A model generated the notes under the pieces. The model saw nothing but the letters and a program-made list of their open reading frames with translations, searched no databases and was not told the DNA's origin. Positions 1-58,624 of a stretch of DNA of 58,624 bases are shown piece by piece. This DNA comes from Rhodopirellula sp. (lineage in GTDB: Bacteria; Planctomycetota; Planctomycetia; Pirellulales; Pirellulaceae). Every line of letters starts with the position of its first letter. Positions within the stretch are counted from its first letter, which is position 1. The stretch covers positions 1-58,624 of the forward strand of contig JAHELS010000012.1 in the NCBI GenBank assembly GCA_024644085.1. The letters are read 5' to 3'. The translations under genes and the position numbers were made by a program.

Positions 1-1
1 G

Positions 2-166
2 CCGGAACGCGAGATCGTCGGCATTCTACGCGATGCAGCGGCAACCCACGAAAACGCGGACGTCGCTGAACCGGAACGGCATTTGAACGCGGCAGCTCTG
101 ATCAACGAGATCCTCGAAGGAAGAAACGTCTTCACTGCGACAAACTCAGTTCGTTCCAGATCGTAA
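2..166 (+). CDS. 3' end of an upstream reading frame, possibly the N-terminal part of the Tex-like gene
   Basis: This frame is open from the window edge and stops at TAA 164-166, giving about 54 residues with no recognisable domain. The stop overlaps the ATG at 166 (TAATG), an arrangement typical of translational coupling. The next protein is a Tex-like protein that lacks the usual long N-terminal half, so this fragment may be that half, either as a separate coupled gene or as one gene broken by a frameshift. The +1 frame is open back to base 70, and its residues just before the ATG read smoothly into the next protein, which keeps the frameshift reading open. Confidence 0.45.
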   Translation, partial: PEREIVGILRDAAATHENADVAEPERHLNAAALINEILEGRNVFTATNSVRSRS

Positions 167-3021
167 TGCTGGGGCGCGCCCTGCGCAGCCAGGTCGCCGA
201 ATGCTCGTTCGAGTACGACGCGACGAAGTTGGTGGCCGAATTACAACGTACCGCGGGCGGTATCAACCGGCACCTTGATCAACAGCTACGTGACGTCGTG
301 CTCGCCCACGAAGCCGACATCCGCGAAGCGGCCGAGGCGGCGTGGTGGGACGATCTGCATGAACGAGCTTCGTCGCGGTTGGTGACGGTCACGGCGGATC
401 ATTTGCGGCGCCACGTCAACCGTGGTGGTGTCGAGGCACGTGTGGTGATGGCGATCGACGCCGTCGGTCCACGCACAGTCGCAACGTCCATCGTGTCGAG
501 CGACGGCCGGCTCTTGCATCGCGAAGATCTTGCATGCCAGTTGTCCGCGGCGCAGCGATCCCAGACCGTGACGCGAATGGGTGAGTTGATTCACACCCAT
601 CACGTCGACCTGATCATCATCAGCAATGGTCCAGCCCGGCGCGCAACGCTGGTGGCGCTCAATGATCTGATTTCCCAGTCACCCGATAAGTCCATCCGAT
701 GGACAATAGCCGATCGCAGCGGCGCCGACGCCTATGCCGGAAGCCCCATTGCGAATGACGAAATGCGTGCCACGCCACGGCGTTTTCGCGCCGCGGCCTG
801 GCTGGCGTTTTCGGTGCTCCAGCCGGCTCAAGCCTTTGCGAAAGTCGATCCGCTCAAGCTGCGGCTCAGTTCGTTCCAACGAGAGCTGGCCGACGATGCC
901 TTGCTGGAATCACTCGACAACGTTTTGGTCAGCGGCGCTTCCCGCGGTGGAGTCGACGTGAATTCAGCCCCCGTCTCGTGGCTGGCCAGGTTGCCGGGCG
1001 TCGATGCTGGCGTCGCCAAGGCGATCGATCTCGCGCGGCGCGACGCGCTGTTTCCTTCGCGGCTGAGCGTCAGCGAGCTTGACGAGTGGGATGATGTGGT
1101 ACACAGCCGCCAGGCACTTCCCTTCCTGAGAGTGTTCGGGAGTGATGAAGTCCTCGATGGCACGCTGATTCATCCCGAGGACTACGCGCTAGCCCGGAAA
1201 CTTGCCTCGGCATTGGAAATCGAACTTCCGCCCGATTCGCCGCCCGGTTACGTCGCCCCCGACTATTCCGTCGAGCAGCAGCCGGCCGAGCCCGCGAAGT
1301 TGGTCGAAGCCACCGCCGAGCCCCAGGTCGCCAAGGTCGAAGATTTCACTGCCGCAGGACAGCATTCCGAAGAATTCACTCTGGACTCGACCAAGAGCCC
1401 GGATTCAACCAGCGATGTGAAACCAGAACCCGAAGCAACGGAACCCGAAGCCGGTTCATCCGACGTCGACCCGGCCGATGCTGCTGTCGTCACGACCCCC
1501 GATGTGGCACAAGCCGACAGCGATGTGGCACAAGCCGACAGCGATGTGGCACAAGCCGACAGCGATGTGGCACAAGCCGACAGCGATGTGGCACAAGCCG
1601 GCAGCGATGAGGCACAAGCCGGCAGCGATGAGGCACAAGCCGGCAGCGATGAGGCACAGGCCGGCAGCGGTGAGATCGTGTCCGGCCAGGAAGCCACTTC
1701 AAGCGATTCGTCCGATTCCGATGACGCTCAACAGCCTGAGTCGGCTACCGATTCCGGCGACGTCCCAGCCGAGACGGTCTCCGATCAATCGACGGCCGAA
1801 GCGCAGCTCGACGCCACCGTGCCAGGGTCCGATCCGCAAGCGTCAGTCACGCCGATCGATCACAATGTTCCCGAACCGATCAAACGGCCCAAGCCCGAAA
1901 AGGCGAAAGTCGAAAAGTGCATCAAGGAATGGCAGATTGGGTCCCGACGGGCCCACCAGCTCGTCAGCTGGTTGTGCGAGCCTTTTGGTGACAGCGACTC
2001 GACCGAAAACCCGCCCGCCGTGTTAACCAGAATCCCGTCGATCAAGAATCTGAAACCGGGCGAACAAGTGGTCGGGGTTGTCGTTGGTGTCATGCCCTTC
2101 GGCGTGTTCGTCGAACTGGCCCCCGATTGCAGCGGATTGATTCACGTCAGCCGCGTGACGGATTCTTACGTCGATGATCTTCACGAAGCGATTCAGGTCG
2201 GGGATGTGATCACCGCCTGGGTCACGGGAATCGACGACAAGCGCCGACGGGTCGCGCTGAGCGCAATTTCTCCCGAGCGTGAGGCCGAGCTCGAGGAAGC
2301 TCGCCGGCAACGCGACAGCCATTCGCACCGCGGCGGACCGCGGCAGCGCGGCGGAGATCGGGGTTCGGCGCGCGGTGGCCGAGGCTCGGGCCAATCTGGA
2401 CAGCGAGCCGGGAGCGGAACATCGACCGGCCAACGCTCGGGTGGTGGTGACCGCAGCCGAGGCGGCGACCAGTCACGCGGCGGAGGTCAGGCGCGTGGCG
2501 GAGGTCAATCGCGCGGCGGTGGCCAGTCGCGAGGCGGCGGCCGACGAGACAGCTCGCGCGGGGGCGGTCGATCACGGGGTCCGGGCGGCGCTCGTTCGCG
2601 AGACAAGAAACCCGAGTCCTACCGGGTAGTCGGCAAAGAGGAAGCGAAACCGATCAGCGATGCGATGCAAAAAGGCGAGGAACCGCTTCGTTCCTTCGGC
2701 GACCTGATGCAGTTTTTCGACAAGGGAAAAGAAGGTAAAGAAACGGAGCAAAAAGCCCAGGACACGCCTTCCTCGAAACCCGCGACCGATGCGGCTGCGC
2801 CGGATGACAACGCCAAACCACCGACTGCGGATGAAGGCATGACAAGCGTTAGCCCGGATCCTGCTCCGGAAAGCGACGCCGCACCCGTACAGATGAATTC
2901 GAGCGATCCGGGTGATGAGAAAAGCGACGCCGACAAGAAACCAGCCGGCTCCGGCGATGACGACACAACACCTCAGTCGCCGCCCAACGAATCCTCTCCC
3001 GCAGACGCTCCGACCTCATGA
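166..3021 (+). CDS. Tex-like protein with S1 domain, low-complexity repeat and RGG tail
   Basis: Tex-family proteins bind nucleic acid through a YqgF-like domain, helix-hairpin-helix units and a C-terminal S1 domain. Here residues about 90-185 resemble the YqgF-like domain, about 240-335 the HhH region (VDVNSAP followed by LPGVDAGVAKAI and IHPEDYALA), and 626-706 a clear S1 fold (VGVMPFGVFVEL, GLIHVSR). Between HhH and S1 lies an acidic insert of roughly 230 residues containing eight 7-residue repeats at 446-501. Residues about 720-812 are rich in Arg-Gly-Gly, and the last 140 are acidic and probably disordered. The usual Tex N-terminal half of some 300 residues is absent from this frame. The divergent YqgF part makes catalysis doubtful. 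The next gene starts within its stop codon (ATGA). Confidence 0.75.
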   Translation: MLGRALRSQVAECSFEYDATKLVAELQRTAGGINRHLDQQLRDVVLAHEADIREAAEAAWWDDLHERASSRLVTVTADHLRRHVNRGGVEARVVMAIDAVGPRTVATSIVSSDGRLLHREDLACQLSAAQRSQTVTRMGELIHTHHVDLIIISNGPARRATLVALNDLISQSPDKSIRWTIADRSGADAYAGSPIANDEMRATPRRFRAAAWLAFSVLQPAQAFAKVDPLKLRLSSFQRELADDALLESLDNVLVSGASRGGVDVNSAPVSWLARLPGVDAGVAKAIDLARRDALFPSRLSVSELDEWDDVVHSRQALPFLRVFGSDEVLDGTLIHPEDYALARKLASALEIELPPDSPPGYVAPDYSVEQQPAEPAKLVEATAEPQVAKVEDFTAAGQHSEEFTLDSTKSPDSTSDVKPEPEATEPEAGSSDVDPADAAVVTTPDVAQADSDVAQADSDVAQADSDVAQADSDVAQAGSDEAQAGSDEAQAGSDEAQAGSGEIVSGQEATSSDSSDSDDAQQPESATDSGDVPAETVSDQSTAEAQLDATVPGSDPQASVTPIDHNVPEPIKRPKPEKAKVEKCIKEWQIGSRRAHQLVSWLCEPFGDSDSTENPPAVLTRIPSIKNLKPGEQVVGVVVGVMPFGVFVELAPDCSGLIHVSRVTDSYVDDLHEAIQVGDVITAWVTGIDDKRRRVALSAISPEREAELEEARRQRDSHSHRGGPRQRGGDRGSARGGRGSGQSGQRAGSGTSTGQRSGGGDRSRGGDQSRGGGQARGGGQSRGGGQSRGGGRRDSSRGGGRSRGPGGARSRDKKPESYRVVGKEEAKPISDAMQKGEEPLRSFGDLMQFFDKGKEGKETEQKAQDTPSSKPATDAAAPDDNAKPPTADEGMTSVSPDPAPESDAAPVQMNSSDPGDEKSDADKKPAGSGDDDTTPQSPPNESSPADAPTS
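1501..1668 (+). repeat. Eight in-frame 21-bp tandem repeats
   Basis: Eight head-to-tail 21-bp units encode DVAQADS four times, DVAQAGS once and DEAQAGS three times. The first four units are identical at DNA level and the change to Gly and Glu accumulates toward the 3' end, which suggests recent expansion by slippage. The array sits in the acidic linker of the Tex-like protein and keeps frame. Confidence 0.95.
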
Positions 3022-3509
3022 GTGACGACTTCGAATCTCGGCTCGAATCCGCAATCTCTCGCGGCAAGAGACGTGCCGAGCAAAAGGCGTCGCAGCTTCG
3101 AAAGAAGCAACTCACTGAGGAAGAACTCCGGCGGATGCACACATCGTATCGCCTTTCCCTCTCCGAGCGAATCGAAAAGGCGGTTCACCGCGTCGCCGAC
3201 CACTTTCCCGGATTTCAACAGGAATCGCTTTTCGGCGAAGTTGGTTGGGGCTCAGCGTGCTACCGCGACGATCTGCGAATGGACGCCGGCCGTCGCAACA
3301 ATCAATACAGCCGACTCGAAATGGTGATTCGGCCTTACAGCGATCTCGGCGTGCTGGATCTGAAAGGGAAGGGCACCGTCATGAATCGCGAACTGTTCAA
3401 CCGCAGCTACTACGTTCCGATTCCGGACGTCGATATCGAAGAGTTTTCGCAATTGATCGATGCGTGGGCGATCGAATACGCCGAGATGTACGCGGCGAAA
3501 AGCCGCTAG
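3018..3509 (+). CDS. Small conserved-type protein coupled to the Tex-like gene
   Basis: This encodes 163 residues, starting at an ATG that overlaps the upstream stop (ATGA), so it is probably translated from the same transcript. The first 50 residues are charged and helical (RGKRRAEQKASQLRKKQ), followed by a more globular part with FPGFQQESLFGEVGWGSACY and a run of aromatic and acidic residues. There is no signal peptide or membrane segment. I do not recognise a named domain. The link to the Tex-like gene suggests a cytoplasmic role in RNA or transcription, but that rests on position only. Confidence 0.8.
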   Translation: MSDDFESRLESAISRGKRRAEQKASQLRKKQLTEEELRRMHTSYRLSLSERIEKAVHRVADHFPGFQQESLFGEVGWGSACYRDDLRMDAGRRNNQYSRLEMVIRPYSDLGVLDLKGKGTVMNRELFNRSYYVPIPDVDIEEFSQLIDAWAIEYAEMYAAKSR

Positions 3510-3524
3510 GCAAAACAATGCGAT

Positions 3525-5033
3525 TCAGCCGGGAATCGTAAAACGGAAGATCGATCCGCCCTCGGGCTTGGACTCGAGCCAGATTCGTCCGTCATGCGCC
3601 TGGATGATCCGGGCGCACGTGGCCAGCCCGAAACCGGTTCCCTCGAAATCCGAATCGCTTACGGCGCGCACACCGGGATCAAAGATTCGCTTGGAATGCT
3701 TGCTTGCGACACCGATCCCATTGTCATCCACCGAAACCGTCGTTCCCGACGATGACGAAGTGGACGTGACGGTGACGATCGATCGATCGTCGTCGACGTA
3801 CTTCAGACCGTTCTCAATCAAATTCTGAAGCACAATCGTCAACAAAGCCTGGTCGCCCCGGATGTCCAACAAAGGGGCATCAACGACGACGCGCGACTGA
3901 TCTTCCACCGGCAACAAGGCGACGACCGTTTCCAACAACTCATTCAAGGATACTTCTTCCCGGATCCGCGATGGTGCCCCCAACCGGGTGAACCGCAACA
4001 GGCTTTCGAGCAAATTCGACATGTGCGACGCAGCCCCCATCACCCGCTCGAGATCCGCAACTTCTCTTTCGGTCAAACGATCCGCTGCTTCGTCCCGAAT
4101 GAGTTTGCTGAAAGCGAAAATATGCCGAAGGGGTGCTTTCAGGTCGTGGGATGCTGAACGCATGAAGGCTTCAAGCCCCTCGCGTGCATTGGCTAACTCG
4201 ATCGCATCGCGACGTCGTTTCTCGTCGAGTGATTGAACCTCGGCAAACGCCCTGGTTGCTGTTGATACCAATGCCGCCACTAACAAGCCGTACACCGACA
4301 ACTGAATCAACTGGGCTAATCCGAAGAACGCGTCGGTGGGCGACCGGGAAAGGAATATCAACGAAACTTCGCCGAAACACGCCAACAACACGCCAACCGA
4401 AAGCAGCCTCTCGAATCGATCCCGCTGCCACTCTCCCTTGTGTAGGTAGCCGAACAGCGTCAACGCAAAGAAGGTCGCCGGCAGCATCTCCAGCGGCCGA
4501 GTGACGAGGAAACCAGGCGTATCGATCCGCGGCAACGGCATCAGCACCAGCCCGATCGCGACGAGCGTGATCACAGCAATTGCGCACGCGCCGATCGTAC
4601 CAGAGGAAACTCGGCCCAGTGCCTCGGTGTGACGCGTCACCAGCCAACTCCCGTAGAGAAACAACGAAAGCCAGAATCGTGACGCAAAACCAGTCCAGTC
4701 CATGAACGTCACTGCGTCGAGAGAACCTCTCGAATCGAACCCGGACACTGCGACCAACGCGTACACCGCGTGCAGCAGCCCGGCTCCGAGCAAACCGAGG
4801 CCGATTAGCAGAGTGGCCCTGTCATCAGCGGAAAAGTGACGGGCCAGCGCGAGTGCGGCCGCAGCCATCGCAGCGGTCGACGCAGCCGCAGCGATCGCGG
4901 TATCGAACAGCAAAGTTGTTTGCCATGGGACAAGCGACACCGCAGCAAACGCAAACACGGAACTCGCAGCCACGAGCATGAAAACACGCCAGCTTGCTGC
5001 TGCTTGGCTCTTGGTTGAGTTGAACTGATCCAT
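3525..5033 (-). CDS. Membrane sensor histidine kinase
   Basis: The N-terminal 260 residues hold about eight hydrophobic segments in the manner of MASE-type membrane sensors, with LLGAGLLHAVYALV in one of them. A HisKA domain follows with phosphoacceptor His near residue 295 (SASHDLKAPLRH), then a HATPase domain with N box (NLIENGLKYV) and G boxes (DDNGIGV, GTGFGLA). The H-box, in which Lys follows DL, resembles bacteriophytochrome-like kinases. No response regulator lies nearby, so this is an orphan kinase. An in-frame TTG at 5042 with GGAT upstream is an alternative start. The signal sensed is unknown. Confidence 0.9.
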   Translation of the reverse strand: MDQFNSTKSQAAASWRVFMLVAASSVFAFAAVSLVPWQTTLLFDTAIAAAASTAAMAAAALALARHFSADDRATLLIGLGLLGAGLLHAVYALVAVSGFDSRGSLDAVTFMDWTGFASRFWLSLFLYGSWLVTRHTEALGRVSSGTIGACAIAVITLVAIGLVLMPLPRIDTPGFLVTRPLEMLPATFFALTLFGYLHKGEWQRDRFERLLSVGVLLACFGEVSLIFLSRSPTDAFFGLAQLIQLSVYGLLVAALVSTATRAFAEVQSLDEKRRRDAIELANAREGLEAFMRSASHDLKAPLRHIFAFSKLIRDEAADRLTEREVADLERVMGAASHMSNLLESLLRFTRLGAPSRIREEVSLNELLETVVALLPVEDQSRVVVDAPLLDIRGDQALLTIVLQNLIENGLKYVDDDRSIVTVTSTSSSSGTTVSVDDNGIGVASKHSKRIFDPGVRAVSDSDFEGTGFGLATCARIIQAHDGRIWLESKPEGGSIFRFTIPG

Positions 5034-5102
5034 CGAGGCCAATCATCCGTGAAAGCCAGCCCCCCTCTCGCGGCCAGCGTGAACGCGAAACCGAGAACGG
5101 AA

Positions 5103-6053
5103 TCAACCGCCTTTCTTGTTGGCCCGCCGGGCAAGCCGTTTCGCAACGCGCTCGAGCAATTCCTTGCTCTTTTGAATCCCTTGAATCTCACCGAGATCGT
5201 GGCCTTCGTATTCGATTCCGACGTAGCCGTGGTAACCGTGTTTCTCGACAACGATTTGCATCATCCGGTGATAGTCGGTGTGAATTTCATTCCCTTTGTC
5301 GTCGAAGTCGTGCGTCTTCGCGCTGACCGCTTTCGCATACGGCATCAATTCGTCAACTCCCTTGTAGCGGTCGTACTCTTCGGGGTTCTCGCCGCGGCTA
5401 ATATGAAAGTTTCCGAAATCGGGTAGCGTTCCACAATTGTTCATCCCAACCATCTGGATCACGCTGGCAAGCCACGCACCGTTGCTGCTGAGTCCGCCGT
5501 GGTTTTCGACAATCACGTTCAAACCATGGGGCTTGGCATATTCACTGAGGCGGGCCAGGCCGTCGGCAGCCAGCTTTTGCTGTTCTTCGTAGCTCCCGCT
5601 GCTGCCGGCATTGACTCGAATCGAGTGGCACCCGAGAAACTTCGCCGCGTCGACCCAACGGTGGTGGTTTTCCACGGACTTGGTCCGCTCCGCATCGTCG
5701 GGAGCCCCAAGTTGACCTTCACCGTCAACCATGATTAACAAACTCTTTACCCCTTCGTCGTTGCATCGCTGCTTCAACTCAGAGAGGTATTTCTCGTCCT
5801 TCGCCTTGTCCTTGAAGAACTGGTTCACATACTCGACCGCGTCAATGTCGAATTCGCGTTTCGCAATGCGCGGAAAATCAAGATTCGTCACATTCTTGGA
5901 TGCGTCTCGAAGCAAGCGATGCAAAGACCACTGTGCCAATGAAATCTTGAATGGTGCGTCACTCGTCTCTTCCTCAGCGAGCAACTCGCGGCCAAACATG
6001 GTTGATGCGACTGCGGTAGCGGTTGCGGTGTGCAAGAACTGTCGACGATACAT
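5103..6053 (-). CDS. Tat-exported xylose-isomerase-like TIM barrel (hydroxypyruvate isomerase-like)
   Basis: The protein starts [17 protein letters not shown], a Tat-type leader without an ideal twin-Arg core (RRQFL), so I prefer the ATG at 6053 over the one at 6119. The mature part is an AP-endonuclease-2/xylose-isomerase-like TIM barrel. Probable metal ligands lie in [22 protein letters not shown] and VGIEYEGHD. Such proteins isomerise or epimerise sugars and ketoacids; the substrate cannot be read from the sequence. It lies downstream of the sulfatase fusion and symporter on the same strand, so a role in carbohydrate breakdown in the periplasm is likely. The C-terminus is very basic. Confidence 0.85.
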
Positions 6054-6211
6054 TTCAAAGAGATCCTTGATTGGGTGACCTGTGGTGCAAGGCGCGAGCG
6101 ATCGGCGTATTGTAACCACCCCGACCTACCAAGGTAGAGCTGCCGGCGCAAAGAATGCATTCCCTGTCGGAGCGGCTGATTGCCAATATGCCGATTTATG
6201 TTCGTCGCTCC

Positions 6212-9200
6212 TCATCGCTGCACGGGCGGCCGAGGCGGTTCCATCATCGCGTCCAATTGTCGCGCGAGCCGCTCGGATATGGCTTCGCTCGTCGCCTCAT
6301 CGATCCGGTTTTTGGTTTCACCCGGATCGGCGCGGTGGTCATACAGTTCCCGGGCAACGATGTCGCCCGAATCGTACCGGCGCCACTCGGTGTAACGATG
6401 ATCGGCCGTTCGGATGGAGTAACCCATCACCTCGGGGTCCTCGCCTTGAGCGGGATATGCCGGACGAGGATGTTGGGTCATCGCAGCCTGCTTCACCGTC
6501 GCATCGGGGTTCTCGAGGATCGGTACCAGGCTGCGCCCCTGCAGGTTTTCCGGGGCGGGGAGACCGCATAGTTCGGCAAGGGTCGGATACAGGTCCAGTA
6601 ACTCAACGAGTGATTCGCTGCTTCGCCCAGCCGACCCCTGACCGGGAACGGCGATGATCATTGGCACACGGGCATCGAGTTCGAAGTTGGAGGTCTTACA
6701 CCACAAATCGTGCTCGCCAAGGTGAAACCCGTGATCCGACCAGAATACGATGATCGTGTTATCCCGCAGTCCCAGCCGATCAAGCTCGTCAATCACCTTT
6801 CCGATTTGCGCGTCCACGTAGCTGATCGCGGCGTAGTAGCCGCGCCGCAGCGTTCGAACTTGCGGTTCGGTCAGTCCCGACTTGAACGCGCGGAGCAACT
6901 CACGACTGTCATGCAGGGCGATCGCCGGCACATTGACGGGAGGATCCGGGTTGGCTGGAAGCGAGATTTCCTCGGGCGCGTACTTGTCCCAATACTGCTT
7001 GGGCGCATTGAACGGCAAATGTGGCTTCCAGAAACCGACGCCTAGAAAAAACGACTCGTCTTTCAACTCGCGCAACGCGTCGATTGCGCGCTCGGCGATG
7101 CGACCATCGAAATAGGCCGTATCGGGCACATCACGACGTTCGACTCGCGGCATACCGGCGTCGTCCGGAGGCAGGACTCCCCTGACTTGCGGTGTGTCGT
7201 CTCCGTGTTGGGCGTAGTGCATCGTCTGTGGCACGCTCCACGAAACCGCATCTCCCTGCCAGTCGCCTTGGCGCCAATTGTGAAAAAGTTTTCCAATGCC
7301 GCGAGCGTGATAACCATTCTGCTTGAACAACTGCGGCAGCGTGACAAGGTCGGGATTGCGGTCGCGGAAGTGAGTCGGCAGATCAGTCACACCAAGCGCA
7401 TCCGGCCGCAAACCGGTCATCAGTGATGCACGCGATGGATTGCAAACGGCCTGTTGACAGTAGGCGCGTTCGAAAAGAACACCCCGAGCCGCCAAGCGAT
7501 CGATACTGGGCGACTTGACCACCGGAGAACCGTAGCAACCGAGTTCGACGCGCATGTCGTCGACGGCAATGAACAACACGTTGCTTCGTTCCTGCGAGGC
7601 GCCGGAACCCTCGGCGGGCGTCGCGATTGGTTGGTGATAGAAAAAACCATCCTCGGCTCCCACCAGCAGTTCCCGCTTACCATCTCCGTCCCAATCAACG
7701 GTCGTCGGGCTGGTCGTATGGCCGGCCAATTTCCGGTCACTCAGCGGGCCTTCGTCGACCAGCGGGACTGCGAGATTCTTCGAACGGGTCTGACGCATCA
7801 GGCTGACATTCACGGAGTTGACCAGGATGTCTTTGAGACCGTCACCATCCCAATCAACAATGCAAAGCTTGCGACGCCCACTGCGCCCGGCCTCACCATT
7901 GTTCAACCTTAACGCCGACTTTTGTTTTCCAACCTTGTTGTGCCGGTTGTCAAATTCGCCCCCCTCGAAGATGCGTTTTCCCGGGTTCAAGATCAATTCG
8001 CCGTTCCGCTTTTCGCGAGCGAACAACGCGAGGTAACCTTCGTGATCGAGCATGACCAAGTCGTTAAGTCCATCGCCATTCCAATCGGTCACGGCCGGGG
8101 TGGTACGCCACTGGGTCGCCAATTCACCGTCCTCGGGATTCCACCAATTCCAGGCCGGCTTGGGCGGATCGCCATTCCAATCGACCTTCACGCTTTCAGC
8201 GGCGGCCAGCTTCGGCGCACGAGGCGATCCGATATTACGCAGCCAGACGACCTTGCCCCAAATCGAATTTGCCAAGATGTCAAGCAGACCGTCGTGATCC
8301 CAATCCGCGACATCAATCGTTGTGTATCCCCACTTCGCTTCGGCCGGTCCCTGGATCGACCCGTTGGGGCCCGCCATGATGCGAATCGGCTTGCCGTCGG
8401 CGTGCAGTAACACCGGAGCATTCCAACGGGGCGGATTGCCGCCGTCGAGATTTTCGATCCATCCGATCTCACCCGCCGTGTTTCCGCACACCAGGTCCTC
8501 GTCGCCGTCGCCGTCCCAGTCGACGCTGACGGGTGTAACAAGTGCACCAAATTTGACCTCGTCGGCCCGCTGCTTGAAGAATACTGGCTCGGCGAACTCC
8601 GGCATGCCGTCGGTGACGTGACCGGTGTGTTCAATCAATGCTACGCGGCCGTCTTCCTGGCCGACCACCATGTCGACGTCATCGTCCCCGTCCCAATCGA
8701 TCGCCGAGACGACGATCATGCAAAGATGCATGTCGAGTGGTTTACCCTCCCGCTCGAGTTCTCGGCCCCCTGCGTAACGAGGTTCTGTCCGCGATCCGGT
8801 GTTTTGAAAGTAAGTGAATCCGTCGAGAAAGTCTCCGCACATCAAGTCGAGATCACCATCGCCGTCGAAGTCTGCAAAATTCGGGCTGGGCATCCCAAAC
8901 ACATCGACTTCCTTGCCGCCGGCAGCGAGTCGTATCGGTTCCGCATAATCAGGTTCTTGCGTCGTGCCGCGGTTTCGCAGGATGAATACCGGCCCACGCA
9001 GGGGACCCCGCATCCATTGACCCTTCTCGTTGAAAGCGTTGTCCCATCCGTAATCTCTCCAAAGTCCATGGCCGGCAAACAGGTCGAGCGCTCCGTCGCC
9101 ATCGAAATCAACAAATCCCCATTGGTTGGCCCGAATTTTTTCGCTGTCGTCGACGAGCTTCGTTTTCGGATAGAGCTTCTTTCTGGTTTCAAAGTCGCCG

Positions 9201-9601
9201 TCGAAGACGCCCGTCAATTCGAAGCCGGGCACCAGAACTCTCGGCTGCCCATCGGCGATTGAGAATGCAATGTTTCGGACGCCCGGTGCGAGCCGAACGG
9301 GCGGCTCGAATACCGGCATCTTCTCCGCGCCGGCCGCATTGGATTGCGGATCGCCCGGATTCTCAAACAGGTAGGTTCCGTTGAACGGGACGTCGCTGCA
9401 TGAAACGACCAGATCGAGATCGCCATCCTTGTCGTAGTCAATCGGAAGCGGCCAGCCCCACAGCCCGACGCCGAGATCGACCGTCAACGCCGGATGATTG
9501 TATTTCATCCTTTGCAATTCAACCTTGGCGGTGTCCTCGGCCGTTCCTCTCATGCATGTAAACAGACAAAACAGTGAGAGGAAACCGATTCGACTGGGCA
9601 T
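6212..9601 (-). CDS. Secreted FG-GAP propeller fused to a sulfatase
   Basis: The product is about 1129 residues from the ATG at 9601 (an in-frame TTG exists at 9631). A signal peptide ([15 protein letters not shown]) is followed by some 640 residues with nine Ca-binding FG-GAP/VCBS loops of type DxDxDG (for example [31 protein letters not shown]), expected to fold as a beta-propeller. From about residue 674 a full iduronate-2-sulfatase-like domain begins ([11 protein letters not shown]). The formylglycine motif is CNPSR with Cys about 720, and [13 protein letters not shown] supplies further active-site residues. The Cys-type motif needs conversion to formylglycine by a maturase not in this window. 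The propeller probably binds the sulfated glycan. Confidence 0.92.
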
Positions 9602-9695
9602 GATTTTTTGCACCGGTGAGTGTGAAAACAAAGCGATTCAGGATACACGCTTATGATATCGGCGAGCGCGGGGGTTTTCGGAACCGCGAGAGCAA

Positions 9696-11363
9696 CTAAT
9701 TTCGATCGATCGCGGAAAACAGGCGGCTGATGAGAAGGCCGACGAGAAAAATGGTCAGCGTCCCCACGACGATCGTCATGTTTGCATGCAGTGGATTTCG
9801 AAGAAACGAAGGCTGGCGTTCGATGACCGGCAAAAAAGTCATCCACCCGATCACCAACACTCCGATGATCACGGCGACCAATGCCGCCCCGCCGTTGGCT
9901 CGACGCGCAACGATGCCCAGAAGAAACAAACCAAGCATTCCGCCGGCAAAGATGCCCTGCAGTTTCCACCACGCATCCAGAATGCTCTTCTGGCCAATCA
10001 ACGCGACGGCGACGGATGTTCCCACGATTCCCACACCCACCGTCGCAACGCGGAGGACAGCCATCGACCGCCGCTCGGTAACATCGGGGTCAACGTATCG
10101 CGCATAGATGTCTTTCAAGATCACGGTGGCCGAGGAATTGAGTGACGTGTCCACGCTGCTCATCGCCGCTGCGAAGATCGCAGCGATCAAAAGCCCTGCC
10201 ATCCCGGGAGGCAACTGTGTGGCAATGAAATGAGGCAGCACCCGATCGCCGATCTCAGTTGCCGTCAACGTTGTCGGTTCAAGCGATCGTTCCACAGCCA
10301 CCGACTGATGTACCTCGGCCAGCAGCCCCGGTTGCGTCGAATAGTACGAGTACAGCGCTGCGCCGATCAAGAAGAACAGCAGCGAGATCGGAACGTATAA
10401 CAACGCCCCGACCCAAACGCTGCGACGCGCGGCCGCTTCGCTGCTGGCCGTGTGATATCGCTGCACAAAACTCTGATCGATACCGAAATTCGTAAGATTG
10501 ATGAAAACACCAAACAGGAAAACCACCCAAACTGTGCTCGAGGTGAAATCGAGTTTCCAACTTCCGAGGCTCATCTTGCCCGCCTCCATCGCGAGCTGTA
10601 CCGATTCGGTAGGACCACCCGGTGTTGTGAACAACAACATGCCGAAGATCGCTATCGCACCACCCATCAAAACAATCGATTGCACAACGTCGGTCCAAAT
10701 CACCGCTTCGATTCCGCCAAGCAACGTGTACAGCGTCACGAGGATCCCGGTCGCCACAATGATGGCCGTGACGTCCCAGCCGGTCAAAGCGCTGAGCCCC
10801 AATGCGACGCCGAACATGATCGTTCCCATGCGCGCAATCTGTGTCAGCACGTAACAGATCATCGCGTAGGTTCGCGCCCAGGACCCGAATCGCCGTTCGA
10901 GGTGATGATAGGCCGAGATCTCGCCACTGCGACGATAAAAGGGAACGAAGTAATTCGCGGCGATCCAGGCGGCCACCGGCAAAGACAGGGTGAAAACATA
11001 CGCGTTGAAATTGCCGCCATACGCTTTTCCGGGGTTGCCAAGAAATGTATTACTGCTGAGGTAGGTGCCAAAGATCGACATTCCCACTGCCCATGCCGGC
11101 AACGAACCCCCAGCAGCCATGAACGCGGATGTCGTGCCGCTCTTTCGCACGAACCAACATCCGAAGCCAAGGACCGTGCCGATGTAGACGATCAACACAA
11201 CGAGATCGAGCGTGGCGAGCGTGATGGTTTCAAACTCCCGTTGGTCGGTGGCCGGCGAGGTATGTGGCGGGCAAGATGGCGACGCGGTTGTAGCATGGCG
11301 CAATGGAACAGGAAACGATGTTGGGCCCGAAATAGGATCGAGCGGCCAACCACGTCCGGCCAC
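9696..11363 (-). CDS. Sodium/solute symporter (SSS family)
   Basis: About 13 hydrophobic helices and the SSS signature region (GGSLPAWAVGMSIFGTYLSS; later AAIFAAAMSSVDTSLNSSA) identify a sodium-coupled uptake system of the sugar, acid or amino-acid type. The coordinates use the GTG at 11363, but this gives an implausible Pro-rich 46-residue leader. The natural start of helix 1 lies near residue 47, where an ATC codon at 11225 follows a GGGAG at about nine bases. GTG at 11198 would cut into helix 1. It is upstream of the sulfatase fusion on the same strand, consistent with import of the sugars released. Confidence 0.88.
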   Translation of the reverse strand: MAGRGWPLDPISGPTSFPVPLRHATTASPSCPPHTSPATDQREFETITLATLDLVVLIVYIGTVLGFGCWFVRKSGTTSAFMAAGGSLPAWAVGMSIFGTYLSSNTFLGNPGKAYGGNFNAYVFTLSLPVAAWIAANYFVPFYRRSGEISAYHHLERRFGSWARTYAMICYVLTQIARMGTIMFGVALGLSALTGWDVTAIIVATGILVTLYTLLGGIEAVIWTDVVQSIVLMGGAIAIFGMLLFTTPGGPTESVQLAMEAGKMSLGSWKLDFTSSTVWVVFLFGVFINLTNFGIDQSFVQRYHTASSEAAARRSVWVGALLYVPISLLFFLIGAALYSYYSTQPGLLAEVHQSVAVERSLEPTTLTATEIGDRVLPHFIATQLPPGMAGLLIAAIFAAAMSSVDTSLNSSATVILKDIYARYVDPDVTERRSMAVLRVATVGVGIVGTSVAVALIGQKSILDAWWKLQGIFAGGMLGLFLLGIVARRANGGAALVAVIIGVLVIGWMTFLPVIERQPSFLRNPLHANMTIVVGTLTIFLVGLLISRLFSAIDRN

Positions 11364-11403
11364 CTTCGACTATCCTCTGCTCTGTCCCGAACCTTTTTTG
11401 CTG

Positions 11404-12066
11404 ATGAAAGAGCCGAATATGTACCCGAGGACCTGTCTGGTCGTGACGATCTCCCTGATGCTTTCTGTTTCCCTGTGCGCGGGCGAGCCGGTTGTTGTCT
11501 TCGAGGACGACTTTGAATCCGGCATCGACCGCTGGGAAATGCTCGATCGGGCCACTTGGAAGCTCGTCGAGCGAAATGGAAATCACACCATCGAAATCAC
11601 GGGCCGGCAAAGCGAATACAAACCGCCTGTGCGAAGCCCGGGTCATGTTGCCCTGATCAAGGATTTGAAGCTCGAAAGCTTCGACATCACGTTCCGAGTG
11701 CGGAGCACGCTCGACACCGGCAATCACCGTGATTGCTGTGTCTTCTTCGCCTACCAGGACGATCGGCACTTCTATTACGTGCATCTCGGTGCACGGCCCG
11801 ATCCCCACAGCGGCCAGATCATGATCGTCAATGATGCGCCGCGCGCTGCGATCACCGAGAACGAGCGACCGACCCCGTGGGATGATCGTTGGCACCGCGT
11901 ACGTCTGACGAGAAAAAAAGAAACCGGGTTGATCCAGGTCTTCTTTGATGACATGACCTCGCCGCACATGCAGGTCACCGACGAGACATTCGGCGAGGGG
12001 CGGATCGGCATCGGATCCTTCGACGATTTGAACGAATTCGATGACGTCGTGGTCCGAAAATTGTAG
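11404..12066 (+). CDS. Secreted lectin-like (DUF1080-type) protein
   Basis: I start this at ATG 11404; ATG 11419 is equally good. It opens with a signal peptide (YPRTCLVVTISLMLSVSLCA) and continues as a single beta-sandwich domain: FEDDFESGIDRWEM near the start, then CCVFFAYQDDRHFYYVHL, HRVRLTRKK and FDDLNEFDDVVV. This layout is that of the LamG/3-keto-disaccharide-hydrolase-like (DUF1080) domains common in planctomycetes. About 220 residues. It is divergent from the symporter, sharing the 11226-11403 region for promoters. Glycan binding or hydrolysis is inferred from family only. Confidence 0.8.
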   Translation: MKEPNMYPRTCLVVTISLMLSVSLCAGEPVVVFEDDFESGIDRWEMLDRATWKLVERNGNHTIEITGRQSEYKPPVRSPGHVALIKDLKLESFDITFRVRSTLDTGNHRDCCVFFAYQDDRHFYYVHLGARPDPHSGQIMIVNDAPRAAITENERPTPWDDRWHRVRLTRKKETGLIQVFFDDMTSPHMQVTDETFGEGRIGIGSFDDLNEFDDVVVRKL

Positions 12067-12202
12067 GACCCGCCGATCGCCACATCGGCCCAACCCGATC
12101 GTGCGGGCGCTTTCATATCGCGACTTGCTGATTCCCGCCCCAACGAGCATGCTGTGCTCCGTCGTGAAATCCAACACGACCTACAGCACGGGAAAGAGGT
12201 GG

Positions 12203-12739
12203 ATGAAGAAGACGCAATTGATCGAATCCTTCTTTCGTTTTTGTCCCCACTGCGGAACCGAGAATGCTGACTGCGGTTCGGTACCGTTCCGCTGTGGGGA
12301 ATGCGGATTCGCCCATTTTTTCGGTCCCGTCGCAGCGGTCGGCGCACTGATCACCAACGAGCAGGCCGAGTTGCTACTGGTCCGCCGGGCTCGAGATCCG
12401 GGAAAGGGAAAGTGGGGTTTGCCCGGCGGTTTCGTCGATCGCGATGAATCGGTCGAACAGGGACTGGCCCGCGAGGTTCTCGAGGAAACCAATCTTCGCA
12501 TCACCCAGTGCGATTACTTGACGTCTCATCCCAATCACTACGATTACCGCGGGATTGTCGCCCCGGTCCTGGACATGTTTTACCTGTGCCAGGTGAAGGA
12601 GCCGGCGGAAATCCAGCTCGAAGTCGAAGAACTTGAGCATCACCAATGGGTGCGGCCAACTGACGCACACCTTCAAAACATGGCCTTCGAGTCGAACCGG
12701 CTGGCGATCGAGCAATGGCTCGCAATCAGCCGCAAGTGA
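12203..12739 (+). CDS. Nudix hydrolase with N-terminal zinc ribbon
   Basis: The start is ATG 12203, preceded by a good ribosome site (GGAAAGAGG). Residues about 10-32 form a zinc ribbon (CPHC then CGEC), followed by a Nudix domain whose box reads GGFVDRDESVEQG then AREVLEETNL, matching GX5EX7REUXEEXGU. The product of about 178 residues resembles NudC or ADP-ribose pyrophosphatase-type enzymes, which cleave nucleoside diphosphates linked to other groups. Substrate is not determinable. Cytoplasmic. Confidence 0.92.
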   Translation: MKKTQLIESFFRFCPHCGTENADCGSVPFRCGECGFAHFFGPVAAVGALITNEQAELLLVRRARDPGKGKWGLPGGFVDRDESVEQGLAREVLEETNLRITQCDYLTSHPNHYDYRGIVAPVLDMFYLCQVKEPAEIQLEVEELEHHQWVRPTDAHLQNMAFESNRLAIEQWLAISRK

Positions 12740-12950
12740 CCCGGTAGCTGAATCTTCCCGACCGCACGCTGATGTCCGGCCCGAATGCGGGGGAGTCAAT
12801 CCCGCCGCAGGCTCGCAACAGAATTGCTCGCCAGCAGAGGTGGGCCCACTGGGAGACCATTGCCAATCCGGCCGGAGCGAGCTAAAACGGACCTTGTTGC
12901 GATTGATTCTCAATAACAATACTCGTGCCATTTCCCGGGGAGCCCACTCG

Positions 12951-13961
12951 ATGCCACGTTCGATTCGTACCGCCTTCACCCTCGTCGAGCTGCTGGTGGT
13001 GATCGCGATCATTGGAATTCTGATCGGACTCTTGTTGCCCGCCGTCCAGGCCGCTCGCGAGGCGGCCCGTCGGATGAGCTGTCAAAACAACCTCAAGCAG
13101 GTCGTTCTGGCCGTCCACAACTATGAATCATCTCTCAAGGAGATTCCCGCCGCGTGGACAAAACCTTCGGTTAGCGGTGACGGCTGGTCAGCCCAAGCCA
13201 GGATCCTGCCCTTCATTGAAGCGATTTCGCTGGCCCAGGCAATCGACTACTCCGCCGGCTACAAGTTGGCGACGATCCATGTCGACGGGGTCGATGTCCC
13301 GATCTCCAGCTATCGCGTGCCCACTTACCTCTGTCCGAGCGAAACGAACGACACGGTCCGTATCGGTGATGACGGACCGGAACACTACCCGTTGAGCTAT
13401 GCCTATTGCGCGGGCAGGTGGTTTGTCTACGACGCCAACAACCAACGGGCGGGCAGAGGGATGTTCACGGCCGGCCGCGGTCGCAAATTCCGCGATTGCT
13501 TGGACGGATTGAGCAACACGCTCGCCTTTGCAGAGGTCAAGGCATGGACTCCCTATTTCCGGGATGCCGCGATAGCGGGCGACATCCCGACGCCCCATCA
13601 AGAATCAGATGTCTGCGCGATGGGAGGTTCCTTCAAGACGGATACTGGACACACCGAATGGGTCGACGGACGTGTTCACCAGACCGGGTTCACGACCACA
13701 TTCACTCCCAACAAGAAGATTCTCTGCGACGTCAATGGAGTCAAGTATGACGTCGACTTCACGAACTTTCGTGAAGGCAAGAGTGCCGCTTCGCCGATTC
13801 CCCGAACCTACGCGGCGGTCACTTCGCGGAGCTATCATGTCGGCGGTGTGACCGTCGCGATGATGGATGGTTCAATCCAATTCTTCACCGACTCGATTGA
13901 GCTCGAATTGTGGCGGAATCTTTCCACCCGCGCCGGCCGCGAGGTGGTTCAGCTGCCTTAG
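12951..13961 (+). CDS. DUF1559 (SBP_bac_10) protein with pilin-type leader
   Basis: The ATG at 12951 gives MPRSIRTAFTLVELLVVIAI, a type IV prepilin-like leader with cleavage expected before the FTLVE motif (here preceded by Ala, not Gly), then the DUF1559 signature LLPAVQAAREAARRMSCQNN. The C-terminus holds the usual HVGGVTVAMMDGSIQFF motif. About 336 residues. This family is greatly expanded in planctomycetes and is thought to be exported and assembled or anchored through pseudopilin-like helices; its job is unknown. It stands alone here, convergent with the oxidoreductase gene. Confidence 0.95.
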   Translation: MPRSIRTAFTLVELLVVIAIIGILIGLLLPAVQAAREAARRMSCQNNLKQVVLAVHNYESSLKEIPAAWTKPSVSGDGWSAQARILPFIEAISLAQAIDYSAGYKLATIHVDGVDVPISSYRVPTYLCPSETNDTVRIGDDGPEHYPLSYAYCAGRWFVYDANNQRAGRGMFTAGRGRKFRDCLDGLSNTLAFAEVKAWTPYFRDAAIAGDIPTPHQESDVCAMGGSFKTDTGHTEWVDGRVHQTGFTTTFTPNKKILCDVNGVKYDVDFTNFREGKSAASPIPRTYAAVTSRSYHVGGVTVAMMDGSIQFFTDSIELELWRNLSTRAGREVVQLP

Positions 13962-13972
13962 AGAGAACCAGA

Positions 13973-14959
13973 TCACACGTCGATCCGCCGCCCTTCGCGC
14001 TCACTGCGCTGGGCGGCCGCGTAGATAACCGCCGCGCGGTAGGCATCGTTCAAATCGCTCATGTTTCTCAGCAGGCTGGTGACGCTGCGGTGAAATTGGG
14101 TCAGCAACTGCTCGCCCACGGGCAACTCAGTCTCGAGCGATTCGAGGTGTCGACCGGCGTCATCGAACCAGACGAGCGTGGCCGGTAAATCGACGAATGC
14201 AATGCCGCGTTCGCAACAGATCTGCATGGCTGAGGGGGGACGAAAGCTGATCGCTTCATGCCACGAAGGTCGGATGTAACTGCCGCAACTGATTTGCGCG
14301 GTGACCATCGGTTGATCGTCCGTCGCGGCGAACTCCAAACTCATGCAGCGGTAACCAGCCGTCTCGGACAGCGTCTGCGACGTCGACCTGATACTGCCGG
14401 GCTCGCGGTCGACGACATAGCGGCACCAATCGATCAGCTCGACGAATTCCGACCGGGAGGGATCACAGCTTTCCTGGCCCGCCTTCCCGCCTCCCTGGAT
14501 CCGGCGGTGGCAAAAGACCAATTGCGGTGCCCCCAGGTGGGTCGCGATCAATTCCTTCAATCGCAGGGTCGCCGGTGCGAATCGACGCGGAAACTCCGCC
14601 ATGAAGGCGACTCCGGAACCCTCGATCGCCGCCCGGATCGGCTCGTCACGCTGCGGATCAAAATCGAGGTCGCCCGCCCAATAAATCGCCTTTCCCGCTT
14701 CGGACGCCGCCAACATCGGCAACCAGCCGAGCCACGTCCGCGACAGCACCATCACCGCATCAATATCACACCGCGAGACCAACGCCCGGTATCCGTCGAC
14801 CGCGTCGGCTTGAAACTCGTTGGCCGAGTTCTCGGCTAGCTTGGCCACTGGGCTGAAAACCGCCCGAACATCGAATCGGTCATGGAGCATACGCAGCGCC
14901 GGGCGATGCCGGGTCTGCCAAGCGTCGCCGAGCCCGATCAGTCCGATCCGCAGTTTCAT
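13973..14959 (-). CDS. Gfo/Idh/MocA-family oxidoreductase
   Basis: The N-terminus MKLRIGLIGLGDAW is a Rossmann dinucleotide-binding motif (GLIGLG). The middle holds the helix and strand pattern of the family, with AIYWAGDLDFDP in place of the usual EKP signature, so the catalytic Lys is replaced by the sequence WAGDLD. The rest is a C-terminal alpha/beta sheet domain. 328 residues, cytoplasmic. Members oxidise or reduce sugars and inositols with NAD(P). The missing EKP lysine makes this copy either divergent in chemistry or non-catalytic. Confidence 0.85.
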   Translation of the reverse strand: MKLRIGLIGLGDAWQTRHRPALRMLHDRFDVRAVFSPVAKLAENSANEFQADAVDGYRALVSRCDIDAVMVLSRTWLGWLPMLAASEAGKAIYWAGDLDFDPQRDEPIRAAIEGSGVAFMAEFPRRFAPATLRLKELIATHLGAPQLVFCHRRIQGGGKAGQESCDPSRSEFVELIDWCRYVVDREPGSIRSTSQTLSETAGYRCMSLEFAATDDQPMVTAQISCGSYIRPSWHEAISFRPPSAMQICCERGIAFVDLPATLVWFDDAGRHLESLETELPVGEQLLTQFHRSVTSLLRNMSDLNDAYRAAVIYAAAQRSEREGRRIDV

Positions 14960-15205
14960 GGAGTGCCGCTAGAAGTAGACAGAAAAAGGCCCACACGAAG
15001 GTTGAACGTACCAAAAGTTGGCACCCCCGAGCTAAATTCCGGCCCTGAATCCAATCGGGTGATTCAATTTGACGCATCGATTTGGCATGTCGGAAATCAA
15101 TATGACGGCGTAGTTTAGCTCCCTCGCCTCATCACCACGCCGATGCGATCACGGAAAATCGCTTCCGAACCCGCATCGGAATTTGGAAAAAGTTCTTTCG
15201 GGGCC

Positions 15206-15233
15206 TTGTTCGTCCAACTGCCGCCCCTATACT
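15206..15233 (+). promoter_or_regulatory. Sigma-70-like promoter upstream of the thioredoxin-like gene
   Basis: TTGTTC at 15206-15211 is followed after 16 bases by TATACT at 15228-15233. The -10 is a strong match and the -35 is moderate. Transcription would begin near 15240 and give a leader of about 340 bases ahead of the gene at 15585. Confidence 0.4.
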
Positions 15234-15584
15234 CTGCCGCGAATTCGCCAGTGTCCCTAACCGGCAAGCTTAAGCTAGCTTACCGAAACCGGGCTGCTAG
15301 CAAATTGTCCCAGTTGGGGATCGGTTCGACCGATATCTAAATTTGGGACACCATGTCCAGTATCTGCCGATTCACAAGTTTTCCTGAAGGCAAGGAAGTG
15401 AGTCGCCAGCATAGGTGAGGAATCAACTGGGCAGCAGGAAACGTTCGTTTGACTTTCAAGCGGTCCTAATCCAGCGAACGCCACTACTGCGTCGTCCATT
15501 GAGCGTCGCAAAATGGCACACCCGATTCGGCATGGCGTCGATCCCGCTTGGGCAGTCCGTTCTTGTTAAATGAGGGAACTTCAG
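15234..15584 (+). other. Long structured leader or small RNA region
   Basis: No convincing gene is present between 14960 and 15584. Downstream of the possible promoter the sequence can fold: GTCCCA (15307-15312) pairs with TGGGAC (15344-15349), enclosing ATCGGT-TCG-ACCGAT (15320-15334). A second small hairpin GGACA-CCA-TGTCC (15346-15358) uses part of the same bases and so excludes the first. An AAGCTT/AAGCTAGCTT palindromic stretch lies at about 15267-15282. This could be a regulatory 5' leader or a small RNA; I recognise no known RNA family. Confidence 0.3.
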
Positions 15585-15980
15585 ATGGTCTCATTCCTGT
15601 TATCTGTCGTACTTGCCAGTGTCACCAGTGAAACGCCGCAGCACAAAAACTACGCCGAGGCTTACGCCGAGTCGGTCAATCAACACAAACCGTTGATGGT
15701 CGTCGTTGGGGCCCCCTGGTGCCCCGCCTGCAACGTCCTCAAGGACACCACCATTCGTTCCATGGCTGAAACAGGCGAATTGGACGAGGTGAGCCTCGCG
15801 GTGATCAACAAGGACGATGATCCAGAACTCGCTGACAAGCTGACCGAGGGCGAAAAAATGCTGCCCCAAATCATTCTTTACACCCAGGACAACGGCCGCT
15901 GGAAACGCCGCCGACTCCTCGGGTTTCAGCCGAAGCAGCCGGTCCGCACCCTGATCCGCAGAGCTCTCACCAACGGCTGA
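15585..15980 (+). CDS. Secreted thioredoxin-like protein
   Basis: The chosen ATG at 15585 has GAGGGA about eight bases upstream; an ATG at 15570 is in frame. A short hydrophobic segment (MVSFLLSVVLASVTS) serves as signal peptide or anchor. The thioredoxin active site is APWCPACNVLKD, a CPAC variant, and MLPQIILYT supplies the cis-Pro region. About 131 residues. It is likely to work on disulfides outside the cytoplasm. A clear terminator follows at 16011. Confidence 0.9.
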   Translation: MVSFLLSVVLASVTSETPQHKNYAEAYAESVNQHKPLMVVVGAPWCPACNVLKDTTIRSMAETGELDEVSLAVINKDDDPELADKLTEGEKMLPQIILYTQDNGRWKRRRLLGFQPKQPVRTLIRRALTNG

Positions 15981-16010
15981 GAGGGCGGCGATCGGAACGA
16001 AAGACATCGG

Positions 16011-16052
16011 GCGTCGGACGTGGATTTTCAAATTCACACCGACGCTTTTTTT
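16011..16052 (+). terminator. Intrinsic terminator after the thioredoxin-like gene
   Basis: GCGTCGG at 16011-16017 pairs with CCGACGC at 16039-16045. An inner stem GTGGATTT/AAATTCAC with one G-U pair extends the hairpin, and seven T residues follow at 16046-16052. Confidence 0.85.
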
Positions 16053-16166
16053 GTCGTAATCGGCTATCCTTTGCTGAGAGCGGCGTGAACCCTCTCGCGC
16101 GTCATTTCAACCGTTTCCCGGGCCTGACGACCCAGGAACGGGTGGTCCGTTACAAGATTTCCGAGC

Positions 16167-17045
16167 ATGAGTTTCCCCGACGACTTGATGCACCTGATCC
16201 GGACCGACGAGCCTCTGGGGCCGTTGGTTTGGTTGGGTATCGGTGGCCCCGCCCACTATTTCGCCGAACCGGTCGAGGAAAGCGAGATCCAGCGATTGGT
16301 CGTCGCCGCGAAAGAACAAGACCTGCCGGTCCGAATCCTTGGCGGGGGGAGTAACGTCCTGGTCCGCGAGGCGGGTGTGGATGGCTTGGTGATTTCCCTG
16401 GCTGGCGTCACCGAAAACCAAATGACGATCGACGGGTCGGAGATGACCGTTGGCGCCGGAGCGAAGCTCTCGCACGCGGTCATCAAGGCCGTTGGTGCGG
16501 GGCTGGGAGGCCTCGAACACCTGGTTGGAATCCCCGGGACGGTGGGCGGTGCCGTGGTCGGCAATGCGTCGAGCGACGGCCGCGACATCGGATCGGTTGT
16601 CAAAAGCGTGAAAGTCCTTGATAAGAACGGCGTTTCACGATCGTTGAGTCAACAGGAAGCGGGATTTTCGCACCGAAAGACGTCCCTCGGCGGGCTGACC
16701 GTCGTCAGTGTCACCTTCGAGTTGGAAACGCGAGACGTCGTCGCCCTGACCAAACGGATGCAGAAATTGTGGATCGGTCGCAACGCCTCACGTCCAACCG
16801 ACATCACGCAGATTGCACTCCCTTTCATCGATCCCGATGGAATGCCAGCAAAGGAATTGTTGCAAAGCGTTGGGCTGGCCGGAATCCGTGAGGGGGACGT
16901 CTCGCTCGATGCCAACCAGCCCCACTATTTGGTGGCACAATCGGGTGCCACCAGCGACCAATGTCTTCGTTTGATCGAGCGGGTCCGCGAGCAGGTGCTG
17001 CTGCAAACCGGGATCGACTTGCAACTGAATCTCGAGATTTGGTAA
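16167..17045 (+). CDS. murB: MurB-like FAD oxidoreductase lacking expected catalytic residues
   Basis: The 292-residue product matches type II MurB (UDP-N-acetylenolpyruvoylglucosamine reductase) along its length: LGIGGPAHYF, ILGGGSNVLVRE, GLEHLVGIPGTVGGAVVGNA and FSHRKTSL. The FAD-binding part is intact, and the substrate Arg is present at R170. The proton-donor serine of the GSxFxNP motif aligns with Leu218 (IALPFIDP), and the C-terminal catalytic Glu aligns with Asn288 (IDLQLNLEIW), although Glu290 is close. The FtsQ-like gene follows, a fragment of the cell-wall/division cluster order. The name reflects homology; MurB activity is uncertain. Confidence 0.85.
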   Translation: MSFPDDLMHLIRTDEPLGPLVWLGIGGPAHYFAEPVEESEIQRLVVAAKEQDLPVRILGGGSNVLVREAGVDGLVISLAGVTENQMTIDGSEMTVGAGAKLSHAVIKAVGAGLGGLEHLVGIPGTVGGAVVGNASSDGRDIGSVVKSVKVLDKNGVSRSLSQQEAGFSHRKTSLGGLTVVSVTFELETRDVVALTKRMQKLWIGRNASRPTDITQIALPFIDPDGMPAKELLQSVGLAGIREGDVSLDANQPHYLVAQSGATSDQCLRLIERVREQVLLQTGIDLQLNLEIW

Positions 17046-17180
17046 TTCGAACATCGTCGGCGCATGCGAGCGTCCCCGCGTCCGGAGAAGACTCAGGGGA
17101 TCGGTCGGCGCCGCGTGAAGTTGGACTGCGTGAGTTGGCTACTGCGCGAAGTTGGAAACTGCGAGGACGATAACGTGGCG

Positions 17181-18041
17181 ATGCGATCTCCGGAAACTGA
17201 GAAACACCGCCCGCTGCGCGATCTGCTGCGTCGCTTGATCAAGGCTCCCGCTGCGTTCGCCGTGTTGTGGCCCGCGCTGCTGATCATCGCCGGTTACAGC
17301 GCCTGGCATCGCTGGGGATCCGAACATGTTTCGGGCCGGTACGGCACGATCGATCCAACATTGATCCGCGTGACCGAACCACCGACGTTCGTTCGGACCA
17401 ATATCGTCAAGGCAGTTTACCGGGACACTGCGATGGACGGGCTGTCGTTGTTGGACCGACAAGCGACGGCGAAGATCGCATCGGCTTTTTCGATGAATCC
17501 CTGGGTCCGGAACGTCATTGGCGTGCGGAAGCTACCCGGCGGTGTGATCGACGTGCGACTCGAATATCGGGCGCCGGTGGCAATGGTCCTGGTTTTCAAA
17601 CCGGATCCCTCCGATACGCGCAGCTATTTTTTTCCGGTCGACGGTGACGGGGTGCTGTTGCCCACGGGAGAATTCGCTCGCGCTGAAACCGGCCAGTACA
17701 TCTACATCGAAGTTCCTGGGGTTTATTCGACCAACCGAGAGGGTTCACCCTTTGGTGACGCGAGGGTAGAAGCGGCCGCGAAACTCGCCGAAGTTCTGGC
17801 ACCCTACCGCGAGCAGGCCGAGCTCCGCAGCATAGGTGTTCACGGGGACCTCCGCCAAACCGAGGTACCCCAGTTGGAACTGACAACGCTCAGTGGCGCC
17901 CGGCTTTTTTGGGGGAGCCCCCCGGGGATGGAACTAGCGGGCGAACCGACCGTGCGAATGAAACTTCGCTCGCTGCTCGCCGCTGACGGACAGAACGCGG
18001 ACCTCCGCCTCGCCACCCCCTTGTCAGCACTGCAACGATAA
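17181..18041 (+). CDS. FtsQ-like membrane protein with POTRA domain
   Basis: From ATG 17181 (GTG 17175 also possible) the protein has a short cytoplasmic tail, one membrane helix (AFAVLWPALLIIAGYSAWH), and an extracytoplasmic POTRA-type region. The stretch NPWVRNVIGVRKLPGGVIDV and EYRAPVAMV is typical of FtsQ/DivIB, whose POTRA domain recruits the division machinery. The rest is a beta-rich domain of about 170 residues. 286 residues in all. Its place directly after the MurB-like gene mirrors the murB-ftsQ order of division clusters. In a lineage that often lacks FtsZ its role may be a division or envelope scaffold. Confidence 0.75.
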   Translation: MRSPETEKHRPLRDLLRRLIKAPAAFAVLWPALLIIAGYSAWHRWGSEHVSGRYGTIDPTLIRVTEPPTFVRTNIVKAVYRDTAMDGLSLLDRQATAKIASAFSMNPWVRNVIGVRKLPGGVIDVRLEYRAPVAMVLVFKPDPSDTRSYFFPVDGDGVLLPTGEFARAETGQYIYIEVPGVYSTNREGSPFGDARVEAAAKLAEVLAPYREQAELRSIGVHGDLRQTEVPQLELTTLSGARLFWGSPPGMELAGEPTVRMKLRSLLAADGQNADLRLATPLSALQR

Positions 18042-18175
18042 CCGCCCGCTGCGGTGAGGTTTGATCCGCCGCGGAAAGGGTTTGCGCAGGCGCAGGATCC
18101 GATTTGTGCGGGCGCAGGTTTCCTCTTGTAAACTGTGGCTAAGATTGCGACTCAATTTTTGACCCACTTGGCAAG

Positions 18176-19624
18176 ATGAACGCGACGGACGATCGACGAC
18201 GATTCCTCTGTAGCGGCGCGACCGGTTTCGGCACACTCGCGCTCGCAATGATGCTGCGAGAGGAAGTGCACGCATCCGGCGCGGTCAAAGTGCTTCACCA
18301 CCCACCCAGGGCGAAACGGGTCGTGCAACTTTTCATGGGGGGCGCCGCCAGCCATATCGATCTGTGGGATCACAAGCCGATGCTCGAAAAGCATCACGGC
18401 GAAGAGTCCGACTTTGGTGAACACGTGGAGGCTTTCCAGGACGGGCTCGGCCCCTGGATGAAATCACCGTTCGCTTTCACTCCCTACGGTGAATCGGGCA
18501 AACAAATCAGTGAGGTCGTCAGACCGCTGGGCCAATGCGTCGACGACATCGCGTTTGTTCACAACATGATCGGAAAGACCGGCGTCCATTCTCAGGCAAC
18601 CTACCTGCAGGCAACCGGTTTTCAGCGTCCCGGCTTTCCCGGCATGGGGTCGTGGGTCAGTTACGCCCTTGGAGCGATCAACGAAAACCTGCCGACGTTC
18701 GTCGTGCTGCCCGATCACCGGGGTTACGCCAGCAACGGACCGAAGAATTGGGGCGCCGCTTTCTTACCCGCCAGTTCTCAAGGCACAACGATTTTCCCCC
18801 AGCGCGAAAATCCGATTGAAGACCTGCGTCCACGCGCCGGCTTCATCACGGCCGAAGGCGATCGCGAAGGGTTGGACTTGATCGGTCGCATGAACCGGCG
18901 ATTCCAACAACAACGTCCGGGCGATTCCCGGCTCGATGCCAGGATTCGATCCTACGAATTGGCGGCCAGAATGCAGTTGAGTGCACCCGAAGCGCTCGAT
19001 ATCTCGGGAGAACCATCGCACATCATCAAGATGTACGGGCTCGATCGGATGGGCGCAACCTATCCCGATACGATCAACGCGGCTGAGGAGACCGAGTACT
19101 TTGGTCGAAAATGCTTGATCGCCCGGCGCCTGCTCGAGCGAGGAGTTCGATTCATTCAAATCTGGTCGGGTAACGACAACAGTTTTCCAAGGCGCAACTG
19201 GGACTCGCACGAAAACATCGAGCGGGATCACGGGCCGCTGGCGCGCGGAATGGCGGTCGGTACCGCCGCGCTGCTGAAAGACTTGAAGCAATCTGGCATG
19301 CTTGACGATACGATCGTGCTCTGGACCACCGAGTTTGGACGAATGCCAAGCACCCAGGGCAGCAAAGGCCGTGATCACAATCCGTATGTCTTTACGAATT
19401 GGCTGTGCGGCGGCGGAATCCGCGGTGGAATCACTTACGGTGAATCGGACCAGTGGGGTTACAAGCCATTGGACCGCGACAGCCCCACGCAGGTGTACGA
19501 TATTCACGCCACGATCCTGCACCTGTTGGGGATCGATCACACGCGGTTGACTCTCCGGCACAATGGTATCGATCGCAGGCTTACCGATGTCCACGGACAC
19601 GTGCTGTATCGGCTGATCGCGTGA
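18176..19624 (+). CDS. DUF1501 protein with Tat leader
   Basis: The N-terminus reads NATDDRRRFLCSGATG, a Tat-like motif before a hydrophobic stretch. The body is the DUF1501 (sulfatase/alkaline-phosphatase-fold) family: VQLFMGGAASHIDLWDHKP, MIGKTGVHSQATYLQ, DTIVLWTTEFGRMP and KGRDHNPYVF. 482 residues. These secreted proteins are abundant in planctomycetes and usually pair with a DUF1549/1553 cytochrome-type gene, which is not seen next to this copy. Enzymatic activity is unproven. Confidence 0.95.
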   Translation: MNATDDRRRFLCSGATGFGTLALAMMLREEVHASGAVKVLHHPPRAKRVVQLFMGGAASHIDLWDHKPMLEKHHGEESDFGEHVEAFQDGLGPWMKSPFAFTPYGESGKQISEVVRPLGQCVDDIAFVHNMIGKTGVHSQATYLQATGFQRPGFPGMGSWVSYALGAINENLPTFVVLPDHRGYASNGPKNWGAAFLPASSQGTTIFPQRENPIEDLRPRAGFITAEGDREGLDLIGRMNRRFQQQRPGDSRLDARIRSYELAARMQLSAPEALDISGEPSHIIKMYGLDRMGATYPDTINAAEETEYFGRKCLIARRLLERGVRFIQIWSGNDNSFPRRNWDSHENIERDHGPLARGMAVGTAALLKDLKQSGMLDDTIVLWTTEFGRMPSTQGSKGRDHNPYVFTNWLCGGGIRGGITYGESDQWGYKPLDRDSPTQVYDIHATILHLLGIDHTRLTLRHNGIDRRLTDVHGHVLYRLIA

Positions 19625-19760
19625 AGAGCTCATCCCTGTGAGCCCGTCACATGACCACAATCGCCATTTGGGATGCGACAAACAGAGGATCCGGGGTGTG
19701 CCAAGAAACGGCTTGCCGCTGAATTCGCCACCGGTCGTAACGATGTGTGATCAATGCAAG

Positions 19761-19835
19761 TCGGGCTGAGAGGATTCGAACCTCCGACCTTTTGACCCCC
19801 AGTCAAACGCGCTAACCAGACTGCGCTACAGCCCG
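19761..19835 (-). tRNA. tRNA-Pro (anticodon GGG)
   Basis: A 75-nt cloverleaf runs on the minus strand: acceptor CGGGCTG/CAGCCCG, D-arm GCGCAGTCTGGTTAGCGC, anticodon stem TTTGA/TCAAA with loop CTGGGGG (anticodon GGG at 19798-19800) and T-arm GGTTCGAATCC. The discriminator base is A at 19761, and no CCA is encoded. Confidence 0.97.
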
Positions 19836-20042
19836 CCGTGGGAGGCCACCGATGGCGGCCTCGACAACATCATCAAGATGCTACACATCCGCGGCCTGGT
19901 TCGCTAGTCGACACGCGATGCCCACCGCCGCTGCTTGCCCCTGGCATCTTTCCCGTAACCGAGCGTCCTTGACCTGCCGAGCGGAACAGCCGAGATTCTG
20001 CGGGTAAGGCCATCCCGTTGCCAAGTGAATCCAAGGACCCGA

Positions 20043-20939
20043 ATGATGCATTTTGCAGATCGATTGGCACACGCAGTGAAGGCAACCAACTCGATCACCT
20101 GTGTCGGTCTCGATCCTCGCAAGGATCAACTGCCCGCGCCGCTCCGCGAGTCCGTTTCGGTCGATTCACCCGATGCCTGGGCAGCCGCCTACACGCAGTT
20201 TTGCAATGAGATTATCGATGTCGTCGCGGGGAAGGTGCCTTGCGTCAAACCTCAGGCAGCGTTTTTCGAACAACTCGGTCCGGCCGGAATGGTCGCGCTC
20301 GGCGAAGTGATCCAACACGCCCGCCGCGCAAATTTGATCGTGATCACGGACGGAAAACGAAATGATATCGGAAGCACGGCAACCGCTTACGCCGACGGAT
20401 ATCTCGGTCACGAAAGCCCCTGGGGCGGCGACTCGCTGACCGTAAGCCCCTATCTCGGACGGGACAGCCTCGAACCGTTTGTTGAAGTCTGCGATCGTCG
20501 TTTGGCCGGGATCTTTGTGCTGGTCAAGACTTCCAATCCCGGCGGCGGATTGCTGCAAGACAGGCAAACCGATGGACAAACGGTGTACCAGCGTGTCGCT
20601 GAATTGGTGACCGAGTTGAATGCCAATCGGATCGCCGATTGCGGTTACGGCCCGGTCGGCTCGGTCGTCGGAGCAACCTATCCAGAACAACTCGCTGCGA
20701 TGCGCGCGGCGATGAAGACAAGTTGGATTCTGGTGCCCGGCTTTGGCGCCCAGGGGGGCAATGCCGATGACGTGAAAGTCGCGCTTGATGAAAAAGGATT
20801 GGGCGCTGTGGTGAACAATTCGCGGCACATCATCTTCGCCCATGCTCGCAAGCAATACGCGGGGAGGTTCGGGGACGCGAGGTGGCAGGAGGCGGTCGCC
20901 GCGGCGGTCGCGGAAATGAATGACCAACTGCGGCCATAA
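20043..20939 (+). CDS. pyrF: Orotidine 5'-phosphate decarboxylase (type 2)
   Basis: The start is ATG 20043 (or 20046), with AAGGA about seven bases upstream; a GTG at 20025 is in frame. The catalytic motif DGKRNDIGSTATAYADGYLG is clear, and VGLDPRKDQLP at the N-terminus and VVGATYPEQL with PGFGAQGG complete the TIM barrel. About 298 residues, matching type 2 enzymes. It makes UMP in pyrimidine synthesis and stands alone, without other pyr genes nearby. Confidence 0.97.
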   Translation: MMHFADRLAHAVKATNSITCVGLDPRKDQLPAPLRESVSVDSPDAWAAAYTQFCNEIIDVVAGKVPCVKPQAAFFEQLGPAGMVALGEVIQHARRANLIVITDGKRNDIGSTATAYADGYLGHESPWGGDSLTVSPYLGRDSLEPFVEVCDRRLAGIFVLVKTSNPGGGLLQDRQTDGQTVYQRVAELVTELNANRIADCGYGPVGSVVGATYPEQLAAMRAAMKTSWILVPGFGAQGGNADDVKVALDEKGLGAVVNNSRHIIFAHARKQYAGRFGDARWQEAVAAAVAEMNDQLRP

Positions 20940-21067
20940 CGCTAGCAAAGCACCGCCCCTCCAATTCATGATTCCGTATTGCTGTGCGCCGGAGAAAGCC
21001 GGTATAGCCGCAGTTAGTTCTTCGGACGGAATCAAATCGACAATAAATCGGTCAGGGAATGGAATCG

Positions 21068-22291
21068 ATGCGTTTGGCACCTTATCTACAGCTCATTGCC
21101 GTCGCCGTGCTGGTCTCGGGCACATCCCCCGCGGTCGCGCAAAACATGCCGTTGCCTTCGGGCACGAACATCCCGGTGCCGAAAAGCGCCGACACACCGC
21201 CGAGCATGCAAAACCCAAATTTCCAGAGTCCGGCCCCACGAAGCCCTGCGACTCGAAGTCCCGGCACGGGGCAGGTCACGGCGGGTGGCACCTTGCCGCG
21301 AACGGCCGGCCAGGAGCATCGCGTTTATGATCTCCGCCCCTACACCGGATACCTGACGCGGCACGACCGTCCCGAACAGGCGATTATCGATTGGGTGCTT
21401 CGAGAAACGGGATCCGACGTCTGGTTTACCGAACCGTTTGGCTTCATGAATGCGAGCCGCGATTCTCTGTCGGTTTATCACACCTCGGAAATGCATCAGG
21501 TCATCGCAGGCGTCGTCGATCGGTTTGTCGCCGGCGAAAAAGATCCGCAGGTGATGCACTTGCGTGTGATGACGGTGGGCAATCCGAATTGGCGAAGTCG
21601 CGCACACGCGTTGATGCAGCATGTGACGGTCGATTCGCCCGGTGTGCAAGCATGGTTACTGAGTAAAGAAAACGCTGCGCTCGTGTTAAACATGTTGCGC
21701 CAACGCACCGACACACGCGAAGTCCAGGACTTGAACCTGGTGACGCACAACGGCCAAACGGAAAAGCTGGCCAGCACGCGCGGTCGAAACTACGTTCGCA
21801 ACGTTCGCCCTGCGCCGGCCGGCTGGCCTCCCTACGAACCGGAAACGGGCGAGGTCGAGGAGGGATACCGGTTGTCGATCAGCCCATTGCTGAGCACCGA
21901 CAACAGTGTCATTGACTGCGTGATCAAGGCGGAAATCGACCAGGTCGACCGATTGAATCCCGTGGACCTCGAGTTGCCGTTGCCCAATAGCCAGATTCAC
22001 CGGACAAGAATCGATGTGCCCCAGGTCGTCAGTTGGCGACTGCATGAACGATTCCGCTGGCCGAGCGACATGGTGTTGCTGCTTTCCTGTGGTGTCGTCG
22101 CCAGCCCTGAGCGGCCACCCTCGTCTGTTCCGCTTTTGAACATGAACATGTTCACCGGGACGACCGCCGGCAGAGCCGACGCGTTGATGTTCATTGAGTT
22201 TCGTGGTCGCGCCTCGGACAATCTGGGTACCTCGACCGTGGCTCCACAAGTTGCCACCCAACCGGGGGCACCCAACCGCGGACGTTACTAG
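21068..22291 (+). CDS. Secreted protein, possibly secretin-related
   Basis: The ATG at 21068 (21059 also in frame) starts a signal peptide RLAPYLQLIAVAVLVSG cut near AVAQ. A Pro/Ser-rich linker of about 60 residues follows, then a globular part with HRVYDLRPYTGYLTRHD and a C-terminal beta-rich segment (EEGYRLSISPLLSTDNSVID; DALMFIEFRG). The C-terminal pattern loosely recalls the beta-domain of secretins, but length and motifs are not diagnostic. I do not recognise the family firmly. 407 residues, predicted extracytoplasmic. Confidence 0.75.
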   Translation: MRLAPYLQLIAVAVLVSGTSPAVAQNMPLPSGTNIPVPKSADTPPSMQNPNFQSPAPRSPATRSPGTGQVTAGGTLPRTAGQEHRVYDLRPYTGYLTRHDRPEQAIIDWVLRETGSDVWFTEPFGFMNASRDSLSVYHTSEMHQVIAGVVDRFVAGEKDPQVMHLRVMTVGNPNWRSRAHALMQHVTVDSPGVQAWLLSKENAALVLNMLRQRTDTREVQDLNLVTHNGQTEKLASTRGRNYVRNVRPAPAGWPPYEPETGEVEEGYRLSISPLLSTDNSVIDCVIKAEIDQVDRLNPVDLELPLPNSQIHRTRIDVPQVVSWRLHERFRWPSDMVLLLSCGVVASPERPPSSVPLLNMNMFTGTTAGRADALMFIEFRGRASDNLGTSTVAPQVATQPGAPNRGRY

Positions 22292-22538
22292 GTCGCAGTC
22301 CGCACTTGAATGATCCGCGGATCGCTCCGTGATGTGAGCGGCCCGTCTGGTTTCGTCTGTTCGCTCATTGGACTCACGAGGGCCCGTGGATGCGTGCCGA
22401 ATCGGTCGGTGAACGGACCTGACCCCCCTGAAAGCGAAACGGCATGCGGTCTAGAATGGCCGTTGAGATCAACAGGCGGGGTCGCCACACCGACGCTCGC
22501 CCGGCCATTCATTCATCCGCCGACCATTTTCAACCCTC

Positions 22539-23849
22539 ATGGCTCCCAGCTCGTCTCGTCGCGTTGTCATCACGGGGGTTGGCGTCATCAGCCCGTTGGC
22601 CAACGACCCCGATGCGCTGCTGAAGGCACTTCGAGAAGGTGCCAGCGCGATTCGCCCGCTCAGCCAGGTGCCGCGTGGCGTGATGTGCATTGACCACGGC
22701 GCCGAAGCCGTCGGTTTCACGGGTGATATCTCTGACTATGGTCCGCTGGACAAGAAGCTGCAGCGAACGATTCGCAAAGGCAGCAAGGTAATGTGCCGCG
22801 AAATTGAGATGGGGGTCGCCGTCGCGCAACTCGCGCTTCACGGCTCGGGACTCGACGAAGAGGCTCGCGATCGCGATCGAACTGGCGTCGTCTATGGGTG
22901 CGACTACATCATGTCGCTTCCCGAAGAATTCGCCGCGGGCATCCGAAAATGCATCAATGAGGACGGTACGTTCGACTTCGGAAAATGGGGCCAACAGGGA
23001 AGGCCCGAAGTCAATCCGTTGTGGTTGTTGAAGTATCTGCCCAACATGCCGGCCAGCCACATCGCGATCTACAATGATCTCCGCGGCCCGAACAATTCAA
23101 TCACAGTCCGTGAAGCGTCGGCCGGCGCGGCACTTGCCGAAGCCTACTCAACCATCACGCGAGGCCACGCAGACGCCCTGGTCGTTGGATCGACCGGATC
23201 GCGGATCCATCCGCTTCGCACGTTGCATGCGTCGATGCAGGAAAAATTGGCGACAGATCGCTCAGATCCCACCACCATGTCACGCCCCTTTGATGTCTCG
23301 CGTGACGGAAGCGTTGTCGGCGAAGGTGCTGCGGCGATGGTTTGCGAATCAGTCGACCAGGCGCAGCAGCGGGGTGCGAAAATACTCGGTGAAGTCGTCG
23401 GGTATGCCAGCAGCGCTGTGGGACCGGCTGCAGGCGACTCGTTCCTCAAACAGGCTTTCGTGAATGTGCTGCGCGGCGCGCTTGGAGATGCCGATCCGAA
23501 GTCGATCGGCCACATCCACGCGCACGGGCTGGCTACCGACACGTGCGACCGCCAGGAAGCCGAGGCAATCGTGGAAGTCTTTGGCGAGCGAGAAAGCCAG
23601 CCGCCGGTGACGACAGCAAAAGGTCACTTCGGGAATCTCGGCGCCGGAGGTGGCATGGTCGAGATCGTGGCAAGTCTGCAGGCGCTCGGCGGAAGTCTGT
23701 TCCCGATCCGCAATCTCGAGAAACTCGATCCTGATTGTCCGATCCGCGCGTGCAGCGACACCGAAACGCCGGCTGGGAACGAATTCATCAGCTGCAACGT
23801 GACGCCGCAGGGCCAAGCCTCGGCTGTGCGAATTCGACGCTTTTCCTGA
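22539..23849 (+). CDS. Beta-ketoacyl-synthase-like protein with Glu at the nucleophile position
   Basis: The 436 residues follow the thiolase-fold ketosynthase pattern (VVITGVGVISPLANDP; FDVSRDGSVVGEGAAAMV; HAHGLATDTCDRQEAEAI; GHFGNLGAGGG). In normal FabF enzymes the nucleophile lies in TACAS. Here the aligned sequence is VREASAG, with Glu192 (GAA, 23112-23114) in place of Cys. The histidines at H329 and H363 remain. This pattern recalls chain-length factors and decarboxylating KSQ domains, in which Cys is Gln. The protein is therefore probably not a condensing enzyme by itself. No ACP or partner ketosynthase is adjacent. The start ATG has no strong ribosome site. Confidence 0.88.
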   Translation: MAPSSSRRVVITGVGVISPLANDPDALLKALREGASAIRPLSQVPRGVMCIDHGAEAVGFTGDISDYGPLDKKLQRTIRKGSKVMCREIEMGVAVAQLALHGSGLDEEARDRDRTGVVYGCDYIMSLPEEFAAGIRKCINEDGTFDFGKWGQQGRPEVNPLWLLKYLPNMPASHIAIYNDLRGPNNSITVREASAGAALAEAYSTITRGHADALVVGSTGSRIHPLRTLHASMQEKLATDRSDPTTMSRPFDVSRDGSVVGEGAAAMVCESVDQAQQRGAKILGEVVGYASSAVGPAAGDSFLKQAFVNVLRGALGDADPKSIGHIHAHGLATDTCDRQEAEAIVEVFGERESQPPVTTAKGHFGNLGAGGGMVEIVASLQALGGSLFPIRNLEKLDPDCPIRACSDTETPAGNEFISCNVTPQGQASAVRIRRFS

Positions 23850-23975
23850 CGGCCATTCTCTTGGACATTGTTGGTCGTCACGGCCGCAGCAAGCAAAGGC
23901 CTGCGCGTCCGCCACGAAACTTGTGGAACGTCGATCGTGTCCCGGCTTCGCGATATTCGCTTCGCGACGCAGCTT

Positions 23976-25787
23976 TTATGGGATCAGCCAGAACAGGCCT
24001 GTCATCGCTGCACCTTGCGTCAGTGCTCCTCGTGCACTGATCGGCACTGGAGGAATGATCCACGGAGCACAGTTGCCGGGTCGATAATACCCCAACGCGT
24101 ACTGGCATTCGTGCGGGTGATGGACACCCATCTTGTATGGCAGGACAGCAATGTTGGCGAAGAAGTGCGCCGATTGCACCACCGGTTCCAAAACCGGACC
24201 GTGGGTGTGCCCGTATCGTTCGAGATTGACATCCTGGAAATACAACGGGTTGTGACAAAGATTGGATGCCTTCCATGTCATCGTGGTCATCGCCCAGGTT
24301 CGCGGCGTGTAGGCCACCTGTTCAATCAGGCATTCTTTGGGGAGTCCCCAATTGTCGGAAATGTAGGTCAGATCAGCCTCGCTGAGTCGATGGATTGGCA
24401 ATTCCTCCAACTGGCCCGACTCGGTCTCGACCACAGCTGCTTCATAGGCAAGGTCACGGAGCCGTCCGGAGGCGAGTTCGCGACCGTCGATACTACGCCA
24501 CTGTCTGATCGACTGCTTCTCGTCAAAATCGGCCTTCAACCGTTCGTAGCGATCGATGTCGATCTCGTCCGGTCGGTAGGGAGGACTAATATCGAGTGAA
24601 AGCTGGTCGATCGTCTGTGTGGCGATCCGCTCGCGGAAATCGGCACAGGAGACCCCGACCGTTTGTCGCAGATCGTCGTCGTCGTCATAACGCCCGATTC
24701 CATCACCGCGTTGACCGGTCGCTCCGCCGCCCTGGTTCAATTGATCGCGGTCCATTTCATCGCTCTTGCGATCGCGGCGGTCAAACGGATTGTCGAACTG
24801 GTTGCTCGGATCGTCGGCCGGTTCTTCAACAGGGGACGGTTCGCGGCGGGGTGGGGGAAGCAATTCTTCACTCCCGTTTGGGTCCACATCCGGAGCGTTT
24901 TCCTGGAGCATGTCCCTGAGTGAAGGTTCATCGGTCGACGGCTGACTGGGTGGGAACAGCGACTCAGAGGGCGGCGATAAAGGCTCCATCGGCTCGGACG
25001 GTGGGACCAGGTCGGTCGGTGGGACCAGGTCGGTCGGGGGAACCAAGTCGGTCGGTGGGGCCAAGTCGGTGGTCGGCGGGACAAGGCTGGGCGATTGCGT
25101 GTCCCGATCCGATGGAGGTGGCAACTCAAATTCCGGGGAATTGAGTTCATTGCGGAGATCGTTCATCGGCCGGGGTTCGCTGGGGCGCACCGGATCGACA
25201 CGCGGCTCCCCTGCCGGAGGAACCAACATTTCCACCGGCGGTGCCGCTGGCGTTTCGGTCGGCGGCGTCGAGCGTTCGCCAAACGGGTCCTCAAAGAAAT
25301 TCGGCGATCCCGGCACGGGGCGTCGATCTTGCGACGATTCGACGCGTCCATCTTGGGCCGATTCGACGGGCGGGGCCAACAGGTCACTTCGACGCGGACC
25401 TGAAAGCCATGCTGCCTGGACAACGTCGTTTCCGGATACCGCGGTCGACCCCGATACAACCTCCACGGTCTGCTTCGGGGCCGGCGCGCTCGAACTTCGC
25501 CGCCATTTCAAATCCCAACCCTGGTGCTGCGGGTTGTGCGGTTGGGACACCTGGACCCTTGCGTCTCCAGGTGCCAATGCCGCTCCGTGACGGGGAACGG
25601 GACGCAGAGCGATTCGCGGGGAAGCCGCGCGATTCTGGTACCCAGGATTCGGAAAGCTTGGTTGGGGTGACTGCGCCGACGACGACGTCAACGTCGCCCC
25701 AGCGAGCAGCAGTGACAGACTAACCCGAGTCGCCCGTTTGAACGTCCGGGCTGTAATTGGGCGCTTCTTGCGTGATCGCAATGTCAT
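23976..25787 (-). CDS. Large secreted Pro-rich protein with a conserved C-terminal domain
   Basis: An N-terminal basic stretch and hydrophobic core ([17 protein letters not shown]) form a signal peptide. Residues about 50-330 are rich in Pro, Ser and acidic residues, including repeats of PPTDLV, and are probably disordered. The last 230 residues are globular, with HDFD-free but Cys/His-rich segments such as [20 protein letters not shown] and [19 protein letters not shown]. This C-terminal region looks like a lineage-specific domain, perhaps membrane- or wall-associated; I do not know its function. The gene begins 68 bases inside the 3' end of guaB on the same strand. Confidence 0.75.
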
Positions 25788-27204
25788 GCGGATGGTTCTC
25801 CCTCACCGTGGCAGCCGAGACGCGAATGAATCGTGCATCGCGTCTGAGCTGTTCTATCGTCCGTGTTCCGACGTAACCCATCCCGGCTCGCAAGCCGCCG
25901 ACCAACTGGTAGACGAAATCGCTGAGCGGGCCTTTGAACGGTACGCGGCCTTCGACGCCTTCGGGGACAAGTTTGCCCGCCTCGGCGCCTTTTTGCCGAT
26001 ACCGATCACTGCTTCCCTTGACCATCGCACCCATCGATCCCATCCCGCGGTAAGACTTGAATGTCCTGCCCTGGTAAAGGATCACCTTGCCGGGACTCTC
26101 GGTCAGACCTGCGAACAGGCTTCCGATCATCACGGCACTGGCTCCGGCTGCGATCGCCTTGGTAATGTCACCGCTGAAGCGAATTCCGCCATCAGCGATC
26201 ACTGGTATGTTCTGTTCATTGGCGACGCTCGTTGCTTCGAGGATCGCCGAAACTTGCGGGACACCGACGCCGCTGATGACCCGGGTGGTGCAAATCGATC
26301 CAGGCCCGATGCCAACTTTGATAGCATCCGCTCCCGCATCGATCAGGGCCCGAGCCCCATCAGCAGTGGCGACGTTGCCCGCCACCACATCGATGTCCCA
26401 TCTCTTTTGTCTTTTAATCTCTCCGACAGTTTCGATAACGTTCTTGCTGTGTCCGTGAGCCGAATCGACCACCAATACGTCTACGCCCTGGTGGATCAGT
26501 GCTTCGGCCCGCTCGTAGTCGCCGACGCCAATCGCGGCACCGACACGCAATCTTCCTTGTGAATCTTTGCAAGCACGGGGAAACCGCTTCATCATGTCGA
26601 TGTCACGGATCGTAATCAGTCCCGTTAGTTTTCTATTTTCGTCAACCAGCAAAAGTTTCTCGACCCTTTTTGCCGTTAAAATCTTCTCAGCTTCCTCAAG
26701 CGTTACATTCCCTACACCCGTCACCAGATTCTCACGGGTCATCACATCGGAAACTGGGAGGTTTGGGTCCTCCAGGAAGCGGAGGTCGCGTCGGGTCAAG
26801 ATCCCGACCAATGTCTGGTCTTTGTTGACAATCGGGATCCCCGAGACGTTGGCCTCGTCCATCAATTCCGCCGCGCGGCCGACCTTTTCCTCGGGCGACA
26901 AGGTGACGGGGTCCACGATGATCCCGTTGGCCGATCGCTTGACCTTCATCACCTGTTCGGTCTGGCTAACCTTGGAGAGATTCTTGTGGACGATTCCCAG
27001 GCCACCTTCCTTGGCCAGCGCGATGGCCATTTCCGATTCGGTCACTGTGTCCATGGGTGCCGAGAGCAGCGGGATCTGCAGGTGGATCCGCTCTGTCAAC
27101 CGAGTGCCGACGTCAGCCTCGCTCGGCACGATTTCGCTGTACAGCGGTTCGAGCAGAACGTCATCGAAGGTGACACCGAGGCTGCCAATTTTCTCTTCCA
27201 CCAT
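25720..27204 (-). CDS. guaB: Inosine-5'-monophosphate dehydrogenase
   Basis: The 494 residues have the IMPDH layout: TFDDVLLEP at the N-terminus, two CBS domains at about 95-215, then the barrel with [32 protein letters not shown] (catalytic Cys in SICTT), [10 protein letters not shown] and the flap MGSMGAM. It oxidises IMP to XMP in GMP synthesis, using NAD. It shares its 3' end with the downstream secreted-protein gene, implying co-transcription. Confidence 0.98.
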
Positions 27205-27303
27205 TCGTCATCCCCGCCGAGTTTCCGCTTGGGAAAACCGGCGATTATGACCGATGCCCAGCGGGTTTAGTAGCGGGGATGTGTCGTCGATCGCCGCGCC
27301 GAA

Positions 27304-28632
27304 TCAAGGAGTCGGGATTCGCCGCCACGTGCCACGGACAAATCGCATCGGCGTTGGATCGGAAAGTCCGGCCGAGGGCATGGAATTCAGATCCCGCAGT
27401 TGTGTCACCGTCACCGCGCCTTCGATTCGCACTTCATCGCCAATGAGTGCGCCGGTGACGTGAAGATTGCGATTCGGCGAGAGCGGATCCATTCGAAGAT
27501 TGTCGGTCGTATAGATCACGCCCCGGAACTCGGTCGGGTAGGTGTCGATCAAGGTGTTGTTTGACATCGACCCGCGATAGGGCGAAGCGGGGGGATTGAA
27601 ATTGACGCTTCGATCCGATTCGACCAACCAGGGTTGCATGTTTTGGAACCGAATTCGTGAATCGGAGACAAGAATGGCATCTGCCGATGTCGGGTAGCTC
27701 CACGCGATGCCACCTTCGACAAGAATTTCTCCTGCATCTCGAATCGCGAGCGTCGCATCGAACCGACAGTGCGAAATGATCACCGTGTCACCGCCGGCAT
27801 CGAACCAATAGATTCCGTTTGAATCCAGAGGCCCGAACGGGTTCACGGTTGGTGAAAGCACGCGGTCTCGGATGATCCAATCACCACCGGACCGGGGAAT
27901 GGGGGCCGTTGGGATTTGGGTCCCCAGTTCGATGTACTTGGCAAGTACATCGTTGGCTGGCAGGACGACCGACGACGGCGAGAGATCGCCACGCAAGGTA
28001 AAGTCGACTGAGCCGCTGCAGTGAAGCCTCGGCGCGGTGAGGATGCCCGCGTTGGATCCCGTCCCATCTGCGTCGACTTGTACCGCACGCTCGCAAGAGA
28101 GCGCGCCATTGGATTCAATTCGAAGATCGCGCGACGCAGTCACGGCGTAATCGAGCAGATCGAAGGGCTCGGGGTCGGAGGCGAATTGAACGGAGACAGC
28201 CCTCTGGCTTCGCCCAACCTTGACATGCACCGTCAATTCCACTGGGTCGGTAAAGTCATCGGCAAGATCACCGTCGCTGTCGTAATAGCGATGACGGATC
28301 TGCGATGAGCCCGTTATGTTCTGGCCATTGAGGGTCAGTCCGTACCAGTTCGAGAAAACGTTATTGGTCGAATCAGTTCTCCACTGGGAACTCGTCCGCA
28401 TGATTGCCGCCTGACGCTGGATCGCGCTTTCGGCAAGTCTCAGCGCCTCACCGCGGCTGGTTCGATCCGTTTCCCCACGCAAGTTTGATGTCGAGATCGA
28501 CAGTGCGGCACTTACCACCACCATCACCAGCAAGGTCGTGAACAGGACCGCGACGTACAGGAATCCGCTCGCGGCGCGGTGGCGGCGCAAAAGACGAAGA
28601 TTTGCTCGGTTGACGGACGCTGGTTGGTTCAT
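27304..28632 (-). CDS. Pilus-assembly-type minor protein (GspK/PilX-like)
   Basis: Residues 20-45 hold a hydrophobic helix (GFLYVAVLFTTLLVMVVVSAAL) after a basic N-terminus, without a canonical Glu5; the bulk is beta-rich (VSVQFASDPEPFDLLDYAV and LDSNGIYWFDAGGDTVIISH). 442 residues. It is the last gene of a minus-strand group of four minor pilin-like genes, where a GspK or PilX-type large minor pilin is expected. Secreted or anchored in the cell envelope. Confidence 0.75.
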   Translation of the reverse strand: MNQPASVNRANLRLLRRHRAASGFLYVAVLFTTLLVMVVVSAALSISTSNLRGETDRTSRGEALRLAESAIQRQAAIMRTSSQWRTDSTNNVFSNWYGLTLNGQNITGSSQIRHRYYDSDGDLADDFTDPVELTVHVKVGRSQRAVSVQFASDPEPFDLLDYAVTASRDLRIESNGALSCERAVQVDADGTGSNAGILTAPRLHCSGSVDFTLRGDLSPSSVVLPANDVLAKYIELGTQIPTAPIPRSGGDWIIRDRVLSPTVNPFGPLDSNGIYWFDAGGDTVIISHCRFDATLAIRDAGEILVEGGIAWSYPTSADAILVSDSRIRFQNMQPWLVESDRSVNFNPPASPYRGSMSNNTLIDTYPTEFRGVIYTTDNLRMDPLSPNRNLHVTGALIGDEVRIEGAVTVTQLRDLNSMPSAGLSDPTPMRFVRGTWRRIPTP

Positions 28633-28694
28633 GGAATCATCAATCTCGAGACACCTGAAAAAACAAGTGTCCGAGGCGGGAGTGAGGGCGGCTA

Positions 28695-29348
28695 TTAAGG
28701 TGTGGGACTTGGCGGGGGAATGTTTCGCAGCGGTGCGGTCACGCGGATCTCTCGGTTCGGAAAGCCCAGCTTCACCTCACGCCATTGCTCGTGTGATTGG
28801 TCATTGCTGATCCCCCTGGGAACGGCAGAGACGAATGTTCCGGCCGTCATCGTCGTTCCCTCCGGCGTCGTGCAGTCAACCACAACCAAACGCAGTGGTG
28901 ATTGCGCGGTCGCGTCGGTCGTCGTGATCCCCGTCGCGTCGGGATTCACTGGCCAGACGGCAACCGTGACGGTCCAGCCGTCGAAATTCTCGACCGTGGT
29001 TCCGTCGCGATGTGTTGGCGGTGAAATGACGTAGCCGTGGTAATCATCGACGTCGTCAAACGTGGTGCGATCGCTGCCGATTTCGCCCGTCTCGAGTCCG
29101 TAGCTCGGCTCGACCCGATCACGAAAATCAAGCGACGATATTTCGTCCAGGAACTGCGACGAAAGCTGTTGGCCCAGGGCGGTGTCTCGTCGCTGTTGGT
29201 TGTTGCGCATCAAATTGGCGGACGCGGTCACTGATACCAGCAAAATGGTGGAAACCAGAACGATCGAAATCATGACTTCGATCAGAGTCAAACCGCGTGG
29301 CACGCTCTTGGATCGCCCAGCAATCCCTGAAAAAGGAATCCTGCTCAT
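28695..29348 (-). CDS. Minor pilin (GspI/PilV-like)
   Basis: The ATG at 29348 overlaps the preceding stop (29345-29348). The leader ends SVPRGLTLIEVMISIVLVST, so cleavage after Gly yields LTLIEVM, with Glu5. The rest, about 190 residues, is a short pilin body rich in Thr, ending PPSPTP. Part of the pilin operon between 27304 and 30984. Confidence 0.85.
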   Translation of the reverse strand: MSRIPFSGIAGRSKSVPRGLTLIEVMISIVLVSTILLVSVTASANLMRNNQQRRDTALGQQLSSQFLDEISSLDFRDRVEPSYGLETGEIGSDRTTFDDVDDYHGYVISPPTHRDGTTVENFDGWTVTVAVWPVNPDATGITTTDATAQSPLRLVVVDCTTPEGTTMTAGTFVSAVPRGISNDQSHEQWREVKLGFPNREIRVTAPLRNIPPPSPTP

Positions 29349-30421
29349 GGTTCGGCCTCCACACGCAGAGCCGTTTGCAGCCAGAAGCCCGTTGCCTGAT
29401 GCAACACGCTCGGTGCCGTCGACAAGTTTGGCGTGGCACCATTTCGAACTGCGACGGCGATGGAGTTGGTCAAAGTGGGATTGGCTGGTGCCGCCGTGGC
29501 TTGGATCACGTCGGCAAAGCTGGCCATCCCCAACGTACCGGCGTTCCACGGATCAAAGTCAGCCGAAAAGATTTGCACGTTGAGTTTGCGACGGTTGTAC
29601 CCGGTACCCTCGAGCGGAGTTGGGTAAGTCAACGGAAGCAAGTTGAGCGCGAATCCCCCATCGCCGTCACTCCATCCGATTGGCGAAGCCACATCCACGT
29701 TTTCCACCGCAATCATGGCGGCTGACATCGCCGAGTCGGGCGACGAATTGATCCGTTCACCTGCGGACCAGCTATCGTTGTAGATCCCGTAGGCAACCAA
29801 CATCCTCAGGTCACCCGTGCTTCGGGCCTGAACGGTCTGCCACTGCGGTCCGACCGGAGTGAGCGTCAAAGGCGTCTTTGCCGACACGCAAAGCAGAACG
29901 AGATCTCCAGCTTTGCAGCCTGGCGGTAAGTCGATATCGATGCTCGAGACGGCGAAGTCAGTCGTCGCCTTGCTCGACGAACGAACCCGGACGTCGGTTG
30001 GCGGCGGAATGTAGGTCGGCCCGGTGTACCCATCGACCTGGAACTGCTGTGTCGGCGCGTCGGCATCGAGATGCATCACCGGACCGGCATCGACCTGCCG
30101 CGTCAGCCCGTCGAGATAAGCCTCGTAATCAACATTCTCGGGTGATCCTGTGTCAGCGTTGGGCTTGGTTATCTGGAACCCATAGGACGGTGTTTCATCG
30201 ACGCTGGTGGCGTATCGCAGATCGCTGGCCAATCGGTCGGCGATGTAACGATCATTCCAGATCGAATCATCCGACGGCGGCACCTCCAACAGCTGGGTCG
30301 AAATCACGACTGTCGCCGCCATCCCCGTAAGCAAGACGGTTGCCGCGAGCATGGCGGTGATCAATTCGATCAACGTGAACCCGGAGCGTCGTCGACATCG
30401 CGAAAATGTATGCTCGCTCAT
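29345..30421 (-). CDS. Minor pilin (GspJ/PulJ-like)
   Basis: The leader RRRSGFTLIELITAMLAATV is a canonical prepilin motif (G before FTLIE). The body of about 340 residues is large for a minor pilin and is rich in beta strands. Its ATG (30421) overlaps the stop of the upstream gene at 30418-30421, and its stop overlaps the start of the next gene. Confidence 0.85.
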   Translation of the reverse strand: MSEHTFSRCRRRSGFTLIELITAMLAATVLLTGMAATVVISTQLLEVPPSDDSIWNDRYIADRLASDLRYATSVDETPSYGFQITKPNADTGSPENVDYEAYLDGLTRQVDAGPVMHLDADAPTQQFQVDGYTGPTYIPPPTDVRVRSSSKATTDFAVSSIDIDLPPGCKAGDLVLLCVSAKTPLTLTPVGPQWQTVQARSTGDLRMLVAYGIYNDSWSAGERINSSPDSAMSAAMIAVENVDVASPIGWSDGDGGFALNLLPLTYPTPLEGTGYNRRKLNVQIFSADFDPWNAGTLGMASFADVIQATAAPANPTLTNSIAVAVRNGATPNLSTAPSVLHQATGFWLQTALRVEAEP

Positions 30422-30984
30422 GGCGCGGGAGTCTCCGGTTGCGACGGTTGCTGATATTGCGGAGGCGAACCACCTCCACCGCCTCCACCGCCCCCGCCAC
30501 CGGTGGGAAGCCTCGCCACGCTGGTCTTGCCGGTCCCCGCGGCAATGGTCACAACAAATTGATGATGGTCGGCCGAGAGAACGATCGAACCGTCTACCAA
30601 CGGCACCGCACCGACATGCGGAACTCCCTCGAAATCAAAACCGACGGTGTTCTGACTGTCGAAGTCGGCCGCGAGCGTGAATGTAGGATCGTATGTCCCC
30701 GGAATCGAAACCTGAATCGATTCGCCGATCCGTTCCGGGAAATCAACACTGTCGCTGCCGTAAGCGTGAAGGTTGTTATCACACACCAACAACGTGGTTC
30801 GTCCCTCGTTGATTGCTACATTTCGGATGTAGTCAATGTGTGCGGCTAATTGTTTTGCAGCGGCTTGCAGATGCATCGAGCGATACGATTCGGCGAATCG
30901 CGGTGCAGCAACGGCGGCAAGAATCCCGATCACGAGGATCACCAGGGTGACCTCGATCAAGCTCATCGCGGCGCGAGAATGCAT
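30418..30984 (-). CDS. Pseudopilin (GspH-like) with poly-Gly tail
   Basis: This is the first gene of the operon. The start gives HSRAAMSLIEVTLVILVIGI; an internal ATG lies at residue 7. The prepilin motif reads A-MSLIEV, with Ala where Gly normally precedes the cut, and Glu at +5. The body ends in a run of about 11 Gly residues followed by a Pro/Gln-rich tail. It probably initiates a pseudopilus tip or type IV pilus-like secretion system, with the ATPase coded at 41212. Confidence 0.85.
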   Translation of the reverse strand: MHSRAAMSLIEVTLVILVIGILAAVAAPRFAESYRSMHLQAAAKQLAAHIDYIRNVAINEGRTTLLVCDNNLHAYGSDSVDFPERIGESIQVSIPGTYDPTFTLAADFDSQNTVGFDFEGVPHVGAVPLVDGSIVLSADHHQFVVTIAAGTGKTSVARLPTGGGGGGGGGGGSPPQYQQPSQPETPAP

Positions 30985-31199
30985 CGGATTGACTCCGGGA
31001 GAGACGGGTTCACTTCCCCTTCGCCTCGGCGATTGGGATGCGCGGCAGCAAATTGCGGGGGCCGAGCAATGAAACCTACGTCAAAATTGCCTTCTCCGGC
31101 GGCGTTCCACCGAACCCGAGCAGCTTTCGCGGCGCCACAGCAGCCGCACAACCGCTACAACCCCGCGCCCGGCCGATCGATCCATGTCGCCGGGTCGAA

Positions 31200-32165
31200 T
31201 CACCATCCCATCACGTAGCCAAAGACCAACGGAGCGACGATCGAAGCGTCACTTTGAATCATGAATTTCGGGGCCGCTTCGGACAGCTTGTACCACGTGA
31301 TTTTCTCGTTGGGCACCGCGCCGCTGTATCCGCCGTAGCTGGTTACCGCGTCGCTGATTTGGCAAAAATAACTCCACAGCGGAACATCGAGTTTCAAGTC
31401 CTGGATCAGCATCGGAACCACGCAGATCGGGAAATCGCCGGCGATACCGCCGCCAATCTGGAAAAACCCGATCGGGTGCTCGGCTGATGTTTCCTGGTAC
31501 CACTTCGCCAAGCGTTCCATTTGAGCTGTCCCGCTGGCGACCGCCGAATGATTGGGGATCGTCCCCTCAATCACGCGGGCGGCATAGATATTTCCCAACG
31601 TCGAATCCTCGAAACCTGGAACGAAGATCGGAATCTGCATGTCCTTCGCAGCCGCGACCCAGCTCTGATCGCGAGGAACCTGGTAGTGCGGTGAGAACGA
31701 ATCGTCGTCGAGTAACTCGAACATGAAATCCGCCGGGTGCCGCGACTTGCCGCTGCGCGCCGCCTCGGCCCAGAGCGGTATCAAGCGGCCCTCGATGTGC
31801 CGCATCACCGTTTCCGGTATGCAGGTGTCGGTCACGCGGTTGAACCCTGCGTCACGCAGCTGTAACTCGTCGGCCACCGACAGGGCCCGCCAATTCTCGA
31901 CGATGCGGTATTCATCGTGCGCGACAAGATTAAAGATGTCTTCTTCGAGATTGGCTGCGGTGCAGGTGATTGCGTGCACTTTTCCGGCACGAATCATCTC
32001 GGCCAACGAGATACCCAGCTCACCGGTGCTCATGGCGCCGGCAAGCGTCACCATCATCACGCCGTTCTCTTTGCCGACGAAGTCGCGGTAGCTGCGTGCT
32101 GCCGCGACCAATTCACGCGCATTGAAGTGTCGAAAGTGACGATCAAGAAACTCGGTGACAGTCAT
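31200..32165 (-). CDS. Deoxyhypusine-synthase-like enzyme
   Basis: The 321 residues match the DHS family: VMMVTLAGAMSTGELG, TAANLEEDIFN, FVPGFEDSTLGN, IGFFQIGGGIAGDFPICV and SGAVPNEKITWYKL, where K293 aligns with the Lys that forms the covalent intermediate. In eukaryotes and archaea the enzyme moves aminobutyl from spermidine onto (a)IF5A. Bacteria have no eIF5A and use EF-P, so this copy more likely makes homospermidine or modifies another target. Cytoplasmic. It is divergent from rpoB. Confidence 0.92.
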   Translation of the reverse strand: MTVTEFLDRHFRHFNARELVAAARSYRDFVGKENGVMMVTLAGAMSTGELGISLAEMIRAGKVHAITCTAANLEEDIFNLVAHDEYRIVENWRALSVADELQLRDAGFNRVTDTCIPETVMRHIEGRLIPLWAEAARSGKSRHPADFMFELLDDDSFSPHYQVPRDQSWVAAAKDMQIPIFVPGFEDSTLGNIYAARVIEGTIPNHSAVASGTAQMERLAKWYQETSAEHPIGFFQIGGGIAGDFPICVVPMLIQDLKLDVPLWSYFCQISDAVTSYGGYSGAVPNEKITWYKLSEAAPKFMIQSDASIVAPLVFGYVMGW

Positions 32166-32805
32166 GAAAAGGAGTGCTTTGCGTGGAGTCGCGAAGGAAG
32201 TGGAGGTGCCCGGGGCACGATCAGCGAACCCTTTTTAGGGGGGCCTGGCCGGTGTGACGAGAAGAGAGCGCCAACAGCGCTGCGTTTGCTAGCTGGTCAG
32301 GGCGGCGTGAAATCGAAAATTTCTGGATTTTTTTCGGACAAGGGAGTGAGTTCTACCGCTGCGGTGGCAGCGTGGGAACCAGAAAAGGCGTTGCGCATAA
32401 AAATTCTTCGCCGCTTCGATTGGGGCTGCCCGCGACGCGCGACGAAGAAAAAGGGCAAACGCGTAACTGCCCGTAGCACAAGGACTTTGGGGAACCGGCG
32501 GCGCGAGAGCACAATTCGGGCCAGAAAGGGGTCGGTTGGCCTTTGCGGCTTCGGGGCGATCTGTTATTTTTTGAGGGTGATCATCGGCCCAATGTTGCGT
32601 TTCGCGTCTACCTTGCTCTCCCCAATCCCCTCTCGGCTATCGGAATGCCGCGACGGAAACTGGCACCCGCTCCCGCCCACTGCTCGAAATTCATTCCGGG
32701 CTGACGGTTCGCGCTGAACGTCTTGACATTGCTGCCCCACCTGCTGAGCGTCCCCTGACGCTGGGCCGCTAACCCAATTGGCTTTCACAGGAGCTTTTCC
32801 GCACG
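32166..32805. other. 640-base gap upstream of rpoB
   Basis: No supported gene is seen here. Open frames exist but have skewed, basic composition. A 7-base inverted pair TTCTTCG/CGAAGAA lies at about 32403-32448, and a possible weak -35/-10 pair (TTGCGG-TATTTT) lies around 32540-32570. It probably contains the promoters of rpoB and the DHS-like gene. Confidence 0.4.
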
Positions 32806-35800
32806 ATGGCAACCCCAAGTCAACGACGTTTGGAGCCAACCGACGTCCGTCATTTCGGCACCGGACTCGGTACCTTTGAGCTTCCCGATCTTACGGCTCT
32901 GCAAACTGTTTCTTATGCAGCCTTTTTGCAAGAGGACGCTGAAGCGAGAAAGCGGAAGAACCAGGGACTCGAGTCGGTTCTCCGCGAGATCTTCCCGATC
33001 AGCAGTTATGACGGCAACACGACGCTGGAGTACCTGTACTACGAACTGGGCAAACCACGCTATACCAGTCAGGAATGCCGACAACTGCGCTTGACCTACG
33101 GTCGTCCGCTGCGCATCTGGCTGCGCCTCAATCGCGAAGAACCGCATGAGGAAGAGGTCTATCTCGGCGACCTGCCGATCATGATGGGCGGAGGCGAATT
33201 CATCATCAACGGTGCCGAGCGCGTTGTCGTCAGCCAGTTGCACCGCAGCCCCGGCGTCGACTTCGTCCTGGAACAGGACACAACCACCGACCGCAAGCTC
33301 CCGAGTTGCCGCGTGATTCCTGAGCGCGGATCGTGGATCGAAGTCAATGTGACGAAGAAAGACGCCTTGACGGTTCGAATCGACCAGAGCGGAAAGTTCG
33401 CTGCCACGACGTTGTTGCGAGCGATGGATCCGAAGCTTTCCACCGACGCGGACCTGCTCAACGCGTTCTACGAGACCAAGACGCTGAAGATCAGCGGCGG
33501 CCGCAGTGCGTCGAAAATCGAAGGTAAAATCGCTGTCGACGATGTCGTCTACCCGGCCAAGACCGAGCGCGCCGGGGAGATCATTGTCGAGGCGGGTCAC
33601 AAGATCACCAAGGAAGTCGCCGAGACCATCTGCACCGCTGGTGTCAAAAGCATTGAAGCGATGGACTCGCCCAAGATTCCGCTGATTTTCAACACGCTCG
33701 CCGATGACAACACGGCAAGCCATGAAGAAGCACTGCTGCGGATTTATCAACGGCTGCGTCCGGGCAACCCGCCGCAGCTCGAGAAGGCTCGCACGCTGTT
33801 TACCGAAAAATTTTATGACGAAAATCGTTACCGCCTGGGCAAGGTCGGCCGCTTCCGCCTCAACCGAAAACTTGCTCTTGAGGTCAGCGAGTCGGAAATG
33901 ACGCTGCGACCGGACGACATGATCGCCGCAATCCGCTACCTGATTGATCTGTTCGATCCAGAGAGCGAAGCGGAGATCGACGACATCGACCATCTCGGAA
34001 ACCGTCGTCTTCGCACGATTGACGAATTGGCCAGCGAAGAGCTTCGCAAAGGGTTCTTGAAGCTGCGCCGCACCGTCCAGGAGCGGATGAGCATCAAGGA
34101 TGCCACCGACATGACGCCACGTTCGCTGATCAACCCCAAGAGCGTTTCGGCAGCGATTGATTACTTCTTCGGCCGCGGCGAACTTTCCCAGGTCGTTGAC
34201 CAGACCAATCCATTGAGCCAGCTGACTCACGAACGAAGGCTTTCGGCGCTCGGGCCGGGCGGGCTGAACCGAAAGCGTGCCGGATTCGAGGTTCGCGACG
34301 TTCACATTTCCCACTACGGACGAATCTGTCCGATTGAGACGCCTGAAGGTACGAACATTGGACTGATCAGCTCGTTGGCGATTTTTGCGGGCGTGGATGA
34401 CTACGGATTCCTGGTCACTCCGTATCGCAAAATCAAGAAGGGAAAGGTCACCGACGAAACCGAATGGTTACGAGCCGACGAGGAAAGCGAATCGTACGTC
34501 GCCCCGGCCGACACCGAAGTCGACGGCGGCGCGCTGGTGGCCGGACCGAACATGATCGCCCGCTACCGCAGTGACTTCCAGATCGTCCAACCCGAACAGG
34601 TCGATTACATGGACGTCGCACCGGCACAGATGGTCGGTGTCTCAGCGGGATTGATTCCGTTTCTCGAGCATGATGACGCCAACCGCGCGTTGATGGGCTC
34701 GAACATGCAGCGGCAAGCAGTTCCGCTGCTTGTTGCCGAGCCGCCGATCGTCGGCACTGGAATGGAACGCGAAGTGGCACGCAACAGCGCGATGGTGGTG
34801 CGGGCGCGGCGAGCCGGGAAAGTGACCTATTGCGACTCGACGAGAATCGAGATCGGCAGCGATCATTACAACCTGAAGAAATACCAGGGTCTCAACGAGC
34901 GGACCTGTTTGAATCAGCGACCGATCGTCCGTGTGGGCGACAAGGTCGAGCGGAACCAGATCATTGCCGACGGCGCAGCAACTCAAAACGGCGAGTTGGC
35001 GCTGGGACGCAACGTCCTGGTCGGATTCATGTCGTTCGACGGGTTCAACTACGAGGACGCGATCATCATCAGCGAAGAGCTGGTTCGAAACGACACCTAC
35101 ACGTCGATCCACATCGAGGACTTTGACGTCGAAATCCGCGAAACCAAACTTGGCCGTGAGGAATTCACTCGCGATATCCCGAATGTTTCCGAAAAGGCTC
35201 TGCGGAACCTGGATGAAACCGGCATCGTCCAGGTCGGTACCTACGTCAAACCGGGTGACATTCTCGTCGGCAAGGTCAGCCCCAAAAGCAAAACGGAGCT
35301 GACACCCGAAGAGAAACTGCTGCACGCCATCTTCGGCCGGGCCGGTGAGGACGTAAAGAACGACTCGCTCGAAGTCCCATCGGGGATCGAAGGCATCGTG
35401 ATCGACACCCAGAAATTCTCGCGCCGGATGAGCCTGTCGGAAGATGAGCGCAAGGTATTCGAGAAAGAATTGAAGGACGTCGAAAACGCGGGCAATGCCG
35501 AGATCGCCAGCACCTTCGAGGCGCTCGTGCGTGATCTCGAGGAAGCGGGCAAGACGAAGCTCAAAGACGCGACCGGGACTCCTTTGGCTGACGGCCAGGA
35601 TCCAAAGTTCATTGCCGAACGCGCGACCTCGTTCCGGCTCGACCATATCCTCGACCAGGTCAAGGATGCCGCCAAGAAGAAAGAAGTCGAGAAGGTTTTC
35701 TCACAGCAGTGGGTCAACGTGGAAACCGCGATCGACATCCGCGACCGAAAACTCAACAGCATGAAACGGGGTGATGAGCTCCGCAGTGGCGTGTTGCAAA

Positions 35801-36528
35801 TGGTCAAGGTTTACATCGCAACCAAGCGTGTGATCAGCGTCGGTGACAAGATGGCCGGTCGCCACGGAAACAAGGGTGTGATCGCAAAGATCCTGCCGAT
35901 CGAGGACATGCCCTTCCTGCCCGACGGAACTCCGATCCAGATCATGCTCAACCCGCTGGGTGTTCCCAGCCGCATGAACGTCGGCCAGATCCTTGAAACG
36001 CATCTGGGATGGGCCGGTGCGAAACTCGGATTCCAGGCGATCACGCCGGTATTTGACGGTGCCTCCGAGGGCGACATCAACAAGTGTCTTGCCGAAGCCG
36101 GATTGCCGGCGCATGGAAAAATTCGTCTGCGCGACGGGCGGACCGGCGAGTCGATGGAACAGGAGACGACCGTGGGATACATCTACATGCTCAAGTTGCA
36201 CCACCTCGTCGACGACAAGGTTCACGCACGCAGCACAGGGCCTTACTCGTTGATCACGCAACAACCCCTCGGCGGCAAGGCCCGCTTTGGCGGCCAGCGT
36301 TTCGGGGAAATGGAAGTTTGGGCGCTCGAAGCGTACGGAGCTGCCTACATCCTCCAGGAATTGTTGACTGTCAAGAGCGACGACGTGGAGGGCCGGACCA
36401 AGATCTACGAATCGATGGTCAAGGGCGAGAACACACTCGAGGCCGGCACGCCGGCCAGCTTCGACGTGTTGACCAACGAGATCCGCGGTCTCGCCTTGAA
36501 CATGCAACTTGAAAAACGACCGATCTAA
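32806..36528 (+). CDS. rpoB: RNA polymerase beta subunit
   Basis: The 1240 residues carry the full RpoB scaffold: [20 protein letters not shown], the rifampicin-binding region ([20 protein letters not shown]), [26 protein letters not shown] and [21 protein letters not shown]. It forms the core RNA polymerase together with RpoC, 171 bases downstream. In the Rif cluster the residues aligned with E. coli F514, M515, N518 and E523 are V463, V464, T467 and Q. The gene does not follow ribosomal-protein genes, unlike in most bacteria. Confidence 0.99.
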
Positions 36529-36541
36529 TCCGGGTCGTTTT
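36513..36541 (+). promoter_or_regulatory. Hairpin across the rpoB stop codon
   Basis: AAAACGACC (36513-36521) pairs with GGTCGTTTT (36533-36541), a nine-base stem whose loop contains the rpoB TAA. It ends in four Ts. It could attenuate transcription into rpoC or protect the mRNA end. Confidence 0.5.
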
Positions 36542-36699
36542 GTTCCAGTTCACAGTTTCAATTTCACTTTTGATTTTCATTGCCATGACCGAAAGCCCTC
36601 TCGCCGATTGATCCCCGGTGAATTGTTTTCGGAAAATTTCACGCCAGAAGAGTCTCAATCACGGAACCGGCCCTCGCGGCCGACCAGGAGCACAAAAAT

Positions 36700-39600
36700 A
36701 TGTCGATTGGCGAAACCAACAGCTACGATCGCATCAACGATTACGCGTCGGTTCGAATTTCACTGGCTCGTCCCCAGGACATCAAGAGTTGGTCGTTCGG
36801 CGAAGTCAAGAAGCCAGAGACGATCAATTACCGTACCTATCGTCCCGAAAAAGACGGTTTGTTCTGTGAACGGATTTTTGGGCCTGAGAAGGACTGGGAA
36901 TGCGCCTGCGGCAAGTACCGCGGGATGAAGTACAAGGGAATGATCTGTGACCGCTGTGGCGTGAAGGTCACGCACAGCCGGGTTCGCCGAAAACGGATGG
37001 GCCACATCGAGCTGGCAGCACCGGTCGTCCACATTTGGTTCTTCAAAGCGATGCCCTCGCGCCTGGGCAACCTGCTGGACATGAAAACCAGCTCGCTTGA
37101 AAAGGTGATTTACTTTCAGGATTACGTGGTCATCGATCCGGGCACCACCGAACTCGAGCCCCAACAATTGCTGACCGAGGAAGAGTATCGCGCGGCACGT
37201 GCCCAATACGGCGACGGCTCGTTCGAGGCCGACATGGGCGCCGAGGCGGTACGCAAACTGCTCAACAAGCTCGATCTGGTCCAGCTTTCGGATAAGCTGC
37301 GCGTCGATCTCGACGAAACTGGATCGAAACAAAAGAAAAAGGACCTGATCAACCGGCTCAAGATCGTCGAATCGATTCGCGACAGTGACAATCGTCCCGA
37401 GTGGATGGTGCTCGACGTGATTCCCGTCATTCCGCCCGACCTGCGGCCGCTGGTGCTGCTTGACAGCGGCAATTTTGCCACCAGCGATTTGAACGACCTC
37501 TATCGCCGGATCATCAACCGCAACAACCGGCTCCGCAAGCTGGTCGACTTGAATGCGCCCGAGGTGATCATTCGCAATGAGAAGCGAATGCTGCAGCAAT
37601 CCGTTGACGCGCTGTTCGACAACAACCGCTGCAAGCGGCCGGTGCTTGGTTCCTCCAACCGTCCCCTGAAATCCTTGACCGACATGATCAAGGGGAAACA
37701 GGGGCGATTCCGCGAAAACCTGCTGGGCAAGCGAGTCGACTACTCAGCCCGCAGCGTGATCGTGGTCGGTCCTCGGCTGCGTTTGCACCAGTGCGGTCTG
37801 CCCAAGAAAATCGCGCTGGAATTGTATCAGCCCTTCATTATCCGGCGGCTCAAGGAACTCGGCCACGCCGATACGATCAAGTCAGCCAAGAAGATGCTCG
37901 AGCGAAAAGACGAGGAAGTCTGGGACATTCTCGAACAGGTGATTCGCAATCACCCGGTGCTGCTCAATCGCGCACCGACGCTGCACCGCATGGGGATCCA
38001 GGCATTCGAGCCGACGCTCGTCGAAGGCAACGCAATTCATCTGCACCCGCTGGTCTGCAAAGGTTTTAACGCTGACTTCGACGGTGACCAGATGGCCGTG
38101 CACCTTCCGTTGTCGATCGAAGCGCAAGTCGAATCGCACACGTTGATGATGAGCACCAACAATGTGTTTGCGCCGTCCAATGGCAAACCGATCATGAGTC
38201 CGTCACAGGACATCGTGATGGGTTGCTACTACACAACCGTTGAGATGCCCGATCAACGTGGCGAAGGGATGATCTTCTCGGGCTATCACGAAGTCGATCT
38301 GGCGCTGGCACAGGGCGTCATCGCACTGCACGCCAAGGTCAAGATGCGGTTGCCGAAGTTCCAGAAACTGAAGACCGAAGAAGACGATGGCCAATACGGT
38401 GCGTTGATCGAGACGACACCCGGGCGTGTTCGCTTTAACGAAATGCTGCCTGATGGAATGGATTTCTACAACCGCGCGATGCGCAGCGGCGACCTGGCCG
38501 GTGTGATCAGCGATTGTTACCAGCGACTCGGTCGCAAGGCGACGATCAACCTGCTCGATGACATGATGCAAATGGGTTTCCGCGAATCGACACGCAGCGG
38601 TCTTTCGTTTGCGACCGATGACTTGGTGACACCGGATACCAAGACCAGTTACATCAAGAATGCCGAAAAAGAGGTCATGAAGCTGAAGAAGCAATATGAC
38701 CGCGGTTTGATGACGGGCCAGGAACGCTACAACCATGTGCTTGACGAATGGACTCACGCTCGCGAATTGATCACCAAGGACATGATGGATGCGATGAAGA
38801 CCGACGTTCGCGAGGGAGGATGGTACGTCAATCCTGTTTACCTGATGTCACATTCGGGTGCTCGTGGTGGCATCGAACAGATCCGCCAACTGGCGGGCAT
38901 GCGCGGCTTGATGGCCAAGCCGACCGGTGAAATCATCGAGACGCCGATCAAGGCAAACTTCCGCGAAGGCCTGTCGGTGCTGGAGTATTTCAGTTCGACC
39001 CACGGTGCCCGGAAGGGATTGGCCGACACCGCGCTGAAGACCGCCGATAGCGGCTACCTGACGCGAAAACTCGCTGACGTCGCCCAAAACGTTGTCGTGA
39101 CGATGGACGATTGCGGAACCACCCAGGGGATCACCAAGGGTGTGGTCTACCGCGGCGAAAAGGTCGAGGTCAGTCTGGTCGATTCGATCAATGGTCGCGT
39201 CAGCCGCCAATCGATCGTCAACCCGGTCACCGACGAATTAATCGTCGAAGAAAACGAAATGATCACCCCCGAGATCGCGCGCAAGATCGAGGGGATGGGA
39301 CTGGAGAAAATCCAGGTCCGCACGCCCATGACATGCGACGCGCCCCTGGGCGTTTGTCGACGCTGCTACGGGATGGACATGTCCACCGGTGCCTTGGTGG
39401 AAGAGGGAATGGCAGTTGGCATCATCGCGGCACAGAGTATCGGCGAGCCGGGGACCCAGCTCACCATGCGGACGTTCCACATCGGCGGTAGTGTCAGCAA
39501 GCAGTCGGTCGAATCGGACATCAAGTCAAAGAAGGAAGGTGAAATCCGATTGACCCGCATCCGCTCGGTCGAAAACCAGGCGGGTGAACAGATTGTGCTG

Positions 39601-41139
39601 ACACGAAACGGTGAAATCGCACTGGTCGATGACCGTGGCCGTGAAATCGAATCCTACCCGGTGCCCACCGGTGCCACGTTGAAGGTCAAGGAAGGAAAAA
39701 AGGTCAAAGAAGGAACCGTGCTTTGCGAATGGAATCCCTATTCGATTCCGATTCTCTCGGAGGTCACCGGCAAGGTGCGATTCGAGGATATCGTCGAAGG
39801 CGAAACGATGCGTACCGAGCGCGAGGCCAGCGGCAACGTTCGCATGATGATTGTTGATCACAAGGGTGACCTGCACCCCCAGATCGTCGTCGAGGACATG
39901 GAAGGCAAGGCTTTGGATGTCCAATACTTGCCCGAGCGTGCGATGATCATGGCCAAAGAGGGTGGCGAAATCAGCCCCGGAACCGTGCTGGCAGAAATGC
40001 CGCGTGAAGCCGGCGGCGTCTCGGATATCACGGGCGGATTGCCGCGGGTCACCGAAATCTTCGAGGCACGCAAGCCAAAGGACCCCGCGGTGATCGCGGA
40101 AGTCGACGGTGAAGTCGAAATCCTCGCGGAACGAAAACGCGGCAAACGTACCATCATCGTCCGTAGCGAATCAGGAATCGAACGCGAACACCTCGTTCCC
40201 CACGGCAAGCATTTCCAGGTTCACAGCGGTGACATCGTCAAGGCCGGCCAGGCGCTGGTCGACGGACCTTTGGTGCCGCACGACATCTTGCGAGTCTCAG
40301 GCGAGGAAGCTGTCCAGCAGTACCTGTTGCATGAAATCCAACAGGTCTACCAATCGCAAAAAGTTGAGATCAACGACAAGCACTGTGAGATCATCATCGC
40401 CCGCATGTTGCGGAAGGTGAAAATCGAGACCTCCGGCGATACCAATCTGCTGCCCGGCCTGGTCATGGACCGCTTCCAATTCCGCAAGGCCAATGAGGAG
40501 CTTGCCGGGTGCCTCAAGATCACGAACCCTGGAGATAGCGACTACACCCAGGGAACGATCGTTCCCAAAGAAGCGTTCGAGCAGACCAATGCTCAGATCG
40601 AAACGCTCGGTGGTGCCCCGGCCAAAGGCAAACGTCCCAAGAGCGCCACGGCCAGCACGCAATTGTTGGGAATCACCAAGGCGGCGGTTCAATCCAACAG
40701 CTTCATCAGTGCCGCATCGTTCCAGGAAACCACCAAAGTGCTGACCGAAGCCGCCTTGGCGGGTAAGGTCGACAAGTTGGTCGGGTTGAAGGAGAACGTC
40801 ATCCTCGGTCACTTGATCCCGGCGGGTACCGGGTTCCGCATCTTCCAGGACTCGGAAGTCAACTATCGCCGCGAAGCGCTCGAAGAACTCGCCGCCGCAC
40901 CGGTGCACAGCCTCGAGGATAGCTTCCCGTTGCTCAATGCCGACGACGTGCCGCCCGTGGACGCTCCGGCCGCCATGGCGATGCCCGAGAGTTCGCCCCC
41001 CGCCGCAGTCGAACCGTCGATGGGCGAGGTGAACCCGACCCAAAGCGAAACGGAGACAGACGAGTCGCCCGTCACCGGCAGCAGCGAAGGTGCTTCGCCC
41101 GAGAGCAACGAGGCGATCACCGGCGGTGGTCAGGACTGA
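36700..41139 (+). CDS. rpoC: RNA polymerase beta-prime subunit with acidic C-terminal tail
   Basis: The 1479 residues include the zinc ribbon ([20 protein letters not shown]), the metal-binding catalytic loop NADFDGDQM at about residue 457, the bridge-helix and trigger-loop regions ([20 protein letters not shown]) and the C-terminal clamp. The last 75 residues are Pro, Ser and acidic and appear disordered, beyond the usual end of bacterial RpoC. The start at ATG 36700 fits the family N-terminus [18 protein letters not shown]. Confidence 0.99.
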
Positions 41140-41164
41140 GCGCGGTACCCTTTAGATCTCAGTC
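41134..41164 (+). terminator. Possible hairpin after rpoC
   Basis: GACTGAG (41134-41140) and CTCAGTC (41158-41164) can pair across a 17-base loop. There is no T-run, so it is a candidate stem or Rho-associated site rather than an intrinsic terminator. Confidence 0.3.
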
Positions 41165-41211
41165 AGGGGCCAACAATCTGCGACGCTCTGGCTTGATCCA
41201 GCCCAGCGGCG

Positions 41212-42486
41212 CTACTTGCCCGCCGTTTGGGCCTTGCCCACGAGCGCGGCCAGCGCCGGATCGGGAATCGCGCGATGGGCCTCGTAGGGCGTCGTTTGTG
41301 CCCGGTAAACGCGTGCTTCCATCGCTTCGGCGAGCGAGAGCATGCCCCGTTCGCGAGCCGCGTCTTCGAGCGTCATGGCTGCCGCACCCTCGGCAATGAT
41401 ACGGCTCAGCACGCGGTCGGTTACGAGTATCTCCGGCACGCAGGCGAGCGCATCAAAACCATCTCCAAAACATTCATCACAACCAACCGAATCGCAAACG
41501 TGAGGCGTGTGGCCTGCCAATCGAGGCCGGATTCGATCGGAGATTTCCAAGTCACCGACGTCAACCGGACGTCGGCATGAGGAACACAGATGTCGAATCA
41601 AACGCTGCGTGATCACTCCGATCAGCGCGCTGGCCAGGAACTTTGGATTGGTGTCGTATTGCAGCATTGAATCGATCGCCTCGGCACAGCTCTTGGCGTG
41701 GATGGTACCGAGAACGAGTTGTCCGCTCGCTCCAGCTCGAACCGCGGCCGACGCGGTCCGCGAGTCGCGTATTTCCCCGATCATGATGACATCAGGACTG
41801 TGCCGCAGAACCGCGGAAAGAAGATCCGCAAAATCGAGCTCGGCGCGGAGATTGATCTGAGTCTGCATCACACCTGGAATCGCATGCTCGATCGGGTCTT
41901 CGAGCGTATGGATCTTTCGGGATCCATCGTTCAAAGCGTGGACGGCCGCATACAGCGTGCAGGACTTCCCGCTGGCGACCGGTCCGGCGACAAGGATCAA
42001 TCCTGATGGTCGATTGATCAGGTCGCAAACGATTTTGAACTCGGCATCATCGAACCCGAGGTTTTCGATCGACCGCGCGCCGCGCACCGGATCAAACAGT
42101 CGGACGGCGACATCCTGGCCAAACAGGGTGGGAATGCTGCTCAGGCGCAAGTCAACGATCCCGCCATCAGGAGTCGCCAAAACGCCACGCCCATCGGCCG
42201 GTCGGATCGTCTCGCCAGCATCCGCTCCGCCGAGAACACGAAGGTGACCCTGGAGTCGACGACCGTACGCACGCGCCAGACGTCGAACCGGTTCCACTCT
42301 GCCCAACCGCCGCACCGAGACAACGACACAATTCTCGGAATCCGAAACAAACAAGTCGCTTGCGTGGCGTTCCACAGCCCATTCGATCAGGTTTGAAGCG
42401 TAGACTTCCGGCGGGGTGAGCTCAATCTCGCCTTCGAGGGCCTGAGCATTAAAGTCGATTGCTTCATCTTTACTCACAGTTGCCAT
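41212..42486 (-). CDS. GspE/PilT-type secretion ATPase
   Basis: A GspE-family ATPase of 424 residues. The Walker A motif is GPVASGKSCT, with Asp and His boxes seen in TLEDPIEHAIPG and GTIHAKSCAEA, and a Walker B-type IMIGEIRDSRTASAA. Near residues 310-360, a zinc-type region has CSSC and CDSVGCDEC. The canonical N1 domain is short. It is probably the motor for assembling the pseudopilins coded at 27304-30984, and the absence of inner-membrane GspF/L/M genes here suggests they lie elsewhere. Confidence 0.9.
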   Translation of the reverse strand: MATVSKDEAIDFNAQALEGEIELTPPEVYASNLIEWAVERHASDLFVSDSENCVVVSVRRLGRVEPVRRLARAYGRRLQGHLRVLGGADAGETIRPADGRGVLATPDGGIVDLRLSSIPTLFGQDVAVRLFDPVRGARSIENLGFDDAEFKIVCDLINRPSGLILVAGPVASGKSCTLYAAVHALNDGSRKIHTLEDPIEHAIPGVMQTQINLRAELDFADLLSAVLRHSPDVIMIGEIRDSRTASAAVRAGASGQLVLGTIHAKSCAEAIDSMLQYDTNPKFLASALIGVITQRLIRHLCSSCRRPVDVGDLEISDRIRPRLAGHTPHVCDSVGCDECFGDGFDALACVPEILVTDRVLSRIIAEGAAAMTLEDAARERGMLSLAEAMEARVYRAQTTPYEAHRAIPDPALAALVGKAQTAGK

Positions 42487-42742
42487 TCCTCTGTCGAAGT
42501 ACGATAAGTCGTCGCTGCATCTACAATCTTTGCAGCGTGACTATGCACGATCCAATGGTCCGATGCAAAGTCATCCGGCGAATCACTGGAAAAAACCGCC
42601 AGATTCATCTCCGACGGGTAGCCGCTTTCCCCCTCTCGTGCGACGCTTTGCCCAACGGTCAAAGGAGAGATCGTCCGTACATCAGCCGGCTCGATCCGTC
42701 GCCAGGTGATTTTCGCGGCGTGAACCAGGTCCAGTGTCATTC

Positions 42743-44215
42743 ATGGATATTAATCCCAAACGATCCGACTTGGGCGCCGTTTCCGCACGTGACCTCCTGC
42801 GATCGTACTTTGGGTACACCGGATTCAGGGGGCGGCAGGCCGAAATCATCGAACATGTGAAATCGGGTCGCCACGCCATGGTCGTCATGCCCACTGGCAT
42901 GGGAAAATCGCTCTGCTACCAAATCCCCGCTCTGGAAACCGATCCCGGTCGCGGCGAATTGGTACTGGTGCTTTCCCCGCTGATCGCCCTGATGCAGGAC
43001 CAGGTCAACGCATTGATCGCCCGCGGAATCGACGCAACCCTGATCAATTCGTCACTGGATCGCCAGACACGGCTGACGCGGTACGCGGAGTTGACCGACG
43101 GCAAGTACCGTTTGCTCTATGTCACCCCGGAGCGTTTTCGCAAGCCGGATTTCCTTGAAGCGTTAAAACCACGCACGGTTTCACTCCTGGCCGTCGACGA
43201 AGCCCATTGCGTGAGCCAATGGGGACACGATTTCCGGCCCGATTATTCGCGGCTTGCGGAAATACGCACGCTGCTCGGTGATCCGACGACGATCGCATTG
43301 ACGGCAACCGCCACCGCCGAGTGCCGCACGGACATTTATCGCCAACTCGGAATCGACGCATCGGATATCACGCTCTTCCACGAAGGGATCGATCGCCCGA
43401 ATCTTGCACTGGAGGTCCGAGAAGTCTGGGGCGACGGCGACAAGCTCGATGCGATTCAGGAGGCGTTGAGTCATGAACGATACCGAGGCGGGAGCGTGAT
43501 TGTCTATTTCTCCCTGATCAAAACGCTGCAAAGATTCAGCGACTCATTGCTCAGCCGCGGTGTCGATCACGTTTGCTACCACGGAGATTTGCCGCGCGAA
43601 AAACGCCGACGCATTCAGGACGAATTCATGACCGGCGATGCGGACGTGGTGTTGGCGACCAATGCATTTGGGATGGGTATCGACAAGGAAGATATCCGCG
43701 TAGTGATGCATGCCGAGACACCCGGATCAATCGAATCGTACTACCAGGAAATCGGCCGCGCCGGTCGCGACAACCGGCCGAGTTTGTGCCTGTGGCTGTA
43801 TGACCAAAATGACCTGATGACGCAGATGCAATTCATCGAGTGGTCAAATCCCGATGCTGATTTCTATTCGCGCGTGTACACAACGCTGACACAGCGAAAC
43901 GAGGAGTGTCGCGCATTTGGACTCGATTGGATGAACGAGCGGTTGCAACGCGTTAGCCGGCACGATCATCGTTTGGCCACCGCGATCGCGATGCTCGACC
44001 GCCACGGGATCGTCGCCGGGCCCCGACCGCCGGAATGCTTCGATGTGCTCGGCCCAATACCCTCTGATTTCGAGAACCGGGCGCACTTGGGTGAGAAAAA
44101 GCGTCGCGATCAACAGCGGTTGTACGCGATGGTCCAGTTCGCGCAGACAACGTACGACCGAAAACAGTTTCTGAATCAATACTTTCTCGGCGATGATCCC
44201 ACGGATCACTCGTAA
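42743..44215 (+). CDS. Short RecQ-family DNA helicase
   Basis: Starts at ATG 42743 (an in-frame GTG lies at 42734). The helicase core is complete: MPTGMGKSLCYQ (Walker A), DEAHCVSQWGHDFRPDY (DEAH box), TATATAECR and VVLATNAFGMGIDKEDIRVV, with EIGRAGRDNR (motif VI). 490 residues. The RecQ zinc-binding subdomain normally follows as a conserved CxxxxLLxYFGE then Cys pattern; here the aligned sequence is YDRKQFLNQYFLG and the protein stops without any of the zinc Cys residues or the RQC/HRDC domains. It is a short core-only RecQ. The last ten bases overlap the converging sulfatase gene. Confidence 0.9.
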   Translation: MDINPKRSDLGAVSARDLLRSYFGYTGFRGRQAEIIEHVKSGRHAMVVMPTGMGKSLCYQIPALETDPGRGELVLVLSPLIALMQDQVNALIARGIDATLINSSLDRQTRLTRYAELTDGKYRLLYVTPERFRKPDFLEALKPRTVSLLAVDEAHCVSQWGHDFRPDYSRLAEIRTLLGDPTTIALTATATAECRTDIYRQLGIDASDITLFHEGIDRPNLALEVREVWGDGDKLDAIQEALSHERYRGGSVIVYFSLIKTLQRFSDSLLSRGVDHVCYHGDLPREKRRRIQDEFMTGDADVVLATNAFGMGIDKEDIRVVMHAETPGSIESYYQEIGRAGRDNRPSLCLWLYDQNDLMTQMQFIEWSNPDADFYSRVYTTLTQRNEECRAFGLDWMNERLQRVSRHDHRLATAIAMLDRHGIVAGPRPPECFDVLGPIPSDFENRAHLGEKKRRDQQRLYAMVQFAQTTYDRKQFLNQYFLGDDPTDHS

Positions 44216-45762
44216 TCCCATTTCATGATCCAGGGATCATCCATTTCTTTCTGCATGGCCTTGAGTTTTGCCTTGTAACGCTCCAACACGTCGCGGTGGC
44301 CCGTGCTTTCGGCAAGATTCGTCGTTTCATTGGGGTCGGCGGCGATGTCGAAAAGTTCAAACTCGGGTCGTTGGATATATCGTCCCACGGTCATATTGCC
44401 ATAAGCAGCGTCCTCGCCCTTGGCCCACTGAGCCTGCCAACTGCTGGCCGCCCACAGATCCGACGCAAAGGGGTAGGGCAGGGGGTGGGCAATGTTCCAG
44501 ATCAACTTGTACTTGTCGTCGCGAACAACCCGCATCGGGTAATACATTTGGATCTCGTGAAACGTGTGGGACGCGAAGATCGTTTCGTGGTGCGGATCAT
44601 TCGGTTTCTCGAGGCAATGCATCCATGATCGCCCGTGGTACGAATCAAACTTCTTGTTTCCATTGCGATTCTCTTTCACCGCTTCGCCTCGCTCCCGCCA
44701 AAACTTGTCGGGGTCGAGCGAGTTCTTCGGTGCGTTTGTCTTGTGGTTGAGACCGCCGCCGAAATCGAGCAGCGTCGGCGTGATGTCGATGTGGCTGATC
44801 AATGCCTCGGACTCGGCGCCGCGCTGTTTCTGGTAGGGATCGCGTACCACCATCGGAACCCGCAACCCTCCTTCATAGACGGTTGTCTTGCCGCCCGCGA
44901 ACGCCATCCCGTGATCGCTGGTGAAGACGATCATCGTCTTGTCGTACAGATCGGCTTCCTTGAGGATTTCAACGAGCCGGGCCACGCCCTGGTCGATTCG
45001 TGCGCACGATTGATAGTACTGCGCGAGTTCCTCGCGCGTCTCGGGCGTGTCGGGAAGGAAAGGTGGAACAACCACCTCAGCGGGATCAAAGAATACTTCC
45101 TCGACGCCTTCGTGAGCGGCGTCGTGCGGCTTGTTCCCAAACAAGTCGGCTTTGAGCTTCAGTTTTGAATCCCCGTCCGTGCCGCCGCCGCGGTGCGGAT
45201 CGGAGGTGGCAAAGTACAAAAAGAACGGCCGGTCATCCGACGAGTCGGTGATGAATTCCCGGCTCGTCTCGGCCATCGCGACCGCGTTACGCCCGTTCCC
45301 CTTCATGTAGGTCTCGTAATGATAGACCGATTCCGGCGCGACGTGATATTTACCGATGTGGCCGGTTCGGTAGCCAGCCCGCTCCATCACTCGGGGCAGC
45401 GACAAACGGACGACGTCGTGGAATGATGCAAACTTGTGATAGTGATGCTGGTGCCCGAATTGGCCATTGCGGTGGTTGTGCAGACCACTCATGACAACGC
45501 TCCGGCTTGCACTGCACGAAGCGGTCGTGGCAAATGCGTTTCGAAAAATCAATCCATCACGCGCGACCGCGTCGATCGCCGGGGTCACGGCAACCCGATC
45601 TCCATAGCACCCAAGTGTCGGACTCTCGTCATCGGTGATAATGAACAACACATTTCGTTCGGCGGCGAAGCAACGGTCACTAAAACAGGTAACGGAAGCG
45701 GCAAGCAGAAAAAAACCGATCACAATGGAACAATCGGAGAACAAGAAATGGATACGTCGCAT
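44206..45762 (-). CDS. Secreted sulfatase
   Basis: From ATG 45762 the product is about 518 residues with a signal peptide (CSIVIGFFLLAASVTCF). Sulfatase motifs follow: NVLFIITDDESPTLGCYGD at the N-terminal metal site, CSASRSVVMSGLHNHRNG with Cys83 as the formylglycine residue, and FTSDHGMAFAGGKTTVYEG. The long frame to 46617 upstream is antisense to the next gene and is not included. The substrate is unknown. The nearby plus-strand operon starts about 100 bases away, in the opposite direction. Confidence 0.95.
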   Translation of the reverse strand: MRRIHFLFSDCSIVIGFFLLAASVTCFSDRCFAAERNVLFIITDDESPTLGCYGDRVAVTPAIDAVARDGLIFRNAFATTASCSASRSVVMSGLHNHRNGQFGHQHHYHKFASFHDVVRLSLPRVMERAGYRTGHIGKYHVAPESVYHYETYMKGNGRNAVAMAETSREFITDSSDDRPFFLYFATSDPHRGGGTDGDSKLKLKADLFGNKPHDAAHEGVEEVFFDPAEVVVPPFLPDTPETREELAQYYQSCARIDQGVARLVEILKEADLYDKTMIVFTSDHGMAFAGGKTTVYEGGLRVPMVVRDPYQKQRGAESEALISHIDITPTLLDFGGGLNHKTNAPKNSLDPDKFWRERGEAVKENRNGNKKFDSYHGRSWMHCLEKPNDPHHETIFASHTFHEIQMYYPMRVVRDDKYKLIWNIAHPLPYPFASDLWAASSWQAQWAKGEDAAYGNMTVGRYIQRPEFELFDIAADPNETTNLAESTGHRDVLERYKAKLKAMQKEMDDPWIMKWDYE

Positions 45763-45858
45763 CAGCGCACTTCGATTGGAGTGGTAAAGTATTCCTGTCT
45801 GGCAGTGGTGCCCAGAGACGGATGGTGAACCGGAGATTCTAATGAGTATCGAGGCAAC

Positions 45859-47586
45859 ATGCTGACCGCCGCAAAGAATCCGCTCGTGACCCCTTCGGTT
45901 GCGACAACGGTCTTGCAGCTCGTGTTCCTGGCGCTGGCGGTTCCGGCGCCGGCGGCTGACCGGACCACACTTCTGGTTCCATTGGCCAGCGATTTGGTCA
46001 CAGCCGAACTTCCCGATGGAGTGTACGCGGACCAGGCGATGGGTGACGCTGCCAGCGACGGCTGGAAGGCCTACGTGCGGATCTGGCAAGCCCATCATCA
46101 GGACCCGGCCGATCCCACGATTCGACGGTTTCTCGGCTTGCCTTTGACGCAGTCGTTCGAGGCGACCGCAAAGCGGGGACGATCGTCGCCTCGTTGGCTC
46201 GGATGGCGGCCAGGATCGTACGCCCAGGTCGACACGCCGCACTTTGTCATTTACAGCCGGGCCGATGGCCCAGCGAGCAAACGGGTCGCGGAGGACCTTG
46301 AACGTTGTTATTGGGTGTGGACGCAGATGTTCTTTCCGCTTTGGGAAGCCGCCGCGCAGGTGTCGGGAATCGTTGAAGGGTTGCCCTCTGATCAATCGGT
46401 TCAAGAGTTTCTGCAGGACAACTCCGGACGGATCACGATTCGCAGAAAGCTGCGTGTTGTGCTGTTTCGCGACGCGGAGGAGTATCAGCAAACGCTCGGC
46501 CGAGATATACCCGGTATCGAACGGTCGACCGGTTTTTACAACGACGAAAAGCAAACGACTTTCCTGTACGCTTCCGAGGCCGATGATGCAGCGACGCGCC
46601 GTCATGAAATGGTGCACCAGTTATTTCGCGAAGCAACTCGGTCGGCACTGGGACGTGACATTCCCGGCGACCAGTCGGGATTCTGGTTGATCGAAGGGAT
46701 CGCGGGTTACTGTGAGTCGCTCTATATCGGCGAAAGCTTTGCTACGGTGGGAGGTTGGGATTGTTCACGACTTCAATATGCGCGATATCGCATGCTTGTC
46801 GGTGGTGACCATATGCCGATGGCCGAATTGAGCGCTGACGGGCGAACCGATGCACAACAACGCCAGGACATTGCGCGATGGTACGCGCACGCCATCGCAC
46901 AAACCCATCATCTGCTCGATGGTGGCGACCCCGGTCACCGCGGCTGGGTCTACGATCAACTCGCCGAACGATACAAGATCCGCGCGGAGATTCCCGGCAA
47001 CGAGCGCAGCTTAAACTTTGACTCGGTGGATGCGTCGATTCGCCGGTTTCTTTCGATCGATGACCTACACATCGAAGCAAATCCGGTCCACCGACCACTG
47101 CATGACTTGGTGCTTGCCGCATGTCAAGTGACCGAGCGTGGGTTGAATTTGATCCCTCCGTCGCCTCATCTGCGTTGGCTCGACCTGGCGAGGCTGCCGA
47201 TCGGCAATGAAGCCGTGGTGCGGTTGATTCCCGATGCTGCTTCGCTCGAACAACTCACGCTCGAAGCGACCAAAACCGATGCGGCCTTGGTAGAGACATT
47301 GAAAAATGCCTCGAGCCTCCGTGAACTTGATCTAAGCTGGACACCGCTGGACGATGCTGTGATCGAAGCGGTTTCCAGCGCGTCTGAGATGTCGGTGCTG
47401 TGGATGACTGGTACCAACGTCACTGATGAGTCGATCGATATCATTGCAAGAATGCGAAATCTCACGAGCGTCGACTTGCAACGCACCCAGGTCACCGCGG
47501 AAGGCATTGCGCGGCTGCGTTCCGCCAGACCCGACCTCGAAATCAACCCGTTGCAACTGCGGGCTGCACAACCGCAATCGCCATGA
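45859..47586 (+). CDS. Secreted gluzincin-like protein with leucine-rich repeats
   Basis: A signal peptide (SVATTVLQLVFLALAVPAPA) leads to a 400-residue region with an HExxH metalloprotease motif (RRHEMVHQLFREA) and the downstream Glu in FWLIEGIAGYCES, characteristic of the DUF1570-type gluzincins. The last 150 residues are LRR units of planctomycete type (LRELDLSWTPLDDAVIEA; LTSVDLQRTQVTAEGIA). 575 residues. It is extracytoplasmic. The stop overlaps the start of the LarA-family gene (ATGA at 47583), linking it to the sugar-acid genes. Proteolytic activity is inferred. Confidence 0.85.
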   Translation: MLTAAKNPLVTPSVATTVLQLVFLALAVPAPAADRTTLLVPLASDLVTAELPDGVYADQAMGDAASDGWKAYVRIWQAHHQDPADPTIRRFLGLPLTQSFEATAKRGRSSPRWLGWRPGSYAQVDTPHFVIYSRADGPASKRVAEDLERCYWVWTQMFFPLWEAAAQVSGIVEGLPSDQSVQEFLQDNSGRITIRRKLRVVLFRDAEEYQQTLGRDIPGIERSTGFYNDEKQTTFLYASEADDAATRRHEMVHQLFREATRSALGRDIPGDQSGFWLIEGIAGYCESLYIGESFATVGGWDCSRLQYARYRMLVGGDHMPMAELSADGRTDAQQRQDIARWYAHAIAQTHHLLDGGDPGHRGWVYDQLAERYKIRAEIPGNERSLNFDSVDASIRRFLSIDDLHIEANPVHRPLHDLVLAACQVTERGLNLIPPSPHLRWLDLARLPIGNEAVVRLIPDAASLEQLTLEATKTDAALVETLKNASSLRELDLSWTPLDDAVIEAVSSASEMSVLWMTGTNVTDESIDIIARMRNLTSVDLQRTQVTAEGIARLRSARPDLEINPLQLRAAQPQSP

Positions 47587-48857
47587 CGTTGGAACCCATG
47601 CTTCCCGAGATGTTTGCCGTGCGCCAGCTTTTCGCGTCGCATGCGGTTGACGACGTGACCGATGCGGTTCGCAGCGCGCTTCAGGTCTCCGGTTTGAGAA
47701 GCAGGATCGAGCCAGGTCAAAGGGTCGCGATCGCGGTGGGCAGTCGCGGGATTGCGAATCTCCGCGAAATCATCGCCGAAGTCGTGCGGTTCGTCTCGGG
47801 CGCCGGCGGCAAGCCAATGATTGTTCCGGCCATGGGCAGCCACGGAGGGGCCACCGCCGAAGGCCAACGGGCGGTGCTGGCAAAGTACGGCATCGACGAT
47901 TCAATCGGCTGTGGAATCGACGCGACGATGGACACGGTCCTCGTTGGGCAAACCGGTGATGGCGTCGATGTTCACTTCGACAAAGTCGCAAGCCAGGCGG
48001 ACCATGTGATCGTTGTCAACCGCGTCAAGCCGCACACGCGACTGGTCGGCGATTACGAGAGCGGCCTCGTGAAATTGCTGATGATCGGTCTGGGCAAACA
48101 TCACGGTGCAAAGCTTTATCACCAGGTATTTCCCGATTACGGCTACAGTCTCAACAGTCTGGCTCCGTCAATTGTCTCGATGATACTCGAGCGCATGCCA
48201 ATCACACTCGGACTCGCCATCGTCGAAGATGCGTTCGAGAATACATCCCTCGTCGAGGCGGTCGAGCCGGATCAACTGCTGAACCGTGAGCGAGAATTGT
48301 TGCAGATAGCGAAGTCTCAAATGCCCCGACTGCCGTTTGACCATGCGGATTTGTTGGTGGTTGATCAGATCGGAAAAGAAATCAGCGGCACGGGTATGGA
48401 CACCAATGTCATCGGCCGCAAATGGAACGACCGGTGCGCCGCGCCGGAGGAATACCCGAAAGTCCGTCAGATCTACTTGCGCTCGCTGACGAAACAAACG
48501 GCCGGCAATGCCTGCGGTGTCGGATTGTCTGAGTATTGCCACCAACGAGTCGTCGACGACATGGACGCGGAGGTAACAAAGATCAATTGTGTCACGGCCG
48601 CGCATGTCACTGGAGGTGCCGTGCCACTCGCATTCGGGTCGGACCTTGATGCATTGACGGCCGTTGTTTCGCAAACCCGCGAGGATCGGATCGCGGGCCT
48701 GAAATGGATGTGGATTCGCGACACGCTGCATCTCGACCGCGTTACGTGCAGCTCGGCGTTTTGGGATGAGGCATCGACGCGCGACGATCTAGAAATTCTC
48801 TGCAAACCGCGACCACTCCGATTCGGTGCCGACTCGAACCTCGTTCCTGTTACCTGA
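47583..48857 (+). CDS. LarA-family nickel-pincer type enzyme (racemase/epimerase-like)
   Basis: The 424 residues are related to lactate racemase LarA. The LarA cofactor-binding residues have plausible counterparts: His87 in MGSHGGAT, His151 in NRVKPHT, Lys164 in ESGLVKLL, and His173, His174 or His180 in GLGKHHGA and KLYH. LarA works with a nickel pincer nucleotide made by LarB, LarC and LarE, none of which is in this window. Some LarA homologues epimerise sugar acids; the neighbours KDPG aldolase and KDG kinase support an aldonate or uronate substrate. Cytoplasmic. Confidence 0.8.
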   Translation: MTLEPMLPEMFAVRQLFASHAVDDVTDAVRSALQVSGLRSRIEPGQRVAIAVGSRGIANLREIIAEVVRFVSGAGGKPMIVPAMGSHGGATAEGQRAVLAKYGIDDSIGCGIDATMDTVLVGQTGDGVDVHFDKVASQADHVIVVNRVKPHTRLVGDYESGLVKLLMIGLGKHHGAKLYHQVFPDYGYSLNSLAPSIVSMILERMPITLGLAIVEDAFENTSLVEAVEPDQLLNRERELLQIAKSQMPRLPFDHADLLVVDQIGKEISGTGMDTNVIGRKWNDRCAAPEEYPKVRQIYLRSLTKQTAGNACGVGLSEYCHQRVVDDMDAEVTKINCVTAAHVTGGAVPLAFGSDLDALTAVVSQTREDRIAGLKWMWIRDTLHLDRVTCSSAFWDEASTRDDLEILCKPRPLRFGADSNLVPVT

Positions 48858-48888
48858 TCCGGTGCTCGCTGCGAAAAAGGAGTCTTTG

Positions 48889-49551
48889 ATGGAATCTTTG
48901 TTTTCCCAGCAGACGCTGGACCGGATCGAAAAAAGCGGCGTGATCGCCGTCCTGGTGATCGACGTGGCTGAACACGTTGTGCCGCTCGCCAAGGCGCTGC
49001 TGGCGTGTGGAATCGAGACGATGGAACTAACGTTGCGGACCGATGCGGCGCTCGAGGCTCTGAGGCGGGTTCGATCCGAGGTGCCCGACATGCTCGCCGG
49101 TGTCGGCACGGTGCTTTCAACCGACCAGGTCGACGCGGCGGCCGAGGCGGGTGCGGAATTCGCGGTTTCACCCGGCTTGAACCCCGACGTGGTGCGACAT
49201 GCCCAGGACGCCGGGCTACCCTTCGCCCCAGGCGTGATGACGCCGAGCGAGGTGGAGGCAGCGATTGAACTGGGATGTCGCGAGTTGAAGTTCTTCCCGG
49301 CCGAACCAAGTGGCGGCATCAAGTACTTGCGAACGATGTACGCGCCGTACGCGCACCTCGGACTTCAGTTCATTCCGCTTGGCGGAATCAATGCGGACAA
49401 CATGGCGGGCTATCTTTTCGACGCAGCCGTGCCGGCAATCGGCGGATCTTGGATCGCGCCGCGAAAACTGATTCGATCGGAAAACTGGTCGGCCGTAATC
49501 GACAACGCGACCGACGCCAGACGCATCGTCAAGGAATTGAGATTGAAATGA
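48889..49551 (+). CDS. eda: 2-keto-3-deoxy-6-phosphogluconate aldolase
   Basis: The ATG at 48889 has AAAAAGGAG upstream. The KDPG aldolase signature is present: Glu46 in METMELTLRT and Schiff-base Lys134 in RELKFFPAEPSGG, positions that match E. coli Eda (45 and 133). GVMTPSEVEAA and IPLGGINADN complete the barrel. 220 residues. It splits KDPG to pyruvate and glyceraldehyde-3-phosphate in the Entner-Doudoroff route. The next gene starts inside its stop (ATGA). Confidence 0.97.
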   Translation: MESLFSQQTLDRIEKSGVIAVLVIDVAEHVVPLAKALLACGIETMELTLRTDAALEALRRVRSEVPDMLAGVGTVLSTDQVDAAAEAGAEFAVSPGLNPDVVRHAQDAGLPFAPGVMTPSEVEAAIELGCRELKFFPAEPSGGIKYLRTMYAPYAHLGLQFIPLGGINADNMAGYLFDAAVPAIGGSWIAPRKLIRSENWSAVIDNATDARRIVKELRLK

Positions 49552-50636
49552 CTCGGATCGTGACGTTTGGCGAAATCATGGGACGATTGACGCCGCCCGG
49601 TTTTCAGCGGATTCGCCAGAGTTTGCCGGGTGACCTGCAGGTCAGCTTTGCGGGCGCCGAAGCTAACGTTGCCGCGTCGCTCGCACTGCTCGGCGCCGAC
49701 GCCATGTTCGTCACCGCGCTTCCGGAAAACGATCTGGCCGACGCGTGCGTCGCAGCGTTGCAATCCTGCAGCGTTGCCCTGCACCTGGTTCGAACGGATT
49801 TCGGCCGGCTCGGTCTCTATTTTGTAGAAACCGGTGCGAATCAACGACCCAGCCGCGTACTCTACGACCGCGATCACTCAGCAATCAGCATGACCGATCG
49901 CGAAGCCTACGATTGGCCTCGCATTTTTCATTCCGCGGATTGGTTTCATGTCACGGGTATCACCCCCGCGATCTCGCCGCTTGCGGCCGAAGCTGCACTC
50001 GATGCGGTGCGGGCAGCGAAATCGGCGGGCTTGGCCGTTTCCTGCGATCTGAACTTCCGAGGTAAGTTGTGGCGTTGGGAACGCGGCACGCCCCCGCGAG
50101 ATCTCGCGCGGCGGGTGATGAGCGAAATACTCGAGGCCGTCGACGTGCTGATCGCCAATGAAGAAGATTGCGAGGACGTGCTCGGCATCCGCGCTGAGCA
50201 AACAGATGTCGACGCGGGGAGAATTGCGATCGATCGCTATCCGGATGTCGCGCGTCACGTCGTCCGCCAATTTCCTAATATCGGACTCGTCGCCACAACG
50301 CTACGTGAAAGCATCACGGCCTCGCACAACAATTGGGGCGCCATGTTGTACGAAGCATCCAGCGACAATGCACTTTTCGCACCCCAGCATGAAGGCGAGT
50401 ACCGTCCCTATGAAATCCGCAATATCGTCGATCGGGTCGGGGCTGGCGACGCGTTTGCCGCCGGACTGATCTTCGCGCTGACCTGCGACGACTACGACAC
50501 GATGGACGGATGCTTGAAATTCGCGGTGGCGGCATCCTGCCTCGCCCACTCGATCGAAGGCGATTTCAACCACTGCGGCCGGGCGGAAATTGACGCCCTG
50601 GCGGGCGGCTCGGTCTCAGGTCGCGTCGTTCGTTAG
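49548..50636 (+). CDS. kdgK: 2-keto-3-deoxygluconate kinase (PfkB family)
   Basis: Starting at ATG 49548 (overlap with the aldolase stop), the protein is PfkB-type sugar kinase: N-terminal VTFGEIMGRLTPP and FAGAEANVAASLALLGADA, and C-terminal catalytic VDRVGAGDAFAAGLIFAL. 362 residues. It phosphorylates KDG to KDPG, the substrate of the aldolase upstream. The order aldolase-kinase and direct overlap indicate translational coupling. Confidence 0.92.
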   Translation: MTRIVTFGEIMGRLTPPGFQRIRQSLPGDLQVSFAGAEANVAASLALLGADAMFVTALPENDLADACVAALQSCSVALHLVRTDFGRLGLYFVETGANQRPSRVLYDRDHSAISMTDREAYDWPRIFHSADWFHVTGITPAISPLAAEAALDAVRAAKSAGLAVSCDLNFRGKLWRWERGTPPRDLARRVMSEILEAVDVLIANEEDCEDVLGIRAEQTDVDAGRIAIDRYPDVARHVVRQFPNIGLVATTLRESITASHNNWGAMLYEASSDNALFAPQHEGEYRPYEIRNIVDRVGAGDAFAAGLIFALTCDDYDTMDGCLKFAVAASCLAHSIEGDFNHCGRAEIDALAGGSVSGRVVR

Positions 50637-50669
50637 GAGTTCAGGCTCGCGGATGTTTGATCAACGTCA

Positions 50670-51278
50670 TCACCAACCGAACCCGCCGGTCGTCATCCAG
50701 AACGCAACCAGCATGCAAAGCCAGACGCCGTCGAGGAAATGCCAGTAATGGGCTGCGAAATCGACCGGCCAATGGCGCTCGTGATCGTACCGCCCCAGGA
50801 GCGCACGGATCGAAACGATCCCCAATGCAATCACGCCGCCGGCGACGTGTAGCGCGTGCAATAGCGCAAGCACGGTAACCATTCCGGCCACACCGCGCCC
50901 GGTACCACCTCCCAGCGCGGGGCCGGAAAGCAGCTGGGTCATCGCGTGGAACTGGACTCCCATGAAAACGATCGCTGCGACCGCGCCCGCCACCAACAAC
51001 ACGCACGTGGCTCTGCGTTTCTCGCGACGTATCATGCGTGTTGCGAAGTGAACCAATCCGCTGATCAATAACAAACATACCGTACTGATCAAAAACGTTG
51101 TCGGCAGCGGCGCGGCTGTTTGAGGATCGTCTCGCCGCCAGTGAGCGTAGATCACATACAACAATATGCTGCTGATGAAGAACACGAACAACGAAACCAG
51201 AAACAATGTGCCTCCGAGACGGTATCGCGCATCGCTGGGAAGAATGGCTTTGGGCTGATTCGATTGCGAGGAATGCAT
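50670..51278 (-). CDS. Heme-copper oxidase subunit III
   Basis: 202 residues with about five membrane helices. The motif VDFAAHYWHFLDGVWLCMLV matches cytochrome oxidase subunit III (AAxYWHFVDxVW). Other oxidase subunits are not in the window. It is a proton-pump partner of respiratory heme-copper oxidases. Confidence 0.93.
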   Translation of the reverse strand: MHSSQSNQPKAILPSDARYRLGGTLFLVSLFVFFISSILLYVIYAHWRRDDPQTAAPLPTTFLISTVCLLLISGLVHFATRMIRREKRRATCVLLVAGAVAAIVFMGVQFHAMTQLLSGPALGGGTGRGVAGMVTVLALLHALHVAGGVIALGIVSIRALLGRYDHERHWPVDFAAHYWHFLDGVWLCMLVAFWMTTGGFGW

Positions 51279-51376
51279 GATGACAGTGGGCGCGATTCGA
51301 AACCGGAACAGGTCACCCTCTCTTGATTATGGTTTGGCGGACTCCCTCGCGAAAACGGAGCACGCGCCAAATCGCT

Positions 51377-52525
51377 TCATTTGGGCATGACGAAAGGACA
51401 GACGTATCCGGGAGTGTCGCCAAAGCAAATCCCCATCGCCTTAGCGGTGACCACCGCGGATCCTAGCGGGTCGACGGTGCGCAAGGCCCCGACAGCTTCG
51501 GCAATCGAAGCATCGAGAATATTCGGTGGGTCATAGCAAACCATTTGCCCGAATTTTTTCTCGACGATCAACCGTACCGCGTGAACCCCGTACTGGCTTG
51601 ACAATACGCGATCGAACGTCGTTGGACCCCCGCCGCGCTGCAGATGTCCAAGCACGACACAGCGGACATCCTGGTCAACCCGCTGCTCGAGTTCATGCGC
51701 AACGACGTGCCCGATTCCTCCCAGCTTGACCTGCAGATTCTGTGATTGCTCTGCAACCAATCCACCATCCGGCAAAGTCGCGCCTTCGGCAACAACGACG
51801 AGCGTGAAATTCTTTCCCAGCTTGGTGCGTTCCACGATCTTCGCGAGCACGTTTTCGTAGGTCCAGGGAATCTCGGGAATCAAGATCACATCGCCGCCAC
51901 CTGCGATCCCGCCGTGCAATGCAATCCATCCCGTATGCCGGCCCATCACCTCCAACACCATCACGCGTCCATGGCTTTCCGCCGTCGTGTGCAGCCGATC
52001 CAACGCATCGGCACAGCAAAGCACCGCGCTGTTGAAACCGAATGTGTAGGCCGTACACGAGAGATCATTGTCGATCGTTTTGGGAACGCCGACCACGGGC
52101 AGTCCCGCTTCGTGGAACTGAAGTGCGGTTGATAGCGACCCGTCGCCACCCACAACGATCAATCCCTCCAACCGCAGAGCGTCAAACGTCGCCCGCACCT
52201 TATCTAGAATGCCTTCGGCAAGTTCGGCACGCCCGTCCTTACCGGCCCTCGCCGAAAAGCGACCTTTGTTCGTCGATCCGAGAATCGTACCGCCCTGGAC
52301 CAGAATCCCGGAAGTGACCTGTGGCGTCAGGACGCGATACCGCACCGGATCGATCAGACCCTCGAATCCCTGTTCGAAACCGACAACCTGGTACCCCAGC
52401 CAAAACGCGGTCTTGGTCACGGCACGGATAACTGCATTCAACCCGGGACAATCGCCGCCGGAAGTCAGAATTCCTATGCGTGGACGGTGTTCATCCAAGT
52501 CGCTGCCGATCGGGCTGGCTGTCAT
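51377..52525 (-). CDS. 6-phosphofructokinase (mixed type)
   Basis: I take ATG 52525 as the start; the frame extends to 52654. The protein of about 382 residues has ILTSGGDCPGLNAVIRAV, VVGGDGSLSTAL, VPKTIDNDLSCTAYTFG and EVMGRHTGWIALHGG. The pair GGDGS and PKTIDND (Gly at the ATP position and Lys at the following site) places it in the group III ATP/PPi-type PFK, in which the phosphoryl donor cannot be told from sequence. It is divergent from the ferredoxin fusion gene, sharing a promoter region. Confidence 0.93.
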   Translation of the reverse strand: MTASPIGSDLDEHRPRIGILTSGGDCPGLNAVIRAVTKTAFWLGYQVVGFEQGFEGLIDPVRYRVLTPQVTSGILVQGGTILGSTNKGRFSARAGKDGRAELAEGILDKVRATFDALRLEGLIVVGGDGSLSTALQFHEAGLPVVGVPKTIDNDLSCTAYTFGFNSAVLCCADALDRLHTTAESHGRVMVLEVMGRHTGWIALHGGIAGGGDVILIPEIPWTYENVLAKIVERTKLGKNFTLVVVAEGATLPDGGLVAEQSQNLQVKLGGIGHVVAHELEQRVDQDVRCVVLGHLQRGGGPTTFDRVLSSQYGVHAVRLIVEKKFGQMVCYDPPNILDASIAEAVGALRTVDPLGSAVVTAKAMGICFGDTPGYVCPFVMPK

Positions 52526-52703
52526 GTCGCTCGCCACACTTGTTTCCTTACGGTTGCCGGGACGATCCCGTACATCTGAGTAGGGGAGGGCTGGAATCGG
52601 ATAGTTTGTCGGATTCGTGTCGATTCCGAAGCGCCCAGGCGTGGATGATAGCAAAGGTTCTGTCTTGACGCTGTCGGGGCTTCGCGGTTACTCAAAAGCA
52701 GGC

Positions 52704-54527
52704 ATGGAAGCGGAAGAATCAATCGTTGTTCGCCGGCCTGAGCGTTGGAGCGAGCCGATGGATGCGTCGATGAACGACGCTGACGTTTCGTGGCTGCGCT
52801 CCCGCGAGCCGTTTGCCAGCATGAGCCCCAAATCGTTCCCAAGAACGATCCCGCTCGACGGCATTCTTCGCAACGATTGTCGCATTCGGCGGTGTGAACC
52901 AGGCGAGATACTGGTTCGCGAAGGTGATTACGGAAATAGCGCGTTTCTGGTCCTCTCGGGCAGTGTGCGTGTGATGGTCAACGCTCTGGCGCCGGAACAG
53001 CTCGGCCGGTCCACAAAAAAGAAGCTCTCATGGTCCCAGGCACTGCGAAAGTACTTGCGTCGATCGAATTATCCCGAAACGCGGGAACCGCATGAGGTCA
53101 CCAGCAACATTGATTCGGGCAATGGCATCGGATCGTTACGCCAAGTTGACGACCGGCCCGCAGTCTTTCTCCAGGATTTCGACTTTGTTCTCCGTGACAA
53201 CGAAACCGTCTCTTTGGGACCCGGTGAACTGTTTGGCGAAGTCGCCGCAATGTACCGCTCGCCCCGTACCGCCACAGTCGTTTCGGAAACCGAAGCGACC
53301 CTGCTGGAGATTCGCTGGCAGGGGCTACGAATTCTTCGGCGCGATGCGGGGTTTGCCGACACACTCGAAGCCCATTACCGCAAACATTGGCTGGCGGTTC
53401 ACCTGAGGGAAGTCTCGCTGCTGCGACACCTCCCCGAAGCAAGTCTCAATCGTGTTGCCGATGCCACGCAGCTCCGTTCGTTCGGGCGGATGGAGTGGAA
53501 TACCGATTACCGCAAAACCCGAAAGCTTCCCGTCGAACAGCAAATTGAATCCGAGCCGTTGGTGGCCCAGGAAGGTCGTGTGCCGACGGACCTGATCATT
53601 GTCCGCAGCGGTTTCGGTCGGTTGTCACAACATTTTGGTGCATCGCACCGAACAACGGCCTATCTCGGAAAAGGGCATGTGTTCGGGCTGGAAGAATTGG
53701 CGCACAACTCGCTTCGCGCCGCCGAGACACCTCCGAGCACGCTTTCCAATTCGCTGCGTGCGGTCGGGTTCCTTGATGTGCTTTTCATCCCGGTGGAAGT
53801 ATTCGCCAGCGAAATATTGCCACACGTACGGCGTAGCGAACTTCCTGACTCTGCGGCCAGGCTGATGGTTCAATCATCCGAGTCGCGCAGAAAACAGGAT
53901 GAACGACGCCGCGCCGACCGGGAATCGAGCGGCACTCGAGGTGATGGCGAAGACGTGCCGAGTCCCACCGGCCAACAGTTTCAAGAAACCGGCCTGCTTG
54001 AATTCATCGTCGAAAACCGGATGAACAATGGCCGCCAGGCGATGGTCATCGACTTGCACCGTTGCACGCGTTGCGATGACTGTGTCAAAGCGTGCGCCGC
54101 GACTCACGATGGTAACCCTCGATTCGTCCGCGAAGGCATTTCCCACGAGCAATTGCAGTTTGTCCAGGCATGCATGCAGTGCACCGATCCGGTTTGCATG
54201 ATCGGATGCCCCACCGGTGCCATCGCCAGGGACGAAGAGACCGGCGTCGTCGAAATCTACGAACCGATCTGTGTGGGCTGCGGGACATGTGCCGCAGCAT
54301 GTCCCTACGAGAACATCCGCATGGCGGAAGTTTTCGATTCACAGGGAAGACCCTACCACGACATCGAACGCGGAAAACCGATCATGAAAGCGACCAAGTG
54401 CGACATGTGCAGTCGACAACCCAGTGGGCCCGCATGTGCTTCGGCCTGTCCGCACGACGCGCTGGTGCGTATCGACCTCAGTGAATCCAAACCGTTGCAG
54501 CAATGGCTCGAGCGACGGAGCGAATAA
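52704..54527 (+). CDS. Two cyclic-nucleotide-binding-like domains fused to a four-cluster ferredoxin
   Basis: From ATG 52704 (a start at 52617 also fits) the product is about 607 residues. The first half contains a first cNMP-binding-like domain (LVREGDYGNSAFLVLSGSVR, then LGPGELFGEVAAMYRSPRTA) with a Ser/Arg-rich insert, and a second, more diverged one (VAQEGRVPTDLIIVRSGFGR; YLGKGHVFGLEELAHN). A charged linker follows. The last 150 residues form a DmsB/HybA-type ferredoxin with 16 Cys in four groups (CTRCDDCVKAC, CMQCTDPVCMIGC, CVGCGTCAAAC, CDMCSRQPSGPACASAC), enough for four [4Fe-4S] clusters. No signal peptide is visible. A membrane protein follows after three bases. Confidence 0.9.
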   Translation: MEAEESIVVRRPERWSEPMDASMNDADVSWLRSREPFASMSPKSFPRTIPLDGILRNDCRIRRCEPGEILVREGDYGNSAFLVLSGSVRVMVNALAPEQLGRSTKKKLSWSQALRKYLRRSNYPETREPHEVTSNIDSGNGIGSLRQVDDRPAVFLQDFDFVLRDNETVSLGPGELFGEVAAMYRSPRTATVVSETEATLLEIRWQGLRILRRDAGFADTLEAHYRKHWLAVHLREVSLLRHLPEASLNRVADATQLRSFGRMEWNTDYRKTRKLPVEQQIESEPLVAQEGRVPTDLIIVRSGFGRLSQHFGASHRTTAYLGKGHVFGLEELAHNSLRAAETPPSTLSNSLRAVGFLDVLFIPVEVFASEILPHVRRSELPDSAARLMVQSSESRRKQDERRRADRESSGTRGDGEDVPSPTGQQFQETGLLEFIVENRMNNGRQAMVIDLHRCTRCDDCVKACAATHDGNPRFVREGISHEQLQFVQACMQCTDPVCMIGCPTGAIARDEETGVVEIYEPICVGCGTCAAACPYENIRMAEVFDSQGRPYHDIERGKPIMKATKCDMCSRQPSGPACASACPHDALVRIDLSESKPLQQWLERRSE

Positions 54528-54530
54528 CCG

Positions 54531-55352
54531 ATGCAAAAAATCTCCTTTCGTCGCCGCCGGCAAGCCTCGATCCTCGTGACGCTCCTGGCGGCTGCTGTGG
54601 TCGGCGCAATCGCCTGGGTTCAGTCGGGTCGACTGGCTCACGCATCGTTTTTCACGGGAGCGACGCTGCTGTCATCGGTGCTGTTGCTGGGGTTGCTCGG
54701 GGTTCGCCGACGTTTACCGATACTGCCGTTGGGCAGCGTCAGCACATGGACTCAGATTCACATCTATCTCGGACTGTTCACTTCTGCTGTCTATGTGATG
54801 CACGTGCCTGCGATCATTGCTGGGGGCGTCTTCGAGTGCGGCCTGTCGATCGTCTTTCTGCTGGTAACGGCAAGCGGGTTCTATGGCATTTACGCCAGCC
54901 GCACGCTCCCCAAACGTTTGACCGCCGTCGAAGGCCAGCACCGTTTCGACCGCGTCTCGTGGCATCGCATTCAAATCGCCGACACAGCACGCGAGCTGCT
55001 CGCGGAACTCAATGAACAGTCCGGTGTGCGGGTACTGGGAACCTTCTACACCAATTACTTGCATCCCTTTTTCGGCTCGCGTCCCTCGTTCGCCTATGTG
55101 CTGATGCCCACCGGTGTGCGGCGCCGGCGTCTGCTCAGTGGATTGCAGGAGCTTAACCGCTACCTCGAATCCGACGGACGAACCACGGCTGGACGATTCG
55201 CGGCGCTGGTGCGCCGTCGCGACGACCTCGACTATCAATTCGCGCTGCAACTGCGGCTGCGGTTGTGGCTTGTTATCCACTGCCTCTTTTCCGTCGCCCT
55301 GATCGTGGGCGGAATCATCCACGCCGTGATTGCGTGGAGATTCTCCGGCTAG
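54531..55352 (+). CDS. Membrane protein with two spaced His pairs (di-heme b-type candidate)
   Basis: The 273 residues begin four bases after the upstream gene. Five hydrophobic helices are seen (about 12-30, 40-58, 74-98, 105-123 and 246-270), with a soluble insert of about 120 residues between helix 4 and 5. Helix 3 has His77 and His91 and helix 5 has His250 and His264, each pair 14 apart. This is the bis-heme b arrangement of ferric-reductase and bc-type membrane cytochromes. It could carry electrons between the cytoplasmic ferredoxin and the outside cytochrome coded next. No named family recognised. Confidence 0.85.
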   Translation: MQKISFRRRRQASILVTLLAAAVVGAIAWVQSGRLAHASFFTGATLLSSVLLLGLLGVRRRLPILPLGSVSTWTQIHIYLGLFTSAVYVMHVPAIIAGGVFECGLSIVFLLVTASGFYGIYASRTLPKRLTAVEGQHRFDRVSWHRIQIADTARELLAELNEQSGVRVLGTFYTNYLHPFFGSRPSFAYVLMPTGVRRRRLLSGLQELNRYLESDGRTTAGRFAALVRRRDDLDYQFALQLRLRLWLVIHCLFSVALIVGGIIHAVIAWRFSG

Positions 55353-55378
55353 CCGGTCCAACGCGAAGACCCGAAAAC

Positions 55379-57409
55379 ATGCGACGAGACGAGCTAACTC
55401 TTCCCGAACCACCTGCGACCGATCGGCCCGGCGACCGGTGGATGTGTGGACGTACCGGGGACCAGGCAGCTTGCCCGAGAGGCCCGGATCCCCAGGGAAC
55501 GTGTCCACTTGCCGAAGCCTGTCACCCTCGACGCACCTGGCACGGGAAACGCAAGCGAATAGCGACGGTCATCGGCGTCCTGATCACGGTGATTGTCTTT
55601 GCCCTGGCCTGGACTCAGTCGAGCGCGTCGGTCATGAAACCGGGTGAACTATCGACACCGCACGCCCAGATCCTCGCCAGCACATTGACATCGCAGCGAT
55701 GCGCATCGTGCCATCCCGAGGCGGCCACGTCGACCGCCGAGTGGTTCTCGAAGGACACCGCCGGCCATCAAAACGTGACCCAATCGGATCGTTGCCTCGA
55801 TTGTCATCACACGACAATCCAGCGTTCGACGGCGACGCTCGCCCATAATCTGCCGAAGCGAATGCGCGCAAGGCTGAGACCGGTATCGATCACAGAAGAA
55901 ACCCAAACGTGGCAAGACCTGCTTCCCGGACCGGCGATCGACCAGGAAAACATCCAATGCAGCGCCTGTCATCGTGAGCATCGCGGTGCTGATGGAAATC
56001 TCCTGGACATCTCCGACTCGCAATGCCAAACATGCCACAGTGATCGTTTCGGCAGCTTCGCAACCTCGCACGTTGATTGGGACGACTGGCCCTACGGACG
56101 CGGTCGCAGCATCGCTTTCAACCATTTCACTCACGCGACGAAACATTTTCCAGCAACCGCGCGGGGGACGTCGGTCGCCCAGTTCCAGTGCACCGATTGT
56201 CACCCGCGCAGCGCCAGCGGGGAACTCGAACGTTCGGCCAACTACGAGCGATCATGCGCCCAGTGCCACGATGAAGCGTTGCGAATTGAAGCGGCGGAAG
56301 GATTCGAGTTGCTTGCCTTGCCGACGTTGCCTGAGGAATCCGCCGAAAGAGTTCATCCGTGGCCGGAATCGGCGACCGGCTTTTTTGATGGAGTATTGTC
56401 CCCACTTGCCGATCTGATGATTCGCGCCGACGCCAACACTGACGCCGCGATCCGTCAGCTACCACAGCGGGACTTTGGCCGAATCGATCCCCACAATCGT
56501 GACTCGGTCGCCGCCTGTGAAACGATCGCCCGCGCGTACCGACAACTTCTACTTGAGTTCGGAAGCGACGGACAACGGGTTTTCGTTGAACGAATGAACG
56601 CGATTGGCATCTCTTCGGACACTCTCAAGCCGCTGCTGCGATCGCTCTCACCGCAGCTGGTCAGGGAAACCCACTCGCGTTGGTTCACCGCCGAGATCGG
56701 CCGTGGAGTGCGCCAAATACAGTTCCAGGATTCCTCCGCGCCACCCGCGTCGCTGTTGATCGATGAGCGCGAACTGGATTTCGCCGATTCATTGATCCCC
56801 GCCGACGGGATCGCCGAAAGCGACCTCCTTGCCTTGCCGGATGCCGATTCACATACAGGCGATCCGCTGGCGGAAGATCTGCCGAATCCGAAGTCTCGAG
56901 AGGCCGCCGCCACTTTCGACGCCGAGCGGATGGTGCCTCTTGGTGGTTGGTTCCGAGATGATTCGCGCATGGCGATTCGGTACCGGGGGGGCGGGCACGA
57001 CGATCCTGTGCTCAAGTCCGCAATCGATTTGATTAACCAGCTTCCCATTGGGGATCCCGCCCGCGCCAGCATGTTGAGCAATCGTGCGATTGCGGCCTGC
57101 ATCGCGTGTCATCCGGGCGCTCTGCGCCGCGGTATCCCGCAATGGCGCAGCGAAGCGTTGATCGGACGCAAACATGACTTCACAAAATTCTCGCATGCGC
57201 CGCATTTGAATATCGCCACACTTGCCGATTGCCGACACTGTCATCGGATCGGTGGACCGCCCAGTGGAACCACGGCCCTGGTCGGCGCGCGAACGGAGAT
57301 TCGGGAGTTCGCCCCCCTGAGCCGCCAATCGTGCGCAGCGTGCCACACGCCTCAAGCCGCAGGCGATGCCTGCGTAAAATGTCATCGCTACCACATCGAT
57401 CTACGATGA
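55379..57409 (+). CDS. Membrane-anchored decaheme c-type cytochrome
   Basis: From ATG 55379 the protein has 676 residues. A Cys-containing cytoplasmic N-terminus (CGRTGDQAACPRG, then CPLAEAC) precedes a membrane helix (ATVIGVLITVIVFALAWT). Ten CxxCH heme motifs follow: CASCH, CLDCH, CSACH, CQTCH, CTDCH, CAQCH, then after a gap CIACH, CRHCH, CAACH and CVKCH. A region of about 270 residues with no heme motif lies between the sixth and seventh. It belongs to the electron-transfer group 52704-57409. The last nine bases overlap the converging YjbQ gene. Confidence 0.93.
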   Translation: MRRDELTLPEPPATDRPGDRWMCGRTGDQAACPRGPDPQGTCPLAEACHPRRTWHGKRKRIATVIGVLITVIVFALAWTQSSASVMKPGELSTPHAQILASTLTSQRCASCHPEAATSTAEWFSKDTAGHQNVTQSDRCLDCHHTTIQRSTATLAHNLPKRMRARLRPVSITEETQTWQDLLPGPAIDQENIQCSACHREHRGADGNLLDISDSQCQTCHSDRFGSFATSHVDWDDWPYGRGRSIAFNHFTHATKHFPATARGTSVAQFQCTDCHPRSASGELERSANYERSCAQCHDEALRIEAAEGFELLALPTLPEESAERVHPWPESATGFFDGVLSPLADLMIRADANTDAAIRQLPQRDFGRIDPHNRDSVAACETIARAYRQLLLEFGSDGQRVFVERMNAIGISSDTLKPLLRSLSPQLVRETHSRWFTAEIGRGVRQIQFQDSSAPPASLLIDERELDFADSLIPADGIAESDLLALPDADSHTGDPLAEDLPNPKSREAAATFDAERMVPLGGWFRDDSRMAIRYRGGGHDDPVLKSAIDLINQLPIGDPARASMLSNRAIAACIACHPGALRRGIPQWRSEALIGRKHDFTKFSHAPHLNIATLADCRHCHRIGGPPSGTTALVGARTEIREFAPLSRQSCAACHTPQAAGDACVKCHRYHIDLR

Positions 57410-57826
57410 TGATTCGCCGTGGACTGTGACGACTACGCTGCGACCGCTGGCCCGATCCCGATGTTCGCACAGATAGATTCCCTGCCATGTACCCAGTTGC
57501 AGCCGGCCGTCGCTGACCGGGATCATGACGCTGCTTCCCATCATGCTCGCCTTGACATGGGCCGGCATGTCATCGGGGCCCTCGAGTGTGTGAACATAGG
57601 GCAATGACTCGGGGACGGCATGATTCATCGCCGTCTCAAAGTCGACTCGGACGTCCGGGTCTGCGTTCTCGTTGATCGTCAATGAGGCGCTGGTGTGCTG
57701 GATGAAAACCTGCATCCACCCGATTCGAACCGAGGACAACTCCGGCACCGCGTGGGTGACCTCATTCGTGATCAGATGGAACCCGCGGCGGGCGGCGGGG
57801 AGTCGAATTGTCTGCTGGAGCCACAT
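57401..57826 (-). CDS. YjbQ-family (UPF0047) protein
   Basis: The 141 residues match the YjbQ family: VFIQHTSASLTINENADPDV, the signature with His and Asn residues, SMMGSSVMIPVSDGRLQLGT and WQGIYLCEHRD. E. coli YjbQ has been reported to have thiamin-phosphate synthase activity, but its physiological role is not established. The protein is cytoplasmic. Confidence 0.95.
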   Translation of the reverse strand: MWLQQTIRLPAARRGFHLITNEVTHAVPELSSVRIGWMQVFIQHTSASLTINENADPDVRVDFETAMNHAVPESLPYVHTLEGPDDMPAHVKASMMGSSVMIPVSDGRLQLGTWQGIYLCEHRDRASGRSVVVTVHGESSS

Positions 57827-58161
57827 GGGAAGTGTTCGTTGAATGGGGAAATGTCGACGATTCTAAAATATTTTTTTGACCGGAAACCGCGGACACGATC
57901 AGCACCTGAAAGCATCTGACGCTTCGCGATTGTGGCGATTCGGTTCGAAAACCAGCCGCAGCGGATTATTTGGCAAGGTCCCAATTCTCCCGTGACCGGG
58001 AATCAATGTTGGCGATTCCCCCCTTGACAGAAACTCGGCCCTTCCGGTGCGAAGATGTGCCAATTGGCATGGCCCGGTCGCCGCATTCGACAAACTCCCG
58101 CCGAGTCGGTTTGCGGGGTGCGATGAGGATCCTCGAAGGGGAAATGCTGCCGACAATTTTC
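57827..58161. other. Gap between YjbQ gene and the small end gene
   Basis: No supported gene is found here. The stretch near 57862-57878 is T/A-rich (a run of seven Ts), and would supply a TAGAAT -10-like element for the YjbQ gene on the minus strand. I see no other structured feature. Confidence 0.4.
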
Positions 58162-58189
58162 TTGACTCATTCATCGAAACGTCAATAAT
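58162..58189 (+). promoter_or_regulatory. Sigma-70-type promoter of the small end gene
   Basis: TTGACT (58162-58167) and AATAAT (58184-58189) are spaced by 16 bases, each one mismatch from consensus. The start of transcription would be near 58197, about 100 bases before the ATG at 58297. Confidence 0.6.
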
Positions 58190-58296
58190 CACACCGTAGT
58201 TGCGATGCGTGGGCCATGGACAGGTTCACCCACCTAGAAAAGTGTGGTTCGTTGGTTGGATCAGCGTTCCGGCGTGTGAATTGGAAAATTGTATTT

Positions 58297-58521
58297 ATGA
58301 GCCAGTGCAAGAACGTCTTTGAAGCCATCTTGCGGTACGGTCACGACGAAGACTTCGTCCCTCAAGAGGACGACAAATTCATCCCCACCGATGCCCCGGC
58401 GGGCAGTGCGGACAAGATCGAAGTCCTTCGTCGACGAGTCGAATTAGGGCAGCCTCTTTGGCACACCACGGACCGCGTTGATTATAGCGGTCTGACTGGG
58501 GCCATCCGCCCACGCGAATAA
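58297..58521 (+). CDS. Small acidic protein of unknown function
   Basis: The frame begins at 58216, but ATG 58297 gives a more natural 74-residue protein starting SQCKNVFEAILRYGHDEDFV and ending TGAIRPRE, with a clear globular acidic composition (DEDFVPQEDDKF). It lacks a signal peptide. The gene has its own promoter and a strong terminator, so it is likely a monocistronic, well-expressed gene. I do not recognise the family. Confidence 0.75.
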   Translation: MSQCKNVFEAILRYGHDEDFVPQEDDKFIPTDAPAGSADKIEVLRRRVELGQPLWHTTDRVDYSGLTGAIRPRE

Positions 58522-58554
58522 CCGCTCCCCATCGACCCGTCTGAAATGACCCAG

Positions 58555-58580
58555 CCCCGCAGTCTACTGCGGGGTTTTTT
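58555..58580 (+). terminator. Intrinsic terminator of the small end gene
   Basis: CCCCGCAG (58555-58562) and CTGCGGGG (58567-58574) form a perfect eight-base stem with a TCTA loop, followed by six T residues (58575-58580). Confidence 0.95.
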
Positions 58581-58624
58581 ATTGCCCCGCCGACGCACCC
58601 CAGATCTCGATGCTGCGGGCTGAT

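Follow-up and report, generated by a model that had tools for sequence, protein, structure and literature searches.

A conserved gene trio of Rhodopirellula encoding a candidate transmembrane electron conduit with cyclic nucleotide-binding-type domains

The Hmc, Tmc and DsrMKJOP complexes of sulfate reducers are laid out from ferredoxin-type, b-type membrane and multiheme c subunits, and the inner-membrane b/c cytochromes of Geobacter are quinol-linked. NADPH oxidases and ferric reductases carry two His pairs approximately 14 residues apart in two helices, and electrons from their flavin side cross the membrane. The NADH module of complex I (NuoE, NuoF and the N-terminal part of NuoG) also occurs in soluble hydrogenases. 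CbcL is named as an inner-membrane cytochrome (PMC5585712), cytochromes with 2, 10, 12 and 5 hemes are described together with Rieske and cytochrome b proteins in one cluster (PMC2825233), and Verrucomicrobia are described to have porin-multiheme clusters that include 8-heme proteins (PMC5615132). Our literature search, with most subscription papers outside its reach, returned no title or abstract start describing the gene cluster reported here.

We analyzed three genes, denoted A, B and C, in a 58,624-nt stretch of Rhodopirellula sp. DNA (JAHELS010000012.1; the window), using gene calls picked by script as the longest open reading frames. Their features are as follows.

Gene A, 52704..54527, plus strand: 607 aa; tandem CNB domains and a 16-Cys ferredoxin, four 4Fe-4S clusters predicted
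CNB1 of A, 52887..53330, plus strand: interrupted by an insert; FGE (177-179)...PRTAT (187-191) cassette
CNB2 of A, 53553..53807, plus strand: degenerate; 22 bits, Glu/Arg cassette not seen by eye
Ferredoxin part of A, 54063..54449, plus strand: Cys454-Cys582; Fer4 models and conserved Cys
Gene B, 54531..55352, plus strand: 273 aa; membrane protein, two heme b predicted
Gene C, 55379..57409, plus strand: 676 aa; decaheme cytochrome c with an N-terminal anchor, ten CxxCH motifs plus ten additional conserved His
Pre-anchor Cys motif of C, 55445..55522, plus strand: C23, C32, C42, C48; optional in the family

The genes are consecutive on the plus strand and encode the domains, His pairs and ten CxxCH motifs that an earlier note on this DNA had claimed. 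Its 26-base gap between B and C stands; the gap between A and B is 3 bases by our count rather than four.

The trio resembles Hmc, Tmc and DsrMKJOP in its ferredoxin-type subunit, b-type membrane protein and multiheme c subunit, and differs from them in the CNB domains on A; Pfam gave no NrfD-like match for the window proteins examined. The ferredoxin part of A matches the NCBIfam models HydN, DsrO, NrfC and HmcB, all below their cut-offs; among the best 25 of 85 matches of A, HydN ranks first (63 bits, cut-off 260) and no named ferredoxin equivalog is over its cut-off. No NCBIfam equivalog of Hmc/Tmc/Dsr type is above cut-off for B or C. With the Geobacter CbcL/Cbc clusters the trio shares a b-type membrane part that would pass electrons to a periplasmic multiheme cytochrome c; those proteins are quinol-linked, whereas here we find NAD(P)H modules in relatives and a CNB-ferredoxin. 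B recalls NADPH oxidases and ferric reductases in its two His pairs, about 14 residues apart on two helices, but the flavin part is here a separate gene, absent from the window, and the acceptor would be a decaheme cytochrome. C has ten c hemes like MtrA-type decahemes and differs by its N-terminal anchor, a long heme-free span separating hemes 6 and 7, and the lack of a porin gene in the trio. Its profile matches chain A of PDB 6r2q (E 8e-8), an entry whose molecule is named otherwise in our table and which we take to be the MtrCAB complex.

The named relatives of A are the best 80 of 546 confirmed loci. When those truncated by a contig edge are set aside, 76 of 78 of these best-matching loci have B after A and 73 of 76 have C as the next in order, so that the same-order co-occurrence in other genomes proposed as a check of the module is strongly borne out. 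The A-B-C order is conserved in records from Planctomycetota, Verrucomicrobiota and Alphaproteobacteria. Because this order is conserved, we reject the reading that three unrelated genes are neighbors by chance, for which we found no evidence and to which we give next to no likelihood; the association, with key residues and order kept across divergent genomes, is beyond chance. Residue conservation was scored on 79, 77 and 66 rows for A, B and C after leaving out sequences below 500, 230 and 600 residues, respectively.

A Pfam search of A found cNMP_binding (PF00027, E 1.1e-20) in three stretches and several Fer4 families above cut-off. CNB1 is interrupted by an insert, with model positions 2-31 and 42-83 separated by approximately 76 residues; both of the CNB domains claimed earlier were recovered, CNB2 only at 22 bits. 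Foldseek matches the CNB fold of A to regulatory parts of PKA and PKG (best E 5.1e-17). The phosphate-binding cassette of CNB1 is present with its Glu and Arg (FGE...PRTAT): Glu179 is kept in 79/79 relatives and Arg188 in 69/79, being absent from 10 (rows from the best 80 of 546). With one cassette that looks intact, nucleotide gating via CNB1 is plausible. The resemblance of the CNB tandem to kinase regulatory subunits would also suit a redox sensor, in which the cluster would pass few electrons and A would report periplasmic redox conditions through an altered affinity for nucleotide or a partner. Ten conserved hemes and the NADH-oxidizing domains of relatives exceed the needs of a sensor, and we give this alternative a slim chance. 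The 16-Cys ferredoxin claimed for A is upheld, as its Cys show ferredoxin spacing, fall under Fer4 models over cut-off and are invariant in 21/21 and 79/79 sequences (the latter from the best 80 of 546). No hydrophobic N-terminus was seen by eye, and A is taken as cytoplasmic.

Four His of B (H77, H91, H250 and H264) are invariant in 21/21 sequences and kept in 75/77 rows from the best 80 of 546 relatives, the remaining rows being gapped. H77 and H91 lie in a predicted helix (70-91) and H250 and H264 in another (214-270), 14 residues apart within each. The four invariant His, together with weak sub-threshold Pfam matches of cytochrome-b type, support the earlier reading of B as a probable di-heme protein. 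The window's B matches DUF4405 at 18.8 bits, below the cut-off of 26.7; at E ≤ 0.1 the 21 B members yield matches to DUF4405 (8), Ni_hydr_CYTB (4) and Ferric_reduct (PF01794, 2), with no PF01794 match for the window's B. We could place B neither among the curated families of Pfam or NCBIfam, in none of which the window's protein scored over cut-off, nor by fold, as a Foldseek search of pdb returned nothing at E ≤ 0.001 and listed Dcytb and b561 only at E ~2-3.

Di-heme b proteins often bind quinone, which favors a reading of A-B-C as a quinol:cytochrome c oxidoreductase similar to the Geobacter b/c cytochromes, with A reporting or setting redox state instead of feeding electrons. In some relatives purifying selection maintains A and B although C is missing, a state that this reading would accommodate. 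NADH/flavin domains linked on the cytoplasmic side in relatives speak against it, as does the lack of an NrfD-type match among the six window proteins run through Pfam (neighbors in relatives were labeled by hemes, hydropathy and a few references). We regard a quinone-linked B as unlikely, if by no means far-fetched.

The earlier description of C as a membrane-anchored cytochrome holds: we located all ten CxxCH motifs, Pfam c7 (PF14522) matches at 53.4 bits (cut-off 24.8), and on our reading of the sequence a single anchor probably lies near residues 61-78. The C proteins of relatives have one hydropathy segment. Ten extra His are kept in 63/66 rows from the best 80 of 546 relatives. As these conserved putative distal ligands equal the hemes in number, C has the look of a wire in which no heme is left open for catalysis, and a catalytic cytochrome is disfavored. 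The Cys motif preceding the anchor presumably lies on the cytoplasmic side; C23 and C48 occur in 17/17 sequences and C32 and C42 in at least 90%. A related pattern is found in just 49/71 relatives, which argues that the motif is optional, and we rejected the idea that the Cys-rich N-terminus is an essential cluster site.

The earlier note saw no catalytic subunit. This is correct for the window, where Pfam finds no NuoE/F domains in A, B or C; it does not extend to relatives, many of which have an FAD/NAD/2Fe-2S reductase nearby or NuoE-F with NuoG-like parts. We called reductases by BLAST to three examples, with four loci checked by Pfam. For 36 of the best 80 of 546 relatives, the fetched stretch includes a reductase gene; each of these 36 belongs to the 56 loci outside the 24 Rhodopirellula-like ones, and in the other 20 of these 56 fetched stretches, some of them short contigs, none was found. 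The reductase adjoins the cluster in 31 of the 80 loci (8 cut, 41 absent), and a tetraheme c554 adjoins it in 38 (5 cut, 37 absent). A sister cluster encodes a decaheme, a c554, NuoE-F and A′, a version of A with a fused NuoG-like piece; its B′ and C′ are homologs of the trio's B and C, and B′ also carries two His pairs on two helices. NuoE/F were confirmed by Pfam in two sister loci (L072 and L073) and carry a BLAST label in four more. The reductase or Nuo parts in relatives are the cytoplasmic catalytic part that the window lacks.

The complex I NADH module, joined in the sister cluster to a CNB-ferredoxin, a di-heme b protein and a decaheme, is not in the window, and the same Rhodopirellula genome has a NuoE/F-module match (79% identical) on contig C18. 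A search of this genome for the reductase yielded no close relative, its single match (25% identity, 54 bits) having an internal stop. The sister-cluster decaheme had no match there, in a search without positive control that therefore says little.

Based on these observations, we consider it rather probable that A, B and C form a transmembrane conduit that takes electrons from cytoplasmic NAD(P)H or ferredoxin and delivers them to hemes in the periplasm, with CNB1 as a proposed switch. The entry point in the cytoplasm would be the four 4Fe-4S clusters predicted in A. For many relatives outside the window's clade the electron source would be NAD(P)H, acting through the nearby FAD/2Fe-2S reductase; for the sister cluster it would be NADH, by way of NuoE-F and the NuoG-like domain fused to A. 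Electrons would cross the membrane via two b hemes of B, with H77/H250 and H91/H264 as the predicted inner and outer pairs, and would then run along the ten bis-His hemes of C to a c554-family protein with four hemes, whose gene is unlinked in this species. A cyclic nucleotide bound to CNB1 would switch or tune the flow.

The direction of this flow is not fixed by anything in the sequences, and diaphorase-type modules such as NuoEF can run both ways. Electrons from the periplasm or the extracellular space might thus pass from C through B and A to a cytoplasmic ferredoxin or NAD+. Such flow against the membrane potential onto low-potential carriers requires an energy source, and we recognized none beside the trio, the neighbors in relatives being labeled roughly; we judge inward flow distinctly unlikely. 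The rival readings overlap, and the likelihoods we attach to them are not meant to add up to certainty.

More tentatively, and less likely than not, the outward conduit may be one of a family of electron channels gated by a second messenger and spread over Planctomycetota, Verrucomicrobiota and some Alphaproteobacteria, in which cAMP or cGMP on the PKA-regulatory-like tandem directly opens or closes NAD(P)H-driven transmembrane flow. The own genome contains three PF00211 cyclase loci over cut-off. If gating is true, this would be a bacterial electron route switched directly by a cyclic nucleotide and not by transcription. A large group, mostly uncultured, would then also have an identified outlet for electrons, with a well-defined set of genes for purification. 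Should gating prove wrong, the relatives with NADH modules still make an orphan trio into a testable pathway.

In six same-genus genomes A and B are open (A running off the contig in two) and C is lost or broken, which weakens the idea of three parts that always work together. A and B show pN/pS of 0.19-0.23 among three relatives without C, from pairwise counts in which synonymous sites of the control pair are near saturation (dS 1.8-1.9). Because A and B persist at low pN/pS without C, they are not strictly dependent on it and may have another partner.

The c554 gene of the window's genus lies apart from the trio and decays jointly with C: an intact unlinked c554 is present in 8/9 genomes keeping C, 0/7 with decayed C and 0/6 without the trio, an association that is not significant in a tree-corrected test with two supported pairs. 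One genome (G021) has the trio and no intact c554. Another (G013) was counted as keeping C though a contig edge interrupts its C and a stop-bearing piece lies on another contig; its gene A has one stop. Five extra His of the c554 family are conserved at 95% or more in 41 rows, against four hemes, a count compatible with one open heme as well as with none. On the tree of A, loci with the trio alone fall within lineages that have c554 adjacent, with two changes.

Two of the three consecutive genes, A (a CNB-domain and 16-Cys ferredoxin protein) and B (a putative di-heme b membrane protein), precede the gene of an anchored decaheme cytochrome, C. Re-reading of the frames and model matching give the following features.

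52704-57409, plus strand: open reading frames of A, B and C
52887-52976 (model positions 2-31) and 53205-53330 (model positions 42-83), plus strand: first CNB domain of A, a split model match

A (607 aa) matches the Pfam family cNMP_binding in three stretches (E = 1.1e-20) and several Fer4 families above Pfam cut-offs, with a weak match for its second CNB domain (22 bits). B (273 aa) has a single Pfam match, DUF4405, below threshold, and C (676 aa) has c7-type matches above cut-off and ten CxxCH motifs. The earlier note's gap of 26 bases between B and C holds; between A and B we count 3 bases rather than its four. At its end, C overlaps by 9 bases a UPF0047 gene on the opposite strand (57401-57826, minus), and a COX3-like gene (50670-51278, minus, E = 1.9e-7) lies past a phosphofructokinase gene.

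The earlier note proposed searching other genomes for the trio in the same order, and it recurs there. A genome-contig search for A confirmed at least 546 relatives and named the best 80. Among these best 80 of at least 546, B follows A in 74 loci (2 edge-cut; 4 missed by our script rule, of which L115 and L128 do show B while L116 and L145 remain), and C follows in order in 72 (4 edge-cut; 4 missed, of which L099 does show C, L082 and L086 have lost it and L116 remains). Ten of the 72 C calls carry fewer than ten CxxCH motifs, mostly at contig-edge ends, L094 being a decayed copy. Planctomycetota, Verrucomicrobiota and Alphaproteobacteria supply these records, many of which are MAGs. B itself was matched at E ≤ 1e-3 in 43 of the 99 genomes of a set of relatives, own genome included (33 at ≥100 bits), and in 103 of 392 genomes of a phylum set (34 at ≥100 bits). 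A gene of 205-206 aa with 4-5 helices lies upstream of A in L079-L082, L086 and L094.

The redox residues are constant as well: the ferredoxin Cys in 21 A proteins, the four His in 21 B proteins and the ten CxxCH in 17 C proteins are invariant. Over the best 80 of at least 546 A loci, with short rows removed, all 16 ferredoxin Cys are kept in 79/79 rows, H77 and H91 of B in 77/77, and H250 and H264 in 75/75, with two gaps. The ten distal His of C are complete in 63 of 66 of these rows, the others showing gaps except for one H606 substitution; since these extra conserved His equal the hemes in number, bis-His ligation fits, as would a role for C as a wire and not an active site. C also matches the solved chain 6r2q_A by profile (E = 8e-8). 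Before the anchor of C in L112, L119, L125 and L153 stand long Cys-rich stretches (9-13 Cys) of repeated C..GP...G.C units, which may bind metal.

The predicted structure of B (pLDDT 90.7) has long helices at 6-33, 38-61, 70-91, 100-132 and 214-270 with shorter ones between, and matched no solved structure at E ≤ 0.001. H77/H91 fall within helix 70-91 and H250/H264 within the final long helix. Pfam searches of 21 B proteins (E ≤ 0.1) returned DUF4405 for 8, Ni_hydr_CYTB for 4 and Ferric_reduct for 2; family resemblance points to the two-heme b proteins, without proving membership.

Many relatives encode possible partners beside the trio. Among the best 80 of at least 546 loci, 38 have the gene for a tetraheme c554-family protein (c554) immediately upstream (5 are cut and 37 lack it there), and 31 have that for an FAD/NAD/2Fe-2S reductase (8 cut, 41 absent) by an adjacency rule that skips divergent or spaced genes (e.g., L111, L141, L145, L151, L154); when the whole fetched stretch is counted, 36 loci have the reductase, none of them Rhodopirellula-like. 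In L052, L054, L056 and L060 the upstream gene matches FAD_binding_6, NAD_binding_1 and Fer2, all above Pfam cut-offs, and the remaining reductases were labelled by BLAST to three examples of these Pfam-checked genes. Neither partner adjoins A in any of the 24 Rhodopirellula-like loci among the 80 (one, L099, is cut), and the own genome gives a single, weak reductase match (25% identity, stop inside). A tree of A, built from 83 rows by a quick method with SH-aLRT as its only support measure and with the sister A' described below as root, places the window in a nearly all trio-only group; the linkage label needs two changes, so the linked form looks ancestral. Near the cluster in L121, L129, L130, L141, L143, L144, L146 and L153 is a gene of 663-943 aa with five CxxCH, adjoined in 7 of these 8 by a gene of 459-672 aa with one hydrophobic segment.

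A sister cluster with counterparts A', B' and C' carries an NADH module. Its order in L073, L076, L077, L207 and L208 is B', decaheme, c554-like, NuoE-F fusion, A'; L072 differs in having the c554-like gene after A'. Pfam confirms NuoE-F in L072 and L073. In L072, A' combines NuoG-like Fer2_4, CNB and ferredoxin above cut-off; Fer2_4 falls slightly short of its cut-off in L073 and also scores below it in L077. By hhalign, B' is related to B (probability 99.6, E = 5e-25) and C' to C up to its sixth heme (99.9, E = 1e-31). The first His pair of B' is kept in 9/9 rows and the second in 8/9, the ninth (L069) leaving its contig; both CNB cassettes of A' have Glu and Arg in 5/5 rows by eye. Parts of this sister cluster also occur in the own genome: the end of contig C18 (L210:2-3985) has a frame with four heme motifs plus a NuoE-F fusion (NuoEF 79% identity), and the end of contig C117 (L198:10837-12387) a piece of A'; an own-genome search, run without a positive control, did not find the sister decaheme.

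An intact tetraheme protein is encoded in the own genome (L164:4198-5241, contig C175), unlinked to the trio and 46% identical to the trio-linked c554 of L054. We scored C and c554 in 22 genomes of the genus, counting the own one. C is kept in nine (G000, 001, 003, 005, 012, 013, 017, 018, 021), doubtfully in G013, where C is edge-cut with a stop-bearing piece on another contig and A has one stop; 8 of the 9 have intact c554, the exception being G021. Seven have B with C decayed or absent (G002, 006, 008, 009, 011, 016, 020), with intact c554 in 0/7 and remnants in 5/7. In the other six (G004, 007, 010, 014, 015, 019) the trio is absent or scrap and intact c554 is found in 0/6. Incomplete genomes among the 22 are G010 (66%), G014 (74%), G008 (77%), G002 (86%), G019 (87%) and G004 (89%). 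On a tree of 23 B-bearing genomes, C states change 3 times and c554 states 4, with only 2 supported independent pairs, both in the same direction, which cannot reach significance. That C and c554 decay together, though encoded in different places, speaks for one pathway.

Where C is gone or broken, A and B are nevertheless open with all checked key residues kept in G006, G009, G011 and G016; G002 and G008 have an open B and an edge-cut A, and in G020 both are broken. Pairwise pN/pS in A and B is 0.19-0.23 among the C-less G006, G009 and G011, 0.09-0.12 for G013/G016, and 0.07-0.08 for the C-keeping G005/G017, where synonymous sites are near saturation. By these values selection seems to act on A-B without C, though under a looser constraint; A-B would then have some other outlet, or else its decay lags.

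Electrons would probably pass from NAD(P)H or ferredoxin through A, B and C to c554, a route we favour with some reserve; from there they may go on to another partner in the periplasm or to an extracellular acceptor. The membrane potential favours outward electron flow; with the NADH modules of the relatives, it is our argument for that direction. In the first cassette of A, Glu179 is kept in 79/79, Arg188 in 69/79 and Thr189 in 44/79 rows from the best 80 of at least 546 loci, by which most relatives probably bind nucleotide and about ten are in doubt. The predicted structure of A (pLDDT 73) matched PKA/PKG regulatory tandems. Gating of the flow by a cyclic nucleotide, as the earlier note suggested, is a tentative and rather unlikely possibility; three cyclase loci of the own genome could make the ligand. 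This genome also encodes three further CNB proteins on contigs C356, C277 and C409 (L002-L004), in open frames of 534, 526 and 501 aa.
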